From the NCBI GenBank assembly GCA_004764695.1, contig SMSO01000025.1, positions 4,380,862 to 4,444,861 on the forward strand: a stretch of DNA of 64,000 nt, written 5' to 3'. Position numbers and translations under genes: made by a program. Source of the DNA: Schizochytrium sp. TIO01. Taxonomy: Eukaryota > Sar > Bigyra > Thraustochytrida > Thraustochytriidae. The notes beneath the pieces are model-generated. The model had not been told where the DNA came from. It saw nothing but the letters and a program-made list of their open reading frames with translations, and searched no databases. Of the stretch, positions 1 to 64,000 are shown in pieces (positions within the stretch are counted from its first letter, which is position 1; the number at the start of each line of letters is the position of its first letter).

Positions 1-920
1 ATTTTGGCAGATGCTTTGATCTGTACAATGTCTCCATTGGCAAAATTAACGAATAGGAGACCAACCCGAGGATCAAGAGCGATATTACCAAGCGTGTTGA
101 AAAAGAAATTTCCGACATATTCGGGATAAACCAATGTTCTGGGCCCAACCGGTTTGACGAAGCCAGGTGGCCCACCTCTGTGCGAGGCGTCTAAACCATT
201 GTCTTCTCCTCCAGATACTATGAAAAATGTGTCTGCATGGCGGATCATGTCATGCAGGGCGACAAGTTCCTCGTCGTATTGCAGAAGCTGCACCTTGGGG
301 CCTCTGTTGCCGTGTCGCACAGGGTTAGGCTTCCAAGTCCTGGCCTGAATGTATTTAGGGCAGTTTCCGTACGACTGTCGAACGCGAGCTTTGATTTTGG
401 CATCACTGGTATTGTTTTGGTCTACAACAACGCCATTGAGGCGCGCTCGCTGTCTTCTATCAAGCTCGATCCGTAGCATACCAACTTGAGCGTTAGGTCG
501 TTGTAAATTCTTCTCTAAAGGATCACCTCGGATGATGCCATTTGCATTGAGTTCGAATGTTTGCCCATCTTGCGGAATGCTTACAAGGCCTTTATCGGCT
601 GGCAGCGGGTCTAGCGACGCACCAGCACCTTGGGGCAATGAAGATATCGGGGCTTGCATAATGGACGCTCGCGGATGCCCGTCAGCATCTTGGCTTGCTA
701 CGACAAGCCAGGATGCATCTTCAAAAAAGTCCTTGTAGTTGTCACGGATAGTGTCTGAGATAAAGTCATTGTACTGCGCTCGCACCTGAGCAGCGTCCAC
801 AGGGCCCATAACCTGCTCCTGCACCTTGATTTCACCCACGTGCCACGGCCCGATGCCTCCATTGTCTTGGTACTCTGACATAGCTACTAATGAAAGCCAC
901 GCCGCCGCTCCAATCCTCAT
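1..920 (-). CDS. Pyridoxamine 5'-phosphate oxidase-family flavoprotein, 3' end beyond window
   Basis: This open frame runs leftward off position 1, so the C-terminus is missing. About 306 codons are visible from the ATG at 920; a second in-frame ATG at 881 is an equally possible start. The reading includes WHVGEIKVQEQVMGP near the N-terminus, then FFEDASWLVVASQDADGHPR, QSYGNCPKYIQAR, and FFFNTLGNIALDPRVGLLFV close to the window edge. These match the split-barrel FMN-binding fold of the PNPOx-like family; the last motif is the typical FMN-site strand. Known members are FMN-dependent oxidoreductases or flavin/haem-binding proteins. The exact substrate cannot be told, and this is not necessarily the vitamin B6 salvage enzyme. 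The frame stays open upstream of 920 to about 1010 without another ATG, so an upstream exon is possible. Confidence 0.8.
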   Translation of the reverse strand, partial: MRIGAAAWLSLVAMSEYQDNGGIGPWHVGEIKVQEQVMGPVDAAQVRAQYNDFISDTIRDNYKDFFEDASWLVVASQDADGHPRASIMQAPISSLPQGAGASLDPLPADKGLVSIPQDGQTFELNANGIIRGDPLEKNLQRPNAQVGMLRIELDRRQRARLNGVVVDQNNTSDAKIKARVRQSYGNCPKYIQARTWKPNPVRHGNRGPKVQLLQYDEELVALHDMIRHADTFFIVSGGEDNGLDASHRGGPPGFVKPVGPRTLVYPEYVGNFFFNTLGNIALDPRVGLLFVNFANGDIVQIKASAK

Positions 921-3157
921 ACAAAAATCGCGTGCGACCGTCCGTGCGAAGTTTTCTTCCTTCAAGAGCCTGAGTTCACAGAGTTCTGGGTCTGCTGGAG
1001 CCTTTCTGCTTCGAAGTTTATTTCAATTGCTGCTTCTCTAATGCACGGGGAAGGCAATCTCAAGCGCCGCAAAAGTCGCATTCCGGCAAGCAAGACGCAC
1101 CACAGATTTCGCCGTCGGGCAAGCGGGTGCTGGCGAAAATACCCAACCTGTTGCAGAAACGGGTGAAGATCTTGGGCGTTCACAGACGGGTATGATACAG
1201 TAGACGTGCTTAGGCTTCGCTCTTGCAGGCCACGCGGCACTTTTCCTCCAAGTCCCGAAAGCGGTCCAGTGCAACGCCGGCGAGTTCTAGTTCTAGCTCC
1301 TGGTCTTCGCGAGTTCGCTCCAAGGTCCCGAGCAAACCCCTTTATCACGCAAGAGGGCAAGCGAACACGCACGCAAGCACGCAATCACCTCCAAGCTGAA
1401 TCCATCGATTTGATCCAAAGTGCTCCTGATTCCTCGCTCCAATTGTGGAGATTTTGGTCTCAATTTTTGGTGCAGTACTATGTACCTACACTGATGTACT
1501 TAGTACTTACTTACTTATACTTACTTAATTACTTACTGAGTCTACTGAGTCTATTTAGACCACTTAGTCTACTTAGGCCACTTAGTCCACTTATAGTTAA
1601 TCATATCAGCCCTCTAGCAGCAGACTAGATCGCCACCTCTTCGCGCCACTTAGCCTTATCTCTAGGACCTCCACTTCTGGCGAAACCAGTGCGAGGTGGT
1701 TACACAGTCCTGGCGCATCTTTCACGCGCAAAAATCTATCGTGGCTAGTGCAAATGTGGCAAGGCAGCGAGTTATATTCGCAGGTATGCTATTCGCCGAC
1801 ATGGCCTTCGTGTTATTTCTTGACGGCTGTGCTGGGATGACCATTCTCTAGCCTCGCTCGCTCACTCACTTGCTCAGGCGGTCTTCACTTGGGTCCAAAC
1901 CAGGCTTCCAAGGCGAACCCGCCTTCCTCACGAAAATGGGTTCCGCAGAAACACATAGAAACGCATACCGCTTGGTAGTAGTCATAATAGTGCTCGCTAG
2001 CAGGCAGCTTGTACTCTTCCTTGCCAATCCTTTTCATTCAAGTCCAAGTCAAAGCATGTTGCGGATTGATTGGAGCGGTTTCCGAGTAATGAGAGTATAT
2101 ACTTAGACAAAACTCAAGCCAAGCATATCACTCCTGCTGAAATGTTGGTTGAAAAAGTCATATCACTCATGCGTACCTATGTCATACCATACTAAGAAAT
2201 GCTCTGACTTGAGTTTGTACCCAAGTAAAAGAGGGTGATAGAAGTACTATGGCCGACAAGTAAGTTAGTACAAGGCGCACGATCATCGTGATGATCAAAA
2301 CATCGTTCCTCGTTTTTGTTTTCGCTACTAGGCTCCGCTGATTTACATCTAGGTACTGCCGAGATTACGGATGATAAACCTTCAGAACCACCTATCAGGA
2401 AAGCAGAATTGCTATGATGTCTAGGGCTCTGTACCACGAGGTAGGGCTTCCTCTCCATTGGTTTCAGACATTTCGCGGGCTGCTTCTACTAGTAAAGCCA
2501 TGCTTGAAATCGACTGATCACATTGTTTCTATGACAGGAATTGTGACAGCTGTTTTGTAATTTCTATGGCTGTGATTGTCTAATTTATAATTCTCGGAAC
2601 TCATTGCATCAAGCAGAAGTGTAAGCATGCAGAGATGAGTTGAACACACGAGCCACAAACTTGCATGAGACTGCTAGTTGGCGCGCTTCGTGTAATTTTC
2701 GGTGATCGAGCGATTTCGAGTTGTCCTTTTGGCAATTTGGTTGCAATTAGGCGAGCAAGCGTTGCGCAAATTGGATGTTCAAATCGATCTTGTACTAGCT
2801 ATCCCTTTGTAGTACCGTCAAGTGCTCATTACATGGGTGATCACAAATTACGTCCTTTGCCATACGTGCCAGGAGAGCTAGCGGCCGAGAGAAGACAAAG
2901 AGATGTCAAGATGTAGCGGTTCCTGGTATTCGGTTATCACGAGGCCTGCAATTGCGCTAGTAAGTAGTCGTTCATGCCTCCGGGAATCAATAGGCTGCAC
3001 ACTGCACGCACTCCCGATACTCAGAAGCCATCACGAGAAATTCTTTGTCCTCGGAAAGGATTCTGAGTTAGAGCAGGGCTTTTAAATTGTTGACAATCTT
3101 GACTGGTCTTGAGTATTGCTCGATCCTTCCTTCTTGTGATCTACCATTTTGTACTGG

Positions 3158-3188
3158 ACCATCACAGGTGAGTCGTACCTGTGATGGT
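3158..3188. repeat. Perfect 12-bp inverted repeat (hairpin)
   Basis: ACCATCACAGGT is followed by a 7-base spacer (GAGTCGT) and then by its exact reverse complement ACCTGTGATGGT. An A/T-rich run follows immediately. It lies in non-coding DNA far from any recognised gene. It could be a stem-loop, a protein-binding palindrome or part of a MITE-like element; nothing nearby decides. Confidence 0.85.
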
Positions 3189-4323
3189 ATTTTAAAATTT
3201 AAAGCAATTGATTATTGTGAGTAAGCAATGTACTATGTTCTCTATGTTATTGCCTAGAAATAACTGCAAGCCCAAGCCCTACCTGTGAGCTGAAGAAACC
3301 ATTCGCAGGTACGCAACAGAGGTATCATAATACTTTTTTCAGTTCCCATAATTAAAAATTGATCAATTCCGTCGCGTCCCAAGCACAGTTTCTGAGGTAC
3401 TCACTTCACGAATTCGCATTATTCATTGCATTTTGGTTGCATTGGCGAAAGCAGAACACCGCTCAATTGAGCAACCCTTTCGCACCTAATGCATGGCTGC
3501 CACGGTCCTGCTGAGGTCCTCCTTCCCCTTCCTCTAGAGGCGCCTACTTATGATCATCAACGACTCAGCATGAACACCTTTCCAGCCGCTGGCTAGCCTG
3601 CCCTTAGGAGCACCTACGCACTTCGCCTAAGTGTGTGCGTTGATGATACTAACTAACCGACCCTTTGCTACAGTTAGTTATGATCGTCGCGGCGCCGAGC
3701 TCTCAAAGTTGGAACGTGCGCCAGCGATCGTGACCGCGCGTACTCCCAGTCAACTTGTCGCCGACGAGCTTCAGCTTGAAGTTGTTTTGCTTCCCCGCCA
3801 CCGCCCGCCCGTCACGCCCGCCGCCCGATCTCCGTGCTGTCTCGCACGAGAGTTCCAGCTCGCGAGTTTCGAGTTCTTGTCAACGCCCCTGAGGCTCGCT
3901 CGCCATAAATAATACCTTACTTACTTCGGGCACTCATCGCGCTTTTCTGCGACAACGACAAAAAATCTCACGTGCCGCGCCGCACATACCACGTCCAGGG
4001 CCGGCGGCGGGCGCACTCCTACCGTAGGGGTTAGCGGTCGCCTAGCGGCCGCTCGCTCGTCTCGTTGTTGGCGCTTGACGGAGAGCACCGCGTTGGCGAC
4101 CCTCAGGAAGCGCCACGCGCTGGGCGCCAGTCAAACGCAGTCTGCTGTACCGGGAAGAGTCCACTCCAAGTTGACCGGGATCTTGAGTGTGCCTTTGGTT
4201 GTCAATGGGTTGTCAAGTTTCAACAACCCGGCGACCTTCAGGTAGATTGCTGCAAAGGGCGTCAAGTCCACGCGAACCCGAACGTTGTTCAACCCGCTTT
4301 CCACCTTCAGAGGTATCGACATT

Positions 4324-4375
4324 CTTTTCTTTTCTTTTCTTTTCTTTTCTTTTCTTTTCTTTTCTTTTCTTTTCT
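4324..4375. repeat. (TTTTC)n microsatellite
   Basis: About ten uninterrupted copies of a 5-base pyrimidine unit, continuing into a looser CT-rich tail to about 4400. The overlapping Phe/Ser/Leu-rich open frames are translations of this repeat and are not genes. Confidence 0.9.
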
Positions 4376-5596
4376 CTTTCTCTGCTTCTCTTTCTTTTCT
4401 TAGTTAGAATAAAATCGAATGGGTTGCTCCTTTTCCTTTCTCGTTCTCTTCTTCAATGTTTGTGATGATAATAGTAATACTATTATGATGAGTGGGCTTC
4501 CTTCCTTTCTATACATACATTTTCTTAAATTAAAAACTTAGATTAAAATAAAGTAAAATGAACAACTTTGGAAATAACTATCAGAGCATCTTGTGTTATG
4601 TGTTATGTTATAACTTTCACTTGAAAGAGTAGAGAGAAGAAAAACAAACATAGGAATTCTTTTCACTGTGAAAGAAAGAAAAAATGGAAACTTATTACAA
4701 TTAGAGAGATTCTCGGCACTGGTCTCTCGCGACACCTCATGGAGGTTGCGAGCGACCTTTAGCCTTTCCGAGGGATTTGTTCCGTTCTCAGGCGTCTTCT
4801 TCTGCCACTTCTTCTCCTTCTTCTCCTCGATAGACGGCAAGATTAAATCTTCAACTCGAGTGCTGGCGTGCTACATAGACGCACGCTATGTCTATCTCGA
4901 GTATCGCTTGCCATTCGTTCAAGATCTGCCCCCCGGGTTCTCTCTATCTTGACTCTTCGGAATCTTCAGCGAGGAACTATGGGTCCTATCAATAAGACTA
5001 AGTAGTGCTACGGTCAAACTTCACAGCAGCTAATTCTTGGCGTGCTCGACAGCGAGTGAAGCACAGTCCGGGTTTCCAGTTTCTACCCTCGCAGGCTCCT
5101 GTAAGAGTAGCGGGTACCCCCCAAAATGACTTGTTAGTCCTGGCCAAGTAAACATCATATCAATCTGGCAGCCAGCCAAATAAACACTTAAACAAAAGAC
5201 TCCAATGACGCCTCAATATCATAGCACTTCAACGTGGCTGTTTGCAGTTGTCCTTTTATACCTCATGGTAAGGCGTAACCAGCTCATGGTGTCCTCTTAG
5301 TCAGGCCTACGGATTTGGCTAAATAAAACCAACAAAGGCAGACAGTCTCGGGAAAGAAAGTGCTCAACTCGTAGCCAGCGCTTGGCAGCCCTGGATTGCT
5401 TGCCGGGAAACGTGTGTTAGTGCCTGGTTGCCGACAATGTTGGCCACATCCCTATTCCTGGAGCCCCTGTCCGCCTTGGCCTGGCCTCGGCTGGCCATAA
5501 AGCTCTTCTCTACATTTGCCAGAGTAGCTTTGCAGCAAAGAAGAAGGGGTTGTCCTCAACAACAACTATCATTTTTATTTATCATTTTTTAAAAAC

Positions 5597-5630
5597 TTTT
5601 TTTAAAGTTTAATTTTAAACTTTAAAAAAA
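5597..5630. repeat. AT-rich 15-bp perfect palindrome
   Basis: TTTTTTTAAAGTTTA at 5597-5611 is matched by its reverse complement at 5616-5630 with a 4-base loop. In such A/T-rich DNA this may be chance expansion of A and T tracts rather than a functional site. Confidence 0.7.
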
Positions 5631-5901
5631 ATCAACTATTTTTTTTTTCAGGGTGCTTACGAACGACTAATGGTGGGCATAAGTGTACAGCGTTGATCAC
5701 TTTCGATGACACCATAGTTCCTGATATGCACCCAGCCAATATTTTGCCGGCGCTGTTCCATGCCTTATTTCCTCACATCGGCACTTTATGGTAGTGTAGC
5801 GTGCAAGTTTAAGAATCACCGGGAGCGTTTATCATTGGTATCACTTTGCATTGTCGTCGGAGTTCTCCTCTCTCATGTACATACATTGCTATGATTACTA
5901 G

Positions 5902-5929
5902 GTAGCTAGCTAGCTAGCTAGCTAGCTAA
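5902..5929. repeat. (TAGC)n microsatellite
   Basis: A short run of about six TAGC/AGCT units, self-complementary at each step. Confidence 0.85.
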
Positions 5930-6492
5930 CTATCTAACACACTCTTTCACTACTTTTACTTCTGTCTCACTTTTGTTCACACTGCTTCACTCACTTTATC
6001 TCGAAATCGTGGCCAAGCATCAAGAAAATGGAGGTGCTCTTGGAGTACTGCGTGAAGAATCTTGCTCAACACTGCCTGGCTCGCTCACGGCTTGGAGGTG
6101 CTGGCGAGGCTTGGTGATGAGAACTCCTTAGGATACCAATCTTGCAGCCTTTGGTGCAATCTACGGCGGGTAGCCAGCCTAGTTCACAACTTGATTTGCT
6201 GTTCACGACGCCTGCCTTAGCGGTAGCCCTCAAGTAGCCCAAACCATAGCAGTTGGCGTACACGAGAAATGGAAATCGTTGGCGTCGCTTTCTTTCTTTT
6301 TCTTCTCTTCTCACTAAATACTGAATAGCATAAAGGCTCAGGCATTATATTTATTTTAAAAACTCATTCAATTTATAAAAACATACTTTTGTAAAATGAA
6401 AAAAGCAGATACCTTAGTGGTTAGTGCTACTGGAAGTACCTACATTGAGTTGATCAGACACTGTTTCACTAATTAACAGTAAGTCAAGTATA

Positions 6493-6564
6493 AAGAGAGA
6501 GAGAGAGAGAAAGAGAAAGAGAAAGAGAAAGAGAAAGAGAAAGAGAAAGAGAAAGAAAGAAGAG
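6493..6564. repeat. (GA)n/(GAAA)n purine tract
   Basis: A GA run changes into GAAAGA-type units over about 70 bases. The Ser/Leu-rich frame on the minus strand across it is low-complexity translation only. Confidence 0.9.
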
Positions 6565-9500
6565 TGCTCTTCCTGCGACCTGTACACTCAGCTCCACAGA
6601 AGAGCACCACTCTGACTGGTAGCACACTGTGCAAAAGAGGTCAAGTTCGCCTCTGGCTCTCGCGCGTTGTCCTATTGAAGGCGATTCCTCCGCGCCAATC
6701 GAGATCCACGCTCGAAAGCGGCGCGCTCTTGGCCAATCGTGCGCGAAGAAGACAAGATGGCGGTTCTTTTTTAGATTTTGTTTTTTATTCCTCTCTTTCA
6801 TTCTTTCATTCATTCATTCTTTCTTTCTTTCTTTTTTCTTTCATTTTTTCTTTTTTCGCTCTGAAGGATGTGTACTATTATATGACAGACAGAGAAATAA
6901 TCGTTCCCCGTCGAAATGATTCAGGGAGGGAATTCCAAGATCAAGAGCACTCAGAAGAAAACTGCATTTGAAGACGCTCAGTCGTTCTGGCGAAAACCTC
7001 CAGCGAATATCACCGAATCAAGCTTCGAGTGAACTGGGTTTCTCCCGCTCGATATCAATCTCCCGCGTTCTGCTCGAACCGTTGCGCTTCCTCATCGAAA
7101 GGAAACAACAAATGAAGAATATGACATACATGGATGACGGTAAAAAGAAGACGAAAATAAAACACTTTTGGTCTATACGCCACTACGACTATAGTTTTTA
7201 CTATTATCTTAAATTAAAAACAATCAAATGATGATAATAATCATCTCAAGTTATTTTCGACAAAGACGTGCACATCCGTGAAAATTACCATCAACGCCAT
7301 GAAAAGGAGCACTCGTACGGGGATGAGATGTTGTCATCAGCGCAGGAGGGGCCACAAATTCCAGGAAGGACTCGGGCTGCTTCATTTTGAGATACCAGAT
7401 GACCTAGGCATCATGAATCACGAGGGCGGGGGGCCTTCTTTGAAGCAGAGTAACCAACTACCCGATCTTCGGACTTAGGCAGCATTTTATGTGCAAATAT
7501 ATATTTATTTTTATAGGACTGTTTTAGTTTTAGTTTTAGTTTTTTAAACTAACTATTTCAGAATCCCTCCATCAAGAATTTGAATAGTACCAACTAATGA
7601 TACAACTATATAAGGCTCGTTAGGACCATCCATGGCGCACTGTGGGGAAAGGGGAAGAAGAAAGGCGGCGGAAAAACCAAACTACATCTCAGTTCCTACT
7701 AAATGGTATACGACTACTAGTCGTTCCTCCGCCTTTTCGGAAGCAGGTTCGTAGTACGGACGATCAAAACAAGACCAAGGGTCGTTTCTAGGTCTATGAT
7801 AGTTGAGGATACACAGGTCTGGTTTGGGTTGCACTAGGAGTTCCTACAAGGGGAATATGTTTTTTTCTCTCTTTTGTAAGACAGTGGAAATTGAATGAGT
7901 TCTGAATTTGAAAAAGTGTTTTTGAATTGACTGTAAAGAAAAAAGTTTCTTGATCGAAAAAACTTGGTGATCTTCTTCACCAAATTCGCAACTCAAGTCG
8001 TGCCGCGGGAGAAAGACTGTGCAACAGAAGCGCCTGACAAAAGACAACAAGGCAATCTGGATGCAACATTCTTCAATGGCAAGCTAGATTCGCTTGATTA
8101 ACCTCACAAGTCGCTTCGAAATACCTGCTCGTGGGCCTCGCTCGCAGCAAACCAGGAACCGAGACGTCAAGTCTCGCTCCCACATCCAGCGATCGACCCA
8201 AGACCAAACCTGTAGCCTTGCTCCTGGACAAAGCTTGGTCAACCAAAAGTCACTCAGATCGATCCTTCTCAATCTTCGCGCGCTCGTTTCCGCACCGCCC
8301 TGCACAGCGCTGGACTCCAGGGCCTCCAAACCTCATTGCAAGGTCAATACTCTGTCTGCACAAGAAAGAGAAACCCTCTCTGCCTCCGTTGTGGCATCCT
8401 TGCCTTCGCCATCGCCCTTCGAGGACGTTCCGAGCGCACAACGCTAGCGCCTAGGCCCCCAAACGAGCCAAGCAGTGCGCCCGCCCAGCAACGGTGGCCT
8501 GGGTTGTCAACTTTCCGCTTGTGTCTGCGTCTCAGCCTGCGCGCTGCTCCCTTTCTCTTGGTTCATCGTTCGCAAATTAGCCAAGTCCTCAGACAGCGTG
8601 GTGTTCTTCTGCCAGCATCTGCTCCTCGTTGGCTATTAGAAGGTGGAGTGCAGCTCAGGCGCCTTCGTCTTCTTCTGGTGCTCGTTGCTGGCTGCTGCTG
8701 CTGCTGCTGCTCCCGCCACCGCGACCTCCACCGCGACCTCCACCGCCACCGCCGCCAACCTCTCCGTTGGCGCCGAAGCCGAGGTGGTCCAAGGTCAAGT
8801 CAGTCAATAAGTCAATAAGTCAGACGGTCAGTCAGTCAGTCATCTCACGACGCGTGCCTTCCTCGGTGGTGATCCTCCTCCTATCGGTGCCTGCCTCAAA
8901 GCGTAGAACAGCGTCTTGGCCGTGTCGCTTGTCGCTCTTCCAAAGGGCTCAGAGCTCCTTCTTCCAGAGCATAGCTTTTGGCAGTGTATTTAGCGCGCAG
9001 TCCTCTGCTCTCAAGGTTTCCTTTCGCTCCTCTGTTCATTCATACATACATTCGTCCATCCCATTCATCGTTGCCAACCTTCGTTGCCGACTGCCTGCCT
9101 GAGCTCGCTCTCGGTCTCGCTCTCTCGTGTGACTCTGGCGCGAGTTGCCATTTCCTCGATCGCCGCCATCGGTCTCTCCCTCGCAGGCAGGGTATTCCCA
9201 TTGTCCGCAGACCCGCGCCTCCGGTCGGCAGGAAACAAATACCTTCAAGGCTCGCATTGCAGGAGTCAAATCGCGCGTGAACCCGGGTGCCATTTCTTTC
9301 TGCGCACGAGGTGCAGGCACCAACGCGAACCAACCCGGAGGCCTTCGTGCAGGGCTGGGCCTTTGTTTGTTTGATTGATTGATTGTTTGATTGTTGTTTG
9401 TTGTTTGTTGTTTGTTGTGCGTGCGTGGAGCTGCTCCAGGTCTTTCTCTGCCTGGCTGAAGCGCGCTGGCTGGTCTTACTCATTCGTTGCCCCGGTCGTC

Positions 9501-9697
9501 GCGCTCAAGTTGAGACAAACAATCCAACCCGGTGGAAAGGAAACACCACACGCCATAAGGTCAGCAGCCACCCCAACCGTCTCCGGAAAGAAAACCAACC
9601 GGGCTTGGCAACCAACTGCATTCGCGAGAGGCGGCCATTGATTGCTCCATCTGCAGGCTTGGCCAGCAGCAGTGGAGGTCGCGGCGTCGTCGTGTGC

Positions 9698-9852
9698 GAG
9701 CTCACGAGATTACGAGCTCTCGAGATTACGAGCTCTCGAGATTACGAGCTCTCGAGATTGCGGGCTCTCGAGATTGCGGGCTCTCGAGATTGCGGGCTCT
9801 CGAGATTGCGGGCTCTCGAGATTGCGGGCTCTCGAGATTGCGGGCTCTCGAG
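9698..9852. repeat. 16-bp tandem repeat array, about 9.7 copies
   Basis: The unit is GAGCTCTCGAGATTAC in the first copies and GGGCTCTCGAGATTGC in the later ones, so the array is two blocks of slightly different units. Each unit carries the palindrome CTCGAG, and the early units also carry GAGCTC. The period of 16 is not a multiple of 3, so all three frames are open with a 16-residue protein period; this explains the overlapping long open frames here, which are not evidence of genes. Confidence 0.95.
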
Positions 9853-10097
9853 TGGGTTTCTGCGGCAGAAGAGATCGATCGTTTCGTTTGACCGGGCGTA
9901 CAGAAGGTACCAGGCAGCCTTGGACTGCTGGTTCTCGAGAGCAGGCCTGCAAAAGCTCGTCGTCGCGACCGACTGGTCAGAAGAAGACCTCCTGAACCAA
10001 CCGCCACCGCCACTTCAGTTGGGCATCGCGGGTCGAGACCAAAGCTCTGCTTCGGCGAGAGGGCTCCGTGCGACGCCCTCGACGCGGCATCAGACCT

Positions 10098-10165
10098 GAC
10101 TGACTGACTGACTGGCTGTTTGGTTGGTTGGCTGGCAGGCAGGCAGGCAGGCAGGCAGGCAGGCC
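10098..10165. repeat. (TGAC)n and (GGCA)n microsatellites
   Basis: Four or five TGAC units, a TTGG/GGCT transition, then about seven GGCA units. Together with a CT-rich tract at about 10300-10380, this makes one continuous microsatellite cluster. Confidence 0.9.
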
Positions 10166-10396
10166 TGTGACACCCGAACGGGAAGAGACCTTGGTCAGCA
10201 GAGAGAAGGACTGTGACTACTCACGAGATTGCTCTGCTTTGGTTCGAGACCACGAGAGGAGAACCTCCCTCCTCGTTTTCTTTCTTTTTTTCTTTTCGGC
10301 TCCGTTCTCTCTCTCTCTCTCTCTCTGTCTTTCACGTTCTCTTTCTCTCTTTCTCTTTCTCTTTCTTTTCTTTTCTCTTCCTTCCCACTTTCAGAT

Positions 10397-10427
<31 letters not shown>

Positions 10428-10486
10428 ATAGATGGCTAAAAGTTTGGTGGTCAATAAAACAAATTGAAAAAGAAAACGAAAACGAG

Positions 10487-10521
<35 letters not shown>
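10487..10521 (+). repeat. Poly(A) run of about 35 bases
   Basis: An uninterrupted A run lies about 30 bases after AATAAA (near 10453). The arrangement of polyadenylation signal plus genomic A tail is what a retroposed transcript leaves behind, but no parent coding sequence and no clear target-site duplication can be seen. Confidence 0.8.
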
Positions 10522-10523
<2 letters not shown>

Positions 10524-10966
10524 AAGAGAAGAAGAGAGGCCTTATTGGTACATGACTAGATAGTACTGTAGTGGGCCGTTCATACTATCCAAGAGCGCGT
10601 TTTCGGGCAGGACGATCGTGGTGCTTGCCGAGTACTTAGGTTCCTACGGACCTGCGGCAAAAGTGGTTGTGCCGGTAAGCACTATCTGTAGGACCGTTTC
10701 TCTCTACGCGTTGGCCGACTGGAGGAAAGACCAAGGCCCGGCGAGTAATCGATCAGTACCAAAACACCTTCTCGTCGCGTGTTGGCAAGAAAGCGGAAGG
10801 AAAAGCAAACCTGAATACTAATCACCACAGTTTATTCTTTAGGTCTGTGGCACACCTGTAACCCAACACAGACCTAAACACAGACCCACTGCTCTGTGTG
10901 TAAAACCCATTACAGCTCTTTTCTTCGGTGACTGCGGATCGACCTTGCATCAAATAAAAACACATC

Positions 10967-11230
10967 ATGGCAAACGAGGACGACGATATCGACGCCTCGC
11001 TTAGCAGTGCCCCTGACGTTGAGGAACATGGGAACCACGCAGGCTCAAATTCAAATCAACAGACCAATGGCAATGGTTCGGGCGCTTCTGGGAGCCAACG
11101 GCAGACAAATACACCAAACTTACCAGGACGCATTGTCCAACTGTTGACAAGACCTATCACACCGCGTGTCCCTTTATTTACATGGAAGTCATCTAATCTC
11201 AGCCGGGAAAGCAACGATAATAATGATTGA
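10967..11230 (+). CDS. Small acidic/polar ORF of unknown function (87 aa)
   Basis: The ATG lies in a good initiation context (CACATCATGG). The product starts with a strongly acidic stretch (NEDDDIDAS), continues with an Asn/Gln/Ser/Gly-rich disordered region (residues 20-50), and ends with PGRIVQLLTRPITPRVPLF followed by a polar tail. It has no membrane segment, signal peptide or recognised domain. The amino acid use is more gene-like than the microsatellite ORFs around it, but it could be a first exon or chance. A divergently read neighbour is absent; the next firm gene, the TBC gene, ends 1.6 kb downstream on the other strand. Confidence 0.4.
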   Translation: MANEDDDIDASLSSAPDVEEHGNHAGSNSNQQTNGNGSGASGSQRQTNTPNLPGRIVQLLTRPITPRVPLFTWKSSNLSRESNDNND

Positions 11231-12837
11231 TCGAGAGTGTTTACTTCTCTCTTTTAATTTTCTGAGAAATTGGTGCGTAACGAGTAAGCGTCAGAGCTCA
11301 CATGTGCGCCGCTGTGCGCTGATGATTATGATTCTTTTTTAATTTTTCCCAGTCTCTGTGACTGTTTACGTGATTGGCGTTCGTTTCTGATGGTCTCATC
11401 AGTGCAGCTCATAATCTTTAGGTTGCTGATTGATGCTGCATGGGTGTGGTATCTCTCCTAAAGACAAGAACTCCTATTCAAGCAAAAGTGCTGCACGTTT
11501 CCTCTATTGTGGGTGTTGGGGATGCCGCACTCTCTATTCTTCTTTGATCATCTGTAGCACAGTTCATACACTCTTGTTTCCATTGGAATTCCTAAGGAAA
11601 TCAATTGGTTACATTCTCTTCGTCTTTTAATTGCATGCCTCTTACACTCTTTCTTGCGTTGGGGACAAACGGGATTTTCACATCTTTGCTGTCCACAAGT
11701 TATACAGTCACTAGACCAAATGCTAACATTAATATTCTTTTGAACCTTATCGTTTTCCCACAAACCTACTTTGTTACGTCGATTTGGGCTTCCACTCGAG
11801 ATTTCAAATTGAGCCCTCTGCATCGTTAGAAAGAAACAAAAAACATGTGTATGTCCCTGGGATCAACGAAAAATAATAGCAGTATAGCTTTTTGCTACAG
11901 CATTGAGACTTTCACGTCAAGTTTTCAAGAACACAAATGATACTAGAGATTGCAAAGCAAGATACAAAGTGGCATGCGAACCATTTACTTTAGTATTGTT
12001 CTTCTACAGCAGACTCGACTGCAATTATTAGGTTTGAAGGAGCTCCTGCAAATACAAGAACGGTGTGGGCATTTTCTCGTTGAGGAACCATTGAATTTCC
12101 ATTTTTACGAAGAAAATGGCAACAGAGTGAATATGAGACTTGTCAGCATACTGCTAAAATCAAACGAGTTTCTGGAACAGAACGGGAAAGAATGCCTTCT
12201 TTTAATTTGGAAAAAACAAAAAAACGTAAAAAACAAAACCTTGGCTCTTAATCTGCATATCATCTTCTCGATCAAGAGAAACGATAACTGAGCTGCTGCT
12301 TTCTTTTAAAGTTACTTAATATTAGCTCATATTCCAGGATTCATCTATGATATTAAAAGAAATGAAATATCAGTAGCACTGGGCAACACTATTCCAATTT
12401 TATCTATAAAAGTTCATTTTGTATCCATAAGGCTTCTTTTGTTGAAATTTGCAAGGCTTTTTTACTTTGATAGCAGCTACGCTTTTCACGCTGAAACATA
12501 GTTTACATGGCCAGATAAATAGAGATATTAAGGGTGCAAGCCCACAAAATACTCAATGGCCATGTTGTGTCGCAGTTAAGAATATTACATCAAGTTTATG
12601 CTGCTTTTATTTCTCATGAATAGTTTCATGCATAGAACAATGTTTCAAACATCTTGGTGACCCAAGGCATTCCATGCTAATTTAATTCCTAAGATGTGTC
12701 TTGCGTGACCCCCTGCGCCTATCATTTGTCTAAACCTCGACAGCCCAATTCATTGACTATTCCTTACGTGCAGAGTGTTTTGCTAAAACGAAACAGATCC
12801 ATGATCCATGACGGAATAATGTGTATACATTGTCTTC
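11231..12837. other. Intergenic stretch, no firm gene
   Basis: Two short open frames stand out weakly. A minus-strand ORF at 11548-11823 has a cysteine cluster (CITCGQQRCENPVCPQ) that could bind zinc. A plus-strand frame at about 11970-12291 lacks a good start. Neither resembles a family I recognise. The rest is AT-rich and would include the 3' untranslated region of the TBC gene. Confidence 0.4.
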
Positions 12838-14964
12838 TCAAGTTGCCGCAGCAAGTTGAGTACTAGAGGCTGTTAGTTGCTCCTCGTTAAGGCCCACCTT
12901 TTTACGGAGGGCCTGATAATGACGTGCAGATATTGTTGTCGAGTCAAGATAGAAGAAAAACTTTTCAATTGAAAATACACGAGGAGCCCGCCTCAATACA
13001 CCCAAAGCTGCGTCAAAGTCTAACAAGCGGAGCTGTACATCTAGAGTTTTCAGCAATGCCAAACAAGCTCTCCAAAGAAAACGTTCCTTTCGCTCACGGG
13101 TATCATAGAATAGGTAACAGTCCCATATGCGCGCGGCAGCATCAAGATCGATAGTTTTTGTGAATAACGTCAGGAGCCAATTTACAATGTACATGTCTGG
13201 GCGCAAATCCAGACGATTAAAATGCTCGTGCAAATGAGGAATATGTTCTAGCAGCAGGTCATCAAAGAACCGAATGTACCTGGGCAGTAGATCTAAGTCT
13301 TTGCTTCGTAAAACCTGGTAGAATTGATGGTCTTGCAATAAATTACAAAAACACACAAAGGCAGCATCGCGGTCCATGTAAAGGAGAAACATAGCTGCCA
13401 CATGGCTCATGCCTTGGACATACCCCAACCCTGGACGGAACTGAGAAAACGCTTCTAAAATATCCTGTAAAGCTTGACGGAATGGTCCACCACCCTCATC
13501 AAAAAATGCTAATGTAGGGAATGTACGACTCAAGTCCAGCTCAATCTGCGTGGTTAGACTAGATTTGCGTGTCACCATTCTTGACGAGTTAGGAGGGGTT
13601 GATGTCAAAGTCTTTGAATCATTAGAATTGCTCTTCGTCACGCCGCTATGACTACCCTTCTCGGTGTCAACATCATTCTTATATACAGATGTACTGACTT
13701 GAGATGAAGAGGGGAGTGTGGAAGACGCTGACAAGCTTGTATCTGTTTCGTTGTTTGCGATAGTTGCCTCTGAGCGCTCCAGAAAACCCTGCCCGTTGTC
13801 ACTCAGAGACAATGATGCCAATGAGGGCGGAGTCATTGTTTCTCCACTGCGAGTGTTTGAGGAGGTCACTACAGCATACGGTTCTGAGTCTAAGGAAACA
13901 TCATCCAGTGACGACGACACTACTTTCGTAGCTGAATTATCATAGGCCCAGTGTTTCTCACCAAGCTTAATTACTGCACCAGCAGTTACCATGGAGGAAG
14001 GCTCTTCGCCATCTTTGTCCTCAACCTCCTCGTGAGTCAAATCGTCAAGCTCATCCTCAGTTCCATAGTAATCACAAGTTGGCGGGCTAGCAAGAGTCGC
14101 AGCCTCATCTTCCACATCTTCATACTCTGTGACTGAGGATCCAAAGCTCATCGTGGTAGGCGATTTGTCCTTGTGGTCTCGTTGTAAGGCTGCCTCCGCC
14201 CTTAACTTCTCTCGAAGATCACCAATGCTGCTGGGCCTAAACCTACCATCGATATCACTGCTACCATCCTCGTCATCCTCATGTTGCGTACGCACCTCCT
14301 CCAAATGAAGTTCGCTTGGTCTATTGTTTGGCTCTATATTCGTTCTTCCGCCCGATGCTCCATACATTTTTCGGAAACTTTGATTGTTTTTACCTCCATC
14401 AGAATTTCCAACGCTTGCATTCTCACGAAGATCATGAGTACCACTGTCAACAAAAGAAGACGCTTCTTGAGCATAGTCTTCGCTACCTTCAGCGTGGTCT
14501 TTGACATGGTTTCCGTCGTTCTTGTCCTTGTCATTATCACTTTCATAAATATCGTCGTTGTCTTCGTCGGAGCCGTCTGTGAGCGTATCATAGCCTCCGT
14601 CTTCACGTTCTGTGACAAAGCGGATTTCGTCTGCGCGCGACCTGAGCACCTCGAAGAGTTCTGTGTTAATTCGCAGGTCGTTACCAACCAGCGTCTGCCA
14701 CGCCTCGCTCCGCACCGCTGGTGGGATCCCCCGTCGGCACGCGTCAAGCAACTTGTGCTTGAAGGTCGCCGATTGCTTCGCCGGAGGCTTCCACTTCGCG
14801 AGCAGCTCCTTCCGCCATTTCTGTGCTGCGGCAGCCAGGTCGTCCTCCATCCCACCTTTCGCCATCGCTAAGCGAAACTGCTTTCGCTCCCAGCGAGCAG
14901 GTTTGAGATACTTTGGGGCTCTATGGAATGACGATGGATCTGTGAAATGCACTTCTACTAACAT
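12838..14964 (-). CDS. TBC-domain Rab GTPase-activating protein, TBC1D12/14-like, with long internal insertion
   Basis: The start is the ATG at 14964; the frame opens 4 codons earlier at a GTG. The 708-residue product begins the TBC fold at about residue 81 (RRGIPPAVRSEAWQTLVGND), then carries an acidic Ser/Asp/Glu-rich insertion of about 370 residues. The fold resumes with the arginine-finger motif (IELDLSRTFP, Arg near residue 480) and the glutamine-finger motif GYVQGMS (near 515). The remaining helices continue to the C-terminus (DMYIVNWLLTLFTKTIDLD and others). Both catalytic fingers are present, so it should stimulate GTP hydrolysis by a Rab, acting in membrane traffic at endosomes, Golgi or autophagosomes. 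The best family match by eye is TBC1D12/TBC1D14, including the spacing from the first helices to the Arg finger once the insertion is removed. The target Rab is unknown. Confidence 0.88.
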   Translation of the reverse strand: MLVEVHFTDPSSFHRAPKYLKPARWERKQFRLAMAKGGMEDDLAAAAQKWRKELLAKWKPPAKQSATFKHKLLDACRRGIPPAVRSEAWQTLVGNDLRINTELFEVLRSRADEIRFVTEREDGGYDTLTDGSDEDNDDIYESDNDKDKNDGNHVKDHAEGSEDYAQEASSFVDSGTHDLRENASVGNSDGGKNNQSFRKMYGASGGRTNIEPNNRPSELHLEEVRTQHEDDEDGSSDIDGRFRPSSIGDLREKLRAEAALQRDHKDKSPTTMSFGSSVTEYEDVEDEAATLASPPTCDYYGTEDELDDLTHEEVEDKDGEEPSSMVTAGAVIKLGEKHWAYDNSATKVVSSSLDDVSLDSEPYAVVTSSNTRSGETMTPPSLASLSLSDNGQGFLERSEATIANNETDTSLSASSTLPSSSQVSTSVYKNDVDTEKGSHSGVTKSNSNDSKTLTSTPPNSSRMVTRKSSLTTQIELDLSRTFPTLAFFDEGGGPFRQALQDILEAFSQFRPGLGYVQGMSHVAAMFLLYMDRDAAFVCFCNLLQDHQFYQVLRSKDLDLLPRYIRFFDDLLLEHIPHLHEHFNRLDLRPDMYIVNWLLTLFTKTIDLDAAARIWDCYLFYDTRERKERFLWRACLALLKTLDVQLRLLDFDAALGVLRRAPRVFSIEKFFFYLDSTTISARHYQALRKKVGLNEEQLTASSTQLAAAT

Positions 14965-17900
14965 ACTAACATTCACTACTTTTCGTTAAAAAGTAACAAC
15001 AATAATGACAATCTTGTTTAATTTTTTTATATTTATTTCCAAGGGGTCGCCTAGCTACTAAGATTTTCTTGCTGTGATGCTTGAAACGAAGGAATGATGA
15101 CTGTCACGAGAAGAGAATTTAGCCATCTTTCGTGTGTAGATCAATAGTAGCCTTGCTATCACTATGATCCTTGAAGTAGAAGCGCTTCGTCAAAGGAAGT
15201 AATAGCTGGGCCAAAGAACTTCAGCAACCAAAGTATATACATATAGCACGCCAGCATCAATACATGGGTGAGTCAACGTGGTGCAGGAATTCTGTGGTTA
15301 TTACTTTAACAAATGAATTATTGCCTGTTGCAGAGATACTGGTTGTGATTACGCTGATTATTTACACATACTAATATGTAGTATCAGTCACAGGAACTTT
15401 CCTGACTCGAGTTTGAAGGCTTATTCCCATAATCCGGGATATCATTCAGCTGTTAGAAAGACTCAAGCACAAATGACAAGGCATCTCACTCTACATCCAT
15501 ATACAATAATCCTTTGTTGTATCACTCATCAAGCCACGACAAACAAAAGGACTATCTAAACAAATATTTTCACATAACTCAAAAGAACTGAACCAATAGC
15601 CCTCATCAACATCCCCTGTGCAATGGCGCAAAAGATTAGTTGTCTCAATACCATAAGAACAGAGTGAGGTAGGTTTGTAAGCACTAGCAATCTTTGCACC
15701 CACCTGGAAAATCTTAGTATAATCATAATGACCAGAAGAAACAACCGTTCCCCGTAAGAAAACATGATACTAAGTGTCTTTCTTAGACTCTGCGATTTCC
15801 TGATACAGCTGCACAATACTATAGATCAAATCAGCTACAGAAGGCACAAAACTACCATGCAAAGGATCCTGCTTCTTGAAGTTAGTCTAGAGCTGACTAA
15901 ACGAGCTCACATCGAGACTTTTAAAAATTGACAGAAAAATATACACTTAGCACAACATTCTTGCGATCGCAAAACGTGGTCATGAACCCCTTGCATATGA
16001 TCCTGAAACCCTTGCATATGATCCTGTGATACTTCAAAATGCAATGCTTTCTTTGCCTGTTTGGGAAATATTCTACATGGCTTTAGATGACACGCGCTGC
16101 TCGGTAAATCCATCAGTCATATGATTTTGAAAAGAAGAACCGGGCAAACTTGGTGACTACAAATAATTATTTGCCCTCCGTAGGACTAAAAATAAAAGCG
16201 CTCGTATGCTCGTAGCACAAAGTGCATCGCTATCAGCGAAGGTGGCTCGCTGATTTCTTCGGCATCAATGGCAGATATTTTAATCATGAATCTTTCTTGT
16301 TCAACAACAACGTTAGCGTTTTAAGATGTAGGACACGATAAACAGTTTAGTCCTACAACTGCTGCTGCTCATGATGATGATGATGACATAATTAACGAAG
16401 CAAGATTGTCAGCAAATATTTCAAACCAGCAAGCAAATTTTTAGTTACAGCATTACGAGCTCTCGCTATTGGATTTCGCAATACCTGGCGGTGTTTGATA
16501 GAGTTTTGAAATGTTGATCTTTCCTTCGTCTACCTTCTTATGAAATATGGTAATTAGTAGTGATCCGATTTAGTCATAAAACGTTTGTCCAATGAGAAGG
16601 GAAAAGAAATATGTCTTGGATATTGTTCCGACTATAGTGCACCTGGGCATGCAGGGTAAATGAAACTTGTCGACACGATAGTAGAGACCTTCATGGAAAC
16701 GCTCGAGCGGTATGCTCTCTCTATATATTTACGTAATATACAGATAAGTGTCTTCACTTCGCTTCACTTCACATAACGTAACCTAGCCTAGCTTAGCGTA
16801 ACCTAACCCTTCTAACCCTTCTGTCTGGCACTCTCCATAACATGATACATACATCTGCATGTATCAAGAACCTGAATAATCTAATAGCATCATTTTATAT
16901 TTTATCTGAGTTCACCATCCTTGTCAGACTACCCCATCACGCTCCACTACACAAGCTAATCTGCAATAATACTCTTTGCATTTAAAAAAAAAAAAATGAT
17001 AGTTTGATAAATATTACTGGTAACGGCAGATGTCTAATGCATTTTGGCCTGACTATCTAAATATGCAAATCATAAATAAAAGAAGTGTGCTTCATCGGTT
17101 CAGCCCTATTCTTTTTAACACTTCTATGCAACAGGGACGTTCTCCAACCTTTTCGTTTACGTCGGATACCTTTCAAAATGAGCAATTGAATGAGGAATAA
17201 CCTGGTGCTATTAAGGTTCAACTTGTACAAGATAGTAAACGCAATGAAGTATAGAAATTTGAAAAGATGGTGTTTGTTTTCGTAGTTCTAGTCCATAAGA
17301 CATTCTAACTCTGTTCAAAATTTTGAATAATGTTGTTCCCAAAAGAAAGTCATACGGTATCTTAAGTAATCAAAATGAATTAATTTTTATTTGCTTTAGT
17401 CACAGAGGGTATGCAAAGTGCATAAGGTCTATACATTTCTTGTCTCTCTCCTTTTGTCAAATAAAGCTGGTGGCAGTTACATCTCAGATACAAATGAACT
17501 TGAGTAATATGTTTAATGTGGTTTGCCTCAACGTTTTTGAACTCTTTTTCTTTTTCCAGGTTTTTCCCTGTTATGTTTTTTCCAAGGCCTTTTTACTTTT
17601 GAACTTTACAAACAGAATAATGTGGATGGGAAAGAGAGAAGCGTGGCTGAAGAGTTGAACTCTCGTTTTAAATTTGGCATTCCTCAGTTTTGATTGCTTC
17701 TAGTTTCTGGCGACTTGGTGTAGACCCTCATGCAGATGTTTAAAGTAAAGTTTCGCTAAAAATTTCTTACACAAAATTGATTCTGAATTTGGTTTCATCT
17801 GGATTATCGTTAGAACAAGGGCATTATTAGTACTAGTTGGAATATCTCAGAGTTGTTATTGCTATTTATTTTGAAATCTTGAAATTTGTTTCAATTCAAG

Positions 17901-18822
17901 AAACTTAGATAGTATAGATATATATCTTTTACAAATACTAGTTTAATTTAAAATTCTATTACACAAAAAGGAGTTACCTAAAACGGCAAGAGGCCAATAA
18001 ACGCCTCGTCAAGAGCTCATGTGTTTATACGATGTCCCGTACAGTGCAACGGTGTCAGAGTGTCTCTCAAGAGGGCACATCCCTCCGCGCCGGATGACCA
18101 GAGGTAGTCGAATGATCGTAGGTCATGCCAACCATTTTGGACTTACCCCACACTCCTACTACTTGTGTTAGTTTGGAAACTAGGTCTTAGGCTGATTCGT
18201 AGTGAATATGATAGGAAGGAATGAAGCCATCTGATTGGCCTGATCACATCTGTGGCAAAGGACAGCTGAAAATTGTCTGTTATGGGATGTTTTCTGTTGG
18301 TTTTGAGCTTTTGTTGTTTCTTGCTTAGTACCTTCTGTCAAAATATGTCTCGTAGAACAACACGTCATTCGGCGCGGATTTGGATCCAATAGCTAGGACG
18401 GAGACGAATTTGGACGATAGGAAGAGCAACGTTAACTCAGACAAATATAGTCCAGTCTCAGCATACTATACATCAATTTTTGCATGCCTTATGGTTCTTT
18501 GGGGAAAAAATAATTTATTTAATTTTAAAGTTACAGATTATTTCAAAAGTTCAATGTACTTCAAAAGTAAAATTCTCCCCTGGAATTTTTTTGCGCGTAA
18601 ACTTGCATTATTTCGTTGACAATCTTGACAACACGTAAGTATGAATTGCTGATGCAGCTTCTTACCGTAAACCTAAGCTTCATATATTTGATTGAAATTC
18701 TATTAAAGTATCATTTCATGAACATCTCACCTTCAGACACAAGCAAAACTAAAATAGTGTTGTAGCCTACTTAGTTCCAGCAGAACTAATACTGTGCTGT
18801 GCCTTGTATTTTACGAAAGAAA
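14965..18822. other. Intergenic stretch with a decayed coding relic
   Basis: No intact gene. It contains the coding-like relic described separately, a short GAT run near 16370, and a patch near 16785-16820 with CCTAACCC-like words, too short and irregular to be a telomere array. The left end probably includes the promoter of the TBC gene and the right end that of the homeobox gene. Confidence 0.5.
15487..16020 (-). pseudogene. Degenerate coding-like stretch, possible transposable-element relic
   Basis: Read on the minus strand in one frame, about 150 codons look like protein but are cut by in-frame stops near 15880 and 15760. The longest clean segment includes SGHYDYTKIFQVGAKIASAY and ends near 15491. 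A neighbouring frame at 15907-16020 reads DHMQGVHDHVLRSQECCAKC, which loosely resembles the region before the RNase H part of Ty3-type reverse transcriptases. Two copies of a 22-base direct repeat lie at about 15985-16026. I cannot name the element; chance is possible. Confidence 0.3.
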
Positions 18823-19827
18823 ATGACGCTTCCCATTGCTCCTGCAGAGATTTCCGGTGCAAGGCGACGAACAGCTGCCGCAAGGAAAGCAGAAGCTGGA
18901 GCAGAAACTCAAGACCCGTATGCGAGTGGCGGTACTTTAGGGTACACCAGCGGTGATTGGTTATTGCAGCAGGTGATTGGACTAGAAGATTCCGCTTTAG
19001 AAGAAGCTTCTTCCCGACTAGAAGGAATTTTGAGGTCGCCCAAACAATGTTTACAAAATTTCTCCAAGCAGAATTTAACCTCAGTGGCTCGACGAAAACG
19101 CGTTGCATCGGTAGGTTCGGCAAGCTTAGAGGTTGAGTTACCTCGATCTTACGCACGCTCCGCAACAGGGCGTTTCATCAGCAAATCAGACTCGCCTTTA
19201 CACAAACCGTCGCACGGAAATGTTCGCGAGAGTACAGGAGAGCATAAATATGGTGTCGAGACGCAGACACATATAGAGCTAAGTAGCTCAGGTGACGACG
19301 ATGATCTAGCTGCTTGCTCTACCAACTCGGCGTATAGTAACTCTGACAGAGTCCAAAATACACAAGAAGGAGACCCCAGCGATTCGTATCATCTTGCCAA
19401 GAATGCGTTACAGCAGAGTTCCTTTTTACGCACAGTGAAAGGCGACCACATGCTTGACAGTGCTTCAATGGGTTCAGACTCTAACAAAGATGGGGCCGGG
19501 GGTCTTGGCAAAGACGACGAAAAGCAAATCGAAAACACTGAAATCTTGAAGACTTGGTTCTTTGAGCATGTGGAGAACCCTTACCCAAGCCCTGAGCAAA
19601 AGAAGATGCTCCGAGGGTTGACCGGCCTCACAAGTACTCAAATTCGCAACTGGTTCACGAATTTTCGCAAGCGCCACTGGAATCCAATCCGGGCGGGAAG
19701 GGAGCCAAAGTCTTACGTAGACTTTATATTATATAAACGACTTCAGGAGTTGGGAGTTCCTGGTTTGCACGGAGGGCTCAAGTCATTTAAACAACTTTCA
19801 ACACAACTCTCTTTTCGGGACAGTTAG
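18823..19827 (+). CDS. TALE-class homeodomain transcription factor
   Basis: The chosen start is the ATG at 18823; the frame extends 8 codons upstream only to a GTG. The 334-residue product is mostly polar and disordered. It ends in a homeodomain at about residues 237-288 with the three-residue TALE loop insertion (ENPYPSPEQKK) and recognition helix TQIRNWFTNFRKRHWNP. The invariant Trp, Phe, Asn and Arg of helix 3 are present; the residue before the Asn is Thr rather than the Ile usual in KNOX/BELL/PBC proteins. No KNOX1/2 or MEINOX domain is evident upstream. TALE proteins act in the nucleus as dimers and in green algae control the haploid-diploid switch; the role here is unknown. About 40 residues follow the homeodomain. 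Confidence 0.92.
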   Translation: MTLPIAPAEISGARRRTAAARKAEAGAETQDPYASGGTLGYTSGDWLLQQVIGLEDSALEEASSRLEGILRSPKQCLQNFSKQNLTSVARRKRVASVGSASLEVELPRSYARSATGRFISKSDSPLHKPSHGNVRESTGEHKYGVETQTHIELSSSGDDDDLAACSTNSAYSNSDRVQNTQEGDPSDSYHLAKNALQQSSFLRTVKGDHMLDSASMGSDSNKDGAGGLGKDDEKQIENTEILKTWFFEHVENPYPSPEQKKMLRGLTGLTSTQIRNWFTNFRKRHWNPIRAGREPKSYVDFILYKRLQELGVPGLHGGLKSFKQLSTQLSFRDS

Positions 19828-20762
19828 CTGGTAGTAAGATAAGACAAGTGCCGCGTTGCTAATAGTTGAGCGGTTCGACACCGCTTCACCACAAACCATG
19901 TCTCGGCAATCCAGGATTTTCTGTGAATAATTTTGTACTTCTTATCTCCATATTACAGTTTTCATGGCAAAGATTCGCGCAGAATACTTGCACGAATTTA
20001 GACATCGAAACATAAGTCTGACAATTTGATACACAATTAGGCTCATGTTTGGAGTCTAATAACTTATCAATCATTTATCTATGGGCTCTGAAAAATCTGT
20101 ACCAGAAAGTCCTTTTCCGTAAAGAAATTCTCTTCGAGCAATTCTTCACGTGAAGACCGCTCACTAGAGCAGAACATGACTTAAAGCAATTACATCAAAA
20201 TTCGGTCGCTGTTATAATATAAACTTGAACTTTCGTTCTTTGTTTTTCTTTGTTGGTTAAAAAGCACAGCACACTTCGTTTCGAACCAATATATCGGGTG
20301 GATTGAGGTTGAGAACATAAATGTCAATATAAATATGGCAGGTACTTGGCCAGTCAAGGACTTTGCTAACCTAAGGACATAACACATTCGCCCGGCTCAG
20401 TCTAATCAGTCAAACCCTCAAAAAACGCATCTTGCAAGCATTGCGGGAAGCCAAGAGTAGGAAAGAATCTGGATGCCACCAAAAGCTGCCACAATTCGAT
20501 CCATCTTTTTCTTGAAAAGATTCATGAGAGATGAAATTACTGTAGTTCGGAAATTCCCTGCCGTGAAGTATGCTTGTGATAGTCATGCAGTATTATTGAG
20601 GCCGTTTTGAGATATATATATATCTAGTGTAGATGAGCCATAACCTCAAGTACGTGAAGGTTTGAAGATCGAATTTCTCATTCTCTACAGCATCATTGAT
20701 CTACTTTTCACTAGCGTTTAGATCGACATTTACTGAATGCGGGGAACCAGTGGCAGAGATCC
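19828..20762. other. Intergenic region between convergent genes
   Basis: It lies between the tail ends of the homeobox gene and the LpxA gene. It is AT-rich, with no gene-like ORF. A short run of TA repeats lies near 20615. Confidence 0.6.
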
Positions 20763-22307
20763 CTATTCGTCTGCACTATTGAGGTTCTTGCTAAAGCTAA
20801 CAAGACCAATCTTCCGTCGCCGTGCATCCCAAACAGAAACATCCTCGCAGGTAGGTAGACCAGCTGCCTTGTCATAGTCAGACGAAACCTCGCCTTCCAC
20901 AAAAGTCAGAAATTCCTGCACAAGACGAATATCCTTAAACATAGTCGCCATCCGAGCAGCCCTCTCTGCCATGGTCATTTCAACAAACCTATCCCCAATC
21001 TCTACTCCACTAACTGGCGATTCTTCAAGTTCTCCTTGAGGGAAGTCTTCAAGACGCAGGTGCCGAAGGCCAAAGACGATATCGAGTGCTGTCCTAAGGG
21101 CTGCAATCTCACTACGTGGTGTTTTCCGACGGCGCAATCCAACGAGGTTGAGTCCTCTAAGCTTAGCACGGTTGCCTACAGCAAGTGCAAATGGCGGCAC
21201 ATGACGATCAACAGCGCTCGCACCGCCAATCATGGCAAGCCTACCGATGTTCACGTGCTGGCGGATAGTTGCCGCACCTCCAATGGTTGCAAACGCCCCA
21301 ACATGGACGTGTCCAGCAAGCTGTACCAAATTTGACAACACCACTCCAGATGCAAGCACGCAGTCATGGCCTACGTGGCATCCAGTTAGTAGAAGGCAAC
21401 CATCGCCAATAGCAGTAAGGCCTCCTCCGCCCGAAGAACCACCATTGACGGTGGCAAACTCACGCACGATCACTCCTGCACCAAGCTCGAGCCTTGAGTC
21501 CGAGTCAAACACGTCTTCCACAGATGTGCTCTCTAAATCACCAGCGTTGTTTTTTATTTTAGCAGTGTCAGTCAGCTCTTTTTGCGGTTCGCTTTGTTGC
21601 TTGCAGGAGTTTTCGTTTTGGAAATCTTCATAGTCTTTGTTATGAGCTTTGCGAATCTTACAAAATTGAGAATCATCGTGATCATCGACATTGCTGGGAC
21701 CTCCCGTGCATTGATCGTGAGAAAATTTCACATCAAAAGCGTTGGCCTCAAATAACGTTGAATGGATAGCTGTTTTGGAATGGAGAATCTCAGAGTCGAA
21801 GAGACCTTGATGAATTTTGGGTGCTTCAACCAGGTTAGCGGCAAGGTCTTCAGCGATATCAGCCTCAGAGGAAGGCCTAGACTTGGACGTTCGATTGTTT
21901 CTAATATGCTTCCTGTCTTGAGGAGGCCCGCCGACGACGGCAAAAGGATGAATCTCGCTGCCAGCACCTATGGATGTACATCCTGCGATGACAGCGTGAG
22001 GCCCTATTGAGACGCCAGCACCAAGTGAGACATGGGAACCAACAACTGCAAAGGCACCAACAGAGCTCCCAGGTCCGATTCGAGCGCCTGGTGAGACAAC
22101 TGCCGTTGGGTGCACGTAGTAGTTGCGAGCACTGGAGCTGAGGTGCCGCCCTGACGCATGCTGACAAATGCCGGTCCTGACGTTCATACCCAACAACTTA
22201 ACATTTGTCAACGGGAAAGGCGACCTGAGAAGTATCTCAGAGCAAGAGCATCCAGACTGATCTCTGAAGGCAAGCAAGCATCGCTTGGGCGCAATCATGG
22301 CGCGCAT
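20763..22307 (-). CDS. lpxA: UDP-N-acetylglucosamine O-acyltransferase (LpxA-like) with large insertion
   Basis: The start is the ATG at 22307; an ATG at 22298 is also possible, and the frame opens 2 codons earlier at TTG. The 514-residue product begins with about 60 Arg/Ser/Cys-rich residues that look like an organelle presequence. Then come left-handed beta-helix hexapeptides from about residue 65 (VHPTAVVSPGARIGPGS). After GGPPQDRKH (near 133) a polar, acidic insertion of about 138 residues interrupts the helix. The helix resumes at LELGAGVIVREFATVNGG (near 273). GCHVGHDC places the second His (residue 314) at the catalytic His125 of E. coli LpxA, so activity is plausible. The helical C-terminal cap follows. 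LpxA adds a 3-hydroxyacyl chain to UDP-GlcNAc, the first step of lipid A synthesis; plants keep it in mitochondria. It is divergent with the RBM25-like gene. Confidence 0.9.
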   Translation of the reverse strand: MRAMIAPKRCLLAFRDQSGCSCSEILLRSPFPLTNVKLLGMNVRTGICQHASGRHLSSSARNYYVHPTAVVSPGARIGPGSSVGAFAVVGSHVSLGAGVSIGPHAVIAGCTSIGAGSEIHPFAVVGGPPQDRKHIRNNRTSKSRPSSEADIAEDLAANLVEAPKIHQGLFDSEILHSKTAIHSTLFEANAFDVKFSHDQCTGGPSNVDDHDDSQFCKIRKAHNKDYEDFQNENSCKQQSEPQKELTDTAKIKNNAGDLESTSVEDVFDSDSRLELGAGVIVREFATVNGGSSGGGGLTAIGDGCLLLTGCHVGHDCVLASGVVLSNLVQLAGHVHVGAFATIGGAATIRQHVNIGRLAMIGGASAVDRHVPPFALAVGNRAKLRGLNLVGLRRRKTPRSEIAALRTALDIVFGLRHLRLEDFPQGELEESPVSGVEIGDRFVEMTMAERAARMATMFKDIRLVQEFLTFVEGEVSSDYDKAAGLPTCEDVSVWDARRRKIGLVSFSKNLNSADE

Positions 22308-22470
22308 GGGCAACTCGACTTGGGTCTACGCAGCTCTTTCTGACAATATTGGAGCATGAAAATAAATTCATGTGATAATTTCAGTTGAAATATTCGTCTG
22401 ATATTTTCAAATGAAAAAGATAATTTGGGTAGTACCCCAAGAAGAATTTCAAAGCAGCATCTTCTTGACG
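22308..22470. promoter_or_regulatory. Shared upstream region of lpxA and the RBM25-like gene
   Basis: Only about 160 bp separate the two divergent start codons, or about 100 bp if the upstream ATG at 22411 is used. Both promoters must lie here or inside the leaders. The middle is AT-rich (about 22340-22415). No clear TATA box is assignable to either side. Confidence 0.55.
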
Positions 22471-23676
22471 ATGGTTCTCGTCTTCCTCAGTGGATTCGAT
22501 GCGAGACTTTCGGATAAACGTGTGAGTTCGGTCCTGTCATCTTGCGTTCCTGGTCTCTCATGGCATCGGATTGCATCTGCAAGCCTCTCAATCCCTTTTC
22601 ATGACGCCCTTCCCAGTGAAGATGACACCGCGACTCGCTCAACAACAACACCGATCCCGCTCTCAGCCGACGGTGAGCTGTCCGGTGCTGGATTTGCAGA
22701 TGTGCCTTCTTCACCTCTTGCATCGTTCCTCGTCTCCGCTGCGTCTCAAGCAGGTCTTCGAGCCGTTCCGGAGGCTCTTAGCGATGATCCAATTCCTTCA
22801 AATTCGCCTCCTAGCCAATCTCATGACGATGACTCAAGTCCCAAAGACTGCAAGAACGGCTCTGAGGCGTCACCAATGTCTAACGCATGCCCTATGAATG
22901 TTTCAGAGGCCGTGGAGCTACTAAGGAAGGAGTTTGCGGCGAGTAATGGAGCCCTGGATGCCCAAGATGCTCGCAGAGCTCGCGAAGCTCTTGGTTTTGC
23001 AGGGCCGAGCTCAGCGGCAGTCTCTGCTGCTCTGCGGTTAGACCCCAAGCCCGATAGTATGGATGATGTTGTATATGAGGATGTGCGCAATTTCCGCCTT
23101 GCTCAGGCACGCCACGAGGTCTCCGAGGATGAAAAGCGGCGCCGCGAAATCCGTAAAGCTGCGGATGCGTTTCGGAGAGAACGAGATGCACAGAAAACGG
23201 AGAGAGACGCAAAGCGCAGCAAGGCGCGGGCTCAGCAAGGCGCCACGGGAGAAGACGCAGCAGAAGACATTCTTGGTGTTGAAAAGACTAACTCTCAAGA
23301 CCGTTCTCAAGGCAACAAAGCTGAGGCCCAAAACGACATTGAAAAGGACTTTCCAAAAGAAGACAAAAAGGAGGTTAAAAGTGAAGAAGTAGAAGGAGTC
23401 GAGAAGGGGAAAATGGACGATAGCAAGGATGAGAGTGCGAACGAGGCTAAAGACAATAAAGAAAATGAGGAAGAAATGGAGGAGGAGAGGAGGAAGGTTG
23501 TGTGTGGGCAGATGGAGAAGTATCTAGGGGAGCCCGAACCAAAGCTAGTGCAGCACTTGCTGGATTTGTTAAGAAAAGGAGTCGAGAGGGAAGATCTTGT
23601 GAAGGAAGTGAGATCAATCTTGGAAGAGGATGCAGAAGATTGCATCGATGAGCTTTTGCAGATGTTGCAATCTTGA
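22471..23676 (+). CDS. RBM25-like splicing factor (divergent RRM plus C-terminal PWI domain)
   Basis: The start at 22471 is preferred because the RRM-like first strand begins right there (MVLVFLSGFDARLSDKRVSS); an in-frame ATG at 22411 would add 20 residues. The 401-residue product shows RRM-like elements: VFLSGF as strand 1, GLSWHRI matching the LSWKRV of RBM25, and SGAGFADV as a weak RNP1, separated by a low-complexity insertion. A charged Arg/Lys/Glu-rich stretch follows. The last 59 residues (KYLGEPEPKLVQHLLDLLRK to the end) match the PWI fold at the C-terminus of RBM25/Snu71. These proteins bind RNA and link U1 snRNP to splice-site choice in the nucleus. The product is shorter than human RBM25. 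The PWI match is the stronger part of the call. Confidence 0.78.
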   Translation: MVLVFLSGFDARLSDKRVSSVLSSCVPGLSWHRIASASLSIPFHDALPSEDDTATRSTTTPIPLSADGELSGAGFADVPSSPLASFLVSAASQAGLRAVPEALSDDPIPSNSPPSQSHDDDSSPKDCKNGSEASPMSNACPMNVSEAVELLRKEFAASNGALDAQDARRAREALGFAGPSSAAVSAALRLDPKPDSMDDVVYEDVRNFRLAQARHEVSEDEKRRREIRKAADAFRRERDAQKTERDAKRSKARAQQGATGEDAAEDILGVEKTNSQDRSQGNKAEAQNDIEKDFPKEDKKEVKSEEVEGVEKGKMDDSKDESANEAKDNKENEEEMEEERRKVVCGQMEKYLGEPEPKLVQHLLDLLRKGVEREDLVKEVRSILEEDAEDCIDELLQMLQS

Positions 23677-24108
23677 AGGATGCATCTATCGTCCCTCTCT
23701 GAATAAAGTTCTGTCAACGAAAACACAATCAGATGATTAACAAAACTCGCGTCAAGCAGGAACCTAGAAAACTCGGTTAATTTGGTGTGAAGAGCAATGG
23801 AGAACCTCTCATCATGATTGCGATCGATAGGGATCATCCACTCCATTAAACCAGTTTTTGGTGGATCAAGTAAATTGCGACAAACAAACCATGAAAACTA
23901 CTCCACTGCGGTCGAAGGACAAAAAGAAAGACTTGGTGTGCCCATGCGATAGCAAGCGCATTGCCAATTTGACAAAGTCAACAGCCTTGCCATCTCAGAC
24001 TCTTTTTTGCTGCGTCTAACAGCAGATGGTCATATAGCACTTTTAAAAAATTGTCTATCTAACTTAAACTAAAACACATGCCATTTATTCCAATGTATAC
24101 TTCTGGTA
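23677..24108. other. Intergenic region between convergent genes
   Basis: It holds the 3' regions of the RBM25-like gene and of the TSEN54 gene, including AATAAA-like words just after 23700. No gene seen. Confidence 0.6.
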
Positions 24109-25152
24109 TTAGGAAGATGTCTTAGCTGTGACATCTTCAATAACAATGGGATCAGTGACCTTTTGGACGGTCTCAACATCAGTACTAGCAACAGCGGTTT
24201 CAACAGCAGGGGGGGTGTTCTCTGCGATAGCAGCAGCAGCGGGAATGACAGCAACGTTCAAATTTTTTTCGTCCACGGCAGGCTTGACGGCTGTAGCTGC
24301 CGATATATCTTGCAACTCGTAATCTTCCACCTGCACGAACGACACAGCCTGGCCATCAAAGATAGCCACTCGTAACTTGGTGCCCTCAGCGTCACAGGCT
24401 CGAGAAAGCGCTCGCATCGCCATTACTGATGGCATGCGGTCAGCAGGCCTCGAAGTTGCCACCCTGAAGTTTGGTACTCCTCGCGCAGATACGCTAAAAT
24501 TTGTTGTTTGGGGTGAGTACACATCATACCTGAGCTCCACACCGCCAGCAAAATCCTCCAAAGCCATCATCGCCTCAACCTCAGCCCCATCTGCAACCTC
24601 AGTTCGTTCGAACCACAGCTCTGCAGGTGGAGATGCCCACGTATCTCTACCCACGCGAAAAACGTTGAATCTGAGTTTCTTGAGTGCTACAAATGCATAA
24701 TAGTCGACCAGGGCTACGTTGTGTGTATCCAGAGCTCCGTAAGCAACTCCATACGCCTCCTCGAGGTCCATAATTTTGCACACATCAGTATTTGCGGGGG
24801 TACCTTCGGAAGATGTTCCTGAGGAGTCTGTGGCAGAATTTGTGGGCTCTTCAGGGCCCTTTTTAAGGTCCACTAGCATCGCAAGGTCGGCTTCGCCTTC
24901 GCTCACGAGGAAAGCGGTTTCTTCAGGCCACAGCCACTTGACACCTTTCCTGGAGAATCCCATACGGTTCACATGCTTCCCGCGCTCCTCACAGACTCTT
25001 GCAAGTCCTCTCGAACCGTGCCACAGTAGAAGAGGCACCTTCTCGCGTCGCAGATCTTCGTTCACGATGCCCACACCACCCGTGCGCCTACGCTTGATTC
25101 CATGATTGCCATCTTCGCACTCTGCAGCTCGCTTGCTTGTGGCCTCGCTCAT
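24109..25152 (-). CDS. TSEN54: tRNA-splicing endonuclease subunit Sen54
   Basis: The ATG at 25152 starts a 347-residue product. Residues 55-90 carry the Sen54 N-terminal signature (RMGFSRKGVKWLWPEETAFL), equivalent to the GxxxxGxxWLxPEEALYLxE of TSEN54. A low-complexity spacer (98-125) follows, then the domain continues with EEAYGVAYGAL and YYAFVALKKLRFNVFR. A C-terminal domain at about 205-284 (LRYDVYSPQ ... FVQVEDYELQD) matches the Sen54 C-terminal region, and an Ala/Thr/Val-rich tail follows. Sen54 is a structural subunit of the heterotetramer that cuts introns from pre-tRNAs, pairing with catalytic Sen2; it has no catalytic residues of its own. Its presence implies that intron-containing tRNAs exist in this organism even though protein genes here have few introns. 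Confidence 0.88.
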   Translation of the reverse strand: MSEATSKRAAECEDGNHGIKRRRTGGVGIVNEDLRREKVPLLLWHGSRGLARVCEERGKHVNRMGFSRKGVKWLWPEETAFLVSEGEADLAMLVDLKKGPEEPTNSATDSSGTSSEGTPANTDVCKIMDLEEAYGVAYGALDTHNVALVDYYAFVALKKLRFNVFRVGRDTWASPPAELWFERTEVADGAEVEAMMALEDFAGGVELRYDVYSPQTTNFSVSARGVPNFRVATSRPADRMPSVMAMRALSRACDAEGTKLRVAIFDGQAVSFVQVEDYELQDISAATAVKPAVDEKNLNVAVIPAAAAIAENTPPAVETAVASTDVETVQKVTDPIVIEDVTAKTSS

Positions 25153-25785
25153 GGTGCCGCAAGGAGACGGAAACCCGGTCTTAAGGAGCCTTTCTTGTTA
25201 TGTTTCAGTGTGGTACTTCGATGATGATTGATCGCCACATGCAGATTGTTGATTGTTAATGGTGGGGCAAAAATGAAGAGCTTTATTTAGTTAGTACCCT
25301 GGGTACCCATTTATTTTGTAGGTAGTAGGGTGCCTACTACCGTGGTAAGTAAATACAAATGTCATCCCTAATACAGCACAAATGACGATGCCATCAAGTT
25401 ATCCTTTTCATCTAACACTGGGGGACGATGATATAATCTAACTTCTAAAAAATCGGTTCGTCCGACAAAGAATGCATGAAAGCAAGTCTTGAAAAGTGCG
25501 TTAAGGGGCGTCTGCAAATTAGTATGCGCCTATCCTGGTCATTAGTGTCAGGTCGAAGAAGACAATATGATTATCTGGAAATAGAGAAAGGACAAAGGGA
25601 ATCAAAAAGAGGATAAATGAAAACGTAGCATATGGCCTCACGGACGACTGAATGCATGCAAAGGTTGTCACATATGAGATTTGGTTTCGAGTAAGGAAGA
25701 CAAAATATACATTGGAGAAAGAAAAGATGGATAAATTGACAGGGAAAGAAAAAAAAAGCTATGCAGACTACACCAACCTATACAA
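25153..25785. other. Intergenic region with two short dyads
   Basis: It is upstream of TSEN54 and downstream of the TPS/TPP gene. It contains GTACCC-T-GGGTAC at 25294-25306 and GGTAGTA-GGGTGCC-TACTACC at 25321-25341. These palindromes lie 140-190 bp upstream of the TSEN54 start and could be promoter elements; this is unproven. No gene seen. Confidence 0.5.
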
Positions 25786-28700
25786 TTAAAAGGTAATGCC
25801 AGCATCATCCTCATCGTCATTGGCAACTAAATCGAGATAGTCCAGAGCGCTGGTGGAGGTTGGCTGAGACACATCAAGAGAAAAGTATTCCGAAAGAGCA
25901 GGCATGGACGCACTTGCCATACCACGCTTAGGCGGAAGGCTCGCCTGCGGTGGCATGGCAGTCATTTCTGGTCTACGAAGGTCCAAGTAAGACTGATGAT
26001 GCTTGGCAGCTGAAGCAGCAATCGCAGCAGCATGGCCCATATGACTATCAGCCTCATCTTCCGAGGTTGCACCATCAAAAGACTCACCTCGCTCCTCATG
26101 GGGCTCAATGTCGTCCATATCCTCAACTTTGTCCTCACGGATTGTAGTCACAGGTCCATGAGACTGAAAAGAATGCGAAGGCAGAGCTGTGTAAGACTCA
26201 TAGGTTCGGCGACTGCGGTCTTGCAAGTGAGGAGAGCTTGGACCCAACATGTCACCCATAGAACGAGAACCACGACTCTTGCTTGAGACTCTGGCCAAAA
26301 ACTCCAGTACACTCTGAACCTCCTCTACATCATTGACGAAGTACTGCGCCACAGATGGCTTCTCACCCACAACACAGGTAAACAAATCACCCTTCCATGG
26401 CTCGATTGGAGTTCTTGAGTGGTGACGCAAAAGAGGGTGCGGAGGCGGAGGCGAGTCCGTACCAATACTCGAGGTTGCGGCATCCTCTCCACCTTGTTTC
26501 TTATCAGAATCTTGTTGAGCATCATCCTGGTTGAAGCTAGAGCCACGCTCACGACCCAAGATGCTGTGCGCAAGCATTTGAATTGAAGAACCAAATACAG
26601 AGTCATTGCGAGTAAATTTACCAAGCAGATCCTCACGACCGTTCGCATGCAACTCGTGGAAAAACTCAAACATTGCCTCGTCAGCAATATCATCACCAAT
26701 ACACAAAACGAAGTCGGGCAAGTCGTCCGTAGCTCCATAGACCATGTCCAGAATGTGGGCTACTGCATTTCCCTTGTCGATACCTTGAGGGCACACTTCC
26801 ACATACCCCTTACCTGAGACGACCTCAATAGGAAAGGCCTTCAAAACACCATGCAAATGGTCCTGCAGCTCTGAAGCTTGCAATGCAGCAAACTCAGGTT
26901 CGGCGTCTCGAAACTGCCACACGATCGAAGAACCCTTGCGTTCAATGTATGTACCATCAGTACGCTGTGTGTACACATCCATGATCTGTTCACTGAGATC
27001 CATCCAGCTTGAATCAAAGACATCGGACAAAGTGATCCATTCCCGCATCAACGTATCCTGCACTCGGCGGAAATCAGCCCCGGTGCGACTCCGATGTGAG
27101 GGGCGCGTCTCTTGACTGTCTGAGCTCGAGCTACGCGCACGACGCCGACCCATCTGATGGCGAGGAGGCGCATGGAGCAAGTCACTTCCGGAAGTGCCTG
27201 AAACCAAGGGAGGTGTGACGGTGCTGCGCTGCTTTGGGTATATCTCCCCGGAGTCTTCTGACGCTGGAACAGATGCAGATGAGCGCATGCGATCCGGAAG
27301 GCTGTAGAAGCAGCCATGTTCTGCAGTTAAACCAATGTTCGGAATATCTGCAAAAGCAGCTTCTACCTCCTGACGCTCCCGACCTGACACAATAAACACA
27401 TTGTTACGTGGATCTTCCAGCAACATTTTCAGTGATCGAATCATGCCCGAGGCAGGCACAATGGCCTCGCCCTTGGGGCGGTAGCGGAACTCAAACTTGT
27501 GACGAAGGGTACTCTCGTCCACACCTTCCTGCGGAATTGCATCATCAGATACAGTCGTACCACCATAGTCTAGCACAATGAGTCGAGACTCTGCGGCACG
27601 GTAAGCATCCATCATTATGTCATCAGTGAGATGTTGGAAGTTCGGGCGGAATTCTACAGCACGGAATTGTAACCCAAGACCAAGGCCATCAGGAGTAAGG
27701 CCTTCATGCTTGCCCTCTGAAGACATTGGGCGGGCTGTCTTGATATCCGTTAGTACGCGCAAAGCCCACCCGGTCTCATCATGGTTTATAACATATCGAA
27801 GTGCCGCTGCATGCCGAGCTTGACGTTCCTCAGGATCCATGCTGAGAGCTGACTGTATAGATTCCACAACTTCGTTATCACGCCAAGGATTGCAGCGCAA
27901 GCTACCAGGAAGTACGCGAAAGGCAGCTGTGAATTCAGAGAGGACCAACGATGAGTGTGTGCGGATCTGACGAACCTCCTCACTGACCTCAGGGCTGTTT
28001 GCCAAGGCAGTCCAAGGCCCGCTCTTAAGGGTAGCACGCTCATCAGTAACTACGGTGTACTCAAAGGCACTCAAACCCAAACCAGAACGCAGAGGTGTAA
28101 TCATAAGGATATCAGCAATGGAAAATAAAGCCAGACGGTCTTCGAAACTAGACGAAGACCACTCCACTAGAACGACAGCCGGTCGCTTGCCAGGCGGGCG
28201 CGGAAAACTACGATTGATACGACGAGCAAGCTCACGGACAATATGCAATACCTCTCGAGATTCTTCTGACTCTTGCCGGGTGTGAACTAGCACTTGCAAA
28301 AGGCATAAACGATCTAGCCAAGGTGACTTTTTGCTCCGCTCCAGCTCAAGTAGCTTCTCATAAGACACCAGCTTGAAGTGAATGCCCCGTAAGAATTCAA
28401 TATCATCTAGACCCGCAATGATCACTTGATCGGCGTTGAGCCAATCTGTGTGACTACCGTGATTGGTTGTGGAAGAAGCTCCAGAGAAAGCTGCAGAGCC
28501 TTGCGCCGAGAGTTGCTGCCGCTGTGGATCTTGTGCAGACGAAGGAGGGAGCAAAGGAGGCTTGCCGTCTACAGGAACCTTTTCCTCGACGAACATAGTT
28601 TGCGAACCGCTTGGGGCGGGGTAAGGTACTATACAAGCTCGCAACATTGCGTATGCCTTGGCCGATACTGCGTCAGAACGAAGTTTGTTACGCACCATCG

Positions 28701-30174
28701 CAGCTTCAATGCCTCCATGACAAACCGTAATAAGCACACGGCGGCCTTGGTAGTCAACAGTGAGTACACCATGGCGGTCGTTTTCATTACCATCATGAGG
28801 AATTCCCAGAATCCGATGACAGCATGAAAGAAAGGGTCTTGCATACTCGTACAAGTGAAAACCGATCTGGTCAGCATTGAGCATCCCAATAAGGAGCTCA
28901 TCACGGACAGATAATGTACGAAAAATCTCTGACGAAGGAAATGGTGAGTGGATAAACAGTCCAATTGGCGGTTTGCGGCGCTTCAGGCGCCGGGCCAGCA
29001 TTGAAGGAAGTAAAAGCAGCTCATAACCGTGTACCCAAATAAGATCTGTGTCTTGATACTCTTCCACACAAATACCTAAAAAGGCCTGATTCACCTCTCG
29101 ATACGCTTGCCAGGAAGCCTCGTGCAGCTTAGCATTCCACCACCGAGTAGGAAGAGGACCATACACGTCAACCTGATGGTGAAAGAGTTTGCGGAGAGTA
29201 TCATAACAGAACAAATAATGAAGTCTAGCAATCTCTTCGTCAAGAAAAACAGGAACACAACGAAACCTTGAAAGAGCAGCACGAAGACCCGAACGTTCAT
29301 GGGGCTGAACAGGTGGCTCAATATTAGGGACACCAATGTACACAACGCGCATGTAATCTGCGGCTGACTTCTTCTTGCGCGAGAGCAGGGTTGACTCATT
29401 CCATTCAATGATCCAATCTTGTGCGCCAGATTCTGAATCTGAGCGCTCACGCGTATACTTGGTGTCAAGGTTAGAGTCTGAGGATCGAGAAGAACTCATA
29501 GAAGAAACTGACGTGGATAAGTTGGGCGATGGGGAAGGTCTGGAGAAGCTGCCGATGAATTCACTACGGGATGAATCACCTCTGCTTGTGCTAGGTGTGT
29601 CACCTTCGGGAGAAGATGGAGGTCTAATGTTACTGCGCTGAATTTTTACAGGCAGAAAATGGCTTACAACCATGACACCGTCTGTGGACTCCAAGTCCAG
29701 ACCTTTGCGTCGCTTCTCTCGGTGTGACATTCGCTCCTGGTTATCACTTGATTGTTGACGCGTAGGGAGCTTGTGCTGGGTGGATCGAAATCTTGAGGCA
29801 CTACTTTGGTCATCGTCTTCGTCACCGCCGTCGGTGCGATTATCCGTTCCCGGAATTTGCAAAATATCATTGATTGTGGTTGGGCTCTCTACAAAGAGTT
29901 TGCGCGACTCCCCGTCAGGAAGCTCCTCCCAGCGGGATAACTCGCCACCACTTAGAATGCAGTAGCGATATGAAATGGTCTGATCGGGTGGGAGTGGAAT
30001 GGGCTGCGCCGTATACCATTCGGGGAAAACGTCCGGATCTGTCACGAGCTGGACACCGTATCTATGGTCTCCAGATCCTAGTGCTGCAACATCACCCACT
30101 AAGCATATGGTCTCGCCACGTTCTAGTGGTGCAACCACATTGAAGCTTACACCGACAACGTCTCCACGACCCAT
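25786..30174 (-). CDS. CBM20-TPS-TPP fusion, class II-like trehalose-phosphate synthase/phosphatase with altered active sites
   Basis: The ATG at 30174 starts a 1462-residue product. Residues 1-108 form a CBM20 starch-binding domain (FNVVAPLERGETICLVGDVA, then YRYCILSGG). After a Ser-rich linker, a GT20 synthase fold spans about 275-815 (FIHSPFPSSEIFRTLSVRDE at 408-427). A HAD-type phosphatase fold spans about 860-1320 with VFIVSGRER, GIDKGNA and CIGDDIADEAMF. A long disordered C-terminal tail follows. Key synthase residues differ from active OtsA/Tps1: the VHDYHL motif is VHGYEL (Gly383, Glu385), the sugar-phosphate-binding Arg and Lys are Asp591 and Arg596 (LDDIEFLRG, as in plant class II TPS), and RDG is RSG (697). 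Phosphatase motif DxDGT is DYGGT (Gly871). Both activities are therefore doubtful; a regulatory, sugar-sensing role like plant TPS5-11, possibly tied to starch, is inferred. Confidence 0.93.
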   Translation of the reverse strand: MGRGDVVGVSFNVVAPLERGETICLVGDVAALGSGDHRYGVQLVTDPDVFPEWYTAQPIPLPPDQTISYRYCILSGGELSRWEELPDGESRKLFVESPTTINDILQIPGTDNRTDGGDEDDDQSSASRFRSTQHKLPTRQQSSDNQERMSHREKRRKGLDLESTDGVMVVSHFLPVKIQRSNIRPPSSPEGDTPSTSRGDSSRSEFIGSFSRPSPSPNLSTSVSSMSSSRSSDSNLDTKYTRERSDSESGAQDWIIEWNESTLLSRKKKSAADYMRVVYIGVPNIEPPVQPHERSGLRAALSRFRCVPVFLDEEIARLHYLFCYDTLRKLFHHQVDVYGPLPTRWWNAKLHEASWQAYREVNQAFLGICVEEYQDTDLIWVHGYELLLLPSMLARRLKRRKPPIGLFIHSPFPSSEIFRTLSVRDELLIGMLNADQIGFHLYEYARPFLSCCHRILGIPHDGNENDRHGVLTVDYQGRRVLITVCHGGIEAAMVRNKLRSDAVSAKAYAMLRACIVPYPAPSGSQTMFVEEKVPVDGKPPLLPPSSAQDPQRQQLSAQGSAAFSGASSTTNHGSHTDWLNADQVIIAGLDDIEFLRGIHFKLVSYEKLLELERSKKSPWLDRLCLLQVLVHTRQESEESREVLHIVRELARRINRSFPRPPGKRPAVVLVEWSSSSFEDRLALFSIADILMITPLRSGLGLSAFEYTVVTDERATLKSGPWTALANSPEVSEEVRQIRTHSSLVLSEFTAAFRVLPGSLRCNPWRDNEVVESIQSALSMDPEERQARHAAALRYVINHDETGWALRVLTDIKTARPMSSEGKHEGLTPDGLGLGLQFRAVEFRPNFQHLTDDIMMDAYRAAESRLIVLDYGGTTVSDDAIPQEGVDESTLRHKFEFRYRPKGEAIVPASGMIRSLKMLLEDPRNNVFIVSGRERQEVEAAFADIPNIGLTAEHGCFYSLPDRMRSSASVPASEDSGEIYPKQRSTVTPPLVSGTSGSDLLHAPPRHQMGRRRARSSSSDSQETRPSHRSRTGADFRRVQDTLMREWITLSDVFDSSWMDLSEQIMDVYTQRTDGTYIERKGSSIVWQFRDAEPEFAALQASELQDHLHGVLKAFPIEVVSGKGYVEVCPQGIDKGNAVAHILDMVYGATDDLPDFVLCIGDDIADEAMFEFFHELHANGREDLLGKFTRNDSVFGSSIQMLAHSILGRERGSSFNQDDAQQDSDKKQGGEDAATSSIGTDSPPPPHPLLRHHSRTPIEPWKGDLFTCVVGEKPSVAQYFVNDVEEVQSVLEFLARVSSKSRGSRSMGDMLGPSSPHLQDRSRRTYESYTALPSHSFQSHGPVTTIREDKVEDMDDIEPHEERGESFDGATSEDEADSHMGHAAAIAASAAKHHQSYLDLRRPEMTAMPPQASLPPKRGMASASMPALSEYFSLDVSQPTSTSALDYLDLVANDDEDDAGITF

Positions 30175-31569
30175 TTTGTATTTGCCTTGTCAACTGCTTA
30201 TGAACCCAACGATTATATTATATGTATGTATAAAAAGAAAAGAGGCCAAAGAAGCCTGTGTGAACCGACGCTGACGTAAGAATGTAATAAATTAATATTT
30301 TCAAACTCTGCTCCCAAGCCCTCGCAACAGATGTGCCAGGATTTAAATAAGGGAACGAAGAATCAGCTCCAGATGTCAGCCTACTCCCTTCGCAACCTGA
30401 GAGCTTCTCGCAGTTGCAGGTGGTAGGTAAGGTAAAGTGCGAACGGATTAAAATAAAGAAATCTTGCGACCTCTAAATTGCAGTTCTCCACCAAAAAAAA
30501 AAGCCAGAAAGAATCTTATTCTCAGAGGCTTTCTAATCAGTTCGCCAAGTGTCTTAGCAAGTCACCAAATTCGTTGTTTCTGAGCCGCTTCAATCTACAT
30601 GCACATCCCGCACAGGTCGGTCCTGCAACTGCAACTTTCGTATCTAAAGAATTCCTGTTACAGCTTCAAACTTCAGCAGGACCAGGCCAGCCTTGGAGGT
30701 CCAGACCTCTCACGAGAGTTTCCAGCTCGCGACCCCCTCGCCTTCAACGTGTCCTCGCGAGCGCCAAAATACGTATTTGATCAGGCTCTGACCTCTGTTC
30801 TGTATGGCTATAAACGAGCAGTGCCCCTCTATATTATTATCAGTGAATTACGCGCTCTGCGGAAACTCGAGTCGGCGAGTCCAGCCGGATGCGCTCTCCG
30901 GCGTCTCTGAGGCGGGAGCACGGCTTGCGGGTGGTTCCCTACGGCAGGCGGCGGCTCCGGTCTTCTCCCCGCTGCCTCGCAGCTCCTGGCGGGCGAGAGC
31001 GAGGGCCTGCGGCGCGCGCTTCGACGGATCGATCGACGATATCGCTTTGTTTCTCTTCTCCTCTTTCTCTCTCTTCAGTTCAAATGATCCTAACTTCAAA
31101 TCAATATCAACAAACAAACATTCAAAAACCCAAAGAATTCTTACCCTCTACCACTCACCTACGCACCGCTAAGCCGCCGAAATCATCCAGAGCCTTTTTC
31201 TCCTCCAAAGCAAAGTCAGAAATCGACTTTCGCCAATGACTTATCCGACGTATACTCCACTTTCGGTCTCTATTCTCTACTGTACCAAACCCCAATTGTC
31301 TATTCACCTCAACTTCAGACCTCCACTGACGCATTCCATCCTATCTACTACATACATATATATATACTCTCCTCCTATATATATGTATATATATATCGCT
31401 TATGATCCTCGCTCTCAGAGGCGCCCCCCTATAACCCACTTGCGCGCCCATTCTTCACTTGCAGGGCGCCTATAACTCACTTCGCGGCCGCTATACTTCA
31501 CTTTGCGCGGAGTGTTCCACTGTGCGCCCTTGCCGCAAAAAGCCGAGGAGCATTTTCCTTCTTCGCCGG

Positions 31570-31574
<5 letters not shown>

Positions 31575-31615
<41 letters not shown>
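31575..31615. repeat. (CT)n microsatellite
   Basis: About twenty uninterrupted CT units inside a GC-rich block. Confidence 0.95.
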
Positions 31616-31618
<3 letters not shown>

Positions 31619-31800
31619 GGTTCTCTGCGGCCTGCTCCAAGCCCGGGTCCAGCGCTTCGCAGGGCCCTCCTGCCCGGGACCCCGCGTCCCTCCGCGGCTT
31701 TTGCCCTGTATTCGGCCTCCATCTCCGCTCCTTCGCGTCAATTTCCAATGCTTTTCATTGGTTCATCGTTTCTAAGAAAGATACACACATACAAACTCCA

Positions 31801-31880
31801 ACTTTAATTAATTACTTAATTAATTAATTTAATTAATTGATTAATTTATTTATTACTTAACTAATTAAGCAATTACTTAA
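31801..31880. repeat. TTAA/TTAATTAA-rich tract
   Basis: About 80 bases composed almost entirely of TTAAT and ACTTAAT words. Similar ACTTA-type words occur at about 1500-1600. Confidence 0.85.
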
Positions 31881-32856
31881 TTGCCTACGATTGCTTTTCC
31901 TTTTTCGCTCCTTTGTAGGACTATTAACAGCACCCGTAGGACAGTCCTATAGTTAACGGTAGTCGCCTCGCCCGGAGAGGCTCCGGCAACGACCAAAAAG
32001 AACGCCGCGTCACAGCCCGCGGTACCGTTCTGTTGGAGGAACGGCAGAATGGAACGCACGCCGCGGCGAAGGAGCAGTGAGAGATCCTAGGGAGGACTCT
32101 TAGGAGAAGGTTGTGCATAGTATTGGTATTGGTATTGTTGAGGGTCGTGGCCTGGGCTCTTTGGGTTCAGGATGGAGATCTTGAAGATGGCGAGAGACAT
32201 GGAGGGTAGAAAGTCGGGGTTACGAGAGGGTGTGTGGAATTGGCTTATGGGATAGATTAATAATTTTGGAGGCTCTCTTTTTTTTTTTTTGGGGGGGGGG
32301 GAAGTGGAGTGATGGTAAAGTTCTGAGATTCTGTGGATGAATTTCTTGTATCAGATCTCGGAGGCGCTGATTTGATGAGCCTGTAGCGATCTCACACCAC
32401 TCCACTGCAATGGTTCTGGTTGAAGGGTGGACATGTGGGGTCTGGACGAAGGAAAACGATTTAAAACTCAGCTTAAAGGCGTGGTGGACAAGAATGTAAA
32501 CAAGATCCTCCTGATTTTAAGGTCTTACAAGAGTCTTTGCAGCAAGAGAGCGAGCAGCTTTGCAGTCAGGTGCTAGAGGACAGAACAGCGTGGCAGCACC
32601 TCTGATAAACCTGGCTAGAGAAAAAGCTGAAAGAAGTATACACAAACCATAGGCTTAAGGCTTCACACCCAAAGTGGGGACATAAAGCGCCACGCAAAGA
32701 CAAACACGGCATGCATTAATGAGTATAATAATTCATAAATCACTGTGTTAAGGAGTCAACTTTGTGAGTGCATAAAGAGAAGGATCACAGTGCATTTGAA
32801 TTCGATCGATTGAGCGAGACAAGAGAGAAAAAGGTTGCAGGTTAAGTAAGCTAAAT

Positions 32857-33084
32857 TTACTCTTCGGAGAGCGTGGGCTTAGCACCAAGCTCCTCCTTCT
32901 CCCACTTGAGGGAGGCAGGGTCGATGCGGAGGCCGGGGGCAGTGGCCTTCTTGTACACGAAGTCGCAGACGCAGTACACGCCGAAGATAACGACAGCGTT
33001 GCGGAGACCCGGGAAGATATCGCGGTTCTGCACGGTGAGGATGGGGTGTTTCCGCCACTTGTCGAGGTTGCCGCCGAGAACCAT
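32857..33084 (-). CDS. NDUFB3: Mitochondrial complex I subunit B12/NDUFB3-like
   Basis: The ATG at 33084 gives a 75-residue product; the frame is open further upstream, but the family normally starts shortly before the conserved DKWRKHP. Residues 7-20 (LDKWRKHPILTVQN) and 25-45 (PGLRNAVVIFGVYC, one membrane span) match the plant-type B12 subunit, where RRDEWRKHPML is followed by the single transmembrane helix. A charged tail of about 25 residues follows. This accessory subunit sits in the distal membrane arm of NADH:ubiquinone oxidoreductase and carries no cofactor. It faces the membrane-protein gene head to head with about 1.15 kb between starts. An AG just upstream of the ATG could be an acceptor for a 5' UTR intron. 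Confidence 0.85.
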   Translation of the reverse strand: MVLGGNLDKWRKHPILTVQNRDIFPGLRNAVVIFGVYCVCDFVYKKATAPGLRIDPASLKWEKEELGAKPTLSEE

Positions 33085-34235
33085 TTTGCTGTTGCGTGTA
33101 GAAAACCTTGAAAGAAAGAGCCTTCCCAGGTGCCTGTGAACCCGAACCCAATCATTCCGCAAGCCAATACCGAAACCAAGCATTAGCATTTCATAGAATC
33201 GTTTTTGTCCACATTTCATTCAACAAAAGGTATCATGAGCGAAAGCAGTGTCAGAGTATTAGCGAAAGCAGTAGCGAAGTGTTAGTCATCAGCACTATAT
33301 AGGCACAACAAAGAAAATGAAGTCGAATCCCTCGCGTTCACGCCCTCCGCGCCCTAAGCAACGCCCAAACCGCTGCAAAGACGACTAAATACGGGCTTAT
33401 AGATCCACCCTTGCGGCTTTTACCCCGCCCTTCCGCGCTATGAGCCGAGAGCGGCACAGAATGGCGGCTGCTTCAGTGCTGCCTTTTGAAGATCAAGGCC
33501 GCATGGCCCCATCTCTGTTCCACAGGGTCCGCCTGAGAATAAGATCACCTCCGGCCCGAATTAAGGGCAGAAACAAGCACCCGCGCGCCCTCGGCGTCCT
33601 GCGCGGTGCCCCACGGCGCATCGTCGCACGTACCTAATCGGAGTCCACCGCGTGGTCTTCGCCCGCACAGCAGCCATGGCAGCGAGTCGAAAAAGGGTTG
33701 CGCACAAATAAAAAGAGTTGTTCAAGCCGCGGCGAGGATTCACTTTGTTAGGCAGTACTGGTACTGTCTATAAGTGGTTAGTACCGACTTTAGAAGGAAA
33801 TCAGTCTGTGTATTAGTATTCATTGTTACTCTCTAGAGTGAAAATCTAGTGAAAATCAGAGGTCAGGTCTTACATAGGAGCATTCTATGGACGCAAGCGC
33901 GTAACAAACGTTGGACTCACTGAAGAATAACAATGAGCTAGGAGAGAGAGTGTAGGTTGGAGAGGAAACAAATAAAGGTGGTTCCTACTGAGAGATGGTG
34001 CAATAAAAATCTATTCCTCAGCAAAAATGGATGCATTGCAGGTGCGTAAAGCTGATGGACGCATGACAACGAAACTCGCATTACCAAAGTGAATGGAAAG
34101 GGCAGTGGGGCCTGCGCGATTGATATAGCTATGAGGATAGATGAGCACAATGGAGATGAGTGGCTTATATAAATGAAACGAGCGAGGTTGGCTTGCGTAG
34201 GCACAAAGCAAACCCGATTATCACAGAGGAAAGCC
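33085..34235. other. Intergenic region between divergent genes
   Basis: Contains a GC-rich block at about 33320-33700 and a short dyad (CAGTAC TG GTACTG) near 33752. No convincing ORF; it must hold the promoters of NDUFB3 and of the membrane-protein gene. Confidence 0.5.
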
Positions 34236-36995
34236 ATGATATACAATTGCCCTAAACCACCAACTACTCGAAGTAAGAGCGATCCCAATAACTCCTCACC
34301 TTTAGCAAATGACAAGGAAAAACGGATCTCCCAAATCCAACCAGAAGAGATTACTATCGAGGTACATCTGAATGCAGATCAAGGCTTTGCAAAAGAAAGC
34401 AGCAGGGGCTTTGCAAAAAAAAGCAACAACAAGAATAGATGGTGGTGGCCGACGCTGCAAGCACGCATATCCATCACAGCTATTGCAATTGCTTTACTCT
34501 GGCTATCGAGTCTTGCTGTAGCACAATATTTCACAGGTGTTCTGATACCAGCTTTAAATCGCGAAATGGTGATTGAACAGATGTCGCTTGCGTATGAGTA
34601 TATCCAGTCTGAGTCCGATACTTATTCTCTTTGCATGTCAACACGCGAGTCGCGATGTCTCACAGCATATGATCGAGCAAGCGATACTGAAGATAGTCGT
34701 GTTCAGTCTATCCAGCTAAGTAATGCGGCACTTCTACGCAAATACACGCTATACGAAAGCAAGTGCCAAAGCACTCTCGACGAGGTTTTGGACTATCTTA
34801 CTAGTATTCAAAATACTGCATCCCTTGATGAGATTCGAAGCTCATCTTCGGATTCACGGTGTTCAAGCCTTGATGCGCTCATTCTACAAGAGGAAGCAGC
34901 GAGCAATGTTCTACAAGTCTCTGCTTCTTTTCAAGCAGATACAGCCGATATCGTATCTGAAATGAAAGCCACCATGGTCACAAGGGTGAGCTACGACACT
35001 ACCTATTTAGCAGAGAAGCAAACAGATGCAAGTCAACAGGCCACAGATCTTCAGACACGAACAACGAATGAAATAAAATCTCGCCTCTTGGCTCTTGAGG
35101 AGCTCCGAAATCAAAGTCTCGCTTTATATTACTGTTTAGAGCGAGACTCGGCACAGGGAAGCTGTGAATCACTCTGGAGCAAATTTGATAACATCACCAA
35201 TATCGCAGCATCGAATTACAAGCAGGCACTTACCGCGTACGAGAACCTAGAAGATAAAATAGAGAGCATCCAAACACAACTAGAAACGTTTCAATCTGCG
35301 TATGACTCGTTTGTATCTAGTTTAGGTGTTCGCATCATCGAGTGGGTGGTGAATCCACCAGACCTCAACGTAGATGAGCTGATTTATAATGCTCTCGTAG
35401 ACAGAATCTACCCTACCACTACTTTAGCCGAGTTCAATAGTAAACTGTCCGAAGCTGAAGACAAAGTGCGGTCATCACTGAGCTCTCTTGCATCGCAAGC
35501 AAACTCTTCGGAATCCTCTATTGTGACCGCTCAGAAGGCCGAGGCTCTCATCCAGCAAAATGCAACTGGACAACAAGTGGCCAGTCTTCTAGAATTACTT
35601 ACTGACTATTCTCCACCCACTTCTGCTGATATTTCTCGCCTCAATGCAGCTGTTGAAAAGTACGAGTCCTTGAGCTCGGACTTTAACTCTCAGTTGGAGT
35701 ATGCCGTGGATGGCCTAGGCGACTTTTCCTCCAGCTCATTTAATGCTAGTACGTCAGTTGAGTCAATTGTATCGAGTGAAGCCACCCTATCCGCGTTACT
35801 TGGTACAGTGACTTCCAATGATGCAATTAGTTCTTATGATACGGGCGATTGGGACATTTTTCTGTATTCCAATATGACACTTGACACATTTCTGGATAGC
35901 TGGGACTCTATATCAGAACTTGCGTTGGCCTTTGACATCGTCTACCGTTGCTTCAGCACACTTCAAGTCGTACACCGATACATGCGTATCTCACGTGTGG
36001 TAACACCCCCGGTTGATTTACGTGAACACAACCATGGAAAACCATTAGGCACAGGACCTTCGCAAACACCTGTACAAAAAGCAGCGAGCATAGCGCTGCA
36101 TCCACTGACAGGGATTTTAATTGTTGCTTCGTTCGCCTGGGTGATCGGCTCGGCCATAGCTACTTTATACATTCCTTTCTTTCAGCGTTACAACGAGGGA
36201 TGCGTTTCATCTGATTCCGCGGATCCGGGCACATTCATTACTGTCAACGCTGCAACGCTTGCAGAACAGTATGCCATAAGAGACGGAGCCACAGTTGCAG
36301 CTGCAGCAATCGATAATCTCAACATATACTCCTCTGAGCTCTGTAGTGAGCATCTTGTTGCATCACAAAGTGTGCTGGTGAATCAATCAGAAGCTCAGGT
36401 AGACTTACAGACGCAAGCAGCAACGGTTGCAGAATATTTGGACATCTTTGCCGAATGCCTCGACGTTGACTCTGAGCTTGTTCCTGAGCAGCTACGTTCT
36501 CTACTTGAAGACACAACATGTCAGCTTGAAACAGGAATGATGATATCATCTTGGGCAATCCGTGTGGATGGCATTTACAACTGCTCTGTTCTGGAGCCTT
36601 GTGATTTTGATTGCACGAAACCCAACGACGAACTTCTTGCATACTGGACTTGGCAAGGTGGATGCGCTGGCGAAGGTACCGTGCACCATGCTATTGTGGT
36701 ATTTTTTGTTGCAGGAGTACTTTACACATTTTTTAATGTAGCTCGCCTATTGGCAATCCGAGGAATTTGTATGATCTACTGGAGATCTTTGACAGCCAAA
36801 GAGCACGTTGCTTATATTGCAGATGTTTCAGCCAGTGCTATTGATCCACGTATGGTTCAATCAACTTTACAGAAAAGCTTACGCAGGTATCCTTTAAAAG
36901 GCCTTTTGCGTATCCTGCTTGCTATCATGATTGTAGGCGCTTGCTTTGGACTGGCGATATACTTGTCTAATTTACTTACAAAAAGCTCATCGTGA
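34236..36995 (+). CDS. Large multi-pass membrane protein with two long extracytosolic loops, function unknown
   Basis: The start is either the ATG at 34236 (919 residues) or an in-frame ATG at 34173 that adds 21. Using the longer numbering, hydrophobic segments lie at about 98-118 (ISITAIAIALLWLSSLAVAQ), possibly 585-603 (ELALAFDIVYRCFSTLQVV), 645-668, 840-862 (AIVVFFVAGVLYTFFNVARL) and 909-934. Loop 1 (about 120-585) is Ser/Thr/Gln-rich, helical, and has several Asn-X-Ser/Thr sites; loop 2 (about 668-840) is rich in Cys. A basic segment near 605-640 would be cytosolic. Five spans with two large outer loops recall prominin, tweety and yeast Prm1 proteins, which act at membrane protrusions or in cell fusion, but I see no diagnostic motif and make no firm assignment. 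Confidence 0.75.
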   Translation: MIYNCPKPPTTRSKSDPNNSSPLANDKEKRISQIQPEEITIEVHLNADQGFAKESSRGFAKKSNNKNRWWWPTLQARISITAIAIALLWLSSLAVAQYFTGVLIPALNREMVIEQMSLAYEYIQSESDTYSLCMSTRESRCLTAYDRASDTEDSRVQSIQLSNAALLRKYTLYESKCQSTLDEVLDYLTSIQNTASLDEIRSSSSDSRCSSLDALILQEEAASNVLQVSASFQADTADIVSEMKATMVTRVSYDTTYLAEKQTDASQQATDLQTRTTNEIKSRLLALEELRNQSLALYYCLERDSAQGSCESLWSKFDNITNIAASNYKQALTAYENLEDKIESIQTQLETFQSAYDSFVSSLGVRIIEWVVNPPDLNVDELIYNALVDRIYPTTTLAEFNSKLSEAEDKVRSSLSSLASQANSSESSIVTAQKAEALIQQNATGQQVASLLELLTDYSPPTSADISRLNAAVEKYESLSSDFNSQLEYAVDGLGDFSSSSFNASTSVESIVSSEATLSALLGTVTSNDAISSYDTGDWDIFLYSNMTLDTFLDSWDSISELALAFDIVYRCFSTLQVVHRYMRISRVVTPPVDLREHNHGKPLGTGPSQTPVQKAASIALHPLTGILIVASFAWVIGSAIATLYIPFFQRYNEGCVSSDSADPGTFITVNAATLAEQYAIRDGATVAAAAIDNLNIYSSELCSEHLVASQSVLVNQSEAQVDLQTQAATVAEYLDIFAECLDVDSELVPEQLRSLLEDTTCQLETGMMISSWAIRVDGIYNCSVLEPCDFDCTKPNDELLAYWTWQGGCAGEGTVHHAIVVFFVAGVLYTFFNVARLLAIRGICMIYWRSLTAKEHVAYIADVSASAIDPRMVQSTLQKSLRRYPLKGLLRILLAIMIVGACFGLAIYLSNLLTKSSS

Positions 36996-39900
36996 GCAGG
37001 TATGTAAGAGCTTTGTCATTAGTAAACAAGAATATCGAGCCTTTATCTCTTTGATCATCAATCTTTAGTGGACTGGGCAGGCTATTCTCGGAGCATACCA
37101 GCGTATCTTTTAGAATTTCCTTCACAAATTGCTTCAATTTGATCTCAGTGTACAAAAACGCTGAAATTCACGCATGTCTACATTCTGGTTCCTGCACCAA
37201 GATCCTTCAACACTTTAGGGAGCTTACGGTCCCTTAAGACGGAAGACTACAATCCGAAACGTCTAGCGACTTGCTATCTTATGAAGAGAGAGAGAAAGTA
37301 TAACAAAAGTTAGCCTCGGCAAACTAAGCTTAAATGATGTAGCTTTAAAGTTTTGAGGAAGACGCCCGTTTTGAAGATAGCGAAAGAAATGAATAAGCCT
37401 ATGCAAATCCAAGTTGATGATCGTTTCGGATTAGTACGACCCAGTCTTTTGAAAGCCAATTACAGCATTTGTGTCGTGTCTTGTCTAAACACACGTTTTA
37501 GTTCACATAGGTAGAAAACGTGTGTGAGACCTAATCAATAGGCCTCTTCCATGCTAAGGGCAGTCCGGAGGCATTAGAATATTCATCGTTCTTAATTTTA
37601 TCGAACAATCGTGTATTTCGCAACAATTCCAGCGCATTCGAAGGAGAGTGCATATTGTTTGAAATCGTGTGTAGTACGGGGATCTCTAAAGCTGAAAACG
37701 CTGCAAAAATAGAAAAACAAAAATAGAAAGTTTTACGATTTAGCTGTAAGGCATAGGCGTATTGATATGTGGGGCAAAGAGTAAACCTCTCTGAGTTATA
37801 TTAACATGCTCCTCAGGGTATTCAGGACACCCTTGCCTGCACAATTGTTAGTTTGACAGGGATCACAAACGATACCGTCGCTGCCATTGCCGTGCGTCTG
37901 CCATCTCTGGGGGTTCTTGTCTGCGGTCAAACAAACAACGATTGTCTCAATAGCTTCTTTTGTTCCAGTTATATTTGGCAATCACCCACCAAATTTGTAT
38001 TGTCATCCAGCACATATGTGGTTCTGCGGACGCGACGCAGTTATCGCGAGGATCGGTGGCCTTCTCTCAACATGGATAATCCTAAGAGCAAGAATGCATT
38101 ACACGCGCAGCGAGAATTTCATTCGCCTAGTGGCACTCTCGGGTTATTTATTTATCGCCAGTCAGTCGTTAAGTCCAAATTTGCACAGTTCTTCCCCAGC
38201 TTCAACTTTATCCACTTACGTTTAGGAACTCTTCGCACGCGCGCTGATCTTACCCTTCAATCAGCCGGCGCGACACACCAGCTTCAAGGCCACATTACAA
38301 TTAAAGTTCTGAACTAGCCAATATGATGTTCACCCTAATCAACGTCACCAAATTCTACACTTTATGACTGCAAGCATTAGACAGATCGACAAGTCACTTT
38401 TTTGTTTACAATTAGCCTTTTTAACATTATTCTATCTTAAACACCTTGCGCAGAGTGTCGAAGAAGACTTGGTGGAGGACCGCTCCGCTCTGAGGTGCTG
38501 AGCAAGCCGAAAAAACGACTTACCGTGACACCTCTTGCTTCACAATGCAGCTTGCTCGGCCTAAAGCTCGCAAGCCCCGAGATCGCATGCAATTATCCTA
38601 CATGTTCGCTTTGATACTGAATCGAATGCAACTCGCTTGGACAACTGCTTTCTCACGAAACCTTGGCCTTCCGGCCACGATCGTTCTCAAACGAAATCGG
38701 CCAAATGATATCGGTGGGCTATATCATATATGCTCATTTTCAACATCAATTCATGCAAGAGAGATCTCCGCGATTATTCCTAGAGATTTTCAAGCTGAAG
38801 TTAGCCATCCTTCCTTGGGCCACCGTGATCACTAAATTGGACTTACCACGGTATCATAAAGTGGTATTTGCGTCCAAATACTGAACGAGGGCAGTTTTTT
38901 AACATCTCCTTCGACTTCCTCTTCGACTTCTTCTTTGACGATGGTGCAATCAATCACTTGCTCCAGGGCCACCCATCAACCCTCGATCCACCATGAGGGT
39001 CTTCGCCCCCACTTGCTGGACCACACTCACGATGTTATCCCTCGTTGGTCAGCAGCCTTCCCCCGTCCGCTGTGAGACCTAGACAATCCAGCTCGAGCTC
39101 TTCATCCCCCTTTTGCTGCTAATTTCAATTTACTGCGACCTCAAGTTCTCTCAGTTATTTCTCTAATACGCAACCACTGTTGTGGTCTGTGTCTCTTGGT
39201 TGCTGTGCATTAAAACATCGGCACGTTTTTCCAATCTTCTGCTGCGAATTTTGGTGCACGTAATCCTACAGAAACCGCTCGCTCGCTCACTCGCTCGGGG
39301 AAGGGATGGCGAAGCGACTCAGAATGCGTTTCACAGCAGCCGAGACTCTCCACTACACAGACTAGCTAGCTGCGCGAGCGGAAATTTGATCGATGCTGTT
39401 AAGAAGCGCCCCACGAGCGGTTCAGAACCACGATTTGCACGCGCTGATGACTTTTTTATTAATTCAAAAAAAGAAGAGGGACGAGAGTTAGGCAGTGCAG
39501 ACTTTTTGTTACCTTTCCATAGTGGAGTTGCTGGTTACCAATGGATCGTTCGCCAGTTTGTTCGTGTGTCTGAAAGTCGTCTTCTCTGGAGGCTTTGCGA
39601 ACTGTATTTCGACAGGTTCTCTGATCAGGGAGCTATCTATCTATCTCTAGAGAGCTATCCAGAGCTATCAATTTAGGATTTCGGCATCATGTACCTTAGG
39701 TACCTTGGTATTATTATATAGAGGCTGCCAAACTGACCATACGAGTGGCCAGTTGTATATCTTCGATGCCTATGGGTAAAGTGGAACGCGGAAACAGAAG
39801 TCGATACGGTGGTATGATTTTGTACGGAAGTAATGACTTGGAAATGCGAAACAATTGAAATTTCGACAAATTGGCAATTGTGAAGCTTAATTTTATCATA

Positions 39901-42900
39901 CAAATTCTTTTCAAACGAAGTTAAGATAAAAGTGTATCGGGTAGGACCCTACTATCTAAAAAGGTAGGAATCATTCTAACAAACACATCTGTAGGGTGCA
40001 CTGGACCTTGAAGAAAGCTTCACTCTAAATCCGGGTCCACTCGAGTCGGCTGCCCAAAGGAGTTCCGCGGGCCGTAGTGCAACCGATAGTGATGCAACAC
40101 GAAGCCCAAGACCGGAGAGGTTTCGTGAAGTCATGGAAAGCAACACAGGAAGCACGTTATCCACCCTGGTTCCAAAGCGTGAAGAGTTCTTTCTATTTTA
40201 ATTTTTAGATTTAAAATAGTAATTGAAAAGTAAAAAGTAAGTAAAAAGTAAAAAATTGGAAAGTAAAAATCAACTTTCGTGAAAAGTATTCTCATTTTCC
40301 GAGTCCGGTATTCGCAGTTGCCCCCCAAGGCGAGCAAGTTTAGATGGGGGGCTGATGCTGTAGTTCGTCGCCAATGAATGTACATAAGTTCGCTCTGATT
40401 CCAGGTGTGTGTATCTTGAGTGGCCACATGATCTCGTTTGGACCTTGCAGGACAAAGCTAATGAACGCTACTGAAGATGCTACTAAGCGAGGCAGCCCTT
40501 CGATTGTGAAACGAGGGTAGGTATACATACATATATACATACATACATCATCGCGGAATGGCTGCTATTCGCAGGAACTCATGAGGTGATTTGCGTATTT
40601 CAACAGTACCCGCAGTAGAACTGGAAAGTTCTGCAATGATCCTGTGAAACGGGAAGGTTCTAAGCGTTGAAGCCTGGCTCTGAAACGGCAGATTGGAGCC
40701 ACATGAATGCTGGCAATGCGCTATATAACATAACATGTACTAGATCCATCACACGGCCGACCTTGAATTTCATAGAACGATTTCGACGTCGGCCTAAGCG
40801 TAGCCAGCTTACCTGACTAAATGGCGGGTATGTAGTTCAAATTGCAATGGCAGAGTTCGCGGATGTCTACCCAGCACAACTATTTTAAGGTCAACATGAG
40901 AAAGAGATCCTCGCTAAAATATTGCAGATTTAGAGCTATGACAAATGCTCAAAAGATGGTTCGGAATTCCATCGTGAATATTTTAATCCTGGCACATCTC
41001 GAATCCAGGGCCTTGAAAGAATGCCATTTAGCTAATCTAAGGTATCCGAATATAATTATTGAAGACGCGCGTACCCGAATTTTACACGGGGAAGATTCTC
41101 TGTTGTATTGGAAGGGTGGTTGATCCAGGCGTTAGCACCCCACTGCGCCATGTAACGTACCGCGTATTTGTAAAATGTATTGAGATTCCTCAGTATATTC
41201 GTTCGCATGGTTCGAATTTGATTCTGGCAAAGTCCTAGAGTACCTAGGCAATAGGCTCCGCTGCGTTGTTCCTTGATCGCTTGCAACCAAAGTTCTACCT
41301 TAGCAAGTGGGCCGTTTCTTTCGTACAGCTCTAAACCCTTTTCTCGTGGGACTGTCCGAGCGACCATGAAAAGCGATTGTATACCACCAAACAAAGCTTT
41401 AGCAGACTCGACCGTTTCAAAGTAGTAGAGGCACTATCTTAAAGCAACTCCGGCCACCAAAATATGGTATCTCCTCTAAGAAACTGGAATGAACAATGAA
41501 CATCATAATTGCCAACCAAGTATTGCAGATCGGCGTATATTACTTCAATACCAAGCAGAACCAATTATATCACTTGAAGCCTTTAGGTACAAGAACGAGA
41601 GAGCGAAAATATTCACACTTACAGGGGTGCCAATGGCAGGTGTAAAACCCAATTTGAACAAATGAACCTTCTTCCGCGATGGAATAGGTGTGTAGCCAAC
41701 TTGCCATTCCTAGAAAGGTATTACAGACAACCACCGGAGTAGGTTTTGGCACTTTATGCCGGGATTGAATCCATCTTGACGCTAGCTAGCTGCGCCTCAG
41801 AAGCTAGCAGTACTACACTGGCAGCACTTGGTTGAACGAGCAATCCATAAAGCTTGCATTATCCTTTTAGAGACAAAACCTATCAATCTCCGAGGTATTC
41901 TGCAGGGTTTTCCAGCCTTCAACAGCACATTTACAGCGCGTTCGCCTTGAACCACAAGCCTTGGCTCGAAAGCAAAAGGAGCTTGCCGCAGTTCCTAGCA
42001 ACTCGAAGAGCGCCCAACTTTTTTTCTTTCCTTTTGTTTAATACACGAAGAGAACTTGAGGTCAAAAGTGACCTTTAGTCGTGCGCTCCAACCAATCGCC
42101 GATCAACGAAGCTTCCCTCGTCGGACAGAGGAGGTCGTGCTCTACCTAGAGATCTCAGTATTTAGACACTAGTCCTGAATTTGTTTCGAGGTTAGAATTC
42201 GTAGGAGATTAAGTTTTGTTTTCTCATGCGGGAACGGGTGCACGTGCCGAAACAGGATAGAAAGCAATTTTTCTAAACGAAACTGTATTTTGCCTTGAGA
42301 GGATCATGGTGTTTGGGGAACAGCTGACGAGCACGAAGTGTACTTTATTCTTTGCACTAGGCCCCTGCGCTAAAGCAGCGACGCAAAGACCTCCCTGCGA
42401 GGGAGTGAGCGATCTGACGTGCCAAACCTGGACTGTCCAGAGAAGTCAAATCTATTGTTTTATTATTATAGTAACATGTTATTGGTGTAGCAATCTATAT
42501 ATGTGTAATCAAAAAAATAGAATTAAAAATCAATGATATTAAATATTAAAAATAGAGTTAAGTTGCTAAAATTTTCTCCATTTTATTTATTTTTTTTAAA
42601 TTAAAAGAGCAATAACTATAAAAATATAAAATGCTATACTTCTATTCCCCAGTTTAATTCCATCGGCAGCGCCTTTTTATTTTTCTTAATTCGTACCTAC
42701 CTAACATGGCCAGTTGGGCTATACACCAATTCGTTGCAGGGTGGTAGCTAGGCTTTGCAAAGGAGCTTTCCCAGAGCTTTACAGGCAGTTCTTCTTGCTA
42801 GAGCAGGTTTTCAGAGAGTAAACAAGCCTTCTGTAATCCAAAACCCTCTCGACGATATGTTGGCTTGGTCTGGTATTAGAAGCACTTTGTCGGGAGGTAC

Positions 42901-43381
42901 TAACTCGTGCACAGAGGAGAAATATGGGCAATGGGTGTGGGTACCGATTACTAGGACCGTCGGGAGCACGACGCCGATGTTGCCCTGGAGCTCGAGCAAA
43001 CCCAAATCTGCCTGCACAAGCTTTGACGAGATTGCAGCAGGAGCCATCTGCTGCGAAAACAGAGAGACTAGGCTCTTGTCACAAAGTATTGCTGGGGTCT
43101 TGCGAGTGATCTTGCGAAGCAAGTTGCTCTTCACTAGCGCAAGGTGACTGCCACGAGCTTGAAAGCGAAGGGTCAAGTGGTTCCCACCCGTATAACTTGG
43201 AGCTGAGATTGTAATTTGATTGACACCTGGGCGATTTGTAGTTAGTGTTGCGACTACCGTAGTGCGGAAGGCCACTTTGTGTGACGTTGCGAGATCAATC
43301 CTACAAAGACTGTTCACTTTCTTTTAGAGTAGGTGATTTCTTAGCAAGACGAAGAACAACAATAGCTCAGACAACGACGGA
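36996..43381. other. 6.4-kb gene-poor stretch
   Basis: No ORF is convincingly a gene. A minus-strand open frame at 41056-41430 reads protein-like (SAKALFGGIQSLFMVARTVP) but has no ATG at its head and no family match; it may be a transposon or gene relic. ORFs at 37853-38317, 39182-39676 and 42755-43317 lack recognisable domains. Simple ATACAT runs lie near 40520-40550 and a (CGCT)n-like patch near 39280. The last few hundred bases must carry the ABCG promoter. Confidence 0.5.
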
Positions 43382-45322
43382 ATGCCGTCCTCCTCGGTGC
43401 AGGATGAGGCCCGCCACTCCAAGGGCAGTGGATCTGTCGTTGTCAAAGTAGACCGAGTGACTTCGGACCTTGGCCCTGAGAATCTCCGTAGTTGGATCCG
43501 CTGTGAAGACGTGAACTACACTATTCAGAACAAGAAGAAATCGTTTCACATCCTTAAAGATGTCAGCTGCGTGTTCCCACCTGGACGTCTCGTTGCACTC
43601 ATGGGTCCAAGTGGTGCAGGCAAGACTACCTTTGGCAGCAGTGTTCTGCGCCTCTCGGGAGTTGGTAAGACGACAGGTAGCTTGCTCTTGAACAATAAGC
43701 CTTCAACCAAAAATCTGATGAAACGTTATTCGAAACTAGTACCTCAGGAGGACATCTTAGAGCCCGTACTTACACCCCGCGAGACGCTGCGCTACGCTGC
43801 TGAGCTTGCATTAGACGCTACCAAGGAGGAGCGGTACCAGCGTGCCGAGGAGCTTATTGAAATGCTTTCTCTTCAAGATTGTGCTGATGTCGTAGTTGGA
43901 GGCACCAACCTCAAGGGCCTCAGTGGGGGCCAACGAAAACGTGTTTCGATTGCCCTAGAGATGATTCAAGACCCATCCATCTTGATCTTGGATGAGCCCA
44001 CCTCTGGTCTCGATTCCAAGGTCGCTGAGGACGTGGTGGACATCATCAAAGTGCTTGCCCGTGGAGGTCGTACAGTGATTTGTACAATTCACCAACCCTC
44101 ATTCCAGGTATTTTCAAAGTTTGACTGGCTCGTCATGCTTAGCAAGGGTGAGGTTGCCTATAATGGTCGCGTAGATACTGTTACTGACTTTTTAGCAGAG
44201 ATTGGTACCCCTGTACCAGAATATGTAAACCCAGCTGATCATTTTATGTTTGTTCTAAGCGAACATGTGCCCATGGCTGGTTGCGATACTTTTGGCGAAG
44301 CTTTCAAGGCTTCTTCTTTCTACAATATTGCTGTTGAAGATGCCAAGCAGGTGGAGGCTGAGGAGAAAGCGTACTTATCTTCCAACGATATTCAATCAAA
44401 TATCAAAGTCCGCAAATCAGGTTTTCAAACCAGCGCAATTTGGCAATTTCATGTTTTGCTTCGCCGCATTGCAGCTGTGACTCTCAAAGACAAGGCACAG
44501 TTCCGAGTCCGTGTAGCGCAACTTACTTTTGTTGGTCTAATCATTGGGACTATCTTCCTCCGTTTGCCGAACACGCAAGGTCGGGTTCAGGACCGTGTCA
44601 GTGTCCTCTTCCTTCTAATGCTCTTTCTCGGCATGTCTAGTATCATGTCTACCGCTATGGTTGTCACTGGAGAACGCGCACTGGTAAAACGGGAAGTCAA
44701 CAACAACTTCTATCATAATTTATCATACTACGTCGCGCGCGTCATTGTCCTTGTCAGTCTACAAACTGCCTATGCTATGGGATTCTGCGCTGTAACCTAC
44801 TTTATGATTGGTTTCAATCCCGCAGCAGCTCGTTTCTTCAAATTCCTCTTTATTTTCGTCCTCATTTCTCTTTTCGCAGGTTCTGCTGGCTACGCAGCAG
44901 GTCTCTCCTTCCCAAACATGCAAGCTCTTTCCGCTGTTTTGCCGATGGTTATCATGCCTCTTACCCTCTTTGCAGGTCTCTTTATCCCTCTTGCCAACAT
45001 CCCGAATTATTGGATTTGGCTTGCATACCTTAGTCCGTTTCAATATGCCTTGGAAGCGCTCGTTCTGAATGAGTTTGGCGGCGCTACAATTGAAGCGTGT
45101 TCGCAGGCTGATTTGGCTTCATCTGGTTCATGCCCCTACGGAGCGTGTAATTCTGCCAATTCAAGTGATCCCCTTCCGTGTTCGGGCCTGGTGGTGATTG
45201 AAAACTTTGGGTACGCAGAAAACCACTTTTGGCGGGACATTGGTATTATTATTGCTATCATTGTAGTGATCTTGGCATTCGGAATGATTCAACTCAAGAG
45301 GCTCGTGTCTCAAAAGACCTAA
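43382..45322 (+). CDS. ABCG (WHITE)-subfamily half transporter
   Basis: The ATG at 43382 gives 646 residues in the reverse order typical of ABCG: the nucleotide-binding domain first, then the membrane domain. Visible motifs are Walker A GPSGAGKTT (75-83), Q-loop VPQED (Gln122), signature LSGGQRKRVSIALEM (180 onward), Walker B LILDEPTSGLDS (201 onward) and the H-loop TIHQPS (His237). All catalytic residues are intact. The membrane half (about 375-645) contains six hydrophobic spans, with a short Cys-containing loop before the last (EACSQADLASSGSCPYGACN), as in human ABCG1/ABCG2. It should work as a homo- or heterodimer exporting lipids, sterols or other hydrophobic compounds; the substrate is not visible. 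It is a stand-alone gene with no partner nearby. Confidence 0.95.
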   Translation: MPSSSVQDEARHSKGSGSVVVKVDRVTSDLGPENLRSWIRCEDVNYTIQNKKKSFHILKDVSCVFPPGRLVALMGPSGAGKTTFGSSVLRLSGVGKTTGSLLLNNKPSTKNLMKRYSKLVPQEDILEPVLTPRETLRYAAELALDATKEERYQRAEELIEMLSLQDCADVVVGGTNLKGLSGGQRKRVSIALEMIQDPSILILDEPTSGLDSKVAEDVVDIIKVLARGGRTVICTIHQPSFQVFSKFDWLVMLSKGEVAYNGRVDTVTDFLAEIGTPVPEYVNPADHFMFVLSEHVPMAGCDTFGEAFKASSFYNIAVEDAKQVEAEEKAYLSSNDIQSNIKVRKSGFQTSAIWQFHVLLRRIAAVTLKDKAQFRVRVAQLTFVGLIIGTIFLRLPNTQGRVQDRVSVLFLLMLFLGMSSIMSTAMVVTGERALVKREVNNNFYHNLSYYVARVIVLVSLQTAYAMGFCAVTYFMIGFNPAAARFFKFLFIFVLISLFAGSAGYAAGLSFPNMQALSAVLPMVIMPLTLFAGLFIPLANIPNYWIWLAYLSPFQYALEALVLNEFGGATIEACSQADLASSGSCPYGACNSANSSDPLPCSGLVVIENFGYAENHFWRDIGIIIAIIVVILAFGMIQLKRLVSQKT

Positions 45323-46040
45323 GCGAATAGTCTCTTTCTCATTATTGCGTACCTTACTATGTGTCTCCAAGATTAGCAACTATTACGAAACCTAACCTCT
45401 TCAATTTTTAAAAGACATGCATGCTAGTTTTTATAGCCTTCTAAACCTTTATGTTCGTTGTCTGAGTTGCTGTTCTCTTGAATTCAATTCCTGATAAGTA
45501 TTGATGAATAGTTGTTTCCCGCATTCTTGCAAATGTATGACCTCCATTCCGTCAAAAAAGCAGCTCAATGATTTGGACTCGCATCACTTAAACTATATAC
45601 GCTGGGGAGCCTAGTGTAGAATAGAGAAAGGAGCTGTCCCACTCTTGGTTAATCTCCAACTCAAGGGCCAACAAGATAAGCTAGCTATTAACCTCCATGG
45701 TACTTGCTATCAAAACTACGAAGCATTGACTTCGAAGTTCCGTCGAAAAGCGTAGTAGAACATCGAACCACTTCTCATCCATCCTTTAGGGACTGAATCT
45801 AGAGACTTGATGAGTCTACTCCCTATATCTTCGTGATTTGTCATAGCCAGCTGTTTGTGGGCTTTTCCTATCGCTCGATCCGTTGTTACACGATGCGAAT
45901 CTCTTTTGCTCTTATCGCAAGGTGACTCTGGCAGAAAACACTTCAATAACCATCATAAAAAATAAAAATAATAAATAATAAATAAATATCCGAAGAATTG
46001 TATAGCTCTGGAACTCAAGACAATTTGCTTCGTTCCTAGG
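45323..46040. other. Intergenic region
   Basis: Holds the ABCG 3' region and the promoter of the next plus-strand gene. An AT-rich run of AAATAAT words at 45955-45990 lies 50-90 bp before that ATG. No gene seen. Confidence 0.55.
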
Positions 46041-47435
46041 ATGAGCCACTCTGCTTTCGAGGCGCGTCTGGTGCGTCTGCTGGAGCCTGGATATGATCAT
46101 CTCATAGCTGGTAACCTGGTCGCTTGTGGGGCGACTTCAGGCGAGGTGGTGGAGATAGACCTAGAAAACGGTGCTGCGACGCAGCTAATTGATGGCGTAG
46201 GTCAAGTCTTGTTTCTAGCAAGCTTGAACAAATGCGGTGACACGATACTTGTTGCTACAGAGGATGGCCGTCTCATGATTTTTCGCTCGACTCTGCAAAA
46301 GACCCCATGGATAGAGTCTAAACTTGGCTGCGAGCCAGATGCTTCAGAGACATGGAAACCCAAATTCGCTCTTGCAAATGATGATATCGGATTGAATTCC
46401 CCCGTCTCAAGTCAAACAAGGTTTGCACAAGTTGCTTCACATGGATTTGTCAATACTTCTAGCCTCGCAGTGACAGATATTGATCTTAGACAACAGGGCA
46501 TGCAAACCTCAATTTGGGCGGAAGTACAAGGCCCGATTGTTGATATTATTCTAGTCCTACGGCTTGGAGAAAGCGTTGCAATTGTTGCGAAAGACTCGAA
46601 CATAATGGTTTTCACGAGTAAAGGTCCTCAATGCCAAGTTGCTTGCGTAGGAGTTGGGGCTGTTGTCTGGTTTCAATCTAAAATCTACACCTTATCAAGC
46701 CATCATGGTCAATTATCGTTGTGGTCATTGCGATCGTCCGGTAAACGTCAAGCGTTAACACAAGAACGTTCAGCACAAAGCAGCAGATCATTGTCCCAAG
46801 ACAATCCATGCACCGATGTTGCGCTATATGCCTCACAAAATGAATGTGTTGCAATATGTATCTTTGGGGGGCATGCAGCCCTACAGTTGATCGGATGGAA
46901 CAACACTCTTACGCTTCATCTCAGTGAAATACCAATTACATGTAGATTAACGCAAGAACTCGCAAATCCGGATAGATATGTATTACTAGTTAACAATACG
47001 TGCTTATATATCCTAAGTCCAAAGCTCGATTTAGTAGACTTAGCTTGTCTTCGCCTTCCCGATACATCGAACTTTGGTGATATCCGTCTGCCAGAAAAGC
47101 TTAAAATGACTCTTTTAGCAAATCCAAAGCTCTCCTTTCGCCTAAAAGTTGATCCGCTGGGCATTGTTTGTGAACGTTCCGGCGAAAAACTATGTCGAAT
47201 TGCGCCATGGGATGACACTGGTGAGATATTACAGGCTTGGGATTGGATCCCTAGCGATGCCCAAGACGCAGCTTTACTAGGAAATGGCACAAGTCTTGCC
47301 ATTCTTTGCGGTACATGTCCCCAATCCATCAAAATATTTACCGTTCCATCGGGTAAGCAAGCAAAATGTATCCATCTACAAAATTCCTTGCAAAAACATA
47401 TTTCGCTCTCTCTCTGGACAGTTGGGCATTTTTGA
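46041..47435 (+). CDS. Beta-propeller-like protein, 5' part of a split gene
   Basis: The ATG at 46041 opens a 464-codon frame rich in short beta-strand patterns such as LVACGATSGEVVEIDLENGA, GDTILVATEDGRLMIFR and VVWFQSKIYTLSSHHGQLSL, which look like diverged WD/propeller blades. It ends at a TGA in 47433-47435. The next frame continues immediately with the same kind of sequence, so the two are very probably one gene. A good donor (GGTAAGC, intron from 47353) is present. Splicing to the pyrimidine-rich acceptor ending at 47421 stays in this frame and still meets the TGA. Splicing to an AG at 47473 would give a 121-nt intron that joins the two frames correctly. A one-base shift in the CTCTCTCT run at 47406-47415 is the alternative. 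Confidence 0.65.
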   Translation: MSHSAFEARLVRLLEPGYDHLIAGNLVACGATSGEVVEIDLENGAATQLIDGVGQVLFLASLNKCGDTILVATEDGRLMIFRSTLQKTPWIESKLGCEPDASETWKPKFALANDDIGLNSPVSSQTRFAQVASHGFVNTSSLAVTDIDLRQQGMQTSIWAEVQGPIVDIILVLRLGESVAIVAKDSNIMVFTSKGPQCQVACVGVGAVVWFQSKIYTLSSHHGQLSLWSLRSSGKRQALTQERSAQSSRSLSQDNPCTDVALYASQNECVAICIFGGHAALQLIGWNNTLTLHLSEIPITCRLTQELANPDRYVLLVNNTCLYILSPKLDLVDLACLRLPDTSNFGDIRLPEKLKMTLLANPKLSFRLKVDPLGIVCERSGEKLCRIAPWDDTGEILQAWDWIPSDAQDAALLGNGTSLAILCGTCPQSIKIFTVPSGKQAKCIHLQNSLQKHISLSLWTVGHF

Positions 47436-48630
47436 TGAACCAAATACTCACTTCTTTGTTTCCGAGGCTGAAGATGAACTTGCATACTTTGAGTTACGTC
47501 GCAATCATATATATAGAGTAAGTAAGCAACAAAACCAAGTGATGGCCTCAGCTGTTCTCATTGCAACTCTACCCAATACGGGGGGGCACTATTCACTTGT
47601 AGGAGTATTCAGTGATTACTTTATTTATGCCGAGTTTTGCCCGATACATGGAATTCAAATACATTTCCGTAGCATTCCACAAATCCCAGATGCGGTAACT
47701 TCCGGGCAGCATTTCTCTGAAGAAGCGACAAAGCTTTTCGGCCCTAGAGGGGTTACACTTGCGCCTAACCAAGAACGTTTATTCTCAGTACCCATTTCTG
47801 GCGATTTTCTTCCTGAACACTTTTTTGAGTTTAACAAAGCACGACAACCCAGAACGAGATTTGATTATAATCAGGATGACAAACTTACAATGCGAAACTT
47901 TGCAGAACGTCTTGGTCTTTCAAGCACCTGTAACAATGATGGCACTGATTTGCCACCAGAGCAAGAGTGTTTTCGGGATCACAAGTCGTTACAATCCGAG
48001 GATGACAAACTAGTGGGCTATTGGCGGTTCTGCAATGCTGAGACATTTGACCTTACGGGCAAATCAACTATCATTCAGCCTCTACTCAAAACCATCAAAC
48101 TCATTGACAATGTTGTAAACACCTGCACTGACCTTGATGCGGGAGATGGAGAGGTTGTACCCTATGCTCAATCGGCAGTCTGCCCGCTCATTCTTTCCAT
48201 GCCTGGCCTTTCTGAGCGTCAATGGACCCTTGAGTTCTGGTTCAAAGTTGAAGGGCCGGCACATGCTATCATCAAAGGTCTCGTCTCTTTTTCTCCTCAA
48301 GGGGTCACAGCTCTTGATAATTCGTGGCATCACATCGCCTGCAGCGTGCAAATCCGAAATCCAAGACGCATTGATGTCATTATGTGCTTGCTAGATGGCC
48401 ATCCATCTGGTGAAGAGTTAATTATTGAATCTGACTTAGGCACTCACATAACCAAAACCATTGAGTTGTTTCCGCGAGAAGGTAATGTTGCTGCGTATCA
48501 TGAAGCTATAGTAACTGAAGTTCGGGTATGGAATTGTCTGCGCTCTAGATTCGAAACAAATTTGTCTCGCTGTGCAGCTCTTGAATTAGCAGAAACCCCA
48601 AAGCATAAGATGAAGGTACGCATCAACTGA
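47422..48630 (+). CDS. 3' part of the same gene: propeller end plus LamG-like domain
   Basis: This second frame carries on with GIFDEPNTHFFVSEAEDELA and further strand-rich sequence. A concanavalin/LamG-like domain follows: KLVGYWRFCNAETFDLTGKS, a core with WTLEFWFKV and DNSWHHIACSVQI, and VTEVRVWNCLRS at about 48060-48560. Such domains bind glycans or form protein contacts. In intracellular propeller-LamG proteins they are mostly scaffold parts. No signal peptide is seen in the 5' part, so a cytosolic or nuclear protein is likelier. The frame ends at 48630. A donor-like AAG-GTACGC just before the stop raises the possibility of a further exon, but none is obvious downstream. The partner and pathway are unknown. 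Confidence 0.6.
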   Translation: MGIFDEPNTHFFVSEAEDELAYFELRRNHIYRVSKQQNQVMASAVLIATLPNTGGHYSLVGVFSDYFIYAEFCPIHGIQIHFRSIPQIPDAVTSGQHFSEEATKLFGPRGVTLAPNQERLFSVPISGDFLPEHFFEFNKARQPRTRFDYNQDDKLTMRNFAERLGLSSTCNNDGTDLPPEQECFRDHKSLQSEDDKLVGYWRFCNAETFDLTGKSTIIQPLLKTIKLIDNVVNTCTDLDAGDGEVVPYAQSAVCPLILSMPGLSERQWTLEFWFKVEGPAHAIIKGLVSFSPQGVTALDNSWHHIACSVQIRNPRRIDVIMCLLDGHPSGEELIIESDLGTHITKTIELFPREGNVAAYHEAIVTEVRVWNCLRSRFETNLSRCAALELAETPKHKMKVRIN

Positions 48631-49454
48631 TAGGAAACTGGTTTTGATTTAACCTAGCATTCTAATTCCGATTCCGCTGTTTTGAATATAATATTTTACC
48701 GAAACGGTAATATTTACTCTGCTGACAGATTCTGACAGCAGAGTAATTGTGAGCTACTTTCTTACTTATCCAATAATAACACTGATTCGTCAATTCCAAG
48801 GCGCACCTCGGACTAGTGCACGACCATATCAGTTGATAACCTTTTTCTTCTCGTTTATAATACTTCATAATATTCAATCAAGACCACTAGTAACTTACGA
48901 CAGGGTGCAGTCCTCTACTGGCACTCATGAGTTGATGAACCAAAAGCTCATTACGCACCAAAAGACGCACAGAGCTATGCATAGCACTTGTGGTAACAAA
49001 GAAACTAAACATTATATCATACTTTTGATGGAATCTAGAAACTGTCTCATGATACCCTCTCCCATGACAATGATGAATGATATGTACTAGACAACTCCGC
49101 TTAAGCTAAAGTCACCAACCTCGGCGATCTGAGATTTTTATCCATGTAAAGGTCAAATATATCCCATATCGTAGTTGTTTGCACCTTTACTCATTTACCA
49201 GCTATATTAGATAGTACGCTTCAGATAATAGAGAATGTTTTGAAGACAAGAATGCAAAACCTCAACAACCTTTTCTGTTTAAATAATTGTCTTCATCTAA
49301 TTTGTATAACTAGGCGTGTCATTAGAATCAGGTACTCTGGAACAAACAATCGTAGTTGCTTTAAATTTGATTTTATATGCTGTATACGATAGCAACGCAC
49401 CCATTCCATTACCTTAGTATGAGTACATAACCTGAAGCACTTTTTTAAATTGGC
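48631..49454. other. Intergenic region between convergent genes
   Basis: The 3' ends of the propeller/LamG gene and of the giant ARM gene meet here. Apart from the hairpins at 48690-48745 it is AT-rich with no gene. Confidence 0.6.
48715..48745. repeat. Long inverted repeat (14 of 15 bp), terminator-like hairpin
   Basis: TACTCTGCTGACAGA, one base, then TCTGACAGCAGAGTA form a stem of 15 pairs with one mismatch. Just before it, ACCG-AAA-CGGT flanked by AATATT (48690-48714) forms a second small hairpin. Both sit 60-115 bp after the stop codon of the plus-strand gene. Confidence 0.8.
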
Positions 49455-52400
49455 CTAGTTGTTGTCACACAAAGTGATACTCGCAATGGCCTCACTACCA
49501 TGATACTGCAGTGATGCGTTCCTAGAATGGTATCGCAAGCCGATGATAATAATTTCTTCAACTAAAAGCTCATCACTCAAAATTGCGCGGTTCTGATAAT
49601 TGTTTAGTGCAAGATTTGTAATAACCTTGTATGCCAAAATCTGTACTTTCTCACTTGCAAGATGATTTTTCATAGCGGCAACAATGTCTTTGCCAACACC
49701 AAGCTCTTGACACAGAATCACACGGTTGCGTTCGCCTGATGCAAGATTCCGAATGGCACCGCAGGCAGAATCTTGCACTTCTTCGTTTGCAGGATGAGCA
49801 CGCATAGCTGCAACGATGTCTTTGCCAACACCAAGCTCTTGACACAGAATCACACGGTTGCGTTCGTCTGATGCAAGATTCCGAATGGCACCGCAGGCAG
49901 AATCTTGCACTTTTTCGTTTCTAGGATGAGCACGCATAGCTGCAACAATTTCTTTGCCAACACCAAGCTCTTGACACAGAATCACACGGTTGCGTTCGCC
50001 TGATGCAAGATTCCGAATGGCACCGCAGGCAGAATCTTGCACTTCTTCGTTTGCAGGATGAGCACGCATAGCTGCAACGATGTCTTTGCCAACACCAAGC
50101 TCTTGACACAGAATCACACGGTTGCGAGCATTCCCTGATGCAAGATTCCGAATGGCACCGCATGCAGAATCTTGCACTTTTTCGTTTCTAGGATGAGCAC
50201 GCATAGCTGCAACAATTTCTTTGCCAACACCAAGCTCTTGACACAGAATCACACCGTTGCGATTATCTTCGAATGCAAGATTTCGAATGGCACCGCAGGC
50301 AGAATATTGCACTTCTTCGTTTGCAGGATGAGCACGCATAGCTGCAACGATGTCTTTGCCAACACCAAGCTCTTGACACAGAATCACACGGTTGCGATTG
50401 TCTGATGCAAGGTTCCAAATGGCATCGCAAGCATAACTTTGCACGTTTTCGTTTGCAGGATGAGCACGCATAGCTGCAACGATGTCTTTGCCAACACCAA
50501 GCTCTTGACACAGAATCACACGGTTGCGTTCGCCTGATGCAAGATTCCGAATGGCACCGCAGGCAGAATATTGCACTTTTTCGTTTGCAGGATGAGCACG
50601 CATAGCTGCAACAATTTCTTTGCCAACACCAAGCTCTTGACACAGAATCACACGGTTGCGATTATTTTCGAATGCAAGATTCCGAATGGCACCGCAGGCA
50701 GAATCTTGCACTTTTTCGTTTGCAGGATGAGCACGCATAGCTGCAACGATGTCTTTGCCGACACCAAGCTCTTGACACAGAATCACACGGTTGCGATTAT
50801 TATCGAATGCAAGATTCCGAATGGCACTGCAGGCAGAATCTTGCACTTTTTCGTTTGCAGGATGAGCACGCATAGCTGCAACGATGTCTTTGCCAACACC
50901 AAGCTCTTGACACAGAATCACACGGTTGCGATCGTCTAATGCAAAATTCGAAATGGCACCGCAGGCAGAATATTGCACTTTTTCGTTTGTAGGGTGAGCA
51001 CGCATAGCTGCAACGATGTCTTTGCCAACACCAAGCTCTTGACACAGAATCACACGGTTGCGATCGTCGAATGCAAGATTCCCAATGGCACTGCAGGCAG
51101 AATATTGCACTTCTTCGTTTGCAGGATGAGCACGCATAGCTGCAACGATGTCTTTGCCAACACCAAGCTCTTGACACAGAATCACACGGTAGCGATCCTC
51201 TGATGCAAGATTCCGAATGGCACCGCAGGCAGAATCTTGCACTTCTTCGTTTGCACGATGAGCACGTATAGCTGCAACGATGTCTTTGCCAACACCAATC
51301 TCTTGACACAGAATCACACGGTTGCGATCTTCGAATGCAAGATTCCCAATGGCACTGCAGGCAGAATCTTGCACTTTTTCGTTTGCAGGATGAGCACGCA
51401 TAGCTGCAACGATGTCTTTGCCAACACCAAGCTCTTGACACAGAATCACACGGTTGCGATCGTCTAATGCAAGATTCCAAATGGCACCGCAGGCAGAATC
51501 TTGCACATTTTCGTTTGCAGAATGAGCACGCATAGCTGCAACGATGTCTTTGCCAACACCAAGCTCTTGACACAGAATCACACGGTTGCGATCGTCTAAT
51601 GCAAGATTCCGAATGGCACCGCAGGCAGAACCTTGCACTTCTTCGTTTGCAGGATGAGCACGCATAGCTGCAACGATGTCTTTGCCAACACCAAGCTCTT
51701 GACACAGAATCACACGGTTGCGATCGTCTAATGCAAGATTCCCAATGGCACTGCAGGCAGAATCTTGCACATTTTCGTTTGCAGGATGAGCACGCATAGC
51801 TGCAACGATGTCTTTGCCAACACCAAGCTCTTGACACAGAATCACACGGTTGCGATCGTCTAATGCAAGATGCTGAATGGCACCGCAGGCAGAATATTGC
51901 ACTTTTTCGTTTGCAGGATGAGCACGCATAGCTGCAACGATGTCTTTGCCAACACCAAGCTCTTGACACAGAATCACACGGTTGCGATTATCTTCGAATG
52001 CAAGAATCCGAATGGCATCGCAGGCAGAATCTTGCACTTTTTCGTTTGCAGGATGAGCACGCATAGCTGCAACGATGTCTTTGCCAACACCAAGCTCTTG
52101 ACACAGAATCACACGGTTGCGATTATCTTCGAATGCAAGATGCTGAATGGCATCGCAGGCAGAATATTGCACTTTTTCGTTTGCAGGATGAGCACGCATA
52201 GCTGCAACGATGTCTTTGCCAACACCAAGCTCTTGACACAGAATCACACGGTTGCGATTATCTTCGAATGCAAGATTCGAAATGGCACCGCAGGCAGAAT
52301 ATTGCACTTTTTCGTTTGCAGGATGAGCACGCATAGCTGCAACGATGTCTTTGCCAGCACCAAGCTCTTGACACAGAATCACACGGTTGCGTTCGTCTGA

Positions 52401-55400
52401 TGCAAGATTCCGAATGGCACCGCAGGCAGAATCTTGCACTTCTTCGTTTGCAGGATGAGCACGCATAGCTGCAACGATGTCTTTGCCAACACCAAGCTCT
52501 TGACACAGAATCACACGGTTGCGTTCGTCTGATGCAAGAATCCGAATGGCATCGCAGGCAGAATCTTGCACTTTTTCGTTTGCAGGATGAGCACGCATAG
52601 CTGCAACGATGTCTTTGCCAACACCAAGCTCTTGACACAGAATCACACGGTTGCGATTATCTTCGAATGCAAGATGCTGAATGGCATCGCAGGCAGAATA
52701 TTGCGCTTTTTCGTTTGCAGGATGAGCACGCATAGCTGCAACGATGTCTTTGCCAACACCAAGCTCTTGACACAGAATCACACGGTTGCGATTATCTTCG
52801 AATGCAAGATTCGAAATGGCACCGCAGGCAGAATATTGCACTTTTTCGTTTGCAGGATGAGCACGCATAGCTGCAACGATGTCTTTGCCAGCACCAAGCT
52901 CTTGACACAGAATCACACGGTTGCGTTCGTCTGATGCAAGATTCAGAATGGCACCGCAGGCAGAATCTTGCACTTCTTCGTTTGCAGGATGAGCACGCAT
53001 AGCTGCAACGATGTCTTTGCCAACACCAAGCTCTTGACACAGAATCACACGGTTGCGTTCGTCTGATGCAAGATTCCGAATGGCACCGCAGGCAGAATCT
53101 TGCACTTCTTCGTTTGTAGGATGAGCACGCATAGCTGCAACGATGTCTTTGCCAACGCCAAGCTCTTGACACAGAAACACACAGTTGCGATCGTCGAATG
53201 CAAGATTCCCAATGGCACCGCAGGCAGAATCTTGCACTTTTTCGTTTGCAGGATGAGCACGCATAGCTGCAACGATGTCTTTGCCAACACCAAGCTCTTG
53301 ACACAGAATCACACGGTTGCGTTCGTCTGATGCAAGATTCGAAATGGCACCGCAGGCAGAATATTGCACTTCTTCGTTTGCAGGATGAGCACGCATAGCT
53401 GCAACGATGTCTTTGCCAACACCAAGCTCTTTACACAGAATCACATCGTTGCGATTATCTCCGAATGCAAGATTCCGAATGGCACTGCAGGCAGCATATT
53501 GCACTTCTTCGTTTGCAGGATGAGCACGCATAGCTGCAACGATGTCTTTGCCAACACTAAGCTCTTGACACAGAATCACACAGTTGCGATCGTCTTGTGC
53601 AAGATTCCCAATGGCACCGCAGGCAGAATTTTGCACTTTTTCGTTTGCAGGATGAGCACGCATAGCTGCAACGATGTCTTTGCCAACACCAAGCTCTTGA
53701 CACAGAATCACACGGTTGCGATCGTCTGATGCAAGATTCCAAATGGCACCACAGGCAGAATATTGCACTTTTTCGTTTGCAGGATGAGCACGCATAGCTG
53801 CAACGATGTCTTTGCCAACACCAAGCTCTTGACACAGAATCACACGGTTGCGAGCATTGCCTAATACAAGGTTCCGAATGGCATCGCAGGCAGAATTTTG
53901 CACTTTTTCGTTTGCAGGATGAGCACGCATAGCTGCAACGATGTCTTTGCCAACGCCAAGCTCTTGACACAGAATCGCACGGTTGCGATTATTTTTGAAT
54001 GCAAGATTCCGAATGGCACCGCAGGCAGAATATTGCACTTTTTCGTTTGCAGGATGAGCACGCATAGCTGCAACGATGTCTTTGCCAACGCCAAGCTCTT
54101 GACACAGAATCGCACGGTTGCGATTATTTTTGAATGCAAGATTCCGAATGGCACCGCAGGCAGAATCTTGCACTTCTTCGTTTGCAGGATGAGCACGCAT
54201 AGCTGCAACGATGTCTTTGCCAACACCAAGCTCTTGACACAGAATCACACGGTTGCGATTGTCTGATGCAAGCCTCGCAATGGCACCGCAGGCAGAATCT
54301 TGTACCTTTTCGTTTGCAGGATGAGCACGCATAGCTGCAACGATTGCTTTTCCTGTAAGGAAATCTAGTTGATCTATATTGGAGATAGAAATGGCATTCT
54401 GAGTCTTACGTTGTGTATCGACAGACGATAATTGAATCAATGGGTTGACGGAATGTGTATGCATGGTCGTTTTTGTTTCTTGACAGATATCAGGATCTTG
54501 GATGAAGGCTCTGCCGCAGCTCGCAGTATCACTGGCGAGACTTGCTAAAGTAAGACAGGATTGGATCTGAACATCTGCGTTCAATTCGTGAGCTTGCATG
54601 GTGGCACATATCTCGAAATGAATATCACGTTTGCTTTCAAAAATCTGGCGCTTCTGTTCCATAAGTATTGGTATTCTTAGGGTCTTGCATGCTGCAATTT
54701 GAACTTCGGCATTAGATCGATGAGAACGCATTGTTTTAGTGATGTGCGTCCCTAAATTTAAGGGTTCCCATATATTCTGTTCAATATTATCATTAAGAGC
54801 CAAGGCATGCAGTGTCTCTAATGCTACATGCTGTATAAATGCATCAGTATCGTTAGATTGCATAAATGAAACAATCTCTTCACCAATATTTGAATCCTGC
54901 CTGAAAAGGGCACATGCTTCGTTATCTCTTTCAGTAATGATGGACAAAGTTTTACAAACCTCCTTGAACACCATCTTATTTGCTCTGTTTGTGCGCAAAA
55001 TTGGAATGATTTCATTAGCAAAGCCAGCTGTACGGCAAACGTCGGCATTCTCAATGAGACTTTGTAAGGCCCGGCATGCCCATTTCAGGACTCTAACGTG
55101 GCGTCGATGCAAATGTATTACCTTGACAATCTCATTAGAAAGTTCTTTTCTTACGTTTGCAACAGGCAAATGCACCTCATTGGAGAAAATCTTACACAGA
55201 CATTTGCATGCATGTCTTTGTAAGTTATCATTGGCTGAGTGTCTCCGCATAGCTTCTAGTAGAACCCGACCACTAGTTGGATTCTGCATCATTTCTGCGC
55301 ACTTATCAGCATCCTTCGAAAGTCTGCAAAGTAACTGGCACGCCTGCTCCTGAATCTTCTCATTCGACGAGTTTGTCAGCATACTAGAGTATATGGCGTC

Positions 55401-63387: not shown

Positions 63388-64000
63388 CGCCCCTAGCAGT
63401 AATTACGTGCGTTCTCGATCAACTTATTTTGGGTTTGATTGTCTCGAGCGGACTTCGAGTTCTTCGCTTTCCAGTCTAAGTGCTACGAAATCTAGCGCTC
63501 GTAATAGTGCAGATAGCTATTACTAATACTACTCGGTAGGACCCCAAGAATTGGTTGCGGTACCTTTTTATGCAGAACCCGCTGCAGAATAGAATTAGAA
63601 GGTTGGGCGGTGCAATTGTTGTTCATCATCACGGTTGAAGTTACCCAGCCAGCTTGGCACTTAGAGACCATCATGTTCAGTGCGATCGAGAGCAAGGACA
63701 GAACTCGCGCGGACCACTTGATTCATCAAACTGTGATTTGCTGCAAGTTTTATGAAAGGTCGAAGCGGCATCAGAATCGATAAGCTATATTGTTTCTAGG
63801 TTGCCAACCGACCAATTGAGTACAGGGAGTCATATTGATGGGAATAGTGAGAGTGGAAACTTGACGACGGTGAGGAGGTGACCGCCCCTCAGGCCAAGGA
63901 AGAATCAAATGGTTTGCAATCGTACGAGATGCAAGCATGATTTCGAAATCGTTACGATATTGGAAAGAAATCTGCTAATCCTATTGTCTCTAACAAATTA
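63388..64000. other. Right-edge stretch, no gene seen
   Basis: Only short ORFs without recognisable content. It should contain the upstream part, and perhaps the terminal inverted repeat, of the transposon. Confidence 0.5.

Follow-up and report, generated by a model that had tools for sequence, protein, structure and literature searches.

A homogenised armadillo-repeat array with a variable groove follows a RIPK1-like kinase domain in a thraustochytrid protein

A stretch of 64,000 nucleotides of thraustochytrid DNA (the window; GC 45.8%) contains a gene for a very large protein in which a long tandem array of ARM repeats, highly alike among themselves, varies mostly along the predicted binding groove. 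The groove codons differ from unit to unit in the way one would expect if diversifying selection acted on a binding surface in spite of the homogenisation of the repeats. The array is probably a diversifying sensor. Whether the whole protein is a thraustochytrid receptor, with this ARM sensor coupled to an MLKL/RIPK-like output, is a closer question, on which we lean slightly towards yes, and the chances of an immune or allorecognition role appear about even; receptors of this sort, for immunity or for telling self from non-self, may so far have gone unrecognised. The finding is real, unusual and testable, and thraustochytrids can be cultured. The parts of the gene are:

49455..58529, minus strand: open reading frame of the whole protein, 3024 aa with 0 internal stops
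57975..58430, minus strand: N-terminal helical domain (aa 34-185), a predicted four-helix bundle whose fold is possibly MLKL executioner-like
56976..57758, minus strand: TKL/RIPK1-like kinase domain (aa 258-518), Pfam PF07714 at 1.6e-40
54345..56852, minus strand: diverged, older ARM repeats (aa 560-1395)
49686..54344, minus strand: homogenised ARM array, 35 units of 44/45 aa (aa 1396-2948)
52077..53012, minus strand: multi-unit duplication, units 11-13 and 15-17
49554..49685, minus strand: degenerate ARM unit 36

From stop to stop the open frame covers 3031 aa. The diverged ARM part holds about 19 repeats judged by length, 14 of which are marked by a loose pattern. In the Pfam scan of the protein neither the NB-ARC or NACHT domain of NLRs nor the ROC-COR GTPase module of LRRK/ROCO proteins was matched at E<=1, and the death domain is absent from the Pfam matches; WD40_Prp19 appears at E 0.022, far below its cut-off. 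Elsewhere in the genome NB-ARC is found at 2 places, both over the cut-off, and NACHT at 7, of which 5 are over it. The scan of the whole protein also placed Med26, LcrG, ResIII, Alk_phosphatase and YNR034W-A-like above their own cut-offs, but these were set aside as sums over many repeats, with no single stretch passing alone.

The preliminary description of this DNA reported about 35 units of 44/45 residues, and both the number and the coordinates are borne out (35 units and one degenerate). Tandem Repeats Finder places the array at 49671-54344, with a period of 132, 35.1 copies, 92% matches and a score of 7639. Units are 44 aa long in 22/35 cases and 45 aa in 13/35, and their mean pairwise nucleotide identity is 0.922 (92.2%), ranging from 0.852 to 1.000 with gaps counted as differences. 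The predicted structure is an ARM superhelix of stacked three-helix units (pLDDT 95.8), helix 3 being unit positions 12-25. Units 11-13 (52611-53012) differ from units 15-17 (52077-52478) by 1, 0 and 1 nucleotides. Assembly of long arrays of nearly identical units is difficult, and two arrays on contig C30 (L021), 5.3 kb apart, have equal search scores and equal statistics, which raises the question of whether the array is mis-assembled or inflated. We consider this very improbable: one open frame runs through all 35 units, which carry 28 distinct groove strings, a single pair of units is identical (12 and 16), and related arrays lie on nine contigs of the genome (64.06 Mb, 37 contigs), the window's contig included.

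Variation within the units is concentrated at few positions. Column counts over the 35 units agree with the residues that the preliminary description had listed: D18 Y13 N2 G1 S1 after VQ, G24 D6 S5 after SAC, R18 G5 S4 W3 Q3 A1 L1 and then N29 H3 I2 R1 for the first and second residue after AI, and S14 F14 L6 Q1 after LA. Unit position 13 is variable too (K20 E12 N3). The groove set was picked with the array already seen and its register comes from an alignment; the dArmRP library positions 26, 29, 30, 33, 36, 37 and 40 are taken to correspond to unit positions 13, 16, 17, 20, 23, 24 and 27. Column entropy adds up to 16.70 bits (44 columns, the gapped column 28 left out), of which 9.14 fall on the seven groove positions; out of 200,000 random seven-column sets, 1 reaches this value. 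A test on the helical face is independent of the choice of groove set, as is the one on the top seven columns of other arrays given below. In helix 3, taken as an ideal helix, mean entropy is 1.25 bits over the six positions that lie no more than 60 degrees from the Trp33-equivalent and 0.05 over the other eight, which are at least 80 degrees away (helical moment p=0.0047). The variable sites of helix 3 thus map to one helical face in the predicted ARM superhelix, as foreseen when mapping on a predicted structure was proposed. It had also been claimed that the variation is confined to predicted ligand-contact positions. Most of the entropy does lie in the groove set, but "confined" is too strong because the H3-H1 loop varies as well; position 33 does so slightly (R31 C2 D1 G1). 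Loop positions 28-30, the site of the 44/45 length change, have piS 0.55 and piN 0.31, although for the 44-aa units the gap was put at column 28 by choice, so that loop columns 27-30 are aligned by choice. For dArmRP, positions 30 and 33 are described as binding and positions 27 and 32 as belonging to the inter-repeat interface (PMC4756613), and WxxxN is given as the groove motif of karyopherin-alpha (PMC3885797); PMC6838082, PMC10684580 and PMC12202725 yielded no residue numbers.

The per-codon comparison suggested earlier separates the groove from the rest of the unit. Most unit codons are near-fixed, third bases included, whereas seven residues occur at codon 23 and five at codon 16. In groove codons piN is 0.257 and piS 0.089, in framework codons piN is 0.0203 and piS 0.0256, and in the eight framework codons interleaved with groove codons piN is 0.0097 and piS 0.036. 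Dividing groove piN by framework piS gives a bootstrap median of 10.1 (6.7-18.6; 400 resamples), while piN/piS within the framework is 0.8 (0.47-1.46). Third bases account for 20.1% of pairwise base differences in groove codons and 38.9% in the framework. As is expected of homogenised-repeat sensors of the fungal NLR type, the repeats are very similar to one another and carry an excess of nonsynonymous change at certain positions. The same data might be read as relaxed constraint without positive selection, with homogenised units whose groove residues are free to change and an array that is a spacer or scaffold. Homogenised repeats break the standard assumptions of dN/dS, conversion or codon preference could hold synonymous sites alike, and piS is raised in the groove too (0.089 vs 0.026). 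Relaxation, however, predicts piN no higher than piS, and piN in the groove reaches 7 times the value of piS in the interleaved codons; helix 2 is near-invariant (mean entropy 0.055), and largely the same face is variable in sister arrays with other frameworks. We therefore find it quite unlikely, and keep diversification of the groove as the preferred reading.

For the sister arrays, 17 were parsed, with units of 44 or 45 aa caught by pattern and other units dropped; g30_183 and g30_188 are alike, and g34_435a and b lie side by side as one locus. Groove-set entropy is enriched at p<0.05 in 16 of the 17, the exception being g33 (p 0.159). In 11/17 arrays groove piN is above framework piS and in 6/17 below it; these six all rank in the top seven by framework piS, where the synonymous sites are old. 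From each of 11 sister arrays the seven columns that vary most were tried on the window array, and in 10/11 cases they show enrichment there at p<0.05 (g30_183: 0.092); g30_188, being a duplicate, and g24_34, g32, g36, g13 and g33, being diverged, were not among the 11. The arrays are related and so not fully independent, but since their frameworks differ, e.g. NREILGQDLNVGAE vs NRVILCQELGVGKD, largely the same ARM face appears from the sequences to have been diversified repeatedly. Codon diversity, structure mapping and sister arrays together support what the preliminary description had inferred, namely unit shuffling plus a diversified binding surface.

The array stands behind a kinase domain that is RIPK-like, with RIPK1 as its closest solved relative (E 1.3e-28, first among the best 60 of 2561 matched PDB sequences); RIPKs are not known to have the bundle or the ARM array. 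The Lys of VAMK and the catalytic-loop Asp386 (HSD) are kept, and the Asp of DFG is replaced by Asn405 (NFG). As is expected of MLKL, a kinase fold follows the bundle and is, by its sequence, catalytically degraded (aa 258-518; NFG in the window copy). In a first protein search the best 120 of 288 matches look like general kinases, and a kinase tree, in which 3/15 inner branches are starred and the window protein sits on a long branch, is too weak to place it.

The N-terminal domain is where structure and sequence comparisons diverge. Its predicted model has a short helix between h3 and h4 and a long brace-like helix in addition to the bundle. In the structural comparison each of the seven best rows is MLKL, and full-length MLKL is aligned from the bundle into the brace (model 40-209), though a middling Z comes easily to helical bundles. 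The MLKL_N profile gave no match to the window's N-terminus at E<=10, none to six database family members at E<=1, and matches in 2 of 7 relatives, with a best E of 0.091; a search of the genome with it found nothing, the controls being likewise silent. MLKL was also absent from PDB sequence searches made with the family's N-terminal profile and with the N-terminus of P0124, a database protein from another assembly, and a profile comparison between the family N-terminus and P0124 did not succeed. P0124 itself, which came up with other ARM proteins in a second protein search (24 matches), has MLKL_N just above the Pfam cut-off (27.9 vs 27.0 bits), and after it come a kinase, a SAM-like match that falls short of its cut-off, and ARM repeats. 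The failure of sequence profiles to place the bundle in MLKL_N, and the ease with which bundles score in structure comparison, favour a diversifying ARM array on a signalling kinase unrelated to cell death, where the bundle would be an oligomerisation or membrane-tether module; the evidence from the array is the same under either reading. Against this stand the seven MLKL rows with their extension into the brace, the RIPK-like neighbouring domain, and MLKL_N by profile in P0124. Such a non-death kinase is on the whole unlikely.

The gene belongs to a family. Counting from 86 rows, 19 places (about twenty, a lower bound, with the window gene included) have a kinase part at family-level similarity, meaning at least 32% identity to the query paralogue along most of the kinase part. 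The N-terminal domain is shown at 17/19 places, in the same row at 12 and in an adjoining row at 5 (partly in another frame), and at the remaining 2 the match begins at query residue 131 or 153. Contig C30 holds at least 11 of the 19 places, tandem copies are included, and in-frame stops occur in at least 2. A Plavaka-like ORF adjoins the window gene; it is matched elsewhere in the genome by distant fragments alone (5 further rows, 4/5 with stops), so there is no sign of its spreading the family. A protein search with the family alignment has 8 clear members at the top, among the best 120 of 3483 matches. In Hondaea fermentalgiana, P0148 and P0153 combine the N-terminal domain, kinase and ARM repeats (the ARM part of P0153 is short), and P0151 is partial. 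A CBM20-trehalose synthase fusion had at first hinted at an oomycete host; this was dropped in favour of a thraustochytrid-like one because the full-length family relatives include those of Hondaea.

In the mechanism that we propose, the ARM groove would bind an extended or repetitive polypeptide, from a pathogen or non-self, and binding would cluster or open the protein. In the window copy the DFG-less kinase domain could keep the protein latched, and paralogues with an active kinase might phosphorylate it in the way that RIPK3 phosphorylates MLKL; the freed bundle would then oligomerise, leading to membrane damage or partner recruitment. New specificities would arise by unit shuffling and point changes in groove codons. 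Somewhat more speculative, with chances a little short of even, is a class of eukaryotic receptors for immunity or allorecognition, so far centred on thraustochytrids, whose single polypeptide would unite a killer bundle of MLKL type, a kinase or pseudokinase of RIPK type and a hypervariable ARM solenoid that reads peptides; active- and dead-kinase paralogues would form a RIPK3-MLKL-like network and the order of units would be a modular readable recognition code, as in designed ARM binders. In a variant of the preferred explanation the recognition would be of sexual or vegetative self/non-self instead of pathogens. Fungal homogenised-repeat receptors are reported to act in heterokaryon incompatibility (PMC12881547); on the other side, a mating or fusion context was not seen within the window, and pathogen sensing is equally open because thraustochytrids have known viruses, as described in PMC4512727. 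We regard this variant as rather unlikely.

Parts of the protein resemble several known systems. The preliminary description likened it to fungal NLR-like proteins. As far as the evolution of the repeats goes the analogy is a good one, but a NACHT/NB-ARC match is absent and the output end appears to be MLKL/RIPK-like. Fungal HNWD/NLR-like receptors (het-e, het-d) are described as having homogenised WD40, ANK or TPR repeats with strong internal conservation, which are believed to undergo concerted evolution and to provide the specificity of recognition, behind an N-terminal killer or signalling domain that in some is of MLKL/HeLo type (PMC10197012, PMC12881547). With homogenised repeats in both, they are the nearest analogue for the sensor; the window protein differs in its ARM repeats, its kinase in place of NACHT/NB-ARC and its stramenopile host. 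For the output the nearest analogue is plant MLKL/Pm13 (PMC10951266). MLKL of animals, plant MLKLs and wheat Pm13 are described with an N-terminal four-helix bundle, then a brace and a kinase or pseudokinase, and Pm13 retains kinase residues (PMC10951266, PMC11476962). The window protein adds a giant ARM array after the kinase, and its N-terminus is missed by the MLKL_N profile. Unlike importin-alpha and dArmRP, the array is a natural one of 35 units with groove residues varied unit by unit. There is a likeness to LRRK2 as well, in that the ARM repeats resemble Pfam ARM_LRRK2 and LRRK2 chains and both proteins have a TKL kinase, but the window protein has no LRR, ROC-COR or WD40 match above cut-off and its kinase comes before the ARM repeats. 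Among the papers listed in literature searches, judged by titles and the starts of abstracts, there was no description of ARM-array MLKL/RIPK-like proteins in stramenopiles. If the interpretation is true, stramenopile protists would possess an expanded set of intracellular receptors of their own, assembled from ARM repeats and parts like those of necroptosis, and the MLKL/HeLo theme, which is on record for animals, plants, fungi and bacteria (PMC9815663), would extend to another eukaryotic supergroup. Designed ARM peptide binders would have a counterpart in nature as well, its groove varied by evolution on a constant framework, and the relation between unit sequence and ligand would become testable. 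It is worth adding that between the database protein P0146 and the L035 paralogue 8 of 1381 residues differ, and therefore another sequenced isolate or sample of the source species, or of a very close species, probably exists.

Several loci of the host genome carry ARM arrays without a kinase in frame. The paralogue at L025 (G000:C30:5208000-5217900) has a very long homogenised array, from which 45 units were parsed, and its frame passes from the linker directly into the ARM part, so that this copy apparently lacks the kinase domain. The kinase is likewise absent from the open frame of four other ARM-array loci (L027, L024, L033 and L032), whose frames are 948–2590 aa long; at L027 there are also multi-unit repeats of long period, including an odd unit type (EAYMLLMKLTCNGAFDVQFI). 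As a further example, the 1260 aa frame at L034 (G000:C13:6280000-6289500) has an N-terminal part that aligns with the N-terminal domain of the family and is followed by ARM repeats, again without a kinase.

At L021 (G000:C30:180000-189900) two arrays lie head to tail with about 5.3 kb between them. Their search scores and statistics are equal. Either the array was recently duplicated in tandem, or the assembly repeats it. In the Hondaea homologue P0153, a bundle-kinase protein, a shortened ARM part is followed by mitochondrial carrier repeats, and this protein may be a gene-model fusion.

The window contains these other features:

59715-61871 (-), ORF of 718 aa for a Plavaka-like transposase (Pfam E 3.3e-6), a short way upstream of the array gene
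46041-47435 and 47284-48630 (+), overlapping ORF pair, 464 and 448 aa, adjoining the array gene
9695-9852, tandem repeat of a 16-base unit in 9.9 copies (97% matches)

The overlapping ORFs match no Pfam family at E 0.01. Elsewhere in the genome, the transposase ORF has distant fragments only. A trehalose synthase-phosphatase fusion is encoded at 25786-30174 (-), with a starch-binding CBM20 domain at its N-terminus.
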